64,000 nt of DNA from Antrihabitans stalagmiti (lineage in GTDB: Bacteria; Actinomycetota; Actinomycetes; Mycobacteriales; Mycobacteriaceae): positions 248,001 through 312,000 of the forward strand of contig NZ_JAEMNV010000004.1 in the NCBI RefSeq assembly GCF_016482825.1, read 5' to 3'. The notes beneath the pieces were generated by a model, which was given only the letters and a program-made list of their open reading frames with translations, ran no database searches and was not told where the DNA came from. The translations under genes were made by a program, and so were the position numbers. This document shows, piece after piece, positions 1 to 64,000 of the stretch (position 1 is the stretch's first letter; each line of letters opens with the position of its first letter).

Positions 1-55
1 GTTTCGAGTGACGGCGGACACATTCGGGCACGTCGTGTAGCGGATCACACAAATA

Positions 56-92
56 TTGCACCGGTCTGCAAACTTGCACGGTTCTGCAAGTT
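56..92. promoter_or_regulatory. Tandem operator for the adjacent TetR regulator
   Basis: Two inverted repeats with the same half-site sit end to end just before the regulator gene: TTGCA-N6-TGCAA at 56-71 and AACTTGCA-N6-TGCAAGTT at 71-92. Both have a six-base spacer. Perfect dyads this close to the start (17 bases upstream) are what TetR-family dimers usually bind, so autoregulation of the regulator and the exporter behind it is the natural reading. The dyads are seen; the binding protein is inferred. Confidence 0.7.
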
Positions 93-108
93 CCGTACAG
101 TTAGTCGC

Positions 109-720
109 ATGACCAGTTCAACCGGACTTCGAGACCGTAAGAAGGCTGCGACCCGAGCAGCACTCAGCGCGGCCGCGGTTCGACTCTCCCGTCTGCACGG
201 TCTCGACGCTGTGACCGCAGAAGCCATCGCCGCCGAAGCCGATGTCTCCACCCGTACCTTCCACAACTACTTCCCTTCGAAAGAGGACGCAATCCTCTAT
301 CAAGCGGAGTCCTCGGTTCAGGAGTGGGTCAACGACCTTCGCGCGCGCCCTGCACACGAGCCGATCTGGGATTCCCTCGAAGCTTTGGCCATCGCCTACG
401 TCAGCGACGACAGCCGCGATCTCGAAGATTTGAGCGTCGTTTCTCGGCTGGTCGAGCAGTCACCTGCATTGATGGCCAGGACGGTGCAAATGCACAACAC
501 GGTGTCGCGGCTGTTCGGCGAAGCCATTGCCGACCGCACAGGCACCGACATCGACTCAGATCTTTATCCGAACCTGCTGCAGGTTGCAGTCGGGGGAGCG
601 ATGAAGACCGTGATCGAACTCTCCATAAGTGAAAACGCCGGCGGCCGGACGCCCGAGCAACTGGTGTCCGAAGCATTCGCGCTCCTTCGCGCAGGGCTAC
701 CGCAGCCCACTCACAACTGA
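109..720 (+). CDS. TetR-family transcriptional regulator
   Basis: A 203-residue protein of normal TetR length. The N-terminal helix-turn-helix domain spans roughly residues 10-60, with the typical core around TAEAIAAEADVSTRTFHNYF followed by PSKEDAI. The C-terminal ligand/dimer domain is not diagnostic. The gene lies 28 bases ahead of an MMPL exporter on the same strand, and two inverted repeats lie directly upstream, so it probably represses itself and the exporter until an unknown ligand releases it. The family call is firm; the ligand cannot be told from sequence. Confidence 0.9.
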   Translation: MTSSTGLRDRKKAATRAALSAAAVRLSRLHGLDAVTAEAIAAEADVSTRTFHNYFPSKEDAILYQAESSVQEWVNDLRARPAHEPIWDSLEALAIAYVSDDSRDLEDLSVVSRLVEQSPALMARTVQMHNTVSRLFGEAIADRTGTDIDSDLYPNLLQVAVGGAMKTVIELSISENAGGRTPEQLVSEAFALLRAGLPQPTHN

Positions 721-747
721 CGACCGACAACTTTCACGAGGAGAATC

Positions 748-3054
748 GTGGCTACCTATCTGTATCGAATCGGTAAGTTCGCCTACCGAAGAAAAGGCGT
801 AGTGCTCGCCGCCTGGCTGGTACTTCTTGTACTTGCCGGTGTCGGCGCGGCCACGCTGTCCGGGCCGACGAGCGAATCGTTCTCGATCCCGGGTACCGAG
901 GCGCAAAAGGCTCAGGACCTGATGGCCGAGCGCTTCCCTGATCGCGCCGAAGATCCGATGAACTCGCTCAGCGCGCGGTACGTGATCCAGGCTCCCGCCG
1001 GGCAGACGCTCGAGTCGCCGCAGAATCAAGCGGCGATGGACGCGATGATCGCCAAGGTCCGCGAGATTCCGGACATCAAGGGTGGTGCCGAGCAGGTATC
1101 CAATCCCGTTGTTGCCGAGCAGAACATGACCCAGATTGCGCTCGATCAAGCTGCCAAGGACGGGTCGTCGCCGGATCAGGCGCTCGCCAACGCCAAGGCA
1201 GTGTCGTCGCTGAGTCCCGACAAGACCGTCGGCTACTTCGAAGTTCCGTTCAACGGTGGCATGAGTGACGTCACGCCGGAACTGCGCCAAGAGATCGGTG
1301 ACGCGGCCCAGATCGGCCGCGATGCAGGCCTCACCGTCGAGGTCAGTGGCAATGCGGCCACCGAGCAGACGATGCCGGGTGGAGCCGCCGAACTGGTCGG
1401 CATCGGCGTCGCAGCAGTAGTTTTGATGATCACCTTCGGTTCGCTCGTCGCAGCTGGTCTGCCTCTGATTACCGCGATCATCGGTATCGCCATCGGCAGC
1501 CTGGGCATCACCATCGCGACGGGGTTCATGGATCTCAGCTCGATGACGCCCACATTGGCGATCATGATCGGTCTCGCTGTCGCGATCGACTATTCGTTGT
1601 TCATCGTCAGCCGCTACAGGCATGAGCTGGAGGAAACCGAAGACCGCGCGGAAGCCGCAGGTAAAGCGGTCGGCACCGCCGGGTCGGCAGTGGTGTTCGC
1701 CGGCTTGACCGTCATCATCGCGTTGGTCGCTCTCCGCGTCGTCGGGATTCCGTTCCTGTCGGACATGGGTGCAGCTGCGGCATTCACCGTGCTGATTGCT
1801 GTACTGATCGCACTGACGTTGCTGCCGGCCCTGCTTGGACTGTTCGGCCGCAAGGCGATCGCCGGTGGGATTCCGTTCCTGAAGTCGCGTGTCGGCGAAG
1901 GCGATCCTGCGAAGCCGAACAGGGCTGTCCGCTACGCACGATTCGTGACGAAGGCTCCGGCGCTGACGTTGGGTGCAGGCATTCTGTTGCTCGGCTTGCT
2001 CGCGATCCCTGCGACCAACCTCGCGCTGTCGCTGCCGAACGAAGGCACCGCTGATCCGACGACGAGTGCACGCAAGGCCTACGACCTCGTCGGCGAAAGT
2101 TTCGGACCGGGCAAGAACGGTCCGCTGCTGGTGGTCGTCGACGCCAAGGACGCGCGAGTCCCAGCAACCGACGCCTTCGCCGATGTCGTCCGGACCATCG
2201 AGGCGCAGTCGGATGTGTCGAACGCGCAGATCGTCGGCGTCAACCAGGCCGGTGACACAGCGCAGATTCTCGTCACCCCCGAAAGTTCACCGAGCAGCGA
2301 CGCGACGAAGGATCTCGTCCAGAATCTTCGTGACGCGGAATCGGAACTGCAGTCGAGCACGGGTGCCAGCTACGGCATCACGGGTCAGACCGCGTTGGAG
2401 AACGACATCTCGGACCGACTGCAGAGCGCGCTCATCCCGTATCTGGCAGTGGTCGTCGGCCTCGCGTTCGTGCTGCTGATGCTGGTCTTCCGGTCGATCC
2501 TCGTACCGCTGACCGCCACGCTGGGCTTCCTACTGAGCGTTGCCGCGACCTTCGGTGCGACGGTCGCGATCTTCCAGGAAGGCTGGCTCGGGCTCATCTC
2601 GAATCCGCAGCCGATCGTCAGCTTCATGCCCGTCTTCCTCATCGGCGTGGTGTTCGGTCTGGCGATGGACTACCAGGTGTTCCTGGTCAGCCGGATGCGT
2701 GAGGAGTACATGAAGGGTGCGAGCGCCAAGGAGGCTGTGGTCGCCGGGTTCAATCACGGTGCCCGCGTTGTCACCGCTGCGGCGATCATCATGATGTCGG
2801 TTTTCGCGGCCTTCATGGCAGAACCCGATTCGTTCATCAAGGCAATGGGCTTCGCGCTTGCCGCGGCTGTTTTCTTCGACGCCTTCATCGTCCGGATGGT
2901 TATCATTCCGTCGGTCATGGCACTGCTCGGAGATGCTGCCTGGTGGCTGCCCAAGTGGCTCGATCGAATTCTGCCGAACGTCGATATCGAGGGGCAGAAG
3001 CTCCAGCTCGCTACCACTGACGAACTGCGGAAGGATCTGCAGCCAGTCAGCTGA
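748..3054 (+). CDS. MMPL-family RND exporter
   Basis: A 768-residue inner-membrane protein with the MMPL/RND layout: an N-terminal membrane segment (about residues 15-37), a large extracytoplasmic domain, a block of membrane helices (about 205-370), a second extracytoplasmic domain and a second helix block (about 555-745). The two conserved intramembrane motifs GLAVAIDYSLFIVSRYR and GLAMDYQVFLVSRMREEY are present, one per half, as expected for proton-driven transport. The start is GTG, preceded by GAGGAG. It follows the TetR gene by 28 bases and is probably one unit with it. MMPL proteins export lipids or hydrophobic toxic compounds; the substrate is unknown. Confidence 0.92.
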   Translation: MATYLYRIGKFAYRRKGVVLAAWLVLLVLAGVGAATLSGPTSESFSIPGTEAQKAQDLMAERFPDRAEDPMNSLSARYVIQAPAGQTLESPQNQAAMDAMIAKVREIPDIKGGAEQVSNPVVAEQNMTQIALDQAAKDGSSPDQALANAKAVSSLSPDKTVGYFEVPFNGGMSDVTPELRQEIGDAAQIGRDAGLTVEVSGNAATEQTMPGGAAELVGIGVAAVVLMITFGSLVAAGLPLITAIIGIAIGSLGITIATGFMDLSSMTPTLAIMIGLAVAIDYSLFIVSRYRHELEETEDRAEAAGKAVGTAGSAVVFAGLTVIIALVALRVVGIPFLSDMGAAAAFTVLIAVLIALTLLPALLGLFGRKAIAGGIPFLKSRVGEGDPAKPNRAVRYARFVTKAPALTLGAGILLLGLLAIPATNLALSLPNEGTADPTTSARKAYDLVGESFGPGKNGPLLVVVDAKDARVPATDAFADVVRTIEAQSDVSNAQIVGVNQAGDTAQILVTPESSPSSDATKDLVQNLRDAESELQSSTGASYGITGQTALENDISDRLQSALIPYLAVVVGLAFVLLMLVFRSILVPLTATLGFLLSVAATFGATVAIFQEGWLGLISNPQPIVSFMPVFLIGVVFGLAMDYQVFLVSRMREEYMKGASAKEAVVAGFNHGARVVTAAAIIMMSVFAAFMAEPDSFIKAMGFALAAAVFFDAFIVRMVIIPSVMALLGDAAWWLPKWLDRILPNVDIEGQKLQLATTDELRKDLQPVS

Positions 3055-3065
3055 GTCTCCAAAAT

Positions 3066-3136
3066 CGACGGGCCCATCGGTCGGACGCCGAAGCAAACAA
3101 GCAACTTGCTTCCAATTCCGGCAGGTGGGCCCGTCG
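3066..3136 (+). terminator. Long inverted repeat after the MMPL gene
   Basis: CGACGGGCCCA (3066-3076) pairs perfectly with TGGGCCCGTCG (3126-3136) and is followed by TCGTTTTCG. The 49-base loop holds a smaller dyad, AAGCAA-C-TTGCTT at 3099-3111. Its position 11 bases past the MMPL stop suits a terminator, although the loop is long and the T run is short. Confidence 0.5.
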
Positions 3137-3491
3137 TCGTTTTCGTTGGACAGTTGTTCAAATTCGATAGTTGGCTCGATTTCGCCCCGTGAGGTTCTCC
3201 AAATGGGAAGTCGGCGACCGATGAAATGGGTTCGTTTCGGATTGCGTTGCGGCACTTGATCTTCCCGACCGGCTCGGGATGTGCCAATATGTCGCCGTGT
3301 TTCCCTACTCCTCTGGTCCGGCTGCTGGATCCATGCCGTAAGTGATCTCGACTAGGCGACACGCCCAAAAATTTCTCGGCCCGACACGCCGGTTGCGTAA
3401 TTATTGCGCGACTCACACCGATGGACTGGCTGTGAGCACCCTCATACTGCTACCGTTCCGCACCGGGCCGGGGAAGAAGGAAGTGCCCCGC
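3137..3491 (+). promoter_or_regulatory. Leader and promoter region of the surface-protein operon
   Basis: A non-coding stretch of about 350 bases between the exporter terminator and the repeat-protein gene. It is AT-richer than its surroundings near 3370-3410 and holds an imperfect palindrome GCGTAATTATTGCGC at 3395-3409. A purine-rich ribosome site (AAGAAGGAAG, 3473-3482) lies nine bases before the chosen ATG. The reading frame can be extended upstream to a GTG at 3342, but that adds 50 residues before an otherwise perfect signal peptide, so I treat it as leader. No clear -35/-10 pair was picked. Confidence 0.4.
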
Positions 3492-6400
3492 ATGGCTTCA
3501 AGTCGCAGAACGCGTCGTGGTGTCGGCGCTGTTTCGATTGCGACCGGTCTGATCTTGGGTGGCTACACCGCCCTCGCAGGTTCGGTTGCTTCAGCAGCGC
3601 CCTTCACGTCCACGGTGACCGGTGGATCGACGGGCACCGTCACGCCTATTTTTACGACGGGAACGATCACCGGCTCGTCCACCGGAAGTTCCACTGTCGG
3701 CAGCGCAACAGGCGCGAGCACCACGGGCAGCACCCTCGGCTCGGCAACGGGCGGAGCCACCGGCATCACCACAGGATCCGTCACCGGTGTCTCTTCCGGG
3801 AGCGTGACCGGCGCAACCACAGGTTTGACGACTGGCGCGACGACCGGATCGGTGACATCGTCCACCACCGGTGCGGCGACCGGACTCACGACAGGCGACA
3901 CAACGGGTGTGACGACCGGCGCGGTTACGGGCACGACGACCGGCGCGGTGACGGGTGCGACGACTGGCGCGGTCACGGGTACGACTACGGGTACGACAAC
4001 TGGCGCGACTACGGGGCTTCCGACGGGAGATACGACCGGTCTGCCGACCGGGACCGTGACAGGAACGACAACAGGCGCGGTCACGGGGCTTACAACAGGT
4101 GACACAACGGGTCTGACGACTGGCTCGGTTACGGGGACGACGACGGGTGTGACATCCGGTGCAGTGACGGGTGCAACCACAGGCGTGACGACGGGGTCGG
4201 TAACTGGGGCGACGACGGGAGTTACGTCCGGAACGATCACCGGGACGACAACGGGAGTCACCACCGAGGCTGCCACAGGTCTTTCTACGGGCTCGGTGAC
4301 ATCGTCGACCTCCGGCGGCTGGATCACGTCAGGCTTCACGACAGGCGCAGCAACGGGTAGTGCGACCGGAACTACTACCGGCATAACTACGGGTGCCGTG
4401 ACCGGCACGACGACTGGTTCGACCACTGGCGTGACTACTGCGGGTGCCACAGGAATTACGACGGGTGCGACGACAGGTGCCACCACGGCAGGCGCGACGG
4501 GCATTACAACGGGTGCGGCCACAGGCATCACCACAGGCAGCGTCACTGGAATTACCACGGGTGCAGCGAGTGGTTCTGCGACTGGCATTTCGACGGGTTC
4601 AACGTTGAGCGCAGCCACCGGCGTCACGAGCGGGTTCACATCCGGAAGCGTCACGGGCATTCCGACGACAGGCACGACAGGCTTCACAACTGGAACAGTC
4701 ACCGGAATCAGCACCGGCGGGACGACGGGTTCGACCTCCAGCACCTCCATGAGCGCAGCGACGGGCGTGACGTCTGGCTTCACGACGGGTATCCCGACCA
4801 CGGGTACAGCCACCGCTAGCGGTTCCGCGACGGGCATCACGTCGGCGACAAGCTCGGTCACAGGCATCACCTCCGGCACTGTCGCCAGTTCGGTCACCGG
4901 AATCACCACCGGCACGGGGATCACGACCGGCACGATTACCGGCACAGGAATTACGTCGGCGACAGGCTCAGCGGCCGGCATCACTACCGGCGCCGTCACA
5001 GGCATTCCGACTGCTACTGGGATTACTACCGGGACGATCACCGGCATTCCGACAGTGACGGGTGCGGTGACCGGTGGTCCGACGGTGACGGGCGCGGTAA
5101 CCGGGATTACTGCCGGCACGATCACGGGTGTTCCAACTGTGACAGGTATACCGACCACAGGTTCGGTCACCGGAACGGTGACGGGAATTCCGACCTCGGG
5201 CGCCGTGACCGGTGTTCCGACGGTGACGGGTATCCCGACCTCGGGCACGGTGACGGGAACGGTGACCGGTGTTCCGACCACTGGTTCGGTGACTGGTATC
5301 ACGACGGGCACGATTACCGGCATTCCGACTGTGACCGGTGTTCCGACGGTGACTGGCATTCCGACCACGGGAACGGTGGCCGGCACGGTGACTGGTGTTC
5401 CGACGGTGACCGGTATTCCGACCACGGGAACGGTGGCCGGCACGGTGACTGGTGTTCCGACGGTGACTGGTATTCCAACGACTGGTTCGGTGACTGGTAT
5501 TACGACGGGCACGATCACCGGCATTCCGACTGTGACCGGTGTTCCGACGGTGACTGGCATTCCGACCACGGGAACGGTGGCCGGCACGGTGACTGGTGTT
5601 CCGACGGTGACCGGTATTCCGACCACGGGAACGGTGGCCGGCACGGTGACTGGTATTCCGACGGTGACTGGTATTCCAACGACTGGTTCGGTGACTGGTA
5701 TTACGACGGGCACGATCACCGGCATTCCGACTGTGACCGGTGTTCCGACGGTGACTGGCATTCCGACCACGGGAACGGTGGCCGGCACGGTGACTGGTAT
5801 TCCGACGGTGACGGGTATCCCGACCACGGGTATTCCGACGGTCACTGGCACGGTGACGGGCATTCCGACAGTGACCGGTGTCCCGACCACGGGTATTCCG
5901 ACGGTCACTGGCACGGTGACCGGTATTCCGACGGTGACGGGTATCCCGACCACTGGTGTTCCGACAGTGACGGGCACGGTGACCGGTATTCCGACGACCG
6001 GTATCCCGACGGTGACCGGAACGGTGACGGGTATTCCGACGGTGACGGGTATTCCGACCACGGGTATTCCGACCGTGACGGGCACGGTGACGGGCATCCC
6101 GACAGTGACCGGTATTCCGACGACTGGTATTCCGACCGTGACTGGCACGGTGACCGGTATTCCGACGGTGACGGGTATCCCGACCACGGGTATTCCGACA
6201 GTGACGGGCACGGTGACCGGTATTCCGACGACCGGTATTCCGACGACCGGTATTCCGACGGTGACTGGCACGGTGACCGGTATTCCGACGGTGACGGGTA
6301 TCCCGACCACTGGTGTTCCGACCGTGACTGGCACGGTGACGGGTATTCCGACGGTGACGGGCATTCCGACGACCGGTATTCCGACGGTCACTGGCACGGT

Positions 6401-8126
6401 GACGGGTATTCCGACGGTGACGGGTATTCCGACCACGGGTATCCCGACCACGGGTATTCCGACGGTCACGGGAACGGTGACGGGTATCCCGACGGTGACG
6501 GGCATCCCGACAGTGACCGGTATTCCGACGGTGACGGGCATCCCGACGACCGGTATCCCGACCGTGACTGGCACGGTGACCGGTATTCCGACGGTGACGG
6601 GCATCCCGACGACCGGTATCCCGACGGTCACTGGCACGGTGACGGGTATCCCGACGGTGACGGGCATCCCGACCACGGGTATCCCGACGGTCACTGGCAC
6701 GGTGACGGGTATCCCGACGGTCACGGGCATCCCGACAGTCACGGGAACGGTGACGGGCATCCCGACGGTGACGGGCATCCCGACCACGGGCATTCCGACA
6801 GTGACCGGCACGGTGACCGGTATTCCGACGGTGACGGGTATCCCGACGGTGACGGGCATTCCGACGACTGGCATTCCGACCGTGACTGGCACGGTGACCG
6901 GTATTCCGACAGTGACGGGTATCCCGACGGTGACGGGCATTCCGACGACTGGCATTCCGACCGTGACTGGCACGGTGACCGGTATCCCGACGGTGACGGG
7001 TATCCCGACAGTGACCGGTATCCCGACAGTGACGGGTATCCCGACCACGGGTATTCCGACGGTGACCGGCACGGTGACGGGTATCCCGACGGTGACCGGT
7101 ATTCCGACCACGGGTATCCCGACGGTCACTGGCACGGTGACGGGTATCCCGACGGTCACGGGCATCCCGACAGTCACGGGAACGGTGACCGGTATTCCGA
7201 CAGTGACGGGTATTCCGACAGTGACCGGTATTCCGACAGTGACCGGCACGGTGACCGGTATTCCGACGGTGACGGGTATCCCGACAGTGACCGGTATTCC
7301 GACAGTGACGGGTATCCCGACCACGGGTATTCCGACGGTGACCGGCACGGTGACGGGTATCCCGACGGTGACCGGTATTCCGACCACGGGTATTCCGACG
7401 GTGACGGGAACGGTGACGGGTATTCCGACCACGGGCATTCCGACAGTCACGGGAACGGTGACCGGTATTCCGACAGTGACGGGTATCCCGACCACGGGTA
7501 TTCCGACGGTCACTGGCACGGTGACCGGTATCCCGACAGTGACGGGTATCCCGACCACGGGAATTCCGACAGTGACCGGCATCCCGACGACCGGTCTGCC
7601 TACAACGGGTCTGCCGACAACCGGCTTCCCGACGACAGGGTTCCCGACGACGGGCACGCCGACTGGCGTGGCTACCGGACCGACAACCGGCCTCCCAACG
7701 ACTGGTCTTCCAACAACCGGCTTCCCGACAACCGGCTTCCCGACGACCGGCACGCCGACTGGCGTGGCGACCGGGCCGACGACCGGTCTACCGACGACGG
7801 GTCTGCCGACAACAGGTGGGCCGACCGGTCTGGCTACCGGACCGACAACGGGCTTCCCGACCGGCCCGACGGGTGTGACGGTTGGCGGTCCTACCGGGAC
7901 GACGTTGGTGAGTGCTCCGACAGGCGGCGCGACGAGCTTCGGCCAGTCGACCGGTGTTCCGGAATTGGCTGGTCGAGTTCAGGCGGGCCCGGAGAACTTC
8001 GCCGGCTTCTTGCCGACGACGGGCGCGAAACTTGTTTCGCTGATGGTGATTTCCGGTTTGGCGATTGTCTTCGGAAGTCTGTTCATGGTGGTTGGACGAC
8101 GCAAGTCGCAGGGTAAGCGGGTCTGA
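3492..8126 (+). CDS. Giant secreted Thr-Gly repeat protein with LPTTG wall-sorting signal
   Basis: A 1544-residue secreted protein. It opens with a positively charged signal peptide (MASSRRTRRG, hydrophobic core, cleavage near ASA-AP at about residue 35). The N-terminal third is a tetrapeptide repeat TGxx (TGAV, TGTT, TGLP, TGDT). The middle, about 850 residues, mixes TGIPTV, TGIPT and TGTV units. The C-terminal part has LPTTG/FPTTG repeats, a short non-repeat stretch, then LPTTG (residues 1507-1511), a hydrophobic helix and the tail RRKSQGKRV: a textbook sortase substrate. A sortase gene lies 1.9 kb downstream in the same operon. The Thr density suggests O-glycosylation and a stalk- or adhesin-like role; both are inference. 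No enzymatic domain is visible. The start rests on the ribosome site and signal peptide. Confidence 0.88.
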   Translation: MASSRRTRRGVGAVSIATGLILGGYTALAGSVASAAPFTSTVTGGSTGTVTPIFTTGTITGSSTGSSTVGSATGASTTGSTLGSATGGATGITTGSVTGVSSGSVTGATTGLTTGATTGSVTSSTTGAATGLTTGDTTGVTTGAVTGTTTGAVTGATTGAVTGTTTGTTTGATTGLPTGDTTGLPTGTVTGTTTGAVTGLTTGDTTGLTTGSVTGTTTGVTSGAVTGATTGVTTGSVTGATTGVTSGTITGTTTGVTTEAATGLSTGSVTSSTSGGWITSGFTTGAATGSATGTTTGITTGAVTGTTTGSTTGVTTAGATGITTGATTGATTAGATGITTGAATGITTGSVTGITTGAASGSATGISTGSTLSAATGVTSGFTSGSVTGIPTTGTTGFTTGTVTGISTGGTTGSTSSTSMSAATGVTSGFTTGIPTTGTATASGSATGITSATSSVTGITSGTVASSVTGITTGTGITTGTITGTGITSATGSAAGITTGAVTGIPTATGITTGTITGIPTVTGAVTGGPTVTGAVTGITAGTITGVPTVTGIPTTGSVTGTVTGIPTSGAVTGVPTVTGIPTSGTVTGTVTGVPTTGSVTGITTGTITGIPTVTGVPTVTGIPTTGTVAGTVTGVPTVTGIPTTGTVAGTVTGVPTVTGIPTTGSVTGITTGTITGIPTVTGVPTVTGIPTTGTVAGTVTGVPTVTGIPTTGTVAGTVTGIPTVTGIPTTGSVTGITTGTITGIPTVTGVPTVTGIPTTGTVAGTVTGIPTVTGIPTTGIPTVTGTVTGIPTVTGVPTTGIPTVTGTVTGIPTVTGIPTTGVPTVTGTVTGIPTTGIPTVTGTVTGIPTVTGIPTTGIPTVTGTVTGIPTVTGIPTTGIPTVTGTVTGIPTVTGIPTTGIPTVTGTVTGIPTTGIPTTGIPTVTGTVTGIPTVTGIPTTGVPTVTGTVTGIPTVTGIPTTGIPTVTGTVTGIPTVTGIPTTGIPTTGIPTVTGTVTGIPTVTGIPTVTGIPTVTGIPTTGIPTVTGTVTGIPTVTGIPTTGIPTVTGTVTGIPTVTGIPTTGIPTVTGTVTGIPTVTGIPTVTGTVTGIPTVTGIPTTGIPTVTGTVTGIPTVTGIPTVTGIPTTGIPTVTGTVTGIPTVTGIPTVTGIPTTGIPTVTGTVTGIPTVTGIPTVTGIPTVTGIPTTGIPTVTGTVTGIPTVTGIPTTGIPTVTGTVTGIPTVTGIPTVTGTVTGIPTVTGIPTVTGIPTVTGTVTGIPTVTGIPTVTGIPTVTGIPTTGIPTVTGTVTGIPTVTGIPTTGIPTVTGTVTGIPTTGIPTVTGTVTGIPTVTGIPTTGIPTVTGTVTGIPTVTGIPTTGIPTVTGIPTTGLPTTGLPTTGFPTTGFPTTGTPTGVATGPTTGLPTTGLPTTGFPTTGFPTTGTPTGVATGPTTGLPTTGLPTTGGPTGLATGPTTGFPTGPTGVTVGGPTGTTLVSAPTGGATSFGQSTGVPELAGRVQAGPENFAGFLPTTGAKLVSLMVISGLAIVFGSLFMVVGRRKSQGKRV
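3600..7590 (+). repeat. Coding tandem-repeat array (12/15/18-nt units)
   Basis: About 4 kb of in-frame tandem repeats. 3600-5040 is built mainly of 12-nt units (Thr-Gly-x-x). 5040-7590 mixes 18-, 15- and 12-nt units (TGIPTV, TGIPT, TGTV) with larger blocks duplicated almost exactly, for example the copies starting near 5340, 5530 and 5730. Synonymous third positions vary between neighbouring units, so the array is old or selected at protein level, while the larger near-identical blocks point to recent recombination. Repeat number is likely to vary between strains and to be error-prone in short-read assemblies. Confidence 0.9.
7596..7817 (+). repeat. 96-nt repeats carrying six internal LPTTG motifs
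   Basis: A 96-nt unit starts at 7596, 7692 and 7788 (the third copy is truncated). Each opens with two consecutive LPTTG pentapeptides, at 7596-7610, 7611-7625, 7692-7706, 7707-7721, 7788-7802 and 7803-7817, and the first two copies continue with two FPTTG. These are the same five residues as the true sorting signal at 8010-8024 but are not followed by a membrane segment. Confidence 0.9.
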
Positions 8127-8129
8127 AAC

Positions 8130-8717
8130 GTGGCTGAAAAGAAGAACATGCGGACGAATCTTGCGACTTTGCAGGAGCGGCTGGAGCGCACCGTTTTCGG
8201 TGAGGCATTGATCAGTGCGATGGTGGTGACGGCAATACTCGTCGCAGTCGTGTGGTCGATGCCCGAGTCCACGATCCGTAGGGCTGTGCTTCCGCCGTTG
8301 GCGCCTATCGCGATAGGTGTTGGGCTGGATCAGAATTGGCGCGTGTTCGCGCCGGATCCGCCGCGTCGTCTGGACACGATCGAGGTCCACGTCTTTATGC
8401 CTGACGGCTCGGATCGGGTGTGGACGTTGCCACACGGCGATCCGATCATCGGGCAGTATTCGTGGTATCGCTGGCAGAAGTTGAAGGAGAACCTGCTGAC
8501 GAACCTCCAGGTCACCGATCAGGCTGTGCAACTGTTGAATCCGGAGTTGTGGACCAATTTCGTGCACTGGGTTGCGAAGGAGATGGCTGGCTCTGAACAG
8601 CCGGCGCGTGCGCAGGTTCTGTTGCAGATGGAAGCTCTGATTCCGCCGGGGTCGACCGCGCCCCCGCAGATAGCTCAGCGCATCGTTTACGACGAGTTCT
8701 TCGAGGTCAAGCCATGA
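8130..8717 (+). CDS. DUF5819-like single-pass membrane protein
   Basis: A 195-residue protein with one membrane helix near residues 25-45 and an outward-facing rest. The segment around residues 65-75, DQNWRVFAPDPPR, followed by a short beta-rich region, resembles the QNWxxFAPxP signature of the DUF5819 family, which I associate with HTTM membrane proteins. The GTG start lies three bases after the repeat-protein stop, and the end overlaps the HTTM start as ATGA, so the three genes should be translationally coupled. It is probably a small partner subunit of the HTTM protein; the molecular role is unknown. Confidence 0.65.
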   Translation: MAEKKNMRTNLATLQERLERTVFGEALISAMVVTAILVAVVWSMPESTIRRAVLPPLAPIAIGVGLDQNWRVFAPDPPRRLDTIEVHVFMPDGSDRVWTLPHGDPIIGQYSWYRWQKLKENLLTNLQVTDQAVQLLNPELWTNFVHWVAKEMAGSEQPARAQVLLQMEALIPPGSTAPPQIAQRIVYDEFFEVKP

Positions 8718-9964
8718 CGACAACGACCAAATCCCGGTTCTCCTGGGTGTCCGCGGGCGTCGAGGCATGGCGGAAGTTCTGGTTCGAGCCGCAGTCGGCG
8801 GCGACGCTCGGCTTCATCCGCATCGCGTACGGCGTGCTGGCGATCGTGTGGACCGTGTCCCTGCTGCCGGACCTGCACGACCTGTTCGGCGAATCGGGTG
8901 TGCAGCCAAAGGCAGCTCCCGGCGACTATCAGTGGAGCGTTCTCAACATCTGGTCGGGCGACATCGCTGTATGGGCCGTCTGGGGAACCTTGATGGTCGG
9001 ATCGATTGCGCTGACCCTCGGTTGGCACAGTCGGCTCGCGGCTCTGCTCGTGTTCGTCTGCATGGTTTCTTTCCAACGTCGCGACATCTACGTCTTCAAC
9101 TCCGGCGATGTCCTCGTTCGGATGGAAGCGCTGATGCTGGCACTCGCTCCGTGTGGTGCGGCATTGTCCTTGGATCGACGCCGAACCGCCGGTTCGTTCT
9201 GGTCGGCACAGTTGCGGGCGCCGTGGGTAATTCGTCTGATGCAGGTGCAGTTGTCGTTGATCTACTTGGTCACCGTGCACGGCAAGGTTGCAGGAACGAC
9301 GTGGAACGACGGCACTGCTGTCGCGTACGCGCTGCAGTTGCGAGATTTGCAGAATTTCGCTGCGCCGGAATGGCTTTGGACGAGTCCGTTCTTCATGAAC
9401 GTCGCAACCTGGGGCACGTTGCTGGTCGAGTTGGCATTGGGTGTGTTCGTTTGGAACAAGCGTTTGCGCCCGTATGTGCTGATCGCGGGCGTCGTCATGC
9501 ACCTGATGATCTTGACCAGTCTCGCTGTCGCCTTCTTCAGCTTTGCGATGTTCATTCTGTATCTGTCGTTCGTGTCGCCGGAGACGGCTATGCGTTGGGC
9601 CGAGAATTTGAGCGGCCGCGCGTTGCGTGACCGGAGCCGTAAGGTCGTCGGCGTTCTTGGACGAGAAGGTAAGGCCGCCGCAGCCGAACCTGTCGCCGCC
9701 GTGGAACCGAGGAGTGCCGACGCCACACAATCAGCTGACGACGCCGACGAGCCTGCGCGGAGTCGGCATCGTCGTGAACTAGCCGAGGCGGAATCGTCAC
9801 GGCTGCAGGAGAAGTCGTCACGGCGGTCACGTCGCCGGGCAAAGGCGGCCGATCCCGAGCCTGTGGATTACTACGCCGACGCACCCGAGGCATTTACGCC
9901 ACCGGAAGCGATCGAGCCGAATCCGCCCGGTCAGCGGCGTTTCGACGCCTTCTCGAGGGACTGA
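8714..9964 (+). CDS. HTTM-domain (vitamin-K-carboxylase-like) membrane protein
   Basis: A 416-residue polytopic protein. Membrane helices fall at about 28-50, 78-100, 108-128, 140-160, 175-198 and in the 225-285 region. Sequence features of the HTTM family are visible: an early GFIRIAYGVLAIVW helix, the RRDIYVFNSGD loop, and VHGKVAGTTWNDGTAVAYAL before the last helices. HTTM is the membrane core shared with gamma-glutamyl carboxylases, but no carboxylase function is shown here. Residues from about 300 form a charged Arg/Glu/Ala-rich tail with low complexity, probably cytoplasmic and disordered. It overlaps the preceding gene by four bases and is followed by a sortase, suggesting a job at the membrane in making or modifying the repeat protein. 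Confidence 0.8.
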   Translation: MTTTTKSRFSWVSAGVEAWRKFWFEPQSAATLGFIRIAYGVLAIVWTVSLLPDLHDLFGESGVQPKAAPGDYQWSVLNIWSGDIAVWAVWGTLMVGSIALTLGWHSRLAALLVFVCMVSFQRRDIYVFNSGDVLVRMEALMLALAPCGAALSLDRRRTAGSFWSAQLRAPWVIRLMQVQLSLIYLVTVHGKVAGTTWNDGTAVAYALQLRDLQNFAAPEWLWTSPFFMNVATWGTLLVELALGVFVWNKRLRPYVLIAGVVMHLMILTSLAVAFFSFAMFILYLSFVSPETAMRWAENLSGRALRDRSRKVVGVLGREGKAAAAEPVAAVEPRSADATQSADDADEPARSRHRRELAEAESSRLQEKSSRRSRRRAKAADPEPVDYYADAPEAFTPPEAIEPNPPGQRRFDAFSRD

Positions 9965-9983
9965 TTCGATTACCGAGTCGTAC

Positions 9984-10739
9984 GTGCAGCCGCGATCGTC
10001 GCGGGAGCGCTGGTCTGACCACGGTCGTCTGCTGGCTCGGGGTCTAGGTCAGACTCTGCTCACGGTCGGCGTCGTTGTCCTGCTGTTCGCGGTGTATCAG
10101 GTCTGGTTCACCGGTGTGATGAACAGCTATCGGCAGTCGCAGTTGACGAACGCTCTGACCGAGCAGTGGGACCGTGGCGCCGATCCTCTCGCGGCGGATT
10201 CGGGTTCGCTTCCGACCCCGCCCATCGGGTCCGGGGTTGCGTTGATTCGGATCCCCGCGCTGGGCAGTGACTACGTGAAAGTGATCGTCGAAGGTACGAC
10301 GCAGGACGCTTTGACCGATGGGCCTGGGCATTACGTAGGTAGTGCTCGTCCAGGTGAGGTCGGGAACTTCGCCGTTGCCGGGCATCGGGGCGGGTACGGC
10401 TCGCCGTTCGACGATCTGGACAAACTTGTCGCAGGCGACGCGATCGTGATCGAGACGCGCTCCGACTACTTCGTCTACCGGGTCCTCGGTGATCGAGCTA
10501 CCGGCGATCCAACGGTTCGCGATCAGGAGGGCCTGCCAGGTAGGGAGGTTGTCGATGCATCGCGGATCGATGTCGTCCTCCCTGTGCCATCGCGTCCGGG
10601 CGAGCTGCCGACGAGGCGACTGCTCACTTTGACCACGTGCCAGGAAAGATACTTCACCCTCGATCGAATGATCATTCATGCTGAAATGGTCGGTGATCCG
10701 CGACCGAAGGCGAATGGATTGCCGGAAGAGTTGAGGTGA
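9984..10739 (+). CDS. Class E sortase
   Basis: A 251-residue membrane-anchored transpeptidase. One membrane helix lies near residues 18-38, followed by the sortase beta-barrel. Catalytic residues are readable: His134 in VAGHRGGYGSPF, Cys219 in TLTTC and Arg228 in LDRM. Class E enzymes of actinobacteria usually prefer LAxTG, whereas the substrate in this operon ends in LPTTG. It would cut between Thr and Gly of the repeat protein and attach it to the cell wall. The GTG start lies 20 bases after the HTTM gene; the exact start is uncertain, but the membrane anchor is within the called frame. Confidence 0.9.
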   Translation: MQPRSSRERWSDHGRLLARGLGQTLLTVGVVVLLFAVYQVWFTGVMNSYRQSQLTNALTEQWDRGADPLAADSGSLPTPPIGSGVALIRIPALGSDYVKVIVEGTTQDALTDGPGHYVGSARPGEVGNFAVAGHRGGYGSPFDDLDKLVAGDAIVIETRSDYFVYRVLGDRATGDPTVRDQEGLPGREVVDASRIDVVLPVPSRPGELPTRRLLTLTTCQERYFTLDRMIIHAEMVGDPRPKANGLPEELR

Positions 10740-10746
10740 TCGAATA

Positions 10747-10905
10747 ATGTACGGTTGGATTTGGCGAAAGTTGCCCGGAGGAACGTTCGCAAAACTGGTC
10801 GGTTGTCTGGTTTTGTTTGCGCTGACGGTAGCGGTACTGTTCTTGCTCGTATTTCCCGCAGTCGAACCGTTGCTGCCGTTCGATAATATAACTGTCAACA
10901 ATTGA
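10747..10905 (+). CDS. 52-residue membrane protein conserved next to class E sortases
   Basis: The short frame begins MYGWIWRKLPGG, continues with one hydrophobic helix (about residues 17-37) and ends EPLLPFDN followed by a few polar residues. The ATG lies seven bases after the sortase stop. Small proteins with the pattern MYGWIWR(K/H)LPG...hydrophobic...P(F)N are familiar beside class E sortases in mycobacteria and relatives, so this is a real gene rather than chance. Function is unknown; a sortase accessory or assembly factor is a guess. Confidence 0.8.
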   Translation: MYGWIWRKLPGGTFAKLVGCLVLFALTVAVLFLLVFPAVEPLLPFDNITVNN

Positions 10906-10928
10906 GACCGCCGACCTGAGTCAACGTG

Positions 10929-11534
10929 TCAGGCGAAGAATCCGCCCATCGTCGGCGTCAGCGCGCACGTTATTCCGTTGACGTATGACAATGAACCGTA
11001 CAGCGTCCCGACGATTCGTCCGGTACCCGATTTGACGGTCTTCGACAATTGCGGCACATCGCCGATCACGTCGTCGAGCGTTTCCAGTCCGCCGATGTTG
11101 GTGTCGACGTTGAGCCACGCGAACTTGAGGTCCGAGTGTGCGGGCAGCACAGGGATGGTTGGTGCGGCGTAGACCTTGACTTCGCCCACCGGAACTTCGG
11201 GCACGGCCGTCGGTCCGGGGTGAACCCATGCCCGCGTCATTGCGACGGGGGTGATTCCACCGCCGCAGCCGCCACCGAATGTAGGCGCTGCCTGCGGAAA
11301 TGGCTGCGGGACATTGGTTGCCGGCGAAAACGATCCCGTGCTCGGACCTGCGAAATGCAGTAGGTCCTCGGCAATGGCAACCGCTTCCGGCGAATCGGCA
11401 GCTGCGATTGCCATGAGGTCGCCCGACGTCGGAGCGGCGGGTTCGGCAGAAGCGGCCCCCGAGGTGGCGAAGGTCAACGCCGCGATGGTCGCGACGAGTG
11501 CTGGTCCCCAGCTGCCGATGCGGTGTGTCCTCAT
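10929..11534 (-). CDS. Small secreted protein, paralogue of the one at 36.0-36.5 kb
   Basis: A 201-residue protein starting MRTHRIGSWG, with a clear signal peptide ending near ASA-EP (about residue 30). A strong ribosome site GGAGGAG precedes this ATG, which is why the 28-residue upstream extension is rejected. After a linker with CGGG come two features shared with the secreted protein at 36020-36466: an AP(T/A)(I/V)P(V/F)L segment and LSKTV-SGTGRI near residue 160, followed by a G-I-T-C motif. The two cysteines probably form a disulfide. It converges on the sortase operon and diverges from the NRPS. Function is unknown; I do not recognise a named family. Confidence 0.75.
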   Translation of the reverse strand: MRTHRIGSWGPALVATIAALTFATSGAASAEPAAPTSGDLMAIAAADSPEAVAIAEDLLHFAGPSTGSFSPATNVPQPFPQAAPTFGGGCGGGITPVAMTRAWVHPGPTAVPEVPVGEVKVYAAPTIPVLPAHSDLKFAWLNVDTNIGGLETLDDVIGDVPQLSKTVKSGTGRIVGTLYGSLSYVNGITCALTPTMGGFFA

Positions 11535-11758
11535 TGTGCGCTCCTCCGGAAACGAGCAGGTCAACCCGCCCTCGTGCATGCCTGAATCGGAACTATCGAA
11601 AGACTGCACCACAGCCACCGGGCGCAGTCAACTCATTGTTCAACTATCGCGAAGATTACTGAAGACTTCGCGCGAGCCAATCTTCTCCGATCGCAAACAA
11701 TGGATTTGGAGCGAGGTATTCGTAGCCGAATTACGTCCGGATGAGTGACTATTTCGAT

Positions 11759-11778
11759 CGTTATGAAGCCGTTATGAA
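11759..11778 (+). promoter_or_regulatory. 11-bp-period direct repeat, candidate response-regulator site
   Basis: CGTTATGAA occurs at 11759-11767 and again, without mismatch, at 11770-11778. The start-to-start distance is 11 bases, one helical turn, which is the arrangement bound by OmpR/PhoB-type response regulators. It lies about 215 bases upstream of the NRPS start. The repeat is seen; the regulator is inferred. Confidence 0.45.
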
Positions 11779-11896
11779 CGGCCCTCGATGGTGACGCACG
11801 AACAATGCTGACAAGGCAACTGACGCGCAAGCGATGCGCACTCTCGGACTGTGCTCCGGTAAATCGAAGAATGCGAAAGGTTGTGAGACATCCAGG

Positions 11897-11910
11897 GTTG
11901 CCATGGCAAC
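11897..11910. promoter_or_regulatory. Perfect 14-bp palindrome upstream of the NRPS
   Basis: GTTGCCATGGCAAC reads the same on both strands and lies about 80 bases before the NRPS start, a plausible operator position. I cannot assign it to a known regulator. Confidence 0.45.
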
Positions 11911-11990
11911 GAATGTGACAAGAGAAGACCCTGCGGGCATAGGTCGGAGCTGACAGGGATCGATTGCCAACACTGAATAGGGGGAGTTCG

Positions 11991-14900
11991 TTGACTACTG
12001 GACGTGCGCCCATCCCGTCGGATGCGTTCCCACTGTCGTCCGCGCAGCGCCGCATGTGGTTCGCGCAGCAGCTCGCCCCTGAGGTACCCATCTGCATCGC
12101 TCAGTACGTCGACCTGTACGGCGATTTGGACTTCGAGCGGCTCCGTCGGATCACGTTCGAGGTCGCTCACGAGTTCGGGTCGCCCTTCCTGCGGGTGGTC
12201 GAGGTCGACGGCGAGCCGTACCAATACGTGGACCATGACGCGAAGGATCGGATCCTCCTCCACGACTTCCGTGACGAAGCAGATCCGATGGCAGCAGCAC
12301 GGAAGTGGATCGACGACGACTACCTGAAGCCCGTCGACTTCGAGCGTGACCTCCTCATTCTGAATACGGTTCTCCGCGTCGGCGAGCGCCACTACCTCTG
12401 GTACAGCCGGATTCACCACATCGCACTCGACGGCTTCGGTGCGGTGACGATGCTGAACAGAATCGCGGGCCAGTACACCGCCGAGGTCGAGCAGACCGAG
12501 CTCAAGGTTGCACCCGCAGCCGACCTCCGCACGCTGTACGACCTGGACCTGGAGTACCGCTCGTCGAGTCGTTTCGAGAAGGACAGGGCCTACTGGGCGG
12601 GCCGGGTCGAGGGGCTCGAAGACGGTTCGACGCTTGCCCGACGAGTCGGCGAGCCGACCGCACACGTGAGTTTGGAAAGTGCGGCGTTGCCCGACGACGT
12701 CGTAACCCGACTCGAATCCAGCGACTCGTCCGCCGCCGTCGTTGTCGCCGCCTTCGCCACCTACCTGTCGAGGTTGACGGGTAAGCAGAGTGTGCTGATC
12801 AACCTGCCGGTGCTTGCCCGCGGAACCGCGCTGCTGCGACGCTCCGGCGGAATGCTCGTCAACATGGCTCCGCTGAACATCAGCGTCGAGCCGGGCGACA
12901 CCGTTGCCGAATTGGTCGCACGCGTGCAGCTCGAGCTGACCGGTGCACTACGGCATCAGAAATGCAGCCTCGAAGACATTCGCCGCGACGCCGGCGTCCG
13001 TATCGGTGAGCGCCGTTTCACCGGGCCGATGATCAACGTGATGCTTTTCCATCAAGAGGTGCGACTCGGCGACGTCGTCGGCGAGTACAACATCGTCACC
13101 TCGGGACCCGTCGACGACCTGCTTGTCAACGTCTACCAAAGTGGTACCCCCTCCAAGACGTTCATCGACTTTCGTGCCAACCCCAATTCCTACGACGATG
13201 ACGAGCTGCGTACGCATCACCGTGCATTCGTCGAGTTGTTCCACGAATTTGTCGAAGCGGATACCGCTACGTCCCTGGCAACGATCCATCGCGCGACCGC
13301 CGAGACCGGGGACCTGCTTCGGCGGGACAACGATCGCCTCGCCTTCTGGAGGCGCGAACTCGCCGGTGCTCCGGAGTTGCTGGAGCTGCCCGCAGACAGG
13401 GCGCGACCGGTCAGCCAGTCGCACGACATCGGCTACACCGACGCCGACGTTCCCGGCAAGGTCGGCTACGCCTTGTCCCGACTCGCAGACGACTGCGAGA
13501 CAACGGTTTCCGCAGTAGTTCGCGCGGCACTCGCGCTGCTGCTGGCACGGTTGTCGGGAACATCCGACATCGCCATTGCACTGCGCCCGAACGAACCGTC
13601 GTCGAACCCGGTGGTGTCACGGACGCTGATCGAGGCGGCGGAACCCTTCTCCGATTTGCTGGGCCGAGTCGATGCCGCGGGAGCAGTCGCCGCGGCACAC
13701 GGCGGAGTGCCGGTCGACGATCTGCTCACCGAACTCGGCGTCGCGCGTAACGAAGCTTTCGCGCCCTTCGCACAGGTGTTGCTCGAGGTGTTCGACGACG
13801 CAGGAGTCGAGCCGGTCGAGCATCGAGACCACTTCGATCTGCAGGTGGCCGTGTTCGAGAGCCGTTGCGCGCACTGCAGTGCAGAAAGCCTGAAGGTGCA
13901 GGCGCGGTACGCAACCGACCTGTTCGACGAGACGACGGTCAGCGCGCTGGTGCAGCGGTTGGTTCGAGTTCTCGGTGTCGTGACGTCGCAGCCCAAGGTC
14001 GCCGTCGGCGACATTGCGGTAGTGACCATCGAAGAGTCGGAGGCGCTCGTCCCCGCTTACCGCCCCGCAGTGGAGTCGGAATTCCTGCCGACGATCCTCT
14101 CTGCTGCAGCCCGCTTGATTCCGGAATCGATCGCAATCGAGTACGGCGATCGCACGGTGTCCTACAGCAAGCTCGACGAGTGGTCCTCGCGTCTGGCGCG
14201 CGTCCTGATCGCAGCCGGAATCGGACCGGAAACATATGTGGCGCTGGCACTTCCGCGCTCGATCGAATCGGTTGTCGCGGTCTGGGCGGTCGCCAAGTCG
14301 GGTGCCGCCTTCGTCCCTGTCGATCCGAACTATCCACGCACGCGCATCGACTACATGATCGAAGACTGTGGTGCCGCAGTCGGTCTGACGGTCTCGCGGC
14401 ACGTCGCCGCGCTCCCGACGTCGACGAAGTGGCTGTTGCTCGACGATCCACAGGTCGCGGACGGCATGGCCAACGGGCCTGTGACGGACGCGGAACGCTG
14501 CCGACCGCTGCGACTCGAAAATCCTGCCTATCTGATCTACACCTCGGGCTCGACAGGATTGCCCAAGGGCGTTGCCACTGCACACGCGTCGATCGCGAAC
14601 ATCGTTGCCGAACAGCGTGTCCGAGTTCATCCGACCGGTATGTCACGGGTTTCCGCGTTTTCGTCGACGAGTTTCGACGCCAGCATCTTCGAGCAGTTGC
14701 TCGCGTTCGGCAGCGGCTCCCGGCTCGTCATCATTCCGCCCTCGGTATACGGCGGCGACGAACTGCGAAACGTGTTGCGGACCAAGCGAGTAACCCACGC
14801 CTTCTTCCCACCGGCAGCATTGGGTTCCCTCGATCCCGCTGGGCTCGAAGCGCTCGAAGTGATCACCGTCGCAGGCGAGGCGTGCCCGCCGGAACTTGCA

Positions 14901-17900
14901 GCACGTTGGGCGCCCGGCCGCCGGCTGTACAACGCGTACGGTCCGACCGAGACGACCATTGTGGTCAACATCAGCGACCCGCTGGTCGAAGGCGAGACGA
15001 TCAATATCGGCTCGATTCTGCCGGGTGTTCGCGAAGTTGTGTTGGACGACAAGTTGCGGCCAGTTCCCGTCGGCGCGGTCGGCGAGTTGTACATCGCAGG
15101 TCGCGGAGTCGCCCGTGGCTACCACGGCCGTGCAGGGCTGACCGCGACGCGATTTATGGCAGATCCGTACGGTGAGCCGGGCGATCGTATGTATCGCACA
15201 GGCGATCTTGTTCGTTGGATCGGTCCGGTGTCGGCGCCCAAGATCGAATACGTCGGCCGCTCCGACTTCCAGGTGAAGATTCGCGGATTCCGCATCGAAC
15301 TCGGCGAGATCGATGCAGCGTTGACGGCACATCCCGCGGTGTCGTTCGCCGTCACGGCCGGCCACGCTGCGCCGTCGGGTGAGACTGTGCTCGTTGCGTA
15401 CGTCGTTGCCGAAAACGGTGCGACGATCGCCTCGGACGGGCTCAAAGCCTTTGCAGGTGAACGGCTCCCGTCCTACATGGTTCCGCAGACGATCATCGTG
15501 CTCGACAAGATTCCGCTGACGCCTGTCGGAAAACTCGATCGCGCAGCGTTGCCAACCCCCGACTTCACTGCGAACGCCGACACGTATCGCGAGCCGACCA
15601 CGGCAGCCGAACAGGTTGTCGTCGAGATCTTCGCCGAACTTCTCGGCCTGGAGCGGGTCGGCGTGGACGACGGCTTCTTCGACCTCGGTGGCAACTCGTT
15701 GGTCGCGTCGCGGGTGATCGCGCGCATCAACGCTGCGCTCGGCACCAACGCCGGTGTGCGCGAACTGTTCGACGCGCCGACCGCGGCCTTGCTCGCCGAT
15801 CGGGTGCAGCAGTCGAGCGGTCCGGCGCGTCCGGTGCTTCTTGCCCGCGAACACACCGACCGGGTAGCGGTCTCGGCTGCGCAGCAACGTATGTGGCTGG
15901 TCAACCAGATGGATCCGACAGCGGCGACCTACAACATTGCGATGTCGATCCGGTTGACGGGCGCGTTGGATATCGATGCCTTGTCTGCTGCCGTTGCCGA
16001 CGTCGTCGAGCGGCACGAGTCCCTCCGCACCATCTACCCAGGCACCGACGACGGACCGATCGCACACATCCTCGGCGCCGGCGCCTTCAGTTTCGACACG
16101 CAGGTCGCCCCCGCGACCGAGGCGGACCTGCCGGTGCGCCTGAACGAATTCGCTTCCGCCGGTTTCGATGTGAGCCGTGAACTGCCGATGCGGACCGCCG
16201 TGTTCGCTCTCGCCGCCGACGTTCACGTCGTCGCGTTCGTCGTTCATCACATCGCAGCAGACGGTGCGTCGATGGCGCCGCTGGCACGCGATGTGATGAC
16301 CTCCTACATCGCGCGCAGCCACGGTGACAACGCGCAATGGTCCGCCCTGCCGGTCCAGTACGCCGATTACGCGCTCTGGCAACAGGAACTGCTCGGCGAC
16401 CCCACGGACGCGGACAGCGTTGCCAGGACCCAGCTCGACTACTGGACGACCGCGCTTGCCGAGGTGCCTGAGGTTTCGGCACTCCCGACGGATCGGCCAC
16501 GTCTGCCCGGACGATCGGCTCGCGGTGACGTCGTCCGCTTCGCGATACCCGCCGAATTGCGGGGCACATTGAGCGATCTCGCGCGTCGACACGATGCGAC
16601 GCTGTTCATGGTGTTGCATGCGGCGCTCGCCGTGGTTCTCGGTCGCCTGTCAGGTGCCCGCGACATCACCGTCGGCACTCCGGTGGCGGGCCGCGGCGAC
16701 GGATTGCTCGACGACCTAGTCGGCATGTTCGTCAACACCGTCGTGCTGCGGACCGTACTCGACCCGACGGCCTCTTTCGACGATCTCGTCCGCCGGGCTC
16801 GCGAGGTCGATCTCAACGCCTTCAGCAACGCCGATCTGCCGTTCGATGTGCTCGTCAATGCTGTTCGGCCGCAACGAACTCCGACCCACACACCGCTGTT
16901 CCAGGTGATGCTCGCCTACCAGAACAACACGGCGGCGCATTTGGAACTCCCGGGTCTCACCATCGACGTCGACGAGGTCGACACCGGTACAAGCAAATTC
17001 GACCTGCACCTGATGTTGACGGAGGACCCGGAGCAGACGGGGGAGCCGATCGATGCGGTTCTCACCTATGCGACGGACATCTTCGACGAGAGCACAGTTA
17101 CTGCGTTCGCGCAGCGTTATCTGGCAGTTCTCGGCGACGTGGCGTCGTCAGCCGCAACGCCGATCGGCGACCTGGAGATCCTCGGCAGCACCGAGTTGGC
17201 GTTGCTCGCCACGTGGAATGCGACAACCGTCGAGGTTGCCGACGAGATGTTGCTCGATCGGTTCGCAGCGCAGGCCGCGCTGACCCCAGACGCCGTAGCG
17301 CTCGAATTCGGTGATCGCACAATGACCTACGCGGAATTCTCCGCCGAGGTCAACGCGCTCGCTCGACACCTGATCGGTGTCGGCATCGGACCGGAATCGA
17401 TCGTCGGACTGGCGATGCGCCGCTCGGTCGACCTGGTCGTAGGAATGTATGCAGTCGTTGCCTCGGGCGCGGCCTACCTGCCTATCGATCTGGATCATCC
17501 AGCCGAGCGCACCGACTATGTCATCGACAGTGCACGTCCGGCGGCCGTGCTGACAACCGCCGCCGAGCGCTCCGAATTAGCTCTCGCGGCACCGGTTTTC
17601 GTCATCGATTCACTCGACCTCACCGCCTACGCAACGACGCCGATCGAGCAGCGGGAGCGCACGGCGACCCTCGGGCCGGACAACACGGCGTACGTCATCT
17701 ACACCTCCGGTTCGACAGGACGTCCGAAGGGCGTTGCCGTCACACATCGGGCCATCGTCAACCGGCTGCGGTGGATGCAGGCCGAATACGGACTGACCGA
17801 ATCCGATGCAGTGCTGCAGAAGACGCCGTCCACGTTCGACGTATCGGTGTGGGAGTTCTTCTGGCCCTTGCAGATCGGTGCACGCCTTGTCGTCGCCGCA

Positions 17901-20900
17901 CCGGACGGCCATCGTGATCCCGCCTACCTCGCCGACATCATCGGTCGTCGCGCGATCACCGTCGCACACTTCGTCCCGTCGTTGCTCGCCGTGTTCACAG
18001 CAGCTGCGGACCGCGATCGGTGCGCGCCGTTGCGAATGGTGTTCTGCAGCGGCGAAGCGCTGCCCGCTCCGACGGCCACCGCCTTCCTCGCTCTGTCCTC
18101 GGCTCAGCTGCACAACCTGTACGGACCCACCGAGGCGGCTGTCGACGTCACCTACTGGGAATGTGTCGACACCGACGAGACGACCGTGCCGATCGGTGCA
18201 CCGGTCTGGAATACGCAACTGCACGTGCTGGATTCGCGGCTGCGGCTCGTCCCGCCCGGAGCGGTCGGCGAACTGTATCTTGCCGGATCACAATTGGCCC
18301 GCGGCTATGTCGGAAGGGGTGGACTGACGGCCGACAGGTTCGTCGCGTCGCCCTTCGAATCCGGCGCCCGGATGTACCGGACCGGCGACCTGGTGGCATG
18401 GCGCGCCGACGGGAACCTCACCTACCTCGGTCGCTCCGACTTCCAGGTGAAGCTGCGTGGTCTACGGATCGAACTCGGCGAGATAGAGCAAGCGCTGCTG
18501 GAAGATTCGTCGGTTGCTCAGGCCGCCGTTGTCCTCAAGCACTCCGACACTCTTGGTGACGTGCTGGTCGGCTACGTCGTTGCAGCCTCGGCTGCAGGCG
18601 TCGACACGATGGGACTGTCCGCCAGGATTGCCCGTCGCCTGCCCGCCTACATGGTGCCGACGCAACTTGCGGTCCTCGACGAGTTCCCGTTGAGCGCGAA
18701 CGGAAAGCTCGACCGCAACCGGCTACCGATGCCTGAATTCGTCTTGCCGGTAACCGATTACGTCGCACCCCGCACCGCTGCAGAGGCGGTCGTGGCCGGC
18801 GTGTTCGCCGACATGCTCGGTGTCGAGCGCGTCGGCATCGACGACAATTTCTTCGCACTCGGCGGCAATTCACTTGTCGCCATGCGGATGGCTGCGCGAA
18901 TCGGGGCTGCTCTCGATACCGAGGTCGCTGTCCGCGAGTTGTTCGATGCGCCGACCGTTGCGCAGCTTGTCGAGTTGCTCGATTCGACCGCCGCAGACAA
19001 GGCAGGCCGTCCGCAGATCGTCGCCGCGTCGCGTGACGGTGAGCTGCCGCTGTCACCCGCTCAGCAGCGGATGTGGTTCATCAATCAGTTCGACACGAAC
19101 TCGTCGGCATACAACCTGGCGTTCTCGCTCCGGCTCACCGGCGCCCTCGACATCGATGCACTGCAAGCCGCCAGCGCCGATGTGGTCGCACGGCACGAGT
19201 CACTGCGGACCCGCTACCCACTCGGAGCAGGCGGACCTGTCCAGGTGATCGAGCAGGCTGTCGAACTTCCGCTCGAAACCATCGAGATCGCCGACGACGC
19301 AGAGCTGACCGACCGGATCCAGCAGGTGGTCGCCGCGGGATTCGACGTCGCAACCGAAGTCCCGATCCGGACCCGACTCTTCCGTCTCGGCACCGCCGAT
19401 CACGTCCTGACCGTTGTCGTGCAGCACATTTCGGCAGACGGCTTCTCGATGGCGCCGCTGGCACGTGATTTCATGGTCGCCTACCAGCACCGCGTCGGTG
19501 GCACCGCACCCGATTGGGCACCGCTCGAGTTCCAGTACGCGGACTACGCACTGTGGCAACGCGACGTGCTCGGCGCAGAGAGTGATCCGAACTCGCTCGC
19601 GGGGCGGCAACGCGAATACTGGGAGACGACTCTCGCGGGTGTGCCCGACTTGCTCGAACTCCCGACCGACCGCCCGCGGCCTGCGCAGCGCTCCGGAGCA
19701 GGCGCTGTCGTCGACTTCGAGATTGCACCTGAGCTCCATGCAGCGCTGATGCGTCTTGCCCGAGACAACGGTTCGTCGATGTTCATGGTCGTCCATGCGG
19801 CCCTTGCGATCGTCGCCTCCCGACTGTCCGGCAGCGACGACATCGTGATCGGTACGCCGGTCGCCGGCCGCGGTATCCGCGAAGTCGACGACGTCGTCGG
19901 GATGTTCGTCAACACCCTGGCGCTGCGAACCGCCGTGCGAGACGACGAACGCTTTGCCGACCTGCTGCGCAGCGTGCGGTCCACCGACCTGGCGGCCTTC
20001 GCCAACTCGGACGTGCCGTTCGAGCGGGTCGTCGAATTGCTCGATCCGGTGCGCTCGGCTGCGTTCACGCCGCTGTTCCAGATCATGTTGGAGTTCCGCG
20101 ACATCCCGCGTCCCGACGTGGAACTGCCCGGGCTGTCGGTAGCACTTGTCGAAGCAGATGCCGCGTTGGCACATTTCGACCTGATGTTGTCGTTGTCCGA
20201 AACGTTCGACGCAGACGGAACGGCTGCAGGGGTGCGTGGCGGGATCCGCTATGCGACAGATCTGTTCGACGCCGCGACGGCGCAGACCTTCGCCGAGCGC
20301 TTCGTCCGCGTGCTCGAGGCAATCACCGCCGACTCGGCAGCCGTTGTCGGCGATATTCCCATCGCCTCGACCTCCGAGCTGGCCGAGTTCGCGCCCGCTT
20401 ACGGACTTCCGAGTCTTCGGGCAAAGTTGTGGCCCGAGATCATGGCCGGCGCCGTTGCCATGCGCGGCAGCGCAATCGCGATTCGAAGCAATGGCCGATC
20501 GCTGACTTACGACGAGATCGATGCCTGGTCCAACCGGCTCGCGCGTGTGCTGATCGCGCGCAATGTCGGACCTGAGTCGTTCGTCGCGCTGGCGATCACA
20601 CGCTCGGTCGAGTCGGTCGCCACTGTCTGGGCCGTCGCGAAAGCGGGCGCCGCGTTCGTTCCGGTCGACCCGAACTATCCCATCGAGCGAATCACCTACA
20701 TGCTCGACGATTGTGCTGCCACGCTTGGCATTACAACGGGCAACCAGATCGGCAAGGTCGCGGCTGCGCAGATCCCGTGGCTGCAACTCGACTCCGAGGA
20801 AGCTCGCGACGACATCGCAGCACAGTCGGCTGCACCGATCACCAATGTTGATCGCACGGCACCACTGCGCATCGAACACCCCGCCTACGTCATCTACACC

Positions 20901-23900
20901 TCCGGTTCGACGGGTCGGCCGAAGGGTGTCGTCGTCACGCACACCGGGCTCGCGAACCTCACTTCCGAAGTGCGTGAACACTTCTCGATCACACCGGCAT
21001 CCAACGTCTCGCACCTCGCATCGCCGAGCTTCGACGCATCGGTCTTCGAGCAGACGATCGCGTTCTCCGGTGGAGCCACCCTCGTCATCGTTCCGCCTGA
21101 GGTCTACGGCGGAGCCGAACTCGCACGGCTGCTCGTCGCGGAGGATGTGACGCACACGTTCATCACGCCGTCCGCCCTTGCCTCCATCGATCCTGCTGAC
21201 CTGGTCTCGCTGAACACGATCGTCGTAGCAGGCGAGGCATCTCCGCCGGAATTGATCGCGCGCTGGGCACCGGGTCGCCTGGTGTTCAACGGCTACGGTC
21301 CGTCCGAAGCGACCATTGCATCCAGCATCAGTGCTCCGCTGCAGCCGCACGGCGTGATCGACATCGGCAGCCCCGCAACGGGTTTCCGGCAGGTTGTGCT
21401 CGATGCGCGGTTGCGTCCAGTTCCGGTCGGCGTCGTCGGCGAACTGTACGTCGCAGGCCCGGGCCTTGCCCGCGGCTACCACGGTCGCAGCGCGCTGACC
21501 GCTGCCAGGTTCGTCGCAGATCCGTTCGGCGAGCCGGGGCAACGCCTCTACCGCACCGGCGACCTCGGTCGCTGGACCCATAGTGGCGTTGTCGAATACG
21601 TCGGTCGCAGTGACTTCCAGGTGAAGGTCCGTGGGTTCCGTATCGAACTCGGCGAGATCGATGCGGCGTTGTCGCAGTCCGACGATGTATCGTTTGCAGT
21701 CACCCTGGGCCACGAAGCGCCGTCGGGGGAGACCGTGCTCGTCTCCTACGTTGTGCCGGAAGCCGGCCGTGCCATCGATGTCAGTGCGCTGAAAGATGCT
21801 GTGGCACAGCTACTGCCGTCGTACATGGTGCCTTCGGTCATCACCGTGCTGGCAGCTGTGCCGCTGACGCCGGTTGGCAAGCTCGATCGCTCGGCCTTGC
21901 CGGTACCCGACTTCGCCGCTGCCGTCGACAGCTACCGGGAACCGGCGACCGCTGCCGAGACGATCGTCGCGCAGATCTTTGCCGACCTGCTCGGCGTCGA
22001 GCGTGTCGGTGCCGACGACAGCTTCTTCGAACGCGGTGGGAACTCCCTTCTCGCGACTCGAGTTGTGGCGCGAGTCAACGCAGCACTCGGATCCGCAATC
22101 GGCGTCAAGACGCTGTTCGACACCCCGACCGTCGCAGCGATCGCAGCTCGGGCGCAGGAACGTGACGGTGCCGCAACGCGTCCCGCCCTGCAGACGCGCG
22201 AGCGCACGGCCGCCGGCCCGCTGTCCTGGGCGCAGCAGCGGATGTGGTTCGTCAACCAATTCGACACGGCCTCATCGGCGTACAACATCCCGCTTGCGAT
22301 TCGCATCACCGGCACGCTCGACGTCGAAGCATTGCGCGCGGCAATGTCCGACGTCGTCGGCCGCCACGAAGCACTGCGCACGATCTATCCGAGCGGTGCA
22401 GACGGTCCCGTAGCGCAGGTGTTGGACGCGTCCGTCGAGTTCGTTGTCGAGACTCGCTCGGTTGCCGAGAACGACGTCGTTGCAGAGGTAACGCGTTTCG
22501 TCGCAGCAGGCTTCGATGTCACCACGCAGCTACCGGTTCGCTTCGGCCTCTTCCAGATCGGCGAGAACGACCATGTCGTGGCTGTCGCCGTCCACCACAT
22601 CGCGGCGGACGGTGCCTCGATGGCGCCGCTGGCCCGCGACGTTGTGACCGCTTACGCGGCGCGTTCCAACGCCGTCGCCCCCACGTGGGAGCCACTCGCG
22701 GTTCAGTATGCCGATTACGCACTGTGGCAACGAGAATTGCTCGGCGACGCCTCGGACCCGACCAGCCTGGCAGCAGCGCAAGCGAACTTCTGGACCGACG
22801 CACTCGCCGAGCTGCCGGAGTCCCTCGCGCTGCCGACCGACCGCCCGCGGCCGGCCCGTCCGTCGCTGCACGGCGATGTGATCCGGTTCGCGCTCACGCC
22901 CGCACAGCACGCCGGTCTCGTCGACCTCGCTCGCAGCCACGACGCCACCATCTTCATGGCGGTACACGCGGCACTGTCGGTACTTCTTGCCCGACTGTCG
23001 AATACGGCCGACATCGCCATCGGAACGCCGGTCGCCGGTCGCGGCGAGGAAGCATTGGACGATCTGGTCGGAATGTTCGTCAACACGATCGTGCTGCGGA
23101 CCCGACCCGACGCCGGACTCACCTTCGCCGAACACCTCCGGCGGACGCGAGAATTCGACGTCGCGGCATTCGGAAACACCGATCTTCCGTTCGAGTCTCT
23201 TGTGGACACGCTCGCCCCGGCGCGTGCGACCGACCGTTCGCCACTCTTCGGTGTCCTGCTCGAATTCGGAAATCATGGTGGGGCGCAGTTCGAACTCGAC
23301 GGCCTCGGTATCGAGGCTTTCGAGCCGAGTCTCGCGGTTGCGAAGTTCGATCTGCAGTTGTCGATCAGCGAGCGGTCAGGCGGTGGACTGGACGCTGCAT
23401 TCACCTACGCCACCGACCTGTTCGATCACGCAACGGTGCAATCCTTCGCCGACCGCCTCGCGATGATCGTGAACCAGGTTGTTGCAGAGCCGAATACGAC
23501 CCTCGGCGACATCGACCTACTGACCGCTGCCGAGCAGCAGACGATTCTGACCGAGTGGAATCACGTCGGCGCGGACGTCGAGGCTGTGACGTTGGTCGAC
23601 CTGTTCGATCGCTCGGCCGCGCTACGCCCGACCGCGGTTGCCGTTACCGCAGGCGATCGCACCCTGACCTACGCCGAACTGTCGGGGCGGGCAAATCAGC
23701 TCGCCCGACTGCTGATCGCCCGCGGTGCGGGCCCGGAAACGCTTGTCGCCGTTGCGCTGCCGCGCTCGGCCGAACTCGTCGTCGCATTGCTCGCCGTACT
23801 GAAGTCCGGCGCGGGCTACCTCCCCGTCGACGTGACCTACCCGGCAGACCGTTTGGCGTTTATGTTCGCCGACGCCGCGCCTGTCTGCGTGCTGACGATG

Positions 23901-26900
23901 GACAGCGAATCCGCGGGGGTGCCCGACACCGAGGTTCCCGTCGTTTCGCTGGATTCGGCATCGATCGTTGAGCAGATCGACAGCTTCTCGACCGCGCCGA
24001 TCACCGACGTCGAACGTCGGGCCGTTCTTCGGCCCGACGCGACCGCGTACGTCATCTACACGTCCGGCTCCACCGGACGCCCGAAGGGCGTCCTGGTCCC
24101 GCACGCCAATGTCGTTACGCTGCTCACCAATACGGCCGTGCAACTCGCCTTCGACGAGCGTGACGTCTGGACGATGTTCCACTCCTACGCGTTCGACTTC
24201 TCCGTGTGGGAACTGTGGGGACCGCTCGCCTACGGCGGCAGGCTCGTCGTCGTCGACTACCACACGGCACGGTCGCCGGAGGCCTTCCTCGAGCTGCTGC
24301 GGCACGAGCAGGTCACCGTCCTCAACCAGACGCCGACGGCGTTCTACCAGCTGGCAGCCGTCGAAACCGCAGGCGCGCAAACGGTATTGCCGCTGCGCCT
24401 TGTCATCTTCGGTGGGGAGGCACTCGACCTCGCCCAGCTCGAACGGTGGTACACCCACCACTCCGACAACGCGCCGCTACTCGTCAACATGTACGGAATC
24501 ACCGAGACAACCGTGCATGTGACGGCGCTCGAACTCGACCGCGAGTTCGCGCGCAACGCATCGGCAAGCGTTATCGGACAGGCCATCCCGGGGCTGAGCA
24601 CCTACATCCTCGACGACCGCATGCGGCCTGCGCCGATCGGCGTGACCGGCGATCTGTACGTCGCAGGCGCGCAGCTTGCGCGCGGCTACCTCGGCCGTAC
24701 CGACCTGACGAGTAGCCGGTTCGTCGCGAACCCGTTCGGCACCAACGGCGAGCGGATGTATCGAACGGGCGACCTCGCCCGCTGGAACCGTGACGGCCTG
24801 CTGGAATACCTGGGCCGCAGCGACTTCCAGGTCCAACTACGCGGGTTCAGAATCGAACTCGGCGAAATCGAAGCGGCGCTCACCCGGTTCTCCGGGGTTG
24901 CACGCGCCGTTGTGAAGCACCACGTAGCCGACGGGCGTACCCCCGAGCGCCTTGTCGGCTACGTGGTCCCACAATCGGACTCGTCGGTCGACAACGTGTC
25001 CATAAATATCGAAGAGGCGCTCGAATTCGTCGGCCAGCAATTGGCCGCCTACATGGTTCCGGCGACACTGCTGGTCCTCGACGAGTTGCCGGTCACCTCG
25101 ACGGGCAAACTCGATCGAAAGGCGTTGCCGAATCCCGACTTCAGCAGCAGGTCGGTCGCGTCACGCACGCCGGCCAACCAGCTCGAGCAGACGCTCGCGC
25201 AACTGTTCGCCGAGGTGCTCGGACTCGAGTCCGTCGGCGTCGACGATTCGTTCTTCGCCCTCGGTGGCGACAGCATCATGTCGATTCAGCTCGTCTCGCG
25301 TGCCAAGGTAGCCGGTGTGCAGTTCGCACCGCGTGACGTCTTCGAACGTAAGACGGTCGCTCGCCTTGCCACCGTCGCGCAGTTCGGCTCCAGCGCAGCG
25401 CCTGTCCTCGAAGAGCTCGCTGGCGGTGGCGTCGGTGACCTGCCGTCGACCCCGATCGTGCGCTGGATGCACAACCGTGGCGGCACCTTCGACCGCTACT
25501 CCCAGGCAGCGCTGCTGACCCTCCCGGTCGGCATCGACGCGAACAATCTGATCGGAGCCGTCGCTGCCGTCGTCGATCACCACGACATGTTGCGATCGCG
25601 CCTATTCGAAGGTGCGCTGTCCGTCGGTGAGGTCGGCAGCATCGATGCAGCGGACATCGTGCGTCGCGTCGCCGTCGAATCTGTCGCCGATTCCGACGAG
25701 TTCTTCGCCTTCGCCGGCTCCGAACTCGACGCCGCAGCGGATCGTCTCGATCCGCCGTCGGGAATCGTGTTGCAGCTGGTGTGGTTCGATGCCGCCCGCG
25801 GTGCAGGTCGATTGCTCATCGTCGCCCATCACATCGCGATCGACGGTGTGTCGTGGCGAATCCTCGTACCGGACCTCGCTACCGCGTGGGCGCAACTGAG
25901 CCAAGGAGCCGAACCGCAACTTGCTCCCGTCGGTACGTCGATGCGCCGCTGGGCGCACGGCCTCCTCGACGAAGCGCCGAAGCGTCGTGGCGAACTCGCA
26001 CACTGGGTGCGGACACTCTCGGTCGACGAGCAGCCGATCGGATGGCGTGCGCTCGACCCGAGCATCGACGTCAACGCGACCGTGCAGACAGTCTCCGTCG
26101 CATTGCCCGCAGACGTCACCGACCTCGTGTCCAGCAGCTTGCCCGCAGCGTTCCACGGCTCGATCAACGACGGTCTCGTCGCTGGTCTTGCTCTGGCACT
26201 GACGAAGTGGTGGCGCAGTCGCGGCTCCGACATCAGTTCCGAGCTGATCAGTCTCGAAGGTCACGGACGTGAAGAGTCCGCTGTCGACGGCGCCGACCTC
26301 GCCAGGACGATCGGGTGGTTCACCACGATCTTCCCGGTCCGGCTCGATGTTGCGGCGCTCGATGTCGACGACGCATTACGCGGCGGTCCCTCGGCCGGTG
26401 CGCTGGTGAAGGCCGTCAAGGAACACCTGGCTGCGATTCCCGATCACGGCATCGGGTTCGGGATGCTCGCGTACCTCGACCCCGAGAGCGCGGCGGTGCT
26501 CGCCGAGCTGCCGACCCCACAGATCAGCTTCAACTACCTCGGACGCTTCACCTCCGCGGTGGAATCGGCTCCCGAGTTCGGTTGGTTGCCGGTCGAAGGT
26601 TTCGATCGCGGCAGCGCGTCCAATCCCGAGATGCCAGCGGCGGCAGCACTCGATATCAATGCCGTCACGCGCGACACCGAACGCGGCGCCGAACTGCACG
26701 CAAGCTGGTCGTTCCCATCCGGCGTGCTCGCAGCCGAGGACGTGGAAGAGCTTGCAGCACTGTGGGTAACGGCGATGACAGCACTCGCACGTCATGCGGC
26801 ACAACCTGATTCGGGTGGCCTGACCCCGTCCGACCTGCAACTCGTGCACCTCGATCAGGCCGCGATCGAACGCCTGGAGGAGCGTTATCCGACGCTCGAA

Positions 26901-29900
26901 TCGGTCTGGTCGACGTCACCGCTGCAGTCCGGGCTGCTGTTCCACTCCCTGCTGAGCGCCGACGATCTGTCCAACCCCGCCTACATGGTTCAGCTTCGGC
27001 TCGAACTACGCGGCACGGTCGACGCAGACCGGATGCGACGTGCGGGGCAAACCCTGCTCGATCGGCATGCGAATCTGCGGACGGCATTTGTTGCCGACGA
27101 GGCGGGCCACCACCTGCAGGTTGTCGTCGGCCAGGCGGAATTGCCGTGGCGTGCGGTCGATCTGTCGACCGTTGCCGAGTCCGAACGGGCAGCGGCATTG
27201 CAATCGGCGCTCGCGGCCGACGCCACCGCCGGCTTCGATACGACGGCGGCACCGCTGCTTCGGATGTGCCTGTACACGTTGGGTGACGGCGAGTTCACGC
27301 TGTCGATCACCAATCACCACATCCTGCTCGACGGCTGGTCGATGCCGCTGCTGATCAAAGAACTGATCGTGCTCTACGCGACGGACAGCGTCACCACCGA
27401 GTTGCCGAGCCCACGCTCCTACAGCGAGTACCTCGCGTGGCTGGGTGCCCAAGACGCCGACGAGGCTCGTGCGCGGTGGACCAAGGCGTTGCACGGCACC
27501 GAGGATCCGACTCTGCTTGCTGGCGTCGTTGCTGCCGAAAGTAGCGCGCCGTCACAGGATCTCGTCCTCGACCTCGGTTCCGACCTCACGACCGAACTGC
27601 AGCGAATCGCCGCGGATCGCGGCATCACGCTCAACACGATGATCCAGACCGCGTGGGGAATCGTGTTGGGAGCGTTGACGTCACGTCGCGACGTCGTGTT
27701 CGGCACCACGGTGTCGGGTCGGCCGCCGCAGCTGGCGGGCATCGAATCGATGATCGGCTTGTTCATCAACACGATTCCGGTCCGGATCACCCTCGACCCG
27801 TCGGAGAGTCTCGGCCGGATGCTCGACCGCATCGCAGGCGAGCAGGCGGGACTTCTCGACTGCCACCACGTCGGTCTCACCGAGATCCAGCAGGCAGTCG
27901 GGTTGGGCGCTTCGTTCGACACGCTGAGTGTGTTCGAGTCGTACCCGGTCGACGCGGCCGGTATGTCGGACGACACCGATATCGCAGGTATGCGCATCGT
28001 CGACGTGGCGGGCACGGACGCCGCGCACTACCCGCTCAGTGTCGTCGCGTACCTCGACGACGAGTTGCACCTGAAGATGAAGTACCTGCCCGACCTCTTC
28101 GAGGCCAACGCCGTCGAGGCGATTGCGGCGCGGGTGCAGCGAGTGCTCACGGCGATGGTTGCCAACCAGGACCTGCCGCTGGTTCGGCTGTCGGTGCTGT
28201 CCGACAACGAAACTCAGTTGCTGGCACCGGTTCGCGGTGCGGCGGGTGGAACCGTTCGGACGCTGCCGCAACTGTTGTCCGATACCGCGGCGGCAGTGCC
28301 GGATTCGATTGCGATCCGCTACAACGGACGGTCGGTCACCTACCGTGAACTCGACGCCGAATCGAACCGCATTGCTCGGGTTCTGATCGACGAGGGTGTG
28401 GGTCCGGAAACATTTGTCGCGGTTGCGTTGTCGAGGTCCATCGACTCGATCACCTCGATCTGGGCGGTGGCAAAGGCGGGCGCAGCGTTCGTTCCGGTCG
28501 ATCCGAACTACCCGACCGACCGCGTCGACTTCATGCTCGCCGACTCCGGCGCAACAGTCGGACTCACCACACGGACCTTCGTCTACGGCCTGCCCGGCGG
28601 CATGCCGGACGATCCGGGGACCGTCCGGTGGCTCGTCCTCGACGAGGCAGGTACCAAACGCCGAATCGTCGGCAAGCCGGCCGGCCCGATCTCGGATACG
28701 GACCGTACGCTTCCGGTGCATCTCGCGAACCCGGCCTACCTGATCTACACGTCCGGCTCGACCGGCAAGCCGAAAGGCGTTGTCACAACCCATGCGAGCT
28801 TGGAGAACTTCGCTCTCGATCAGATCGGCCGCTTCGATCTGACGGCGGCGGCTCGGGTTTCGCACTTCTCGTCGCCGAGCTTCGATGCGTCGATCTTCGA
28901 GTACCTGCTCGCCTTCTCGTCCGGTGCCGCGCTTGTGATCGTCCCTCCGTCGATCTACGGTGGCGACGAACTTGCCGAACTGTTTGCAGCAGAGGGTGTT
29001 ACCCACTGCTTCGCAACCCCGGCCGCATTGTCCTCGGTGCATCCGCACGGCCTCGACGCGCTGCAGTACCTCCTCGTCGGTGGTGAAGCGGTGTCGCGTG
29101 AGCTGACGAGCATCTGGGCGCCGGGGCGCAATTTCGTCAACGTGTACGGACCGACCGAGACGACGATCGCTGCAACGATGAGCACGCCGTTGGCAGTCGA
29201 CGGACCGGTGACGATCGGCTCGCCGATCAGCGGTGCGAGCGCAGTCGTCCTCGACGCGCAACTTCGGCCGGTTCCGGTCGGCGTCGCGGGCGAGTTGTAT
29301 CTCGCGGGTATCGGTTTGGCGCGGGGCTACCATGACCGCCGTGGTATGTCGGCGTCGCGCTTCGTCGCCGATCCATATGGTGCGCCCGGCACCCGGATGT
29401 ACCGCACCGGCGACCTGGTTCGTTGGGCCACAGACGATTCCGGTCGCCTGACCATCGACTACATCGGTCGCTCCGACTTCCAGGTCAAGGTCCGTGGCTT
29501 CCGTATCGAACTCGGCGAGATCGACACGCAGCTGATGAACCATCCCGACGTCTACTTCGCCGTGACTGTCGGCCACAGGGCACCGTCCGGTGAGACCGTT
29601 CTCGCTTCCTACGTTCTGGAAGCCGAAGGCTCCACCATCGACACCAGGGAACTACGCGACCACCTTGCGAAGCAGGTTCCCGCCCATATGGTTCCATCGT
29701 GGATCGCCGTGCTCGACGAGGTGCCGCTGACGCCGGTGGGCAAGCTGGACCGGCGTGCACTGCCGATCCCGGACTTCTCGCGCGACGGCGTCGACTACTG
29801 CGCGCCGGAGACGAACCTCGAAGTCGCTGTCGCCGCGGTGTTCGCAGACGTTCTCGGCCTCGACAAGGTGAGCATCGACGACAGCTTCTTCGACATCGGC

Positions 29901-32900
29901 GGCAACTCCCTCGTTGCGACGCGGGTGATCTCGCGCCTCAACGCCGAGTTGGGCATCAGCGTCGGCGTGCGCGCGGTGTTCGAGGCTCCGACAGTCCGAC
30001 GCCTTGCCGAAAGAGTTTCCAGCGAAACCACATCGACAATCTCGCGCGCAGCTCTCGTGCGGCAGGAACGACCGGACATCATCCCCGTCTCGGTACCGCA
30101 GCAGCGGATGTGGTTCATCAACCAGTTCGACCCGACCTCGGCCGCCTACAACATCCCGATGGCAATCAGGCTGTCCGGCAAACTGGATCGGTCCGCGCTG
30201 GTCGCGGCGGTCCGCGACGTTATCGAGCGGCACGAAATCCTGCGCACGGTCTTCCCCGACACCGCTGCAGGTCCGAGTCAGCAGATTCTCGACACCGATC
30301 AGGTGGTCGTCGATCTCAACCGCATTGCTGTCGACGAGTCCGAATTGCTCGGCAGGATAACGGCCTTGGTCAGCCTCGGCTTCGACGTGACACGTGACGT
30401 GCCCGTCCGCGCCGGGTTGTTCGCCCTCGGCGAGGACGAGCACATCGTCGCCTTTGCCGTTCACCACATCGCGGCAGACGGTGCGTCGATGGCACCGTTG
30501 GCGCGCGACATCGTCAGCGCCTACGTCGCCCGCTCGGCGGGAACGGCACCGCAATGGTCCCCGTTGGCAGTGCAGTACGCCGACTACTCACTATGGCAAC
30601 GCCAGATCCTCGGATCCGAAACCGATGCCGCCAGCCTCGTGTCGACCCAACTCGACTACTGGCGTACCCAGCTGGCAGGCGCGCCGGATGTTCTTGCGCT
30701 TCCGACCGATCGCCCGCGTCCGGTGCAACAGTCGTTCGCCGGCAGCGTCGTTCGATTCGAGATCGACGCCGACCTGCATCGTGCGCTCACGTCGCTTTCG
30801 CGTCACAACGACGCGACCATGTTCATGACGTGCCATGCGGCGCTCGCCGTACTGCTCGCGAGACTGTCTGGGGCGCAGGACATCTCGATCGGCACACCGA
30901 TTGCAGGCCGAGGTGAACGCGAACTCGACGACCTCGTCGGCATGTTCGTGAACACGCTGGTTCTGCGCACCCGGATCGACTCGTCGGCGACCTTCGCCGA
31001 CCTGCTTGCCTCCCATCGGGAGACGGACCTGACAGCGTTCACCAACGCCGACGTTCCGTTCGAACGGCTTGTCGACGTGTTGCAACCGACACGCTCGACT
31101 GCGTACTCGCCGCTGTTCCAGGTGTCGATCGAATTCCAGAACAACGAACGCCCGCACCTCGAGCTTCCCGGCCTGCGCGTCGAGGGTCTCGACCTCGCAC
31201 CGTCGGTCAGCAACTTCGACCTCGAGCTGATCCTTGCGGAGTCGACAGGCGACGACGGTGGCCCCGGCGGTATCGAGGCGGCGTTCACCTTTGCGACCGA
31301 CCTGTTCGACGCGCAGACCGTGACGGCGTTCGCCGAACGTTTCGTCAGGATCCTCACCGCGGCCACGGAGGCAGCGACGTTGCCGGTCGGCGACATCGAC
31401 CTCATGACAAGTGCCGAAGTAGCCGAACTTGTTCCTGCGCAGGGCAACCTGTCGGTGCAGCCGCGCCTGTGGCCCGAGATTCTCGCCGGTGCGGCCGCAA
31501 CCAGCCGTCGTGCAGTCGCCTTGCGGTGCGAAGGCCGCTCGGTGTCCTATCGCGAACTCGACGAATGGTCCAACCGGCTGGCGCGAGTCCTCATCGCGGC
31601 AGGCGTCGGGCCGGAATCGGTTGTCGCGCTGGCATTGCCGCGATCGATCGAATCGGTGTCGGCAGTCTGGGCTGTCGCCAAGACCGGTGCCGCGTTCGTT
31701 CCCGTCGACCCGACCTACCCGGCCGATCGCATCACCTACATGCTCGGCGATTGCAGGTCCGCAATCGGTCTGACCACCGCGGCCGTTCGCGATGGACTTC
31801 CCGATTCCGTGGCATGGACTGTCCTGGACGACCCGAAAATCGAAGCGCAACTGCGGAATACCTCGTCGGCCACGCTGCGGGACGCCGAGCGGACCGCGAC
31901 TCTTCGCCTCGAGCACCCGGCCTACGTCATCTACACATCGGGCTCGACGGGTCGGCCGAAGGGTGTCGTCGTCACCCATGCCGGTCTTGCCAATCTGGCC
32001 GAAGAGGAGCGGATGGCGCTGGCGCTCACGCCCGAATCGGTTGTCTCGCATCATGCTTCGCCGAGCTTCGACGCGGCGGTGTTCGAGCAGATCATGGCAT
32101 TCTGCGCCGGCGCGACGCTCGTGATCGTGCCGCCGACCATTTACGGCGGCGACGATCTCGCAGACCTGGTGGCTCGTGAGCACGTCACGCACATGTTCAT
32201 CACACCGACCGTCCTCGCAACGTTGGATCCGTCGGACATCGGAGCGGTCGAGACACTGCTGGTCGCAGGCGAAGCGTGCCCACGCGAACTCGTCGACCGC
32301 TGGTCGCCGACGACACGCATGATCAACGCCTACGGACCGACCGAGTCGACCATCATGGCGACCCTGTCGCAGCCGATGACCAGCGACGGCGCGATCACGA
32401 TCGGCCGCCCGTCGCGCGGCTTCCATGTCGCAGTCCTCGACACGCGCCTTCAGCCGGTACCGGTCGGAGTTGCAGGCGAGCTGTACGTCGCAGGACCAGG
32501 CTTGGCCCGCGGCTATCACGACCGGCCAGCCTTGACGTCGTCGCGCTTCGTCGCCGACCCGTTCGGTTTGCCAGGTGCGCGGATGTACGCAACCGGGGAC
32601 GTCGTGCGCTGGATCGCAACACCGACCGGCACCGAGATCGAGTACGTCGGCCGGTCGGACTTCCAGCTCAAGGTCCGCGGCTTCCGGATCGAGGTCGCGG
32701 AGATCGACACCGTCCTGAGCAGCCACGCGAGCGTCTCGTTCGCGACGACACTCGGCCACACGGCGCCGTCCGGCGAGACTGTCCTCGTGTCCTACGTCCT
32801 GCTCGACGGCGACGAGGACACGACGTCGGAGCTGCGGGAGTTCGCCGCCGAGCGGTTGCCGTCGTACATGGTGCCGACCGCGGTCGTCGCCATCGACGAG

Positions 32901-34013
32901 GTGCCGCTGACTCCGGTCGGTAAGTTGGACACCCGCGCATTGCCTGCACCCGACCTCACCTCGACGACGCACGAATATCGCGCGCCGTCGAACGAGATGG
33001 AGACCGCGATCGTCGAGGTCTTCGCGGAGTTCCTCGGCATCGACCGCGTCGGCGTCGACGACAACTTCTTCGACATCGGTGGTACGTCGATCATGGCGAC
33101 GAAGGTGCTCCCCGCCCTGCGGGACCGCCTGAACAGACAGATTCCGCTGCAGGCGATCTTCGTCCAGTCGACCGCAGCCGATCTCGCGACGCATCTGGCG
33201 GCCACCAGCGACACGACCGATTCGATCGACGAGGCGCTGCGGGTGCTCGTGCAACTGAAGACGGGCGGCACGAAACCCGCGCTCTTCTGCGTACATCCTG
33301 CGGTCGGGCTGTCGTGGGGCTACGCGCGACTCGCCCATCAACTAGGCGACGATCGCCCGGTCTACGGTCTGCAGTTGCCTGCGTTGAGCGGCGAACCGAA
33401 GTTCGAGTCGATCCCGGATCTTGCCCGCAGGTACGTCGAAGAAGTTCGCGCCGTGCAGCCGCAGGGCCCGTATCACCTGCTCGGCTGGTCGCTCGGTGGA
33501 GCGATCGCGCACGAGATGGCCGTCGAACTGCGGGCCGCCGGCGAGGAAGTTCAGACGTTGGCACTGATGGACAGTCATCTCGCAGGGCCGGACGGGTTCG
33601 ACGAGACCGAGCGCCCCGGGTTGAGCTTGAAGGAGATGGTGCGCCACCTCGGCGTCGAGCTCAACGGCTACAGCGGCGTTGCCGAGCTGACCTTCGAGCA
33701 GGCGATCGAACTCATCGACGAGTCACTCGGTCATCAGACGGGTCTCACACCGACGCATCTGAAGCGGATCAACGCCGGTTTCGAGAACGTCGCCTCCTTG
33801 ATGAACGACTTCACACCCGACGTGTTCGACGGTGACGCGCTGTTCTTCACCGCGGCCAACTCGTCGCGGGGTTCGGAGTTGGTCGGGGAGTGGGACAGGG
33901 CGGTCGGCGGACAGATCGTCGAGCACGCCGTCGATTGTGAGCACCACGAAATGATCGCCGGCGAAGCGGTCGACGTAATCAGTGAGGTGTTGCAGAGCTA
34001 CATCGAGAGGTAA
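11991..34013 (+). CDS. Six-module non-ribosomal peptide synthetase with terminal thioesterase
   Basis: A cytoplasmic megasynthase of about 7340 residues. Domains in order (nt): starter-like C 12020-13290 (HHIALDG at 12414), degenerate half C 13335-14040, A1 14080-15580, T1 (Ser codon 15696); C2 (HH 16245), A2 17230-18740, T2 (18870); C3 (QHISADG, 19422), A3 20400-21920, T3 (22044); C4 (HH 22593), A4 23580-25150, T4 (GGDS, 25272); epimerase 25440-26800 (HHIAIDG 25827, EGHGRE, FNYLGRF); C5 of D-L type 26890-28230 (HHILLDG 27315), A5 28260-29790, T5 (29907); C6 (HH 30462), A6 31440-32970, T6 (33087); thioesterase 33230-34010 (GWSLGG Ser 33489, Asp 33570, His about 33942). Specificity codes by alignment to GrsA: A1 DAFFTAAIVK, A2 DVWHFSLVDK (Ser), A3 DAFFVAGIAK, A4 DFWNIGMVHK (Thr, then epimerised), A5 DAFFLGVIAK, A6 DAFFLAAIMK. 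Predicted product: acyl-X-Ser-X-D-Thr-X-X, probably lipidated. The TTG start follows AGGGGGAG; an in-frame TTG at 11964 is the alternative. No MbtH gene lies nearby. Confidence 0.93.
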
Positions 34014-34052
34014 TTCGATTACGTCGACGCCGATAGGGCAAGAAGGCTAGGA

Positions 34053-34084
34053 GAAGGCGAGCAGTCATTCGACTGTTCGCCTTC
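34053..34084 (+). terminator. Hairpin after the NRPS gene
   Basis: A 14-bp stem with one G-U pair (GAAGGCGAGCAGTC / GACTGTTCGCCTTC) and the loop ATTC, 40 bases past the NRPS stop. The following bases are GGTCGTGTGT, so the T run is weak. It is the best candidate for ending the NRPS transcript. Confidence 0.55.
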
Positions 34085-34124
34085 GGTCGTGTGTAAAACA
34101 ATGGTTGCAATATTCAGTGCACAC

Positions 34125-34160
34125 AAAAACCCCGATATCCGCTGGAGTCGAATATCGGGG
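34125..34160 (-). terminator. Rho-independent terminator of the cyclopropane-synthase gene
   Basis: Read on the minus strand, CCCCGATAT pairs with ATATCGGGG across a 13-base loop (34130-34160) and is followed directly by TTTTTGTG. It lies 16 bases past the stop of the minus-strand gene, a standard intrinsic terminator. Confidence 0.8.
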
Positions 34161-34175
34161 CGCTTGTGGGGTTGT

Positions 34176-35039
34176 TTATTTGACGAGCGTGAATTGCATG
34201 ATGTCGAAATAGCCGTCGCGGAACATCGTCGCGCAGCCCGACAGATACTTGATGTACCGATCGAATACCTCTTGCGAGGCAATCTCCACGGCGTCGTCGT
34301 GACGGTCGATCAGGTTCTGGGTCCAGATTTCGAGAGTCTGTGCGTAGTGCAGCTGCAACGGATGGATTCGCTCCACGCGGAAGCCGACCGCTTCTGCTCC
34401 GGTCCGGACCCACGGCGGCTCGGGGAGCTGACCACCGGGGAAGATTTCGTCGATCAGAAACTTGCAGAAGGAGAGGTAGTTCCGGTCTACCTTCAAGCCC
34501 ATGTCGCGCAGTTGATGCCGGTGGTATCCGACGATCGTGTGCAGCAGCATCCTGCCGTCGGCGGGGAGCAGATCGTGGCACAGGTTGAAGAAGGCGTCGT
34601 AGCGTTCCCTGCGGAAATGCTCGAACGCGCCGATGCTCACGATGCGATCGACGGGTCCGCCGTCGTACTCTTCCCAGCCCTGCAAACGGACCTCGGCAGA
34701 GCGATTGCCAGGCAGTTTGTCGAACAGACCCTGCACGTAATCGTGCTGGTTCCGCGACAGCGTCAAACCGATGACGTTGACGTCGTACTTCTCGATGGCG
34801 CGCATCATCGTGCCGCCCCAGCCGCAGCCGACGTCGAGCAGTGTCATACCCGGACGAAGATCGCACTTCGCAAGTGCAAGATCAACTTTGGCGACTTGAG
34901 CCTGCTCCAGCGTCATGCCTTCGTGTTCGAAGTAGGCACAGCTGTAGGTGCGGGTCTTGTCGAGAAACAGCCCAAAGAAGTCGTCCGAGAGGTCGTAATG
35001 GGCTTGCACATCCGTATAGAACGGTGCCAGATCCGTCAT
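34176..35039 (-). CDS. Cyclopropane-fatty-acid / mycolic-acid-type SAM methyltransferase
   Basis: A 287-residue cytoplasmic enzyme of the CFA/MmaA/CmaA family, which transfers a methyl or methylene group from S-adenosylmethionine to an acyl double bond. Visible signatures are YDLSDDFF near residue 15, TYSCAYFEHEGMTLEQAQ near 31-48, the SAM site LLDVGCGWGG near 68-77, GAFEHF near 137, and the C-terminal YLSGCATMFRDGYFD. Length matches the family. The ribosome site GGAGGGA lies just before the ATG. It converges on the NRPS and has its own terminator. Actinobacteria carry several such paralogues; the specific lipid substrate (phospholipid acyl chain or mycolate) cannot be told here. Confidence 0.88.
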   Translation of the reverse strand: MTDLAPFYTDVQAHYDLSDDFFGLFLDKTRTYSCAYFEHEGMTLEQAQVAKVDLALAKCDLRPGMTLLDVGCGWGGTMMRAIEKYDVNVIGLTLSRNQHDYVQGLFDKLPGNRSAEVRLQGWEEYDGGPVDRIVSIGAFEHFRRERYDAFFNLCHDLLPADGRMLLHTIVGYHRHQLRDMGLKVDRNYLSFCKFLIDEIFPGGQLPEPPWVRTGAEAVGFRVERIHPLQLHYAQTLEIWTQNLIDRHDDAVEIASQEVFDRYIKYLSGCATMFRDGYFDIMQFTLVK

Positions 35040-35129
35040 CTTCGAGTCCCTCCGCCATGTTCGGTGGGTGCTCGAAAGTGCTACCCACAGACATTATTCG
35101 GAGCGGACGACCGGGCGGATTGGACTATT

Positions 35130-35705
35130 TCAGCAGATCACAATGATGCCGATGCACGTCTTCAAGACGGCGGGCGGCGGTGGAGTTGCCAGTTCGTCGA
35201 AGCCTGGATCTCCAGGCCCTGCAACGGGTTTGCGCTCGATCTTCACAGCCTGTACCCGCACCGAATCGGTGACGACCAACTCGCCGAGGCTGTTGATACC
35301 CAATGCCTGCGGTGCGACGAGACCTTCGATCGGCACCTCGAACGGCGTCGTCGTACCTGCGGCGAGGCCGAGTACACGGTTGTGTCCGGTGTCGGCAACG
35401 AAGACGTCGCCCGCGCCGTTGGCAGTGACAGCCATCGGTCCTGCGAGCGGGCCGAAGGGCAGCGTCGACGGTCGGGCAGTGGCGGTCATGTGGACCACCT
35501 GATTGGTCGGGGCATCGGCGATGAACATGCCGCCCTGCTGGCTGAAGGCCACGTTCGGGGCCGCATTCATGCTTGTGATCGGCGGTGGCGCGACGGGCAT
35601 CGGCTCGGCCGATGCGCCTGCAGGCGCGAACGTCGCGAGACCCAAGGCGAGGAGAGCGGAGGCGGCCAAAGTTCGCCGACCTGTCGTGAAATCTTGTGTA
35701 CGCAT
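35130..35705 (-). CDS. Secreted NHL/beta-propeller-like protein
   Basis: A 191-residue protein from MRTQDF, with a signal peptide ending around ASA-EP (about residue 33). The mature part has propeller-type repeats: GMFIADAPTNQVVHM, GDVFVADTGHNRVLGL and GELVVTDSVRVQAVK, spaced about 40 residues apart, like the NHL repeats of the PknD sensor domain. Only about three blades are present, too few for a closed propeller, so it may be a fragment or may oligomerise. It ends in an odd C-terminus rich in Ile and Cys. The upstream frame extension to 35831 is rejected because it precedes the signal peptide. Ligand unknown. Confidence 0.7.
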   Translation of the reverse strand: MRTQDFTTGRRTLAASALLALGLATFAPAGASAEPMPVAPPPITSMNAAPNVAFSQQGGMFIADAPTNQVVHMTATARPSTLPFGPLAGPMAVTANGAGDVFVADTGHNRVLGLAAGTTTPFEVPIEGLVAPQALGINSLGELVVTDSVRVQAVKIERKPVAGPGDPGFDELATPPPPAVLKTCIGIIVIC

Positions 35706-36019
35706 CTCTTCTACCCAACGTTGCTCGGCACCGACCACAGGCAACCTAGCACTCGGACGGGGTTGTGGTAACCAGTCCGCACGTGCGCTTGCATGCGTCG
35801 AAATCGGTTCGAGGTGAGGTCTGCCGGGCAAAGAATTGAAATGAATTGCAATTCGCCATTGACTCGGAAAGTGCCGCCGTGGTGAAGTTATTTATGGCGA
35901 CAATTCGAGAGGCCTCGCCTGTCTTCATGTCGAGCGTCATGTCGAGTCCCATGCGCAGTCTTCTGTGCAGTCCTATTCGCACCTGCCGAAAATAACCTCT
36001 CTCCTTCTAGGAGCAAAGA
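35706..36019. promoter_or_regulatory. Divergent intergenic region between two secreted-protein genes
   Basis: 314 AT-richer bases with no convincing gene. A perfect 12-bp palindrome GAATTGCAATTC lies at 35843-35854, and a ribosome site AGGAG (36009-36013) serves the plus-strand gene. No promoter hexamers are assigned with confidence. Confidence 0.35.
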
Positions 36020-36466
36020 ATGAAGCTGTATCCATCGATCCGTCGAGTCTGCGCAATTTTCGCGGTAGTTGCGGCCGGCGCCGTCGTCCCTGCAATTGCG
36101 AGCGCTGCCCCACCCGTGCCATTTCCTTCACCGGTATTCACGCTCGGCTGCGCACAGCCTGCGCCGCTGACCCTGTCCGCGGCATCCGCCCAATCCGGAC
36201 CCGAGGCGAACCCACCGATCGGTGCGGGCCAGGTCCGGTTCGAGGCGCGGCCGGCCGTGCCGTTCCTTTCCGGCGCCGGGCGCATGGTCGTCGGCTGGGT
36301 CAATACGAGTAACGGCGCGAACGGCATGGTCGACCTCGACGGTCCGCTGCCGGTGCTCTCGAAGACGGTCACAACAGGGTCGGGACGAATTCTCGTCGCG
36401 ATGTTCGCGCCGATCGACGGGATCCTGTGCCAGGTGAATCCGTCCGCATCGGTGATCGTGGCCTAG
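36020..36466 (+). CDS. Small secreted protein, paralogue of the one at 10.9-11.5 kb
   Basis: A 148-residue protein with a signal peptide (MKLYPSIRR, hydrophobic core, cleavage near ASA-AP at about residue 30). The mature part contains PAVPFLSGAG, a GWVNTSNG stretch and PVLSKTVTTGSGRI near residue 120, then GILC. These match the same order of motifs in the secreted protein at 10929-11534, so the two are paralogues that happen to flank the NRPS region. Two cysteines are conserved between them. AGGAG lies six bases before the ATG. Function unknown. Confidence 0.75.
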   Translation: MKLYPSIRRVCAIFAVVAAGAVVPAIASAAPPVPFPSPVFTLGCAQPAPLTLSAASAQSGPEANPPIGAGQVRFEARPAVPFLSGAGRMVVGWVNTSNGANGMVDLDGPLPVLSKTVTTGSGRILVAMFAPIDGILCQVNPSASVIVA

Positions 36467-36488
36467 CGGTCGATAAGCGGGGCACGCC

Positions 36489-36562
36489 CGTCAGCGTGCG
36501 CCCATTCGGGTCGGTGTGCACCATGCTGAGTGCACACCGACCCGAACCGGAGCATCCTGACG
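36489..36562. repeat. 74-bp palindromic element, copy 1
   Basis: Two inverted 32-base arms (36489-36520 and 36531-36562) around a 10-base spacer. The inner 16 bases of the arms (TTCGGGTCGGTGTGCA at 36505-36520 and its complement at 36531-36546) pair perfectly. The outer ends read CGTCAG and CTGACG. It fills the gap between two convergent genes. Copies 2 and 3 are at 37597-37670 and 53455-53528. Confidence 0.85.
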
Positions 36563-36564
36563 TG

Positions 36565-37503
36565 TCATCCAGGCCGAGTCGGCGAGGGCCGTGGCGATCC
36601 GGTTGCGAACGCTCGACGTAGGCGCTCCAGAAATGCTGCAGGCTCTGCGAGATCGCTCCAGGTCCACCGAACAACGGTCCATCCGGCTGCGCGGAGACCG
36701 TCTTCTCGGAGCTTTTCGGCTACGACGACGTCTCCCGGCGTTTGGCCAGGAGCGAGGTGGCGAACGTATTTGCCGAGTCCGTCGAACTCGCCGATCACGC
36801 CGAACTGCTCCCACAAGAAGTCAACCCTGGCCAGCCAACCGCCGAGCACGGACAACACATCGATCTGCAGACTGGGTGCAGGCAAACCCGCAACATGAAT
36901 CGCGACTCTGCTGCGCGACTCGCCGACGCTCTCCGACCGACCGTCGACAAACGAGACAACTCTTCGGGCGGCACCTGCACCTCTGCGATGACGATGTCGT
37001 TCGGGCGCAACGTCCACGGCACCCTCCTCGAGCCGCGTTGCAGCGTCGCCGATCACCACCGCCTGCTCGAACGGCAGCAGCCGACCTAGATCAACAATCG
37101 TTCGCGCGGGCGTGGTGACCCGAAGACCATCGACAATCCGAATCTGGTCGGGTGCGATGCCAACCGCGTGGGTCCGTATGCGGCTGGACGATCGGGCGGT
37201 TGCACCACTCCTCGTCACGTGGACCTTGGACAGGTCGACGTTCCAGATCGGCAAGCCGTAGATCGCGGCTGCAGAGATATGGCTGAGCACAGCGTCTGTG
37301 TGTAGTCCTTGGACAGTCGCTCTGGCCACAACGCGATGACGTTCGGCGAAGTCCAGCCGAGCCATGTCCTCGCTGGAGGCGTAGACGCCCGGACGAAGTC
37401 GAGTCAGCGCGCCGTTGCGGCACCACCGTCTCAGCTCATCGTCCGAGTAGCCATGTGCGAGGCCATCCGATCGTCGCAGCAGACGCGGATCGTTCGATTC
37501 CAT
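36565..37503 (-). CDS. AbiEi-antitoxin-like / DUF559-domain protein
   Basis: A 312-residue protein. Residues 1-60 resemble the AbiEi-type winged-helix antitoxin domain (SDDELRRWCRNGALTRLRPGVY). The middle carries HAVGIAPDQIRIVDGLRVTTPARTIVDL as two short motifs typical of this family. The C-terminal 100 residues resemble DUF559, a predicted restriction-endonuclease-like fold (RVDFLWEQFGVIGEFDGLGKYVR region). Actinobacterial genomes hold many copies. The stretch around residues 170-190 looks shorter than usual. No toxin partner is adjacent. The start is uncertain: ATG at 37503 is preferred, GTG at 37539 is possible. Two copies of a 74-bp palindrome flank the gene, and 20 bases at each flank are perfect inverted repeats (36552-36571 and 37588-37607), which hints at joint mobility. 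Confidence 0.7.
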   Translation of the reverse strand: MESNDPRLLRRSDGLAHGYSDDELRRWCRNGALTRLRPGVYASSEDMARLDFAERHRVVARATVQGLHTDAVLSHISAAAIYGLPIWNVDLSKVHVTRSGATARSSSRIRTHAVGIAPDQIRIVDGLRVTTPARTIVDLGRLLPFEQAVVIGDAATRLEEGAVDVAPERHRHRRGAGAARRVVSFVDGRSESVGESRSRVAIHVAGLPAPSLQIDVLSVLGGWLARVDFLWEQFGVIGEFDGLGKYVRHLAPGQTPGDVVVAEKLREDGLRAAGWTVVRWTWSDLAEPAAFLERLRRAFATGSPRPSPTRPG

Positions 37504-37596
37504 AGCTTGCGATCGTGCCCGACCGTTCCGCCGCCCCACTTCGGCCGACCTGGGCTTTCGTCTCGCCTGTGGATAACTTCAGGCCTGTGGATGACA

Positions 37597-37670
37597 CGTC
37601 AGGATGCACCGCTCAGGGTCGGCGAGCATCAAATCAATTGCACACCGACCCGAATCGGCGCACCCTGATC
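37597..37670. repeat. 74-bp palindromic element, copy 2
   Basis: Arms at 37597-37628 and 37639-37670 around a 10-base spacer, the same geometry as copy 1. The left arm is more diverged. Nine further bases beyond the left end (37588-37596) match, in inverted orientation, those beyond the right end of copy 1. It lies in the divergent gap between the AbiEi-like gene and the ABC exporter operon. Confidence 0.8.
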
Positions 37671-37748
37671 GACCTACAACACGACAAGCAACACACCATC
37701 GGCAGCGCTGCGGCGCACGCGAGCCAGGGAAGGTAGCCTTCGGGAAGT

Positions 37749-39469
37749 ATGTTGATCAGGCTGCTTCGCACTTATCTGCACCCCTACCGCAATCAGTTGG
37801 TGGGGGTCGTTGTGCTCCAACTGATCTCCGTGATCGCGGCGTTGTATCTGCCGAGCCTCAATGCCGACCTCATCGACAACGGCATCACCAAGGGCGACAT
37901 CGGCTACATCTGGTCGACCGGCCTGATGATGTTGGTGTTCACCTTCGTCCAGATTGTCTGTGCTGTCGGATCTGTCTTTCTCGGTGCTCGTGCGGCGATG
38001 GCCGCCGGTCGCGACATTCGAGGCGCGGTGTTGCATCAGGTCGGCACGTTCTCCGCGCGCGAGATGGGCCACTTCGGTGCGCCGTCCCTGATCACGCGCA
38101 ATACCAACGATGTTCAGCAAGTTCAGCTGCTTGTCGTCATGAGCTGCACGATCATGGTCATGGCGCCGATCATGTGCGTCGGCGGCATCTTCATGGCATT
38201 GCGCGAAGACCTCGGTCTCTCGTGGATCCTTGTCGTCGCGGTGCCTGCACTCGGACTCGTGATGGGCTACATCATCGTCAAGATGGTGCCGGAGTTCCGC
38301 TCGATGCAGGTGAAGATCGACGCGGTCAATCGTGTTCTGCGCGAACAGATCACCGGTATTCGAGTGGTCCGCGCCTTCGTCCGCGAACGTAACGAGACGT
38401 GGCGATTCGGCGTTGCCAACACCGAACTCACCGAAACCGCGCTCAGTGTCGGTCGGCTGATGGCGCTGATGTTCCCGGCGGTGATGCTCATCAGCAACAT
38501 CACCAGCGTCGCTGTCATCTGGTTCGGCGGGTACGAGATCGAGTCCGGCGACATGCAGATCGGTTCGCTGACTGCGATGCTCAGCTACATCATGCAGATC
38601 CTGATGTCGGTGATGATGGCGTCGTTTATGGCGATGATGGTGCCGCGAGCCTCGGTCTGCGCCGAACGCATCAGCGAGGTGCTCGACACGGAGACGAGTG
38701 TCCAGCCGCCACGCAAGCCCGAACCTTTCGCCGCCCACCCGGGACTCGTCGAGTTCGGTTTTGCCGAGTTCGCCTACCCGGGCGCCGCGGAACCGGTGCT
38801 CAAATCGATCAGCTTCCGCGCCGAACCCGGCGAGACCACGGCGATCATCGGCGCGACCGGGTCGGGCAAGTCGACGTTGCTCAACCTCATCCCACGCCTG
38901 ATCGACGTCACCGACGGCGCTGTCTACGTCGGCGAGACGGACGTCCGCAATCTCGACCCCGATCTGTTGCGTTCCCAGATCGGCGTGGTGCCGCAGAAGC
39001 CGTACCTGTTCTCCGGAACGATCGCCAGCAACCTGCGCTACGGCAACCCCGATGCGACGGACGACGAACTGTGGCGCTGTCTCGAAATCGCTCAGGCGGC
39101 CGACTTCGTCAGGGAGATGACCGAAGGACTCGAATCGCCGGTGTCCCAGGGCGGTACAACGGTCTCCGGCGGTCAGCGGCAGCGTTTGGCGATAGCACGG
39201 GCGTTGGTGAAGCGACCGAGTATCTACCTCTTCGACGACTCGTTCTCGGCGCTCGATCTCGCGACCGACGCGCGCCTGCGTGCGGCGCTCAAACCGGTGA
39301 CCGAGCAGGCGACCGTCATCATCGTTGCGCAGCGGGTGTCCACCATCAAGGACGCGGACCGAATCATCGTGCTCGACGACGGCGCAATCATCGCGATGGG
39401 TAAACACGACAAATTGCTCACCGAATGCCCTGAGTACGCCGAGATCGTCGACTCACAGATGGCGGCGAC

Positions 39470-39473
<4 letters not shown>
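37749..39473 (+). CDS. ABC exporter subunit with degenerate catalytic site (Rv1273c-like)
   Basis: A 574-residue half-transporter. Six membrane helices fill about residues 15-310 and the nucleotide-binding domain about 335-570. Walker A is GATGSGKST (near residue 370), the signature is TVSGGQRQR (canonical), and Walker B is YLFDDSFSALD, with Asp in place of the catalytic Glu. The N-terminus MLIRLLRTYLHPYR and overall layout match the mycobacterial Rv1273c type. It overlaps the next gene by ATGA, and the two should form a heterodimer in the membrane. Substrate unknown; the pair lies 3.7 kb past the NRPS but looks like a conserved housekeeping exporter rather than part of that cluster. Confidence 0.9.
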
Positions 39474-43373
<3,900 letters not shown>

Positions 43374-43466
43374 GCGCTACATCCAATCAGCAGGATGACC
43401 AGAGCGCACAATCGAGCGGTGGCCTCAGGCGCGAAGTTTGCGTATCGCCCCTCTAGTCTTTCCGCT

Positions 43467-44135
43467 ATGACCAACGCTGGCGGTAATGACGACTGGCTGC
43501 GCAAGCGCGACGATTCCGGCGCGGCGCCGGGTGCGACGCCACCCGCGGACGAAACCACTGTGAACCCATCGCCGTATCCACCGGCCGATGCCGGACCTCA
43601 GTACTCGGGTTATCCCCTCGATCCGAACGCCGGAGCGGCCCCGCAGCCGTACCCGGGTTACGGGGCCCCGCCGCAGGGGACGCCGTACCCGACACAGGCG
43701 TTTCCTCCGCAGCCCAGCTACGAGCAGCCCGGTTACCCACAGCAGCCGAGCTATCCGCAGCAGCCGGGTTACCAACAGCCGGGCTATCCGCAGCAGCCCG
43801 GTTACCCGCAGCAGCCGGGATATCCCACCGCGTATCCGCAGTCGTTCGGTGACGTCCCGCGCCCTCAGGGGACCAACGGAATGGCCATCGGATCGCTGAT
43901 CACCTCGATTGCGGCGATCCCGCTGTTCTTCTTCTGCTTCTTCCTCGCGCCGGTCGCGTCGATCGTCGGCGGGATTCTCGGGTTCGTCGCGTTGAATCAG
44001 GTGAAGCAGACCGGCCAAGAGGGACGCGGAGTTGCACTCGCGGGCCTGATCGTCGGGGCGGTCGGGCTGGTGTTGACGATCGTCCTCGCAATCATCTTCA
44101 TCGTTGCGATCGGCAGTATCGACTACACCTACTGA
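43467..44135 (+). CDS. Pro/Gln/Tyr-rich DUF4190 membrane protein
   Basis: A 222-residue protein. Residues 1-130 are disordered, with YPQQPGYPQQPGY-type repeats, and the C-terminal 90 residues hold two hydrophobic segments of the DUF4190 type (NGMAIGSLITSI and GLIVGAVGLVLTIVL). Such proteins are common in actinobacteria and are thought to be membrane proteins with a cytoplasmic or surface low-complexity arm; function is unknown. ATG 43467 is chosen because MTNAGGNDDW starts the natural disordered arm; an in-frame ATG at 43395 adds 24 residues. No ribosome site precedes it. It overlaps the convergent GluQ-RS gene by seven bases. Confidence 0.75.
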   Translation: MTNAGGNDDWLRKRDDSGAAPGATPPADETTVNPSPYPPADAGPQYSGYPLDPNAGAAPQPYPGYGAPPQGTPYPTQAFPPQPSYEQPGYPQQPSYPQQPGYQQPGYPQQPGYPQQPGYPTAYPQSFGDVPRPQGTNGMAIGSLITSIAAIPLFFFCFFLAPVASIVGGILGFVALNQVKQTGQEGRGVALAGLIVGAVGLVLTIVLAIIFIVAIGSIDYTY

Positions 44136-45040
44136 GTCACAACCCAGGGCGTGCGGGGGAGTTGAGCCGGGTCGAACCTGTCGAGCAACTCCGCCGGCGT
44201 CGTTCCGTTCAGCTGCAGTGATGCCGCGATGATGGCGACGACATCGCTCGTGGTGCGGCCGGCGGCGAGGTGGTCGGCCAGCGTCACCGGTCCGTCGCGT
44301 TTGGCGAGCCGCTGGCCTTGTGAGTTCAAAGCAAGCGGGACGTGGACGTACGCGGGGACCGGCAGGCCGAGGGTGTGCGCGAGATAGACCTGGCGAGGTG
44401 TCGACGGCAGCAGGTCGTCGCCGCGGACCACTTGATCGATCTTCTGTTCGGCGTCGTCGACCACGACCGCGAGGTTGTATGCGGGAGTCAGGTCGCCGCG
44501 GCGCAGGACGAAATCGTCGACGACGCCGGTGTAGCGGCCGTGCAGTTCGTCGGTGATCGTCAACTCGTTGACCGTTGCGCGCAACCGCAACGCGGGAGCC
44601 CTACCTGTGGCCCGCAGCGCAGCACGCTCGGAGTTCGTCAGATCGCGGCAGGTGCCGGGATAGGCGCCCTGCGGCGCGTGCGGCGCCGAAGCCGCCTGCT
44701 GGATTTCGCGTCGTGTGCAGAAGCATTCGTAGGTGGAACCGGCATCGTGGAGTCGGGCAATCGCGGTTTCGTAGCGCGGCAAACGCTCGGATTGCCGAAC
44801 GACGTCGCCGTCCCAGTCGAGTCCGATCGCAGCGAGATCGGCGAGCTGATGCTCTTCGGAGCCGGACCGCGCGCGGTCGAGATCTTCGACCCGCAGCACA
44901 AAGCCGCGGCCTGTGGATCGCGCGAAAAGCCATGCGAGCAAAGCTGTTCGAAGGTTGCCGAGGTGGAGGTCACCCGACGGGCTCGGTGCGAACCGACCGT
45001 GACCCGCAGCCGACCGCGGGACGAATTTTGCTGGGTTCAC
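44129..45040 (-). CDS. gluQRS: Glutamyl-Q tRNA(Asp) synthetase
   Basis: A 303-residue truncated glutamyl-tRNA synthetase that charges glutamate onto the queuosine of tRNA(Asp). It has the class I catalytic core only: the HIGH-like SGDLHLGN near residue 23, a zinc-binding CFC...Y...C region, and the KMSKS-like RLAKRDG near 240. The anticodon-binding domain of real GltX is absent, which is the hallmark of GluQ-RS. The GTG start gives MNPAKFVPRS. Together with tgt and the transporter it makes a local queuosine group. Confidence 0.9.
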   Translation of the reverse strand: MNPAKFVPRSAAGHGRFAPSPSGDLHLGNLRTALLAWLFARSTGRGFVLRVEDLDRARSGSEEHQLADLAAIGLDWDGDVVRQSERLPRYETAIARLHDAGSTYECFCTRREIQQAASAPHAPQGAYPGTCRDLTNSERAALRATGRAPALRLRATVNELTITDELHGRYTGVVDDFVLRRGDLTPAYNLAVVVDDAEQKIDQVVRGDDLLPSTPRQVYLAHTLGLPVPAYVHVPLALNSQGQRLAKRDGPVTLADHLAAGRTTSDVVAIIAASLQLNGTTPAELLDRFDPAQLPRTPWVVTQ

Positions 45041-45130
45041 AACCGCCCAAGATACTGCAGGCGGCTACGCCGCTCGTGCGTCTTTTCGGCGGGCCCGCCC
45101 TCCAAAAGGACTCACGAGCCGCTTGCGGCC

Positions 45131-45700
45131 TCAGGCTTTTCGGCCGAGAAATGCGAGCACCGCGGTCTGCTGGTTGGCATCGACGGGTGCGTCCAACTCC
45201 GGACCGAAGGCGCCGGGTGTCCGAATCGCCGGACCCATGCTTTTCGCGAACGCGTCGACCCACTCGAGGTCGGCAGCGTCGATCGTGTCCTCGATGCCCG
45301 TCGCGTGGGCGATGTCCCAGCCATGGACGATGAGGTCGGCGCAGAAGAACGTGTCGAACGACGCACGCAGAGTGGTCGTGCCGAAGCCGCCGTCGTACTC
45401 GCGATCGGCCTTGGCGGGATCGTCGAGAATGCTCTGCACCGCATCACGCGTGTGGTGCCACGCTGCGGACGGATCGTCGTCCACTGACGGTCCGGGCGCC
45501 ACCGAGAGGTCGACCTTCGTCACGAAGTCGGCTTGGCTCTCGACGACGTGGCGAAGTACGTCCCTCGCGGTCCATCCTTCGCAGGGAGACTGCGCGTCCC
45601 AGTTCTTTGCCGGCACAGCGTCGACACGATCGGTCAGCGCGGCGGCGAGCCGACGGTAACGGTCGGCTGTGGGCTCTTCGGGTGTACTCGTCGTGTTCAT
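45131..45700 (-). CDS. TIGR03086-family mycothiol-dependent-isomerase-like protein
   Basis: A 189-residue DinB-like four-helix protein of the maleylpyruvate-isomerase superfamily. Visible signatures are the N-terminal RYRRLAAALTDRVDAV, then SPCEGWTARDVLRHVVE near residues 43-58 and the metal-ligand region DLIVHGWDIAHATG near 122-135, giving the three-histidine site of the family. These proteins are thought to use mycothiol; no substrate is known. It is followed by a DUF309 gene on the same strand 10 bases upstream, probably cotranscribed. Confidence 0.85.
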   Translation of the reverse strand: MNTTSTPEEPTADRYRRLAAALTDRVDAVPAKNWDAQSPCEGWTARDVLRHVVESQADFVTKVDLSVAPGPSVDDDPSAAWHHTRDAVQSILDDPAKADREYDGGFGTTTLRASFDTFFCADLIVHGWDIAHATGIEDTIDAADLEWVDAFAKSMGPAIRTPGAFGPELDAPVDANQQTAVLAFLGRKA

Positions 45701-45710
45701 AAATTAATTG

Positions 45711-46226
45711 TCAGCCTGGACCGCTGTCCGGCGATTGCACATTTCGGACAACTTCGAGGCGGGGTCGCAACTGCGTCAGGTCGATCTCGTCGCCGTGTTC
45801 CAGCTTTGCCGATATCCCCGCGGCAAAGAGAACGAGACCCGGCCCGTCTATTTGGTGTGGTGGGGCTTCGCCTTCGTTCGCCAACCGAAGCTCGGCCCGC
45901 CGCAGCAAGGTCAGTGCACCTTTGACATTGCCGCGCTGAATGTGGGTGATCCCGACCGCTAGTTGTGCGAGGCCCTGCCACAGTTCACGCTCGGACTGGG
46001 GCCCGTTCTTCCACGCCGCCTCGAGTACTTCGTGCGCGTTGAAAGCCAGGCCGCGGTCCAGCAAATCCTGTGCGTAGGTGAGCGTTTCGGCAGGTGGAAG
46101 GTCGAGGTCGTCGGGGATGCGCTCGACTCCCTCGCTTCCCGGCGGCAGTGGTCGACCGAGTGCGTCGCGGGGTCGTGAGCTGCGCGCCCTGCCGTCCTCG
46201 TCGCGATCACGTTCGATGTCGGGCAC
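45711..46226 (-). CDS. DUF309 protein
   Basis: A 171-residue helical protein. The DUF309 core is clear: FNAHEVLEAAWKNGP near residues 62-76, then LWQGLAQLAVGITHIQRGN near 82-100. The N-terminal 45 residues are charged and probably flexible. DUF309 proteins are small, probably cytoplasmic and of unknown function. It lies upstream of the TIGR03086 gene (10-base gap) and is divergent from a second isomerase-like gene. Confidence 0.85.
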   Translation of the reverse strand: MPDIERDRDEDGRARSSRPRDALGRPLPPGSEGVERIPDDLDLPPAETLTYAQDLLDRGLAFNAHEVLEAAWKNGPQSERELWQGLAQLAVGITHIQRGNVKGALTLLRRAELRLANEGEAPPHQIDGPGLVLFAAGISAKLEHGDEIDLTQLRPRLEVVRNVQSPDSGPG

Positions 46227-46311
46227 GCCCCGATCCTACGTGCGTCACGATCACGTCCAATTCCGCAGAATCGCCGTCGAGGCATACGTGAGCTGTACTA
46301 ACGTCGCCCAG

Positions 46312-47172
46312 ATGAGCGACATCGCCGTGGTCGTCGGCGAACTCCGCGAGGAGTGGGGGACCACAGACCGAATGATCGCAAAGCTCTCGTCGGCGCAATG
46401 GAATCTCGAGACGCCGAGTCCAGGCTGGCGTATCAAAGATCAGATCGCGCATCTCGCAACCAGTGACGCTGCTGCCTTGGCCGCCGCGAAGTTTGCTGGC
46501 CTCGCGACGCCGCCGTCACCGGCGGAGGTCACGGGCAAGGCGTTGGATCCGTCGGTGCTCGGCGACCAGTCCGCGCGACTGACCGCGCGTATGCCCCAGC
46601 CCGTTGTCGTCGGTCTGTGGCGTGCCACCCGACGAAAGCTTGCCGAGACCTTGATCGAGTTACCGAGCGACCGCAGAATTCCGTGGTTCGGCCGGTCGCT
46701 CACCGCGTCGGCGATGGCAAGTGCTCGCATCATGGAGACGTGGGCGCACACCGTCGACATCTCGGACGCCCTCGGGCTCGGGATCGACGCAACCGATCGA
46801 CTCAGGCACACCGCGTACATGGCGGTCGAGAATCGTGACGGCTCGTTTCGAGCGCACGACCAGGACCCGCCCGACGAAGAAGTTCGCCTCGAACTCACGC
46901 TGCCGAGCGGCGTCGAGTGGATTGCCGGACCCGCGCACACGTCGTCGAGAGTGCTTGGAACGGCGCTGGATTTCTGCCTGGTCGCCGCGCGCCGCAGACA
47001 TCGCGACGACACGGATCTGCAGGCCGTCGGTCTTGCGGCCGACAGGTGGTTGCAGGTGGTTCAGGCCTACGCGGGAGCCGCTGGAAGCGGTCGGCAGCCT
47101 CGCGCCCTCGAGTCCAAGGCCGACATCTTTATGCCCGACAACGAAAGACGTGCCGATGAGCAACAGCAGTGA
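46312..47172 (+). CDS. TIGR03084-family mycothiol-dependent-isomerase-like protein
   Basis: A 286-residue protein with an N-terminal DinB-like four-helix domain (residues 1-165) and a C-terminal sterol-carrier-like domain. The metal-site motifs SPGWRIKDQIAHLATSD near residue 40 and ARIMETWAHTVDISDALG near 135-152 place it in the TIGR03084 group. ATG 46312 is chosen because the family normally begins MSDI.V...L..E; the frame can be extended upstream to 46078 over the divergent gene, which is unlikely. There is no clear ribosome site, and a TACTAA box nine bases upstream suggests a nearly leaderless transcript. It overlaps the next small gene by 17 bases. Confidence 0.82.
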   Translation: MSDIAVVVGELREEWGTTDRMIAKLSSAQWNLETPSPGWRIKDQIAHLATSDAAALAAAKFAGLATPPSPAEVTGKALDPSVLGDQSARLTARMPQPVVVGLWRATRRKLAETLIELPSDRRIPWFGRSLTASAMASARIMETWAHTVDISDALGLGIDATDRLRHTAYMAVENRDGSFRAHDQDPPDEEVRLELTLPSGVEWIAGPAHTSSRVLGTALDFCLVAARRRHRDDTDLQAVGLAADRWLQVVQAYAGAAGSGRQPRALESKADIFMPDNERRADEQQQ

Positions 47173-47380
47173 GCAAGCATTGTCCGACGAATTGGGCGGT
47201 TCTCTACCCGAACGGTTTCGAGAGCTGAGCGAGGAGCGGCTCGCCTGGCTTCTCGAGACCCTGAAGTCGGCGAAGGTCGTCCAGCTCGCCGACCTGGACA
47301 AGAGCACCGAAGACACCATCAACGGTCTTCCGATGATGTTGCGCGGGCCCGTGCGAGCGATCATCGGAGGAAAGAAATGA
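47156..47380 (+). CDS. 74-residue helical protein coupled to its neighbour
   Basis: Starts ATG within the end of the TIGR03084 gene and ends with ATGA overlapping the next start. It is charged and helical: SLPERFRELSEERLAWLLE, then a DLDKSTEDTI segment and RAIIGGKK. Double overlap on both sides implies obligate coupled translation. I do not recognise the family. The most likely role is a partner or regulator of the large helical protein that follows. Confidence 0.65.
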   Translation: MSNSSEQALSDELGGSLPERFRELSEERLAWLLETLKSAKVVQLADLDKSTEDTINGLPMMLRGPVRAIIGGKK

Positions 47381-49362
47381 CCGAGGTCGTCGATACCAGG
47401 GCAGAGTTGGTCAAGCTGTCGAGGATCTTGAACGTCGACGTCTCCGAACTGGCATTTCTGGAGACGGTCGGGTGGCAGGCGTTGCGAGAGTTTCGGCAGC
47501 AGGCGACCGATCAGTTTTTCGTCGCGGCCGAGTCGAGGCTCAAGAATCTCGCCGCTGCCGCCAAGCTGGTGCCCAATCCGGTGATCGTGAAGCTCGCACC
47601 GAAGTACTTCGAGCCGAGGATGGCGGCGGCGGTGGCCAGCTTGATCGACGAGGACAAGGCGCTCAAGCTCGTTCCGAAACTTCCTGTGGGGTTGATGGCG
47701 GACGCGTCGGTGTACATCGATCCCCGTCGGGTGGGTCCGCTGATCTCGAAGGTGCCGATCGAGGTTGCGCAAAGGCTCGCACCGATCCTTTTGGAGCGCG
47801 AAGAATTCATCACGTTGGGTCAGTTCATCGACTTCGTGACGCCCGAGATGCTGGCGGGTCTGCTACCCGTCGTCGACGACATCTCGCTGTTGCGGATCGC
47901 GGAGGTCACCGAGAACAAGGCGCAGCTCAACGTCATCATGCCGCTCATCGATGACGCACGAATCGGTCGGACGATCCAGACCGCCAAAGAGGCGGGCATG
48001 CTCGGCAACGCCGTCGAACTGCTGACCGAGGTGAGCCTCGAGGTCCGTGGGCGGATGGTGAATGTCGCTGCGCAACAGAGTGACAGCGTCCTCGACGCGC
48101 TTGTGCACGCTGTGCATTCCGCCGGAAGCTTCGCGATGCTCCTACCGACGACGACCTGGATGGAGCCGCAGAATCTGGCGCGTTTCGCAAAGTCGAAGGC
48201 TTTCGAAACCGCGGACGTGATGAAAGGCGTTGTTGCCGCGGCAGATCGCGACGATCTCTGGGCAGCCGTCGTTCCGCTCGTCCCGAACTTCACCGCCGCC
48301 GGGCGTCGAGAGTTTGCTGCCGCACTCGGCAACGTCGACGGGGTGGAAAAGCTGGTCGATGCGGCGGCTGCCGTCCCGGCACTGTTCCCTTTGATACTCC
48401 CGCTGGCAACCGATCCCATCAAGGAACGGTTGGCCGCCGCTGTCGGCAAGCTGGAGGTGTCGGAATTCGAACGAATCGTCCAAAGTGTCATCGCTGCAAA
48501 TGCTTTGACCGAACTGTTGCCGATCGTTCCGATGTTGCCAAAGGCCGCCCAGGAGCGGGTCTCCGACCTTGCCGCGAATTTCGACCCGACACAGATGCGC
48601 GAGGCACTGGTCGATGCGAGTGAAAACGGTGTGCTGCCCGAGTTGCTCGAGGTTGCGGCCGGAATGCCGCTCGCCGCGCGTGAACAGACGGTCGGGATCA
48701 TCTCCGACAGCGCCGAAGACGACGATCTGCTCGGTGTGACCCTGGAACCCGACGATCAGCAGAACGTCTGGAATCAGCTGCTCAAGCTGGCCGACGACGT
48801 GCCTTTGCCTGCCCTGGAGCAACTTTCGCAGCGTGCGGCATTCCTGCCACTCGACGGTGTGATGCCGTCCGTGCTCAAAGCGGCCGAAGCGACGAACGAG
48901 TGGACGACCAGCTTTGCGATCCTGAGCGGGATCCACAAACGTGCCGAAAGCGAAGGTGTGCCGCTCGAATTCACCGTTCCGGCACGGCTGATCCAGATGG
49001 CGGCCGAAAAGGCTTCGGAGACAACTGATACCACGGATTCGCTCTGGTTCGCGAAAGCTCTTCTCGCGCAGTATGCAAAGGACGATGCCTACGCGAAGAC
49101 GTTCGATGACACCGCAATTCATGCCTCGGCTGCTGTCAGGGGAGCCGCGGAAAGTGCGGTCCAAGTATCGATGGGTTTGATCGGCGAAGGTACGCAACCG
49201 ATCCGGTCCGTCGCAGCCGTGGTCCCGGGAGGTAAGACCGTCACCGACGCTGTCACCGGTGCCGCCGACCTGGCCACCGGTCTCGCGTCGTCGTTGTTCG
49301 GTCGGGCGAAGGCTGCGAGCAAAGCCGTCAGTGACGCTGTGGCACCGAAGGATCCGGAGTAG
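47377..49362 (+). CDS. 661-residue helical-repeat protein of unknown function
   Basis: I do not recognise this protein. It is almost entirely predicted helix: runs of 30-40-residue helical pairs with recurring LxPxxPxL or LLPVV/LVPNF-type turns (for example AGLLPVVDDISLL, AAVVPLVPNFTAA, PALFPLILPLATD, TELLPIVPMLPKA), suggesting a HEAT-like solenoid. There is no signal peptide and no catalytic motif; the last 70 residues are Ala/Val/Gly-rich with possible amphipathic helices (SVAAVVPGGKTVTDAV..., SKAVSDAVAPKDPE). A peripheral membrane or scaffolding role is a guess. The start overlaps the small upstream gene (ATGA), and the end overlaps the convergent TetR gene by 35 bases. Confidence 0.75.
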   Translation: MTEVVDTRAELVKLSRILNVDVSELAFLETVGWQALREFRQQATDQFFVAAESRLKNLAAAAKLVPNPVIVKLAPKYFEPRMAAAVASLIDEDKALKLVPKLPVGLMADASVYIDPRRVGPLISKVPIEVAQRLAPILLEREEFITLGQFIDFVTPEMLAGLLPVVDDISLLRIAEVTENKAQLNVIMPLIDDARIGRTIQTAKEAGMLGNAVELLTEVSLEVRGRMVNVAAQQSDSVLDALVHAVHSAGSFAMLLPTTTWMEPQNLARFAKSKAFETADVMKGVVAAADRDDLWAAVVPLVPNFTAAGRREFAAALGNVDGVEKLVDAAAAVPALFPLILPLATDPIKERLAAAVGKLEVSEFERIVQSVIAANALTELLPIVPMLPKAAQERVSDLAANFDPTQMREALVDASENGVLPELLEVAAGMPLAAREQTVGIISDSAEDDDLLGVTLEPDDQQNVWNQLLKLADDVPLPALEQLSQRAAFLPLDGVMPSVLKAAEATNEWTTSFAILSGIHKRAESEGVPLEFTVPARLIQMAAEKASETTDTTDSLWFAKALLAQYAKDDAYAKTFDDTAIHASAAVRGAAESAVQVSMGLIGEGTQPIRSVAAVVPGGKTVTDAVTGAADLATGLASSLFGRAKAASKAVSDAVAPKDPE

Positions 49363-50014
49363 CCGGCGAACCGTTAGAGCTGAGCAGCAGCAGCGCGACA
49401 TCCGACAAGCCAGGCTCGAGATCGAGTAGGCCGGCGGGTCCGCGAGTGTGGAGACAGTCGCGAATCCGGTCGTCGATCCCCCCGATCAGAAACTCGAAAA
49501 CCTCGTCGGGCAATTCGCCGCTCACGGCATGCTCGTGCACGCCGAGTGCACGGGCCGCACGCATGCGGTCTGCGAACAGGGTGATCATCCTGCGGCGATA
49601 CCCGGTCAAGGGTGGGCCTGCGATGAGTGCCTCGATGTGTAGTGCGCGGCCGACGGCGGGTTCTTCGGTGAGGATCGTGAGGTAGGCGGTCAACGAGGTG
49701 CGGACCAATTGTTCCCAGTCCAGTTGCCCAGCCGATCGAATTGCGTTGTTGAGCGGAATGCCGACAAGATCGACGATCAACTCGAACGCGGCCGCAAAGC
49801 ACTCTTCCTTGGTGTCGAACAGTTCGTAGAAGGTGCGCCGCGAAATCTGCGCGCGGGAGACGAGGTCGGCGACGGTCACGGGTTGGTAGCCGCGCTCAGC
49901 GACCGCGTCGAGCATCGCAACGTAGAGACGTCCGCGCTGGGATTCGAGGACCTCGGCGCGGCTCAGTCGGTGTGGACCACGTGGCAACTTTGCGTCCGAC
50001 GAGGTCACCTTCAT
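49328..50014 (-). CDS. TetR-family transcriptional regulator
   Basis: A 228-residue TetR protein. The helix-turn-helix domain spans about residues 25-75, with the core PVTVADLVSRAQISRRTFYELF and then DTKEECFAAAF. The ligand domain is unremarkable. It is divergent from the frameshifted membrane gene, and a perfect 16-bp dyad lies between them at 50164-50179. Its 3' end overlaps the 3' end of the 661-residue gene by 35 bases. Confidence 0.88.
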   Translation of the reverse strand: MKVTSSDAKLPRGPHRLSRAEVLESQRGRLYVAMLDAVAERGYQPVTVADLVSRAQISRRTFYELFDTKEECFAAAFELIVDLVGIPLNNAIRSAGQLDWEQLVRTSLTAYLTILTEEPAVGRALHIEALIAGPPLTGYRRRMITLFADRMRAARALGVHEHAVSGELPDEVFEFLIGGIDDRIRDCLHTRGPAGLLDLEPGLSDVALLLLSSNGSPATPDPSVPQRH

Positions 50015-50118
50015 TCCGCCACGATATCAACTCCTAGCTGCGGGCATCCGGTTGTGAACCGTGCCACTGTCGCTTCGAAAAGTGAGGAACGCCAGGGTGG
50101 TCGACGCTCGCCCGCAGG

Positions 50119-51103
50119 TTGCCATGTCCGTCAAATAACGTACATACCAACGCAATTGGCCGCTGTACGTTTGCGTACATCGCGACCGACCGTTGGAGGC
50201 CCGTCAGGGAACCTGCGCCGAGATTCGACCTGAAGCCGTATCACCTGGCATGGGCGGGTGCGGCGTTGTTCGGGCTCTTCGCGTTGCTCACACTCGGAAA
50301 CGGCGTCTCCACCGAGAAGCGCAATCCGCGGATCACCCTCGTGCTCCCCGCAATTGTGATCAGCACTTGCATCGCGGGAATCATGTTCCTGGTTCAGCTG
50401 GTATTCACCGTGATTGCCTCGGACGCGTTCTCGGTCGACGCTCTGTGGACGGCGTTCGTCACAACTCTTCTGATCGTGACTGCCGTCGCCCTTCCGATGG
50501 ACGCGTTCATCGGAAGGGCGACAGTCGTCGGAGCGGACCGAGCGATTCGTGGTGAGCAAGCAAAAAATCGGGCCGGTCGTGAGCGGTGCGCCCTCGCGTA
50601 TGTTCGCGCTGATCCCGTTGATAGTGGTGTTCTACGCAATACTCCTGCTGCCGTACATCCTGATCGTGCCGATGTCGATGATCGTCATGAGCGGGGGAGC
50701 GGAGACGTTGTTGATCTTGCCGTCCTTTGCTCTGATTGCGGTCGAGTTCGTTGCCGGCGTGCTGCTCAGCCTCGCGCCGATCGTCATGGTGATCGAGAAG
50801 ACCGGACTAGTCGACACCTGCAAGCGGACGTACAGCCTGACCCACCCTGCACTGGGGCGTCTGCTTGCAATTCATCTGCTCTGGTTCGTCGTTGTCGTCC
50901 GGATCTCGATCGTCACGATGATCGTCGGAATGATGGTGCACTGGATCGCAATGGTCGTAACGCTCGCGATCGGAATCTCGTTCTTCCGGATCCTGCAAAC
51001 CCTGATCTACCACGATGTTCGGGTCCGGCAAGTGGGCTATGCGGAGGAAGTGCTCGCCGAACGCGAGGCGGTGCGCATCGCGGCACAGGCGCCGCCGAGG
51101 TAG
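50119..51103 (+). pseudogene. Multi-pass membrane protein, apparently frameshifted at an A6 run
   Basis: Two halves of one membrane protein lie in different frames. The first (to about 50560) gives three helices including TLVLPAIVISTC-like and LIVTAVALPMDAFIG segments and then RGEQAK. The second, one base out of frame, resumes as IGPVVSGAPSRMFALIPLIVV and runs through four more helices to 51103, ending HDVRVRQVGYAEEVLAER, a motif of glycerophosphodiesterase membrane domain-like proteins. Removing one A from the AAAAAA run at 50562-50567 joins them seamlessly as QAKIGPVVSG. Neither frame alone makes sense: the first has no stop until 51111. The 5' start is unclear (TTG at 50119 is the only candidate in frame). 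It could be a genuine lesion, a phase-variable tract or a sequencing error. Confidence 0.6.
50164..50179. promoter_or_regulatory. Candidate TetR operator
   Basis: TGTACGTTTGCGTACA is an inverted repeat with six-base arms and a four-base centre, about 150 bases upstream of the divergent TetR start. A related ACGTACAT sits at 50138-50145. The site and spacing suit a TetR dimer controlling both directions. It also lies inside the extended 5' frame of the membrane gene, which argues that the true start of that gene is further downstream. Confidence 0.5.
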
Positions 51104-51140
51104 GTCGGTAGGCCACGCGCGGAGTCTCTCGGACGCAAAG

Positions 51141-51170
51141 AAGCCCGCCGAATTCGCATTCGGCGGGCTT
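51141..51170. terminator. Bidirectional hairpin terminator
   Basis: AAGCCCGCCGAAT (51141-51153) pairs perfectly with ATTCGGCGGGCTT (51158-51170) around the four-base loop TCGC. It stands between the plus-strand membrane gene and the 3' end of the minus-strand tRNA, and has CTTTG on the minus-strand exit side. Confidence 0.75.
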
Positions 51171-51184
51171 CGATTCCGATCTTG

Positions 51185-51272
51185 TGGCGGAGGATAGGGG
51201 ATTTGAACCCCTGAGGGCGTTAACCCAACCCGCGTTCCAGGCGAGCGCCATAGGCCACTAGGCGAATCCTCC
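51185..51272 (-). tRNA. tRNA-Ser (anticodon GGA)
   Basis: On the minus strand the acceptor GGAGGAT pairs with ATCCTCC, followed by G and an encoded CCA. The anticodon loop CTGGAAC gives GGA (51236-51238 on the plus strand), reading UCC/UCU serine codons. A long variable arm (GGGTTGGGTTAACGCCC region) and the T-loop GGTTCAAATCC confirm a class II serine tRNA of 88 bases. Confidence 0.95.
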
Positions 51273-51360
51273 GTGGAGCAGCATACCGGCTAACCCCCTC
51301 GTTCCAAGAATCGCCGACCGCTGCGGGCTCTGACGGTGCGTCCCGCTACACTCTTCGATG

Positions 51361-51444
51361 GATCCCGCGCGGCGCGCATCCTGTGAACTCCCCCAGGGCC
51401 GGAAGGCAGCAAGGGTCAACGGGCTCTGCCGGGTGCGCGGGGTC
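51361..51444 (+). ncRNA. ffs: Signal recognition particle 4.5S RNA
   Basis: The conserved apical region is unmistakable: CCCCCAGGGCCGGAAGGCAG followed by CAAGGGTCAACGGGCTCTG. The ends close into a 10-bp stem, GATCCCGCGC (51361-51370) with GCGCGGGGTC (51435-51444). It is the RNA of the bacterial SRP that works with Ffh in targeting membrane proteins. It sits between tRNA-Ser and the aspartate aminotransferase gene, an arrangement I recall from mycobacteria. Exact ends may extend a few bases. Confidence 0.93.
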
Positions 51445-51526
51445 CCCTTACATTTCTGGCCGCCGTACGTAGGAGCGACCGACAGTCGTCATTCGAGTAA
51501 CGTGACACGCCGACACCGTGCCGTGA

Positions 51527-52843
<1,317 letters not shown>

Positions 52844-52873
52844 CTGCCCGGCCGGTCGTGGCAGGATCGAAGC

Positions 52874-53452
52874 ATGGCACTCACGCTGCGGCTCGCGCAG
52901 GACCCCGACGCGGACAAACTGCTGTCGGAATCACCTCTCGCGTTGTTGACGGGAATGCTGCTGGATCAGCAGTACCCGATGGAGGCCGCGTTCGGCGGCC
53001 CGAAGAAGATCGCCGACCGCATCGGTGGACTCGACGTGCACAAGATCGCGGAATTCGATCCCGACGAGTTCGCGACGCTGTGCTCCACGACGCCGGCGAT
53101 TCACCGTTATCCCGGCTCGATGGCGAAGCGGATCCAGGCGGTCTGTACCTATCTCGTCGACGAATACGACGGCAATCCGGAAGCGCTCTGGACCGTCGGC
53201 GACCCTGACGGCAAAGAGGTGTTGAAGCGGCTCAAGTCGCTGCCGGGCTTCGGCGATCAGAAGGCGCGGATCTTCCTCGCCCTGCTCGGCAAGCAGGTCG
53301 GCGTGCAGCCCGCGGGCTGGCGTGAGGCTGCGGGAGCCTACGGCGACGAGGGGTCCAGGCGTTCGGTCGCCGACGTCGTCGACGCCGAAACGCTCGGTGA
53401 GGTCCGCGAATTCAAGAAGCAGGCCAAAGCAGCGGCGAAGCAGAAAGCTTGA
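52874..53452 (+). CDS. HhH-GPD-type DNA repair protein (TIGR03252)
   Basis: A 192-residue cytoplasmic protein. It has the helix-hairpin-helix signature LKSLPGFGDQKARIFLALL near residues 117-135 and an upstream SPLALLTGMLLDQQYPMEAAF helix typical of the HhH-GPD base-excision-repair superfamily, but it lacks the FeS cluster of Nth/MutY, and no confident catalytic Lys/Asp pair stands out. It belongs to a small uncharacterised actinobacterial group. It lies 30 bases after aspC and is probably cotranscribed. A 74-bp palindrome follows its stop by two bases. Confidence 0.82.
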   Translation: MALTLRLAQDPDADKLLSESPLALLTGMLLDQQYPMEAAFGGPKKIADRIGGLDVHKIAEFDPDEFATLCSTTPAIHRYPGSMAKRIQAVCTYLVDEYDGNPEALWTVGDPDGKEVLKRLKSLPGFGDQKARIFLALLGKQVGVQPAGWREAAGAYGDEGSRRSVADVVDAETLGEVREFKKQAKAAAKQKA

Positions 53453-53454
53453 TG

Positions 53455-53528
53455 CGTCAGGTTGCGCCGTTTGCGGTCAGCGGGCGTCCAGTTAGCTGCA
53501 CACCGACCCGGATCGGCGCACCCTGACG
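53455..53528. repeat. 74-bp palindromic element, copy 3
   Basis: Arms at 53455-53486 and 53497-53528 around a 10-base spacer, with the same CGTCAG/CTGACG ends. The right arm is nearly identical to copy 2's right arm; the left arm is more diverged. It occupies almost the whole gap between two convergent genes, as copy 1 does. Confidence 0.8.
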
Positions 53529-53548
53529 AGCCTCAGCATCCAAGAACT

Positions 53549-54349
53549 TCAGCGCCGACCCACCAGCAGCGTTTGAGTCGACCGGCCCAGCGGACCCTGC
53601 TCGTCGAAGAGTGCGGACTCCGCCATCCCGATGCCGTGCGGCTGCGGATAGGTGACCGCATCGAGGCACACCCATTCGCCGACCGGCTGTCGGTGCAGCG
53701 TCACGGTCAGGTCGGTGTTGATGAAGACGTAGCGGTTCCAGTCGAGTGTTGCGCTGACGCCGTTACCGGAATCCGCGGCCGCGAGGGTGCGTTCGAGCGG
53801 ACTCGGGTCGTGTCCGGCGACGATCGGCTTACGTAACCGGATCCAGCACACAGCGGGTCCGGGTTCGATGAAAGTGCCTGATACAAAACGATATTCGATC
53901 GCGGTGTGGAAGCCGATCTTTTGATCCGACGGAAACGGTGCATCCCCGCGTGCTGTGTCGGGACCTGGACGACTACCGGACGGAAGCACCGCAGGGTCGA
54001 GCTCGAGCGGGGGATCGGATCGTTTGATGCGCCATGCGTTCGCCTTCATCACGACGCCGCGCTCGGAGCTCAGCGTCGCCTCGATCAACTCGACGCTGCG
54101 GCCCGACCTCGTCACCCTGGCCTCGACGGTCAAGGGTGCAAGCGGAACCGGTCCGAGTATTTCGACGGCGACCCGACCGACATCGAAACCTTCACGTGGC
54201 TCGCATCTTTCGATGACATGGCCCAGCAACGCCGACGGCGGACCGCCGTGCTGTGCGTCGGGCGACCAAGGTCCACGGGTGTGTTCGGTCGATTCGAAGC
54301 GGCCGTCACCGATCGGGATGTAGAAGGCGTTCACGTCGCCAGTGTTCAC
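53549..54349 (-). CDS. Double-hotdog acyl-CoA thioesterase-family protein
   Basis: A 266-residue protein with two hotdog-like halves. Motifs are SPDAQHGGPPSALLGHVIER near residues 32-51 (the usual active-site region of the TesB-like 4HBT_3 group), RVAVEILGPVPLAPL, and in the second half DWNRYVFINTDLTVTLHRQP and LDAVTYPQPHGIGMAES. It probably hydrolyses acyl-CoA esters in the cytoplasm. The GTG start overlaps the MMPL stop (TAGTG), so translation should be coupled; the long upstream frame extension lies inside the MMPL gene and is rejected. Confidence 0.82.
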   Translation of the reverse strand: MNTGDVNAFYIPIGDGRFESTEHTRGPWSPDAQHGGPPSALLGHVIERCEPREGFDVGRVAVEILGPVPLAPLTVEARVTRSGRSVELIEATLSSERGVVMKANAWRIKRSDPPLELDPAVLPSGSRPGPDTARGDAPFPSDQKIGFHTAIEYRFVSGTFIEPGPAVCWIRLRKPIVAGHDPSPLERTLAAADSGNGVSATLDWNRYVFINTDLTVTLHRQPVGEWVCLDAVTYPQPHGIGMAESALFDEQGPLGRSTQTLLVGRR

Positions 54350-56568
54350 TATCGCGACGGTGGTTCTTCCTCCAGCCCGATTCGCTTGTGCAACGCGACG
54401 AGCGGTTTCGGTGCCCACCAGTTCGCCCGTCCGAGCAATTGCATAAACGCAGGAGCCAGCACACTGCGGATGAGCGTCGCGTCCGCGAGGACGGTGATCG
54501 TGAGCCCGAGCCCGAACAGCTGGATGAACGAGATGTTCGCCGACGTCATGGCAAAGAAGACGATTGCCATCAAACCTGCTGCGGCCGTGATGATTCGGCC
54601 GGTCCGGGCGACTCCGAGCGCGACGGCGTGGGTGTTGGCGGCATCGGTACGGTCGGAATTCAACCACTCTTCACGGATTCTGGAGAGCAGGAAAACCTCG
54701 TAGTCCATCGACATGCCGAACGCGATGCAGAACATCAGGATCGGCATCGTCGGCACAAGAAAGCCGGTTGCCGTGAAGTCGAGCAGACCGGAGAGGTGGC
54801 CTTCCTGGAAGATCCAGACCATCGCCCCGAATGCGGCCGTCAGCGAAAGAGTGTTCAGCACCAGTGCTTTCAACGGGAGCACAACGCTGCCCGTGAACAG
54901 GAACAACAGCACGAAGGTCGTCAGAGCGATGAGGCCGAGCGCGAGTGGCAACTTCTCGCCGAGCGAATCGAGAGTGTCTTCGTTCTGCGCTGCCGCACCC
55001 GTGAACAGAGACTCACCCGGGCTGGGTATTGCGCGCAGCGCATCGATCTGACGGGTGCCCGCATCCGAGAACGGGTCGGCGCTCGTTCCGATGCTCAGGT
55101 AGGTCCCGACGCCGTTCGGAGGGAAGGGCGACTGATCCGTGATGCGCATACCCGCGCTGAACACCCCAGCCTGTGACAGCACACCGGTGACGCCGTCGAC
55201 CTTCGAGAGAGCGCTTGCGTAGCTGGCCAATTCCTCCGACCTGCCGTCGAAATCAGGCAGAACGACAGTGGTCGTCGCGGCAGCGTCCTGTGCGAAATCG
55301 GTCCGCATGATGTCGCCGACCTGGCGGCTGGTCGCGTCCGCGGTATTCACGCGGTCGTCTGGTGAACCGAACTTGACGTTGAGGAAAGGTGCTCCCAGGA
55401 ACAACAGCAAAACGATGACGACAACGGCAACCGGCGCGGCCCTTCGCATCACAGCGGTGACGCCGCGGTACCAGAGCGTCTGCTCCGGGTCGGGGACGGT
55501 GGGCGTCGGGCGACCGGTGCGGCGACGCCACCACACGCGCACATCCAGCGCATTGACTCGGCGACCGAGCAGAACGAGTGCTGCAGGCAGCACCAGAATC
55601 GACGCGAGCGCCGCGGTACCGACAACTGCCAGTCCTGCATAGGCGAACGATTTGAGGAAGTACTGCGGAAAGACGGCAAGTGCGGCAAGTGACAGAGCGA
55701 CGGTCAGTGCCGAGAAGAAGACGGTCCGCCCGGCCGTCTGCACCGAGCGGAAGACGGCCTGTTCGGGTTCGAGTCCGCGCTCGAGTTCCTCGCGGTATCG
55801 ACTCACGATGAACAGGCTGTAGTCGATCGCCAACGCCAGACCCATGGCTGTCGTCATGTTCAGTGAGAAGATCGATACGTCGGTGACCAGCGTGAACGCT
55901 CGCAGGATCGCAAGTGTCGAGACGATGGCGAACAGACCGACCAACAGCGGTAGCAAGGCCGCGACGACACTGCCGAACACCCAGATGAGCAGCAGCAGCG
56001 TCAGCGGGATTGCTATTGCCTCTGCAACGGCAAGATCCTTGGTGATCTGATTGTTGATCTGCTGGAAGACGACTGTGAAACCACCGGCCCTAACCGTGAC
56101 GCCGTCGGCGGTACCGGTCAGTCCCTCCACGATGCGCTCGGCGCGAGCGGGCGCTTCGTTGTCGTCGCCGGCCACACGCGCCGTGACCAGCGCACTCAGG
56201 CCGTCTTTGCTTCGCAGTGCGGACGCAAGATTGGCGGGCACCTCCCAGTAGGAGGTGATCGCGCTGACCTCGGGTTCGGCTCGAAGAGCTGCAGCGATCC
56301 GGTCGCCCGCTGCGCGTGCAGCAGGATTGGAGTCGACCCCGTCGGTCGTGGTGATCAGCAGTATGAGGTTGGGCTCACCACCGTGAAAACTGTCGTTGAG
56401 AAGGTTTGTCGCCCTGGTCGATTCGGCATCGGGAGGGATGAAGCCGCCACCCTTGAGGTGGTCTGCAGCCGAGGCCCCGAACACGATCGCCAGGAAAGCG
56501 ACGATCAGGGCCCCGACGAGGACGATCCGCGGTCGGTGGACCGCAAGCCTCGCAACACGGACGAGCAT
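54349..56568 (-). CDS. MMPL-family RND exporter
   Basis: A 739-residue membrane protein with the duplicated MMPL layout: N-terminal helix, periplasmic domain, helices about 180-330, second periplasmic domain, helices about 520-720. The paired motifs GLALAIDYSLFIVSRYREEL and FGMSMDYEVFLLSRIREEW are present. ATG 56568 is chosen because the ribosome site GGAGGGA lies five bases before it. The downstream thioesterase gene overlaps it by one base; an exporter coupled to an acyl thioesterase suggests a lipid or acyl substrate. Confidence 0.92.
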   Translation of the reverse strand: MLVRVARLAVHRPRIVLVGALIVAFLAIVFGASAADHLKGGGFIPPDAESTRATNLLNDSFHGGEPNLILLITTTDGVDSNPAARAAGDRIAAALRAEPEVSAITSYWEVPANLASALRSKDGLSALVTARVAGDDNEAPARAERIVEGLTGTADGVTVRAGGFTVVFQQINNQITKDLAVAEAIAIPLTLLLLIWVFGSVVAALLPLLVGLFAIVSTLAILRAFTLVTDVSIFSLNMTTAMGLALAIDYSLFIVSRYREELERGLEPEQAVFRSVQTAGRTVFFSALTVALSLAALAVFPQYFLKSFAYAGLAVVGTAALASILVLPAALVLLGRRVNALDVRVWWRRRTGRPTPTVPDPEQTLWYRGVTAVMRRAAPVAVVVIVLLLFLGAPFLNVKFGSPDDRVNTADATSRQVGDIMRTDFAQDAAATTTVVLPDFDGRSEELASYASALSKVDGVTGVLSQAGVFSAGMRITDQSPFPPNGVGTYLSIGTSADPFSDAGTRQIDALRAIPSPGESLFTGAAAQNEDTLDSLGEKLPLALGLIALTTFVLLFLFTGSVVLPLKALVLNTLSLTAAFGAMVWIFQEGHLSGLLDFTATGFLVPTMPILMFCIAFGMSMDYEVFLLSRIREEWLNSDRTDAANTHAVALGVARTGRIITAAAGLMAIVFFAMTSANISFIQLFGLGLTITVLADATLIRSVLAPAFMQLLGRANWWAPKPLVALHKRIGLEEEPPSR

Positions 56569-56659
56569 TGACGTCCCTCCGCATGCTCGGCACAAACCCC
56601 AACGATCAAACTGGCGGCGTCAGGATATCGTCGTCGCTGCCTGCGCGGGACGGAACGTC

Positions 56660-57949
56660 TCAGTCTCGTTCGCGATTCGGCTGGCCCGACCCGAACGGTC
56701 CCGGTCGCTTCTGTGAATGTCCGTGCACACCTTCGGAATACGCGGTTTCGGCATGCTGAGCAAAGTCGATGCCCCCAGTCTCGTCTTCGGCACTCACGCG
56801 GAATCCGAGCGTCTTGTCGATCAGTTTGCCGACGGCGAAGGACACTGCGAACGCGTACGCGGCGACGACGACAGCACCGACAGCCTGTTTTCCGAGCTGA
56901 GCCAATCCGCCGCCGTAGAGCAAACCCTCGGGGCCGCCGGTCATAACCTCGGCAGCGAGGAAGCCGATCAGCAGCACACCGACTACGCCGCCGACGAAGT
57001 GCACGCCGACCACGTCGAGGGAATCGTCGTAGCCTGCACGGAACTTCCAGCCGACAGCGAACGAGCACACGACACCGGCGAGCAGGCCGACGACCAGCGC
57101 ACCGACGACAGTCACCGAACCGCACGACGGCGTGATCGCGACGAGTCCGGCGACGACGCCCGATGCCGCACCGAATGTGGTCGGACGGCCGTCTCTGATC
57201 TGCTCGACCGCAAGCCAGCCGAGCATGCCGAGGCAGCCCGCGATCATCGTGTTGAGGAATACCGCCGCAGCCATGCCGTTCGCTGCGAGCGCCGACCCTG
57301 CGTTGAAGCCGAACCAGCCGAACCACAGCAGGCCGACGCCGAGCAGAACGAACGGCAGGTTGTGGGGTCGCATCGCGTCGGCCTTGAAGCCGATCCGGGG
57401 ACCGAGGACGAGCGCGAGGGCAAGCGCAGATGATCCTGAAACGATCTCGACGACCAAACCGCCTGCGTAGTCGAGTGCTCCGAACTTCGCGAGCCAGCCG
57501 TCCGGTCCCCACACCCAGTGCGCGACGGGGGCGTAGACGAGGGTCGCCCAGATCGGCACGAAGAGCATCCACGCGGAGAATTTCGCGCGGTCCGCGATGG
57601 CACCGCTGACGAGTGCGACGGTGAGGATCGCGAAGGTGAGCTGGAATGTTGCGAACAGCAGTTCGGGCACGTTGCTTCGGACCGTGGTCGGGTCGATGCC
57701 TGCCATGCCGACGTGATCGAGGTTGCCGATGAGGCCGCCACCTGCGTCGTCACCGAATGCAAGGCTGTAACCAAAGAGCAACCACGCGACCGTGACGAGC
57801 GGGATCGAGATGAAGCTCATCATGATCATGTTGAGGACACCCGTCGAACGGACCATCCCGCCGTAGAAGATCGCCAGACCCGGCGTCATCAACAGAACAA
57901 GAGCCGTACTCGCAAGCAACCACGCTGTGGCGGCAGGATCGATCGACAC
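56660..57949 (-). CDS. amt: Ammonium transporter
   Basis: A 429-residue Amt/MEP protein with eleven membrane helices. Family signatures are TPGLAIFYGGMVR near residue 23, the GADWVWGPDG-like AHWVWGPDGWLAK, DYAGGLVVEIVSG near 160-172 and GVHFVGGVVG near 315. Of the twin pore histidines, the second is present (His317), while the first position is Glu168, as in some fungal and actinobacterial transporters. The C-terminal tail after residue 385 is cytoplasmic. The GTG start follows AAGGAGA. No glnK or glnD gene is adjacent. Confidence 0.93.
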   Translation of the reverse strand: MSIDPAATAWLLASTALVLLMTPGLAIFYGGMVRSTGVLNMIMMSFISIPLVTVAWLLFGYSLAFGDDAGGGLIGNLDHVGMAGIDPTTVRSNVPELLFATFQLTFAILTVALVSGAIADRAKFSAWMLFVPIWATLVYAPVAHWVWGPDGWLAKFGALDYAGGLVVEIVSGSSALALALVLGPRIGFKADAMRPHNLPFVLLGVGLLWFGWFGFNAGSALAANGMAAAVFLNTMIAGCLGMLGWLAVEQIRDGRPTTFGAASGVVAGLVAITPSCGSVTVVGALVVGLLAGVVCSFAVGWKFRAGYDDSLDVVGVHFVGGVVGVLLIGFLAAEVMTGGPEGLLYGGGLAQLGKQAVGAVVVAAYAFAVSFAVGKLIDKTLGFRVSAEDETGGIDFAQHAETAYSEGVHGHSQKRPGPFGSGQPNRERD

Positions 57950-58029
57950 TTCTATCTCCTTCGCAGGCCGGATGCTCGCAAGAGAATATGGCGAGCCGGT
58001 CCGTCGATCGTCGGCGGGCTATCGAACGG

Positions 58030-59130
58030 CTACACGCCGGTGTGGTCACGGAGCGTTGCGACGATCCCACTCGACGGTTCCGTCGATCCGCCGCTCGTTG
58101 CGCTCCAAGCGGATTGGACATCGTCGTGAGTAGTCGCGAGAACAATGCTCGTCGATTGCGCGAAGACGTCGAGGTACTCGTTCTGTGCGCCACCGATCAG
58201 CCGCACCAACTCGTGCCGTCCAAGTTCGGTGGTCCGTTTCTCTATTTGCGACGGAGCGAAGAACATCTGCGGCGTGGGTCCTGGCAGAGTGTCGTCGCCG
58301 TTGAAACCCGCTGGGTCCTCCCAATGCGTCGAACCGACGGTCAGCGACAGCGCCAGACCGGCTCCGAAAAGGGTGTGGACGGTGCGTCTGGTCGAGGCAT
58401 TGCCTGCGACGTCGACGTAGATGATCGGTTCGGTGAGCGTCGAACCAGCGAGCTCGTCGTAAGTGATCGTTGCGTCGTAGCTGCCGAGACCGTCGACGTA
58501 ATCACGATTGCGTTGTGAGGTCAGGCCGACCACCTGCGGACGGTTCGGGTAGCGGCCGAGGCACCAGGCCGTCGCTGCTGCGGTCTTGCTGGATGCGCTC
58601 GACAGAACGATCGTCGAGGCTTGGTGAAAACCCGCCTGTTCGAGCTGGTCCGCGATCAGCCAAGCCGTTCCGAACAGTGGACGAACAAGCGATTCCAGCC
58701 CTTCCCGGGTCGGATCTTCGGGCCCGGCTGGGAGGTAGGCGTTGTACAGCGCAGGCAGTTGACGACGATGTGGTGTCGCATCGAGCAGCCGTGAGCCGGG
58801 TTTGCCTGTGGGGGTGATGGTCGCGTGCGTCGACATCGGCCAGAAGCCGTAGAGACGATCGCCGACGCTCGCCAGTTCCGTCGAGCTTGCGACAACTTCG
58901 GCGAAACCCCACGCGGGAACTCGGCCCCAGCCGTCGGGCGCCGGAAAGAACTGCCAATAGCCGAGCACGTCGCCCGCCGTCGCATAGGTGACGTTGTTGG
59001 CGGTGAGTGCAAAACGTTGCACCTCGACGACAACCTGCCCGTCCTCCGGATCGGGGGTTGTCGCGGCACGGACTTCGGATATGCGCGGATCGTCGCGCCG
59101 GACAAGCAGATCGACACCTTGGAAGGTCAC
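58030..59130 (-). CDS. DUF2855 protein (MDR-like)
   Basis: A 366-residue protein of the DUF2855 family, distantly like medium-chain dehydrogenases. Motifs are QRFALTANNVTYATAGD near residue 40, GYWQFFPAPDGWGRVPAWGFAEV near 58-80, and TIVLSSASSKTAAATAWCL near 175-193 in place of the classic NAD(P) glycine-rich loop. No zinc ligands are evident. Function unknown. The start is uncertain: GTG at 59130 is chosen, TTG at 59160 is possible. It is divergent from dnaX. Confidence 0.75.
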   Translation of the reverse strand: MTFQGVDLLVRRDDPRISEVRAATTPDPEDGQVVVEVQRFALTANNVTYATAGDVLGYWQFFPAPDGWGRVPAWGFAEVVASSTELASVGDRLYGFWPMSTHATITPTGKPGSRLLDATPHRRQLPALYNAYLPAGPEDPTREGLESLVRPLFGTAWLIADQLEQAGFHQASTIVLSSASSKTAAATAWCLGRYPNRPQVVGLTSQRNRDYVDGLGSYDATITYDELAGSTLTEPIIYVDVAGNASTRRTVHTLFGAGLALSLTVGSTHWEDPAGFNGDDTLPGPTPQMFFAPSQIEKRTTELGRHELVRLIGGAQNEYLDVFAQSTSIVLATTHDDVQSAWSATSGGSTEPSSGIVATLRDHTGV

Positions 59131-59219
59131 GTCGGCGAACCTACCGGCGCCGGCCGACAAGTCGGTGAACTCGCGGCTGCCGTCCCCGCTTGTCGGCGCG
59201 CGCCGGTACCCTCACCCGC

Positions 59220-61298
59220 GTGGCCCTGTACCGGAAGTATCGACCCGCAACCTTCGCCGAGGTGGTGGGGCAGGAGCATGTCACCGAGCCGCTGAGCACC
59301 GCACTCGATGCTGGGCGAATCAATCACGCGTACCTGTTCTCGGGTCCGCGTGGGTGTGGCAAGACGTCGTCCGCTCGAATTCTTGCCAGGTCGCTGAACT
59401 GCGTCGAGGGACCGACGTCGACCCCGTGCGGGGTCTGCGTTTCCTGCGAGGCGCTTGCTCCCGGTGGGCCGGGCAATCTCGACGTCATCGAGCTGGACGC
59501 CGCGAGCCACGGCGGTGTGGACGACACCCGTGAATTGCGTGATCGTGCCTTCTTCTCCCCGGCGGAATCGCGTTACCGCGTCTTCATCGTCGACGAGGCG
59601 CACATGGTCACGACCGCAGGCTTCAACGCGTTGCTCAAGATCGTCGAAGAACCGCCGGAACACCTGATCTTCATCTTTGCGACGACCGAGCCGGACAAGG
59701 TCCTGCCGACCATTCGCTCCCGGACCCATCACTATCCGTTCCGGTTGCTGCCACCTCTGACCATGCGCGGTCTGCTGGAAAGGATCTGCGCCCAGGAGAG
59801 CGTCGCTGTCGAGGGCGCTGTGTATCCGCTGGTCATCCGTGCGGGTGGTGGTTCGCCGCGAGATTCGCTGAGCGTGCTCGATCAGCTGCTCGCCGGCGCG
59901 GGCGACGAAGGTGTCACGTACCTGCGCGCGTTGGCTTTGCTAGGCGTCACCGACATCGCGCTGATCGACGAAGCCGTCGACGCTCTGGCAGCCAACGACG
60001 GCGCAGCGCTCTTCGGCGCTGTCGACAAGGTGATGGAGGCGGGTCACGATCCGCGCCGCTTCGCCGTCGATCTGCTCGAACGTATCCGCGATCTGATCCT
60101 GCTTCGCGCTGTTCCCGACGCAGGCGAACGCGGTCTGGTCGATGCTCCCGGCGATGTACTCGAGCGGATGTTGGACGAGTCCCAGCGGATCGGTCCGGCG
60201 ACGCTGGCGCGATATGCAGAGCTTCTCCATGCCGGGCTCACCGAGATGCGCGGCGCTACCGCTCCTCGACTACTCCTCGAAGTGATCTGTGCCCGGATGC
60301 TGCTGCCATCGGCGTCCGACGCCGAATCTGCGGCGTTGCAGCGGATCGAGCGCATCGAACGTCGACTCGATGTGACGCGACCGTCGGGCGGCTCCGACGT
60401 GGAGAGCGCGGCAGAGCCTGCTCCCGTGGTCCGTCGACGCAGTGTCGAAAGGCCTGAGGCCGCAGCGGTTTCGCCGCCCGCGGTCGTGCCGGCTGCCGTC
60501 GAGGCGCCCGCAGTTGCGCAACAACCTGCACCGACCGAGCGGCCTGCTCCGCCGACCGTGACACCACCGGAACAGGCCCCGCCCGCGGCGCAGCCTGCAT
60601 TCAGGCGGTCGTCGCAGCAGCCGGCCGAAGCACCGCCCGTCGCCAAAGGATCGGACCCGCAACCCGAGCCAGCAGCACAGGAGCAAGCAGTTCCGGCAGC
60701 AGCGTCCAATCAACCCGACGCCGTCGCGGTTCGCGCCGTGTGGTCCGAGGTGCGGGCGAAAGTTCGGGATCGCAGCCGGACGGTCGAGGTTATGCTTTCC
60801 GGCGCAACCGTGGCCGATGTGCGCGAAGGCGTCATCGTCCTGACGCACGAATCCGCGCCTCTCGCAAAGAGACTCATGGAATCGCGCAATGCTGAGGTCG
60901 TGCGCGATGCCCTCCGCGACGTGCTTGGTGTCGACTGGGAGGTCCGGTGCGAAACCGGATTGCCAGGTGCGTCCGCGGCCGTCAAGCCTGCCAAGAAGGC
61001 TGCCCCGCGCACCGCTCCCGCAGACGGGGGTCCACGGTTCTCGCGCCCGAGTCGCGGGCAACCAGAGGCGCCTGCGCGATCGTCGTCGCCGTCGACCGAC
61101 GACGAGGTGCCCCCGCCTCCTGAGGAGCCCGACTATCCGGACGACCCGAGTCCGCCACCGCCTCCAACCCCGGAGGAGGAAGACGAGATGATCAAGGAGT
61201 CCGCGCAGCCGGTCGACCAGGCCGACAGGCGTGACCCCGACGATGTCGCATTGGAGCTTCTGCAGACCGAGCTCGGCGCAAAACCGTTCGACGTTTGA
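59220..61298 (+). CDS. dnaX: DNA polymerase III subunit gamma/tau
   Basis: A 692-residue clamp-loader ATPase. It starts MALYRKYRPATFAEV, with Walker A GPRGCGKTSSAR near residue 44, a four-cysteine zinc module (NC...PCGVCVSC) near 65-85, Walker B FIVDEAHM near 122, and ATTEPDKVLPTIRSR (sensor 1/arginine finger) near 155. Residues about 400-510 are a Pro/Ala/Gln-rich linker and the C-terminal part binds polymerase. The GTG is preceded by a TACCCT box a few bases upstream and no ribosome site, suggesting a leaderless transcript. No slippery site for a short gamma form was evident. Confidence 0.95.
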   Translation: MALYRKYRPATFAEVVGQEHVTEPLSTALDAGRINHAYLFSGPRGCGKTSSARILARSLNCVEGPTSTPCGVCVSCEALAPGGPGNLDVIELDAASHGGVDDTRELRDRAFFSPAESRYRVFIVDEAHMVTTAGFNALLKIVEEPPEHLIFIFATTEPDKVLPTIRSRTHHYPFRLLPPLTMRGLLERICAQESVAVEGAVYPLVIRAGGGSPRDSLSVLDQLLAGAGDEGVTYLRALALLGVTDIALIDEAVDALAANDGAALFGAVDKVMEAGHDPRRFAVDLLERIRDLILLRAVPDAGERGLVDAPGDVLERMLDESQRIGPATLARYAELLHAGLTEMRGATAPRLLLEVICARMLLPSASDAESAALQRIERIERRLDVTRPSGGSDVESAAEPAPVVRRRSVERPEAAAVSPPAVVPAAVEAPAVAQQPAPTERPAPPTVTPPEQAPPAAQPAFRRSSQQPAEAPPVAKGSDPQPEPAAQEQAVPAAASNQPDAVAVRAVWSEVRAKVRDRSRTVEVMLSGATVADVREGVIVLTHESAPLAKRLMESRNAEVVRDALRDVLGVDWEVRCETGLPGASAAVKPAKKAAPRTAPADGGPRFSRPSRGQPEAPARSSSPSTDDEVPPPPEEPDYPDDPSPPPPPTPEEEDEMIKESAQPVDQADRRDPDDVALELLQTELGAKPFDV

Positions 61299-61409
61299 GC
61301 CTCGCAAAGGCAGTGCGGGTCAGTTTGGTCGGACCCGCCATGCGTGCGGTCGTCGGCGGCCATACTGACACGAGCCACATCGTCCAAGGGATATTGACGG
61401 GAAATTGAC

Positions 61410-61571
61410 ATGATCTTCGGTATTGACGTGTTCGGGCTGATTCCCGCGCTGATTCCTTTGTTGCCGAGCACGATTCTCGGCTTCGTTCCGGATGCGTTCG
61501 GGGCGCTCGGCGAGTGGGGCGCGTGCATCGCGCAGTACGGGGCCGAGTCGCCGTTGTGCCAGGGTCTGTAG
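61410..61571 (+). CDS. 53-residue hydrophobic hypothetical protein
   Basis: A short frame starting MIFGIDVFGL and continuing with a proline-containing hydrophobic stretch (IPALIPLLPS, TILGFVPDAF), then GEWGACIAQYG and LCQGL. GACGGGA lies about 9 bases upstream. Codon use is coding-like, with two cysteines near the end. I do not recognise it. It might be a small membrane-associated peptide; it could also be chance, as nothing else supports it. Confidence 0.45.
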   Translation: MIFGIDVFGLIPALIPLLPSTILGFVPDAFGALGEWGACIAQYGAESPLCQGL

Positions 61572-61856
61572 CTGAACGGGGCCTGAACGGCGCTCTAAGT
61601 TAACTGAAATTCGCATATTTTCCGGATTTAAGGTGGGGCAGCTTCCATCCGCATGCCTGTTCGTTCTATGGTGGAGCGTGCAATGGACCGCTCTACTGCG
61701 TTGGCGATGTTTATACAGCGTCAACATTCGTCGGGAATGGACGTGAAGTTCGTACACGTCCTACTGGCGGCCCCGCCAACAGGCTTGCCGATTTCTCGGC
61801 AGCCGATCTAGTTCGAACGAGCGGCGCTGGCCGCACACAGGAAGGAAGACGTCAAA
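61572..61856 (+). promoter_or_regulatory. Promoter and leader region of fadA-fadB
   Basis: 285 bases without a gene. An AT-rich patch (AACTGAAATTCGCATATTTT and following) lies at 61600-61630 and another with TTTATACAG near 61709. A ribosome site GGAAGGAAG lies at 61841-61849 before the GTG. No operator was recognised. Confidence 0.35.
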
Positions 61857-63071
61857 GTGACGACAGAGGCGTTTATCTACGAGGCTATTCGCACTCCGCG
61901 TGGCCGTGGAAAGAAGACCGGGTCGCTGCACTCGGTCAAGCCGATCGATCTCGTGGTCGGACTCATCAACGAGCTCCGCGTCCGATTCCCGGACCTGGAC
62001 GAAGACCGCATCTCCGACGTCATCCTCGGATGCGTCGCACCGGTCGGCGACCAGGGTGCAGACATCGCGCGCACCGCAGTGCTCGCCGCAGGTCTGCCCG
62101 ACACCGTCGGCGGCTTCCAGCTCAACCGCTTCTGCGCCTCCGGCCTGGAAGCTGTCAACCTTGCTGCACAGAAGGTTCGCTCCGGCTTCGACGAGCTGGT
62201 CATCGCAGGTGGCATCGAGTCGATGTCGCGCGTGCCGATGGGCAGTGACGGCGGCGCATGGGCCATGGACCCGGCCACCAGCTACGACACCTACTTCGTG
62301 CCGCAGGGTGTGAGCGCCGACCTGATCGCCACGATCGAAGGCTTCTCCCGCGACGATGTCGACGCATATGCCGTCCGCTCGCAGGATCTCGCGGCCAAGG
62401 CGACGACCGGCGGCTACTTCGCCAAGTCGATCGTCCCGGTCAAGGACATCAACGGCCTCGTCGTGCTCGACAACGACGAGCACATGCGTCCCGGCACCAC
62501 GTCGGAAGACCTCGCGAAGCTCAACCCGTCGTTCTCGATCATCGGTGAGATGGGCGGCTTCGACGCAGTTGCACTCCAGAAGTTCCACGCCGTCGAGAAG
62601 ATCAACCACGTTCACCACGGTGGAAACAGCTCGGGCATCGTCGATGGCTCCGCGCTGGTCCTCGTCGGCAGCGAAGACGCAGGCAAGGCTTCCGGCCTGA
62701 CCGCGCGTGCACGCATCGTGGCGACCGCTACCAGTGGCGCCGATCCCACGATCATGCTGACCGGTCCGACTCCGGCCGCCAAGAAGGCCCTCAAGCAGGC
62801 CGGCCTGACCCTCGACGACATCGACCTGGTCGAGATCAACGAGGCGTTCGCGTCCGTCGTCCTGAAGTTCCAGAAGGACCTGAACATCCCTGACGAGAAG
62901 CTCAACGTCAACGGCGGCGCCATCGCGATGGGTCACCCGCTCGGTGCCACCGGCGCCATGATCACCGGCACGATGGTCGACGAGCTCGAGCGTCGCAACG
63001 GTCGTTACGCCCTCATCACCCTCTGCATCGGCGGCGGCATGGGCGTTGCCACCATCATCGAACGCGTCTGA
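61857..63071 (+). CDS. fadA: Acetyl-CoA acyltransferase (beta-ketothiolase)
   Basis: A 404-residue thiolase of beta-oxidation. The nucleophilic Cys is in [12 protein letters not shown] near residue 93, followed by [12 protein letters not shown]; the C-terminal active-site motifs [25 protein letters not shown] and CIGGGMGVA are all present. It cleaves 3-ketoacyl-CoA with CoA to acetyl-CoA and a shortened acyl-CoA. The GTG start follows GGAAGGAAG. It is 33 bases upstream of fadB, with which it forms the trifunctional complex (Rv0859/Rv0860 in M. tuberculosis). Confidence 0.95.
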
Positions 63072-63104
63072 CGCCCAACCGAAAACTTCTAGGAGACAAA
63101 CGCT

Positions 63105-64000
63105 GTGACGACCACAGAAACCGCAAACATGATCGGTTGGGAAAAGGATTCGGACAACATCGTCGTACTGACGATGGACGACCCGAACCAGGGCGCCAAC
63201 ACGATGAACGAGCTGTACAAGAACTCGATGACCGCAACGGTCGAGCGCTTGGAAGCTGAGAAGGACGACATCGCCGGTGTCGTGCTGACCTCGGCGAAGA
63301 AGACCTTCTTCGCCGGTGGCGACCTGAAGAACATGCTTGCAGTCGGCCCCGACGACGGCCAGGCACTGATGGACGAGCTCGCCCAGATCAAGGGTGCGCT
63401 GCGTCGCCTCGAGACTCTCGGCAAGCCTGTCGTCGCCGCGATCAACGGCGCCGCACTCGGTGGCGGCCTCGAGATCGCACTCGCAACGCACTACCGCATC
63501 GCCGCCGACGTGCGCGGTGTGCAGATCGGCCTCCCTGAGGTCAGCCTCGGCCTGCTGCCCGCAGGCGGTGGCGTGATCCGTACCGTTCGTATGCTCGGTC
63601 TGCAGGGCGCGCTGATGGGCGTGCTGCTGCAGGGACAGCGCAACAACCCGACCAAGGCCAAGGAAATCGGCCTCGTCAACGAGCTCGTCGGTTCGGTCGA
63701 GGAATTGATTCCTGCCGCGAAGGCATGGATCAAGGCCAACCCCGAAGGTGGCGTTCAGCCGTGGGACAAGAAGGGCTTCAAGATCCCCGGCGGCACCCCG
63801 TCCTCGCCCGCATTCGCAGCGAACCTGCCTGCCTTCCCGGCCAACCTGCGTAAGCAGATCAAGGGCACGAACATGCCGGCACCGCGGGCGATCCTGTCCG
63901 CAGCCGTCGAAGGTTCGCAGGTCGACATCGACAACGCGTCGCTCATCGAGTCGCGCTACTTCGTCTCGCTGCTCACCGGCCCGGTTGCGAAGAACATGAT
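63105..64000 (+). CDS. fadB: Multifunctional fatty-acid oxidation protein, N-terminal part
   Basis: The gene starts GTG after AGGAG and runs off the window after 298 codons. What is visible is the enoyl-CoA hydratase domain: TFFAGGDLKNML near residue 68, AAINGAALGGGLEIALATHYR near 113-133 (oxyanion hole), and PEVSLGLLPAGGGVIRTVRM near 146-165. The NAD-dependent 3-hydroxyacyl-CoA dehydrogenase part expected in FadB lies beyond the edge. It partners with FadA. Confidence 0.92.
   Translation, partial: MTTTETANMIGWEKDSDNIVVLTMDDPNQGANTMNELYKNSMTATVERLEAEKDDIAGVVLTSAKKTFFAGGDLKNMLAVGPDDGQALMDELAQIKGALRRLETLGKPVVAAINGAALGGGLEIALATHYRIAADVRGVQIGLPEVSLGLLPAGGGVIRTVRMLGLQGALMGVLLQGQRNNPTKAKEIGLVNELVGSVEELIPAAKAWIKANPEGGVQPWDKKGFKIPGGTPSSPAFAANLPAFPANLRKQIKGTNMPAPRAILSAAVEGSQVDIDNASLIESRYFVSLLTGPVAKNM

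Follow-up and report, generated by a model that had tools for sequence, protein, structure and literature searches.

Five co-directional genes occupy positions 3492-10905 (+) of the window, by which we mean the whole 64,000-nt stretch of DNA analyzed here (positions 248001-312000 of its contig, in a genome of 6.39 Mb). Their products, in order, are a repeat protein, a DUF5819-like and an HTTM protein, a class E sortase, and a small membrane protein of 52 aa; the intergenic spacings are 3, -4, 19, and 7 nt. An earlier note on this DNA had described five tightly coupled genes with these products, and all of them lie where it had placed them. The features, with the basis of each, are as follows.

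3492-8126 (+): secreted Thr-Gly repeat surface protein, 1544 aa, ATG start (translation, count and spacing of TG dipeptides, tandem arrays, protein at the same position in genome G002)
8010-8126 (+): C-terminal sorting signal of that protein, LPTTG (residue 1507), hydrophobic stretch, and basic tail (TIGR01167, 22.3 bits; sequence)
8130-8717 (+): DUF5819-like protein with one N-terminal hydrophobic stretch, a QNWRVFAPDPP motif, and an SdpA-like position (PF19136, sub-threshold for this protein alone; aligned relatives match)
8714-9964 (+): HTTM membrane protein, SdpB/GGCX superfamily (PF05090, 59.7 bits; 4-nt ATGA overlap with the DUF5819-like gene)
9984-10739 (+): class E sortase with His134, Cys219 (TLTTC), and Arg228 (NF033747, 224 bits; motif positions; whole-genome search)
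10747-10905 (+): 52-aa protein with one hydrophobic stretch (MYGWIWRKLPG...; open reading frame, with homologues 3' of a sortase gene in G002, G004, and G034)

The operon looks bounded, since a convergent gene follows it (10929-11534, -; Rv1157c-like below the model cut-off) and 437 nt separate its first gene from the end of an MMPL transporter gene upstream. Positions 109-3054 hold a TetR-family regulator (MftR-like, below cut-off), followed by this MMPL-family transporter. Scans of the operon for promoters and terminators returned no signal above chance level. A chance operon is ruled out by the same-genus genome G002, where the whole five-gene order is preserved and the HTTM protein is 53% identical.

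The repeat protein consists of 35% Thr and 21% Gly, with 276 TG dipeptides spaced mostly 4 to 6 residues apart in repeats of the TGIPT/PTVTG type, and holds 3 Glu and 3 Asp in 1544 residues. By eye, its N-terminus is an apparent signal peptide. It is the top LPXTG match in the window genome; six others at E ≤0.5 lie below it (≤16.0 bits), and their matching stretches contain no L[PA]xTG motif. It is the only clear LPXTG protein found there with TIGR01167, a model that could miss other signals. Further xPTTG units lie inside the repeats, with 36 IPTTG, 7 LPTTG (signal included), and 4 FPTTG in the window protein and 43 FPTTG and 14 LPTTG in that of G002 (locus L019, 11344-16437). Both operons that carry their own sortase gene therefore have xPTTG-rich repeats with exact LPTTG copies, and the sortase may face several candidate sites. 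Opposite the repeat gene runs a stop-free open reading frame of 1396 aa (3563-7753, -), probably a by-product of the repeats.

Homology of the HTTM protein and its partner

The HTTM protein matches PF05090 at 59.7 bits over 1-257/259, above the gathering score of 27.7, and is the single HTTM protein that this model finds in the window genome. A profile built from 15 HTTM proteins matches human GGCX chains at 4e-14, which bears out the earlier note's description of HTTM as a membrane core shared with gamma-carboxylases. These PDB alignments cover the HTTM core only and leave the propeptide-binding part uncovered; a single-sequence PDB search with the window protein gave nothing useful. Against the SdpB model TIGR04033, the window protein scores 39.5 bits (5e-10; 41.3 bits in the genome search), below the cut-off of 178.4. 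In a tree of 88 HTTM proteins it groups with those of G001 and G002 (100/92), with weak support for a closer pairing with G002 (94/52).

Like GGCX, the HTTM protein has equivalents of several catalytic-core residues. Lys218, which serves in GGCX as the base for deprotonation of vitamin K hydroquinone (passages of PMC12589487), aligns with Lys191, and this position is Lys in 86/88 HTTM proteins and Arg in two (L023 and L029, loci that still have repeat proteins). Trp197 (GGCX W223) is kept in 88/88, Tyr184 in 87/88, and both Phe275 (F299) and His263 (H287) in 82/88. Quinol activation may have been kept in HTTM proteins, judging from these residues. In contrast to GGCX, the position of the Glu-binding His160 is Gly in 69/88 proteins and Ser in 16/88 (Gly131 in the window protein), and the quinone-pocket positions F286, F294, and N290 are mostly replaced among the 88. 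The window system differs further in its near-Glu-free candidate substrate and its separate DUF5819-like partner.

We call this partner DUF5819-like only, since it scores 18.1 bits against PF19136, below the gathering score of 27.1. Ten of 14 aligned proteins, including that of the window, match this model at E ≤1 (best E value, 2.4e-19), and the motif residues Q68 and W70 are conserved in 78/79 and 77/79 proteins, respectively. Neither a PDB search with the DUF5819-like profile nor an NCBIfam scan of the proteins gave a useful match. SdpA (PF17418) has no match at E ≤1 among the 14 aligned proteins and none in the window genome at 1e-5, and a profile comparison of DUF5819-like proteins with SdpA gave 54% probability over 54 columns. 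Both types of protein have a hydrophobic stretch at the N-terminus and a QxWxxFxxxP motif.

Proteins that do match SdpA occur in 12/374 genomes of the class, and an HTTM gene lies in the same ~3-kb locus as the SdpA-matching actinobacterial gene in 14/14 loci (13 distinct regions). A K-W-G motif was found in the HTTM proteins of 12 of these loci; in the other two, the pattern picked an unrelated stretch. At the two loci read for gene order (L123 and L124), the SdpA-type gene lies immediately 5' of the HTTM gene. Genes of weak similarity to sdpABC have also been noted in Brevibacterium, an actinobacterium (passages of PMC5719810).

The window operon resembles SdpABC and YitPOM of Bacillus subtilis in that an HTTM-superfamily protein and a small QxWxxFxxxP partner are encoded with a secreted substrate. 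According to passages of PMC6818787, both SdpA and SdpB are needed for processing of SdpC, and SdpC and YitM carry C-terminal hydrophobic domains. The window system differs in its DUF5819-like partner, whose alignment to SdpA is marginal, in an HTTM protein under the SdpB cut-off, in a neighbor that is a surface protein with a sorting signal and not a short toxin precursor, and in the added sortase.

Genomic neighborhoods of the HTTM/DUF5819 pair

HTTM relatives were found in 42/396 genomes of the phylum at 1e-10 and in 87/394 genomes of the class at 1e-12 (the two samples overlap), as well as in 14/301 genomes of the window's family at 1e-5; a pattern scan of genome contigs (2 relatives) gave nothing useful. 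We read 59 regions from the phylum and class lists (20 from 18 of the 42 phylum genomes and 39 new ones from 35 of the 87 class genomes) and 14 around the 14 family matches outside the window genome, all chosen among high-scoring HTTM matches and not at random, so that the surveyed loci are a selected sample, and they are not mutually independent. Genes were called with a custom caller trained on high-GC codons, which trimmed some N-termini. Four loci with no HTTM or DUF5819 call (L018, L031, L032, and L083) fall outside the counts, as does L017; among these, L031 and L032 are family regions without an HTTM gene call, and L018 does contain the pair (5790-7309), in Candidatus Obscuribacter, outside the Actinobacteria, with no obvious surface protein adjoining it.

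Among the 89 HTTM genes called, a DUF5819-like gene lies directly 5' in 77 and is fused in four (L076, L077, L079, and L080, all of family f18, encoding proteins of 570 to 607 aa), in agreement with the earlier claim that DUF5819 is associated with HTTM. For the remaining eight (L030, L064, L067, L069, L082, L097, L123, and L124), no 5' DUF5819 was recognized; an SdpA-type gene is present at two of them, and two are cut short.

A protein with a sorting signal stands directly beside 45/77 pairs, in 8/12 families, compared with 2/581 control genes located at least three positions from the pair in these families and 3/652 over all loci. The sorting-signal test combines a pattern with hydropathy, and the count of 45 disregards strand and counts a protein between two pairs for both; requiring a 5' protein on the same strand gives 36/76, a count whose Fisher p presupposes independence of related loci and calls for caution. 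Positive families are f1, to which the window belongs (4/12), f3 (1/1), f7 (15/15), f8 (4/5), f16 (1/1), f69 (1/1), f93 (18/24), and f114 (1/1), and there are none in f4 (0/13), f17 (0/2), f29 (0/1), and f106 (0/1). The unit of surface protein and DUF5819/HTTM pair is wider than the sortase-bearing operon, and its linkage is well supported.

Families f93 and f7 have tandem copies of the pair along with sorting-signal genes that are repeated with it. The genes form alternating triads in L094-L096, L098, and L103, two surface proteins ahead of two pairs in L088-L091 and L093, and a surface protein between two pairs in L074, L106-L108, L110, and L112. Many proteins at these tandem loci (L074, L088-L098, L103, L106-L108, L110, and L112) are rich in Asp and Ala just before an LPDTG, LPSTG, or LPATG motif.

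The 32/77 pairs without a sorting-signal neighbor include all 13 of f4, nine of which come after a secreted protein that lacks any anchor motif, either a Gly-rich protein or an Ala-rich peptide of ~110 aa. Two of the Gly-rich proteins were scanned and matched an ice-binding-protein model far under its cut-off. At L078 and L118-L121, f4 pairs follow Ala-rich proteins of 79 to 116 aa that end in T-[AV]-F-D-[RK] and are possible peptide precursors. The 5' gene is unlike a surface protein in L065, L070, L106, L108, and L066, the last of which has an LARTG protein on its 3' side.

Pfam searches of ten sorting-signal neighbors gave no common family; four have MG2-type matches (one above cut-off), one has pentapeptide repeats, one is of bactofilin type, and the rest gave nothing notable. 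Comparison of the partner proteins revealed no obvious common residue pattern that would mark a modified site. Outside the window operon type, neighbors are Asp/Ala-, Ala/Thr-, or Gly-rich, so that the Thr-Gly repeats of the window protein, which the earlier note had made part of the system, are not a general feature of the partner. A sortase gene adjoining the pair, the other element of that proposal, is also rare (2/89 HTTM genes, both in full five-gene operons). The search for sortases near HTTM relied on a profile built from two class E sortases, together with a TLTTC-like pattern, and could miss other classes. The earlier note had held that its reading would fall if the pair were found mostly without a sortase or repeat protein. 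This is the case for an adjacent sortase gene, but not for proteins carrying a sorting signal, to which the pair is tied in the 45/77 cases above.

Sortase, companion protein, and anchors in the window's family

The sortase matches NF033747 at 224 bits (cut-off, 160) and is the only sortase found with PF04203 in the window genome. We take His134, Cys219, and Arg228 to be its catalytic triad. Like other class E sortase systems, it combines a TLTTC active site with an LPxTG protein in the operon; the window operon differs in adding the 52-aa companion and the upstream HTTM/DUF5819 pair. The signal typically associated with class E sortases is LAxTG, whereas the window signal is LPTTG.

In G004 and G034, which belong to another genus of the same family, the operon is split. 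One contig carries a unit of repeat protein (LPRTG), DUF5819, and HTTM; a separate contig carries a class E sortase and a homologue of the 52-aa protein, behind an LPQTG protein of 227 or 242 aa. The window operon can therefore be seen as a surface protein-DUF5819-HTTM unit joined to a class E sortase-small protein unit. Homologues of the 52-aa gene follow the sortase in G002 (9e-17) and in G004 and G034 (6e-15), in the latter two at loci without HTTM, and we accordingly rejected this gene as an HTTM partner. The five-gene grouping of the earlier note is thus real in order and coupling, but its fifth gene pairs with the sortase and not with HTTM/DUF5819; the 52-aa protein is a putative companion of the class E sortase. 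With the sortase so seldom beside the pair, it looks like an add-on in the window lineage. The LPQTG protein, class E sortase, and 50-aa homologue of the fifth gene at L084 (6961-8584) and L085 (7007-8675) adjoin secG/tpiA/pgk/gap-like genes (names given by eye).

Within this family, the pair is kept beside proteins with different anchors. An LPxTG repeat protein adjoins it in the window genome (G000), G002, G004, and G034. In G001, of the same genus, the partner has a lipobox-like LLLAGC and ATGG repeats and looks like a lipoprotein. T/G-rich proteins with a C-terminal hydrophobic segment adjoin the pair in G053 (twice), G223, and G231, and a 1415-aa Thr/Ala/Asn-rich protein adjoins a divergent pair in G159. 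In G146, G196, and G205 (L026-L028), the pair has no candidate substrate alongside. A search of 13 genomes for class E sortases found them in 4/4 genomes of the LPxTG group and in G159, with none in the other eight (including G003, which lacks HTTM). PF04203 searches of nine genomes found one sortase of another kind in G001, missed by the class E search, five sortases each in G004 and G034, and none in G003, G053, G223, and G231. Retention of the pair beside LPxTG, lipobox, and C-terminal-hydrophobic proteins suggests that the target of the pair is the exported chain itself, and a role as an anchoring factor is improbable.

Candidate maturation and anchoring of the surface protein

We lean, with moderate confidence, toward a display line dedicated to one surface protein, in which an SdpAB-like pair would mature the exported protein and a dedicated sortase would then anchor it. 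The Thr-Gly repeat protein would be exported, presumably by Sec, and the HTTM protein and its DUF5819-like partner would jointly mature or modify the exported chain in the membrane, as SdpB and SdpA act on SdpC. The class E sortase, perhaps aided by its 52-aa partner, would then cleave LPTTG and attach the protein to the wall. We infer the substrate of the pair, the order of these events, and the chemistry from the gene linkage and the HTTM homology. This reading is based on the enrichment of sorting signals beside the pair (45/77 against 2/581), the tandem repeats in f93 and f7, the four fusions, the G002 operon, the finding of only one sortase, one HTTM protein, and one clear LPXTG protein in the window genome, the constant SdpA-HTTM linkage (14/14 loci), and the homology to GGCX with the equivalents of its catalytic lysine, W223, and F299 kept. 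Counting against it are the 32/77 pairs with no sorting-signal neighbor, the lone pairs of L026-L028, the 5' genes that do not resemble surface proteins, Arg at the Lys191 position in L023 and L029, the changed F286, F294, and N290, the lack of an obvious common residue pattern among the partners, the selected and non-independent sample of loci, and the rarity of an adjacent sortase (2/89).

An alternative hypothesis is that the pair cuts, or helps to cut, the exported protein and so releases or trims a peptide, with no new modification. Such proteolytic maturation would follow from the requirement of SdpA and SdpB for SdpC processing and from the C-terminal hydrophobic domains of SdpC and YitM (passages of PMC6818787). 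It would also fit the 5e-10 match of the window HTTM protein to the SdpB model, the f1 partners that end in a hydrophobic segment without a sorting signal, and the short secreted peptides that precede some f4 pairs. We nevertheless regard it as unlikely, because the SdpB match is far below cut-off (39.5 versus 178.4 bits), the similarity of DUF5819 to SdpA is marginal (54% probability), the C-terminal hydrophobic part of the window protein is a sorting signal, and neither protein of the pair has a protease domain in Pfam or NCBIfam at E ≤1.

The pair could instead have no catalytic activity and help low-complexity surface proteins as a chaperone or as a scaffold for export, a role that would suit partners of such varied composition, many of them low-complexity exported proteins, as well as the two HTTM proteins with Arg in place of the catalytic Lys. 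Conservation of Lys191 (86/88), Trp197 (88/88), Tyr184 (87/88), and His263 (82/88) resembles that of an active site, however, and makes this role doubtful. That surface-protein genes have clustered by chance or neutrally around an HTTM/DUF5819 pair serving another purpose would accommodate the 32/77 pairs without a sorting-signal neighbor and the three lone pairs of f1, but it is very improbable given the contrast of 45/77 with 2/581 controls, the spread over 8/12 families, and the joint repetition of pairs and sorting-signal genes. GGCX-like gamma-carboxylation of surface-protein glutamate, to which the homology and the catalytic lysine might point, we reject as having next to no likelihood, since the candidate substrate has 3 Glu in 1544 residues, the His160 equivalent is missing (Gly in 69/88, Ser in 16/88), and the PDB matches stop short of the propeptide-binding part.

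For maturation ahead of anchoring, the chemistry that we would favor over pure proteolysis or chaperoning is menaquinol activation at Lys191 with a target residue other than Glu. We speculate, quite tentatively and by analogy with GGCX, that HTTM/DUF5819 might be a menaquinol-driven enzyme in which a lysine-activated quinone becomes a strong base and abstracts protons from non-Glu residues of surface proteins (for example, in backbone epimerization or in changes to the Thr or Asp residues of low-complexity repeats), and that this would be a widespread actinobacterial class, coupled here to a dedicated sortase.

Linaridins offer a further comparison. GrmL presumably belongs with the HTTM proteins. 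Its gene, grmL, has been reviewed as encoding a potential peptide epimerase (passages of PMC10373908), and crdG encodes an HTTM-domain protein, with an unclear mode of action, in a linaridin cluster that modifies a ribosomal peptide (passages of PMC9927463). These systems share with the window operon an HTTM-domain protein in a peptide-modifying setting and differ in producing a small peptide antibiotic and in having an alpha/beta hydrolase in the cluster, with DUF5819 and sortase unmentioned in those passages. What the Sdp, linaridin, and window systems may have in common is the action of an HTTM protein on an exported or ribosomal peptide. Threonine dehydration of the linaridin type was a literature lead only, and we rejected it, as nothing in the searched papers linked linaridin, dehydrobutyrine, and CypL; passages of a review attribute cypemycin dehydration to kinase and lyase enzymes.

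The window system would work like SdpAB/HTTM, does not formally qualify as SdpA, SdpB, or GGCX, and adds anchoring by a sortase. A literature search with thin coverage of subscription journals found no paper on DUF5819, none that brings HTTM and sortase together, and none that does so for SdpB and HTTM; two papers mention an HTTM domain. Through the triad, natural partner proteins can be predicted for a branch of the GGCX/SdpB superfamily in bacteria, with a chemistry that we found described nowhere. Should the HTTM protein modify its neighbor, mass spectrometry could test for what would be a new class of surface-protein modification; otherwise, the pair may still indicate that actinobacterial proteins anchored by sortases pass through a maturation step. 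With one candidate substrate, one pair, and one sortase, the window operon makes a compact system for such tests.

Beyond the operon, the window holds a single open reading frame of 7349 aa (11964-34013, +) in which condensation/adenylation-type sequence recurs and whose end is thioesterase-like; by eye it reads as a giant non-ribosomal peptide synthetase. It is flanked by two genes for small secreted-looking proteins, the sub-threshold Rv1157c-like one at 10929-11534 (-) and another at 35130-35738 (-).
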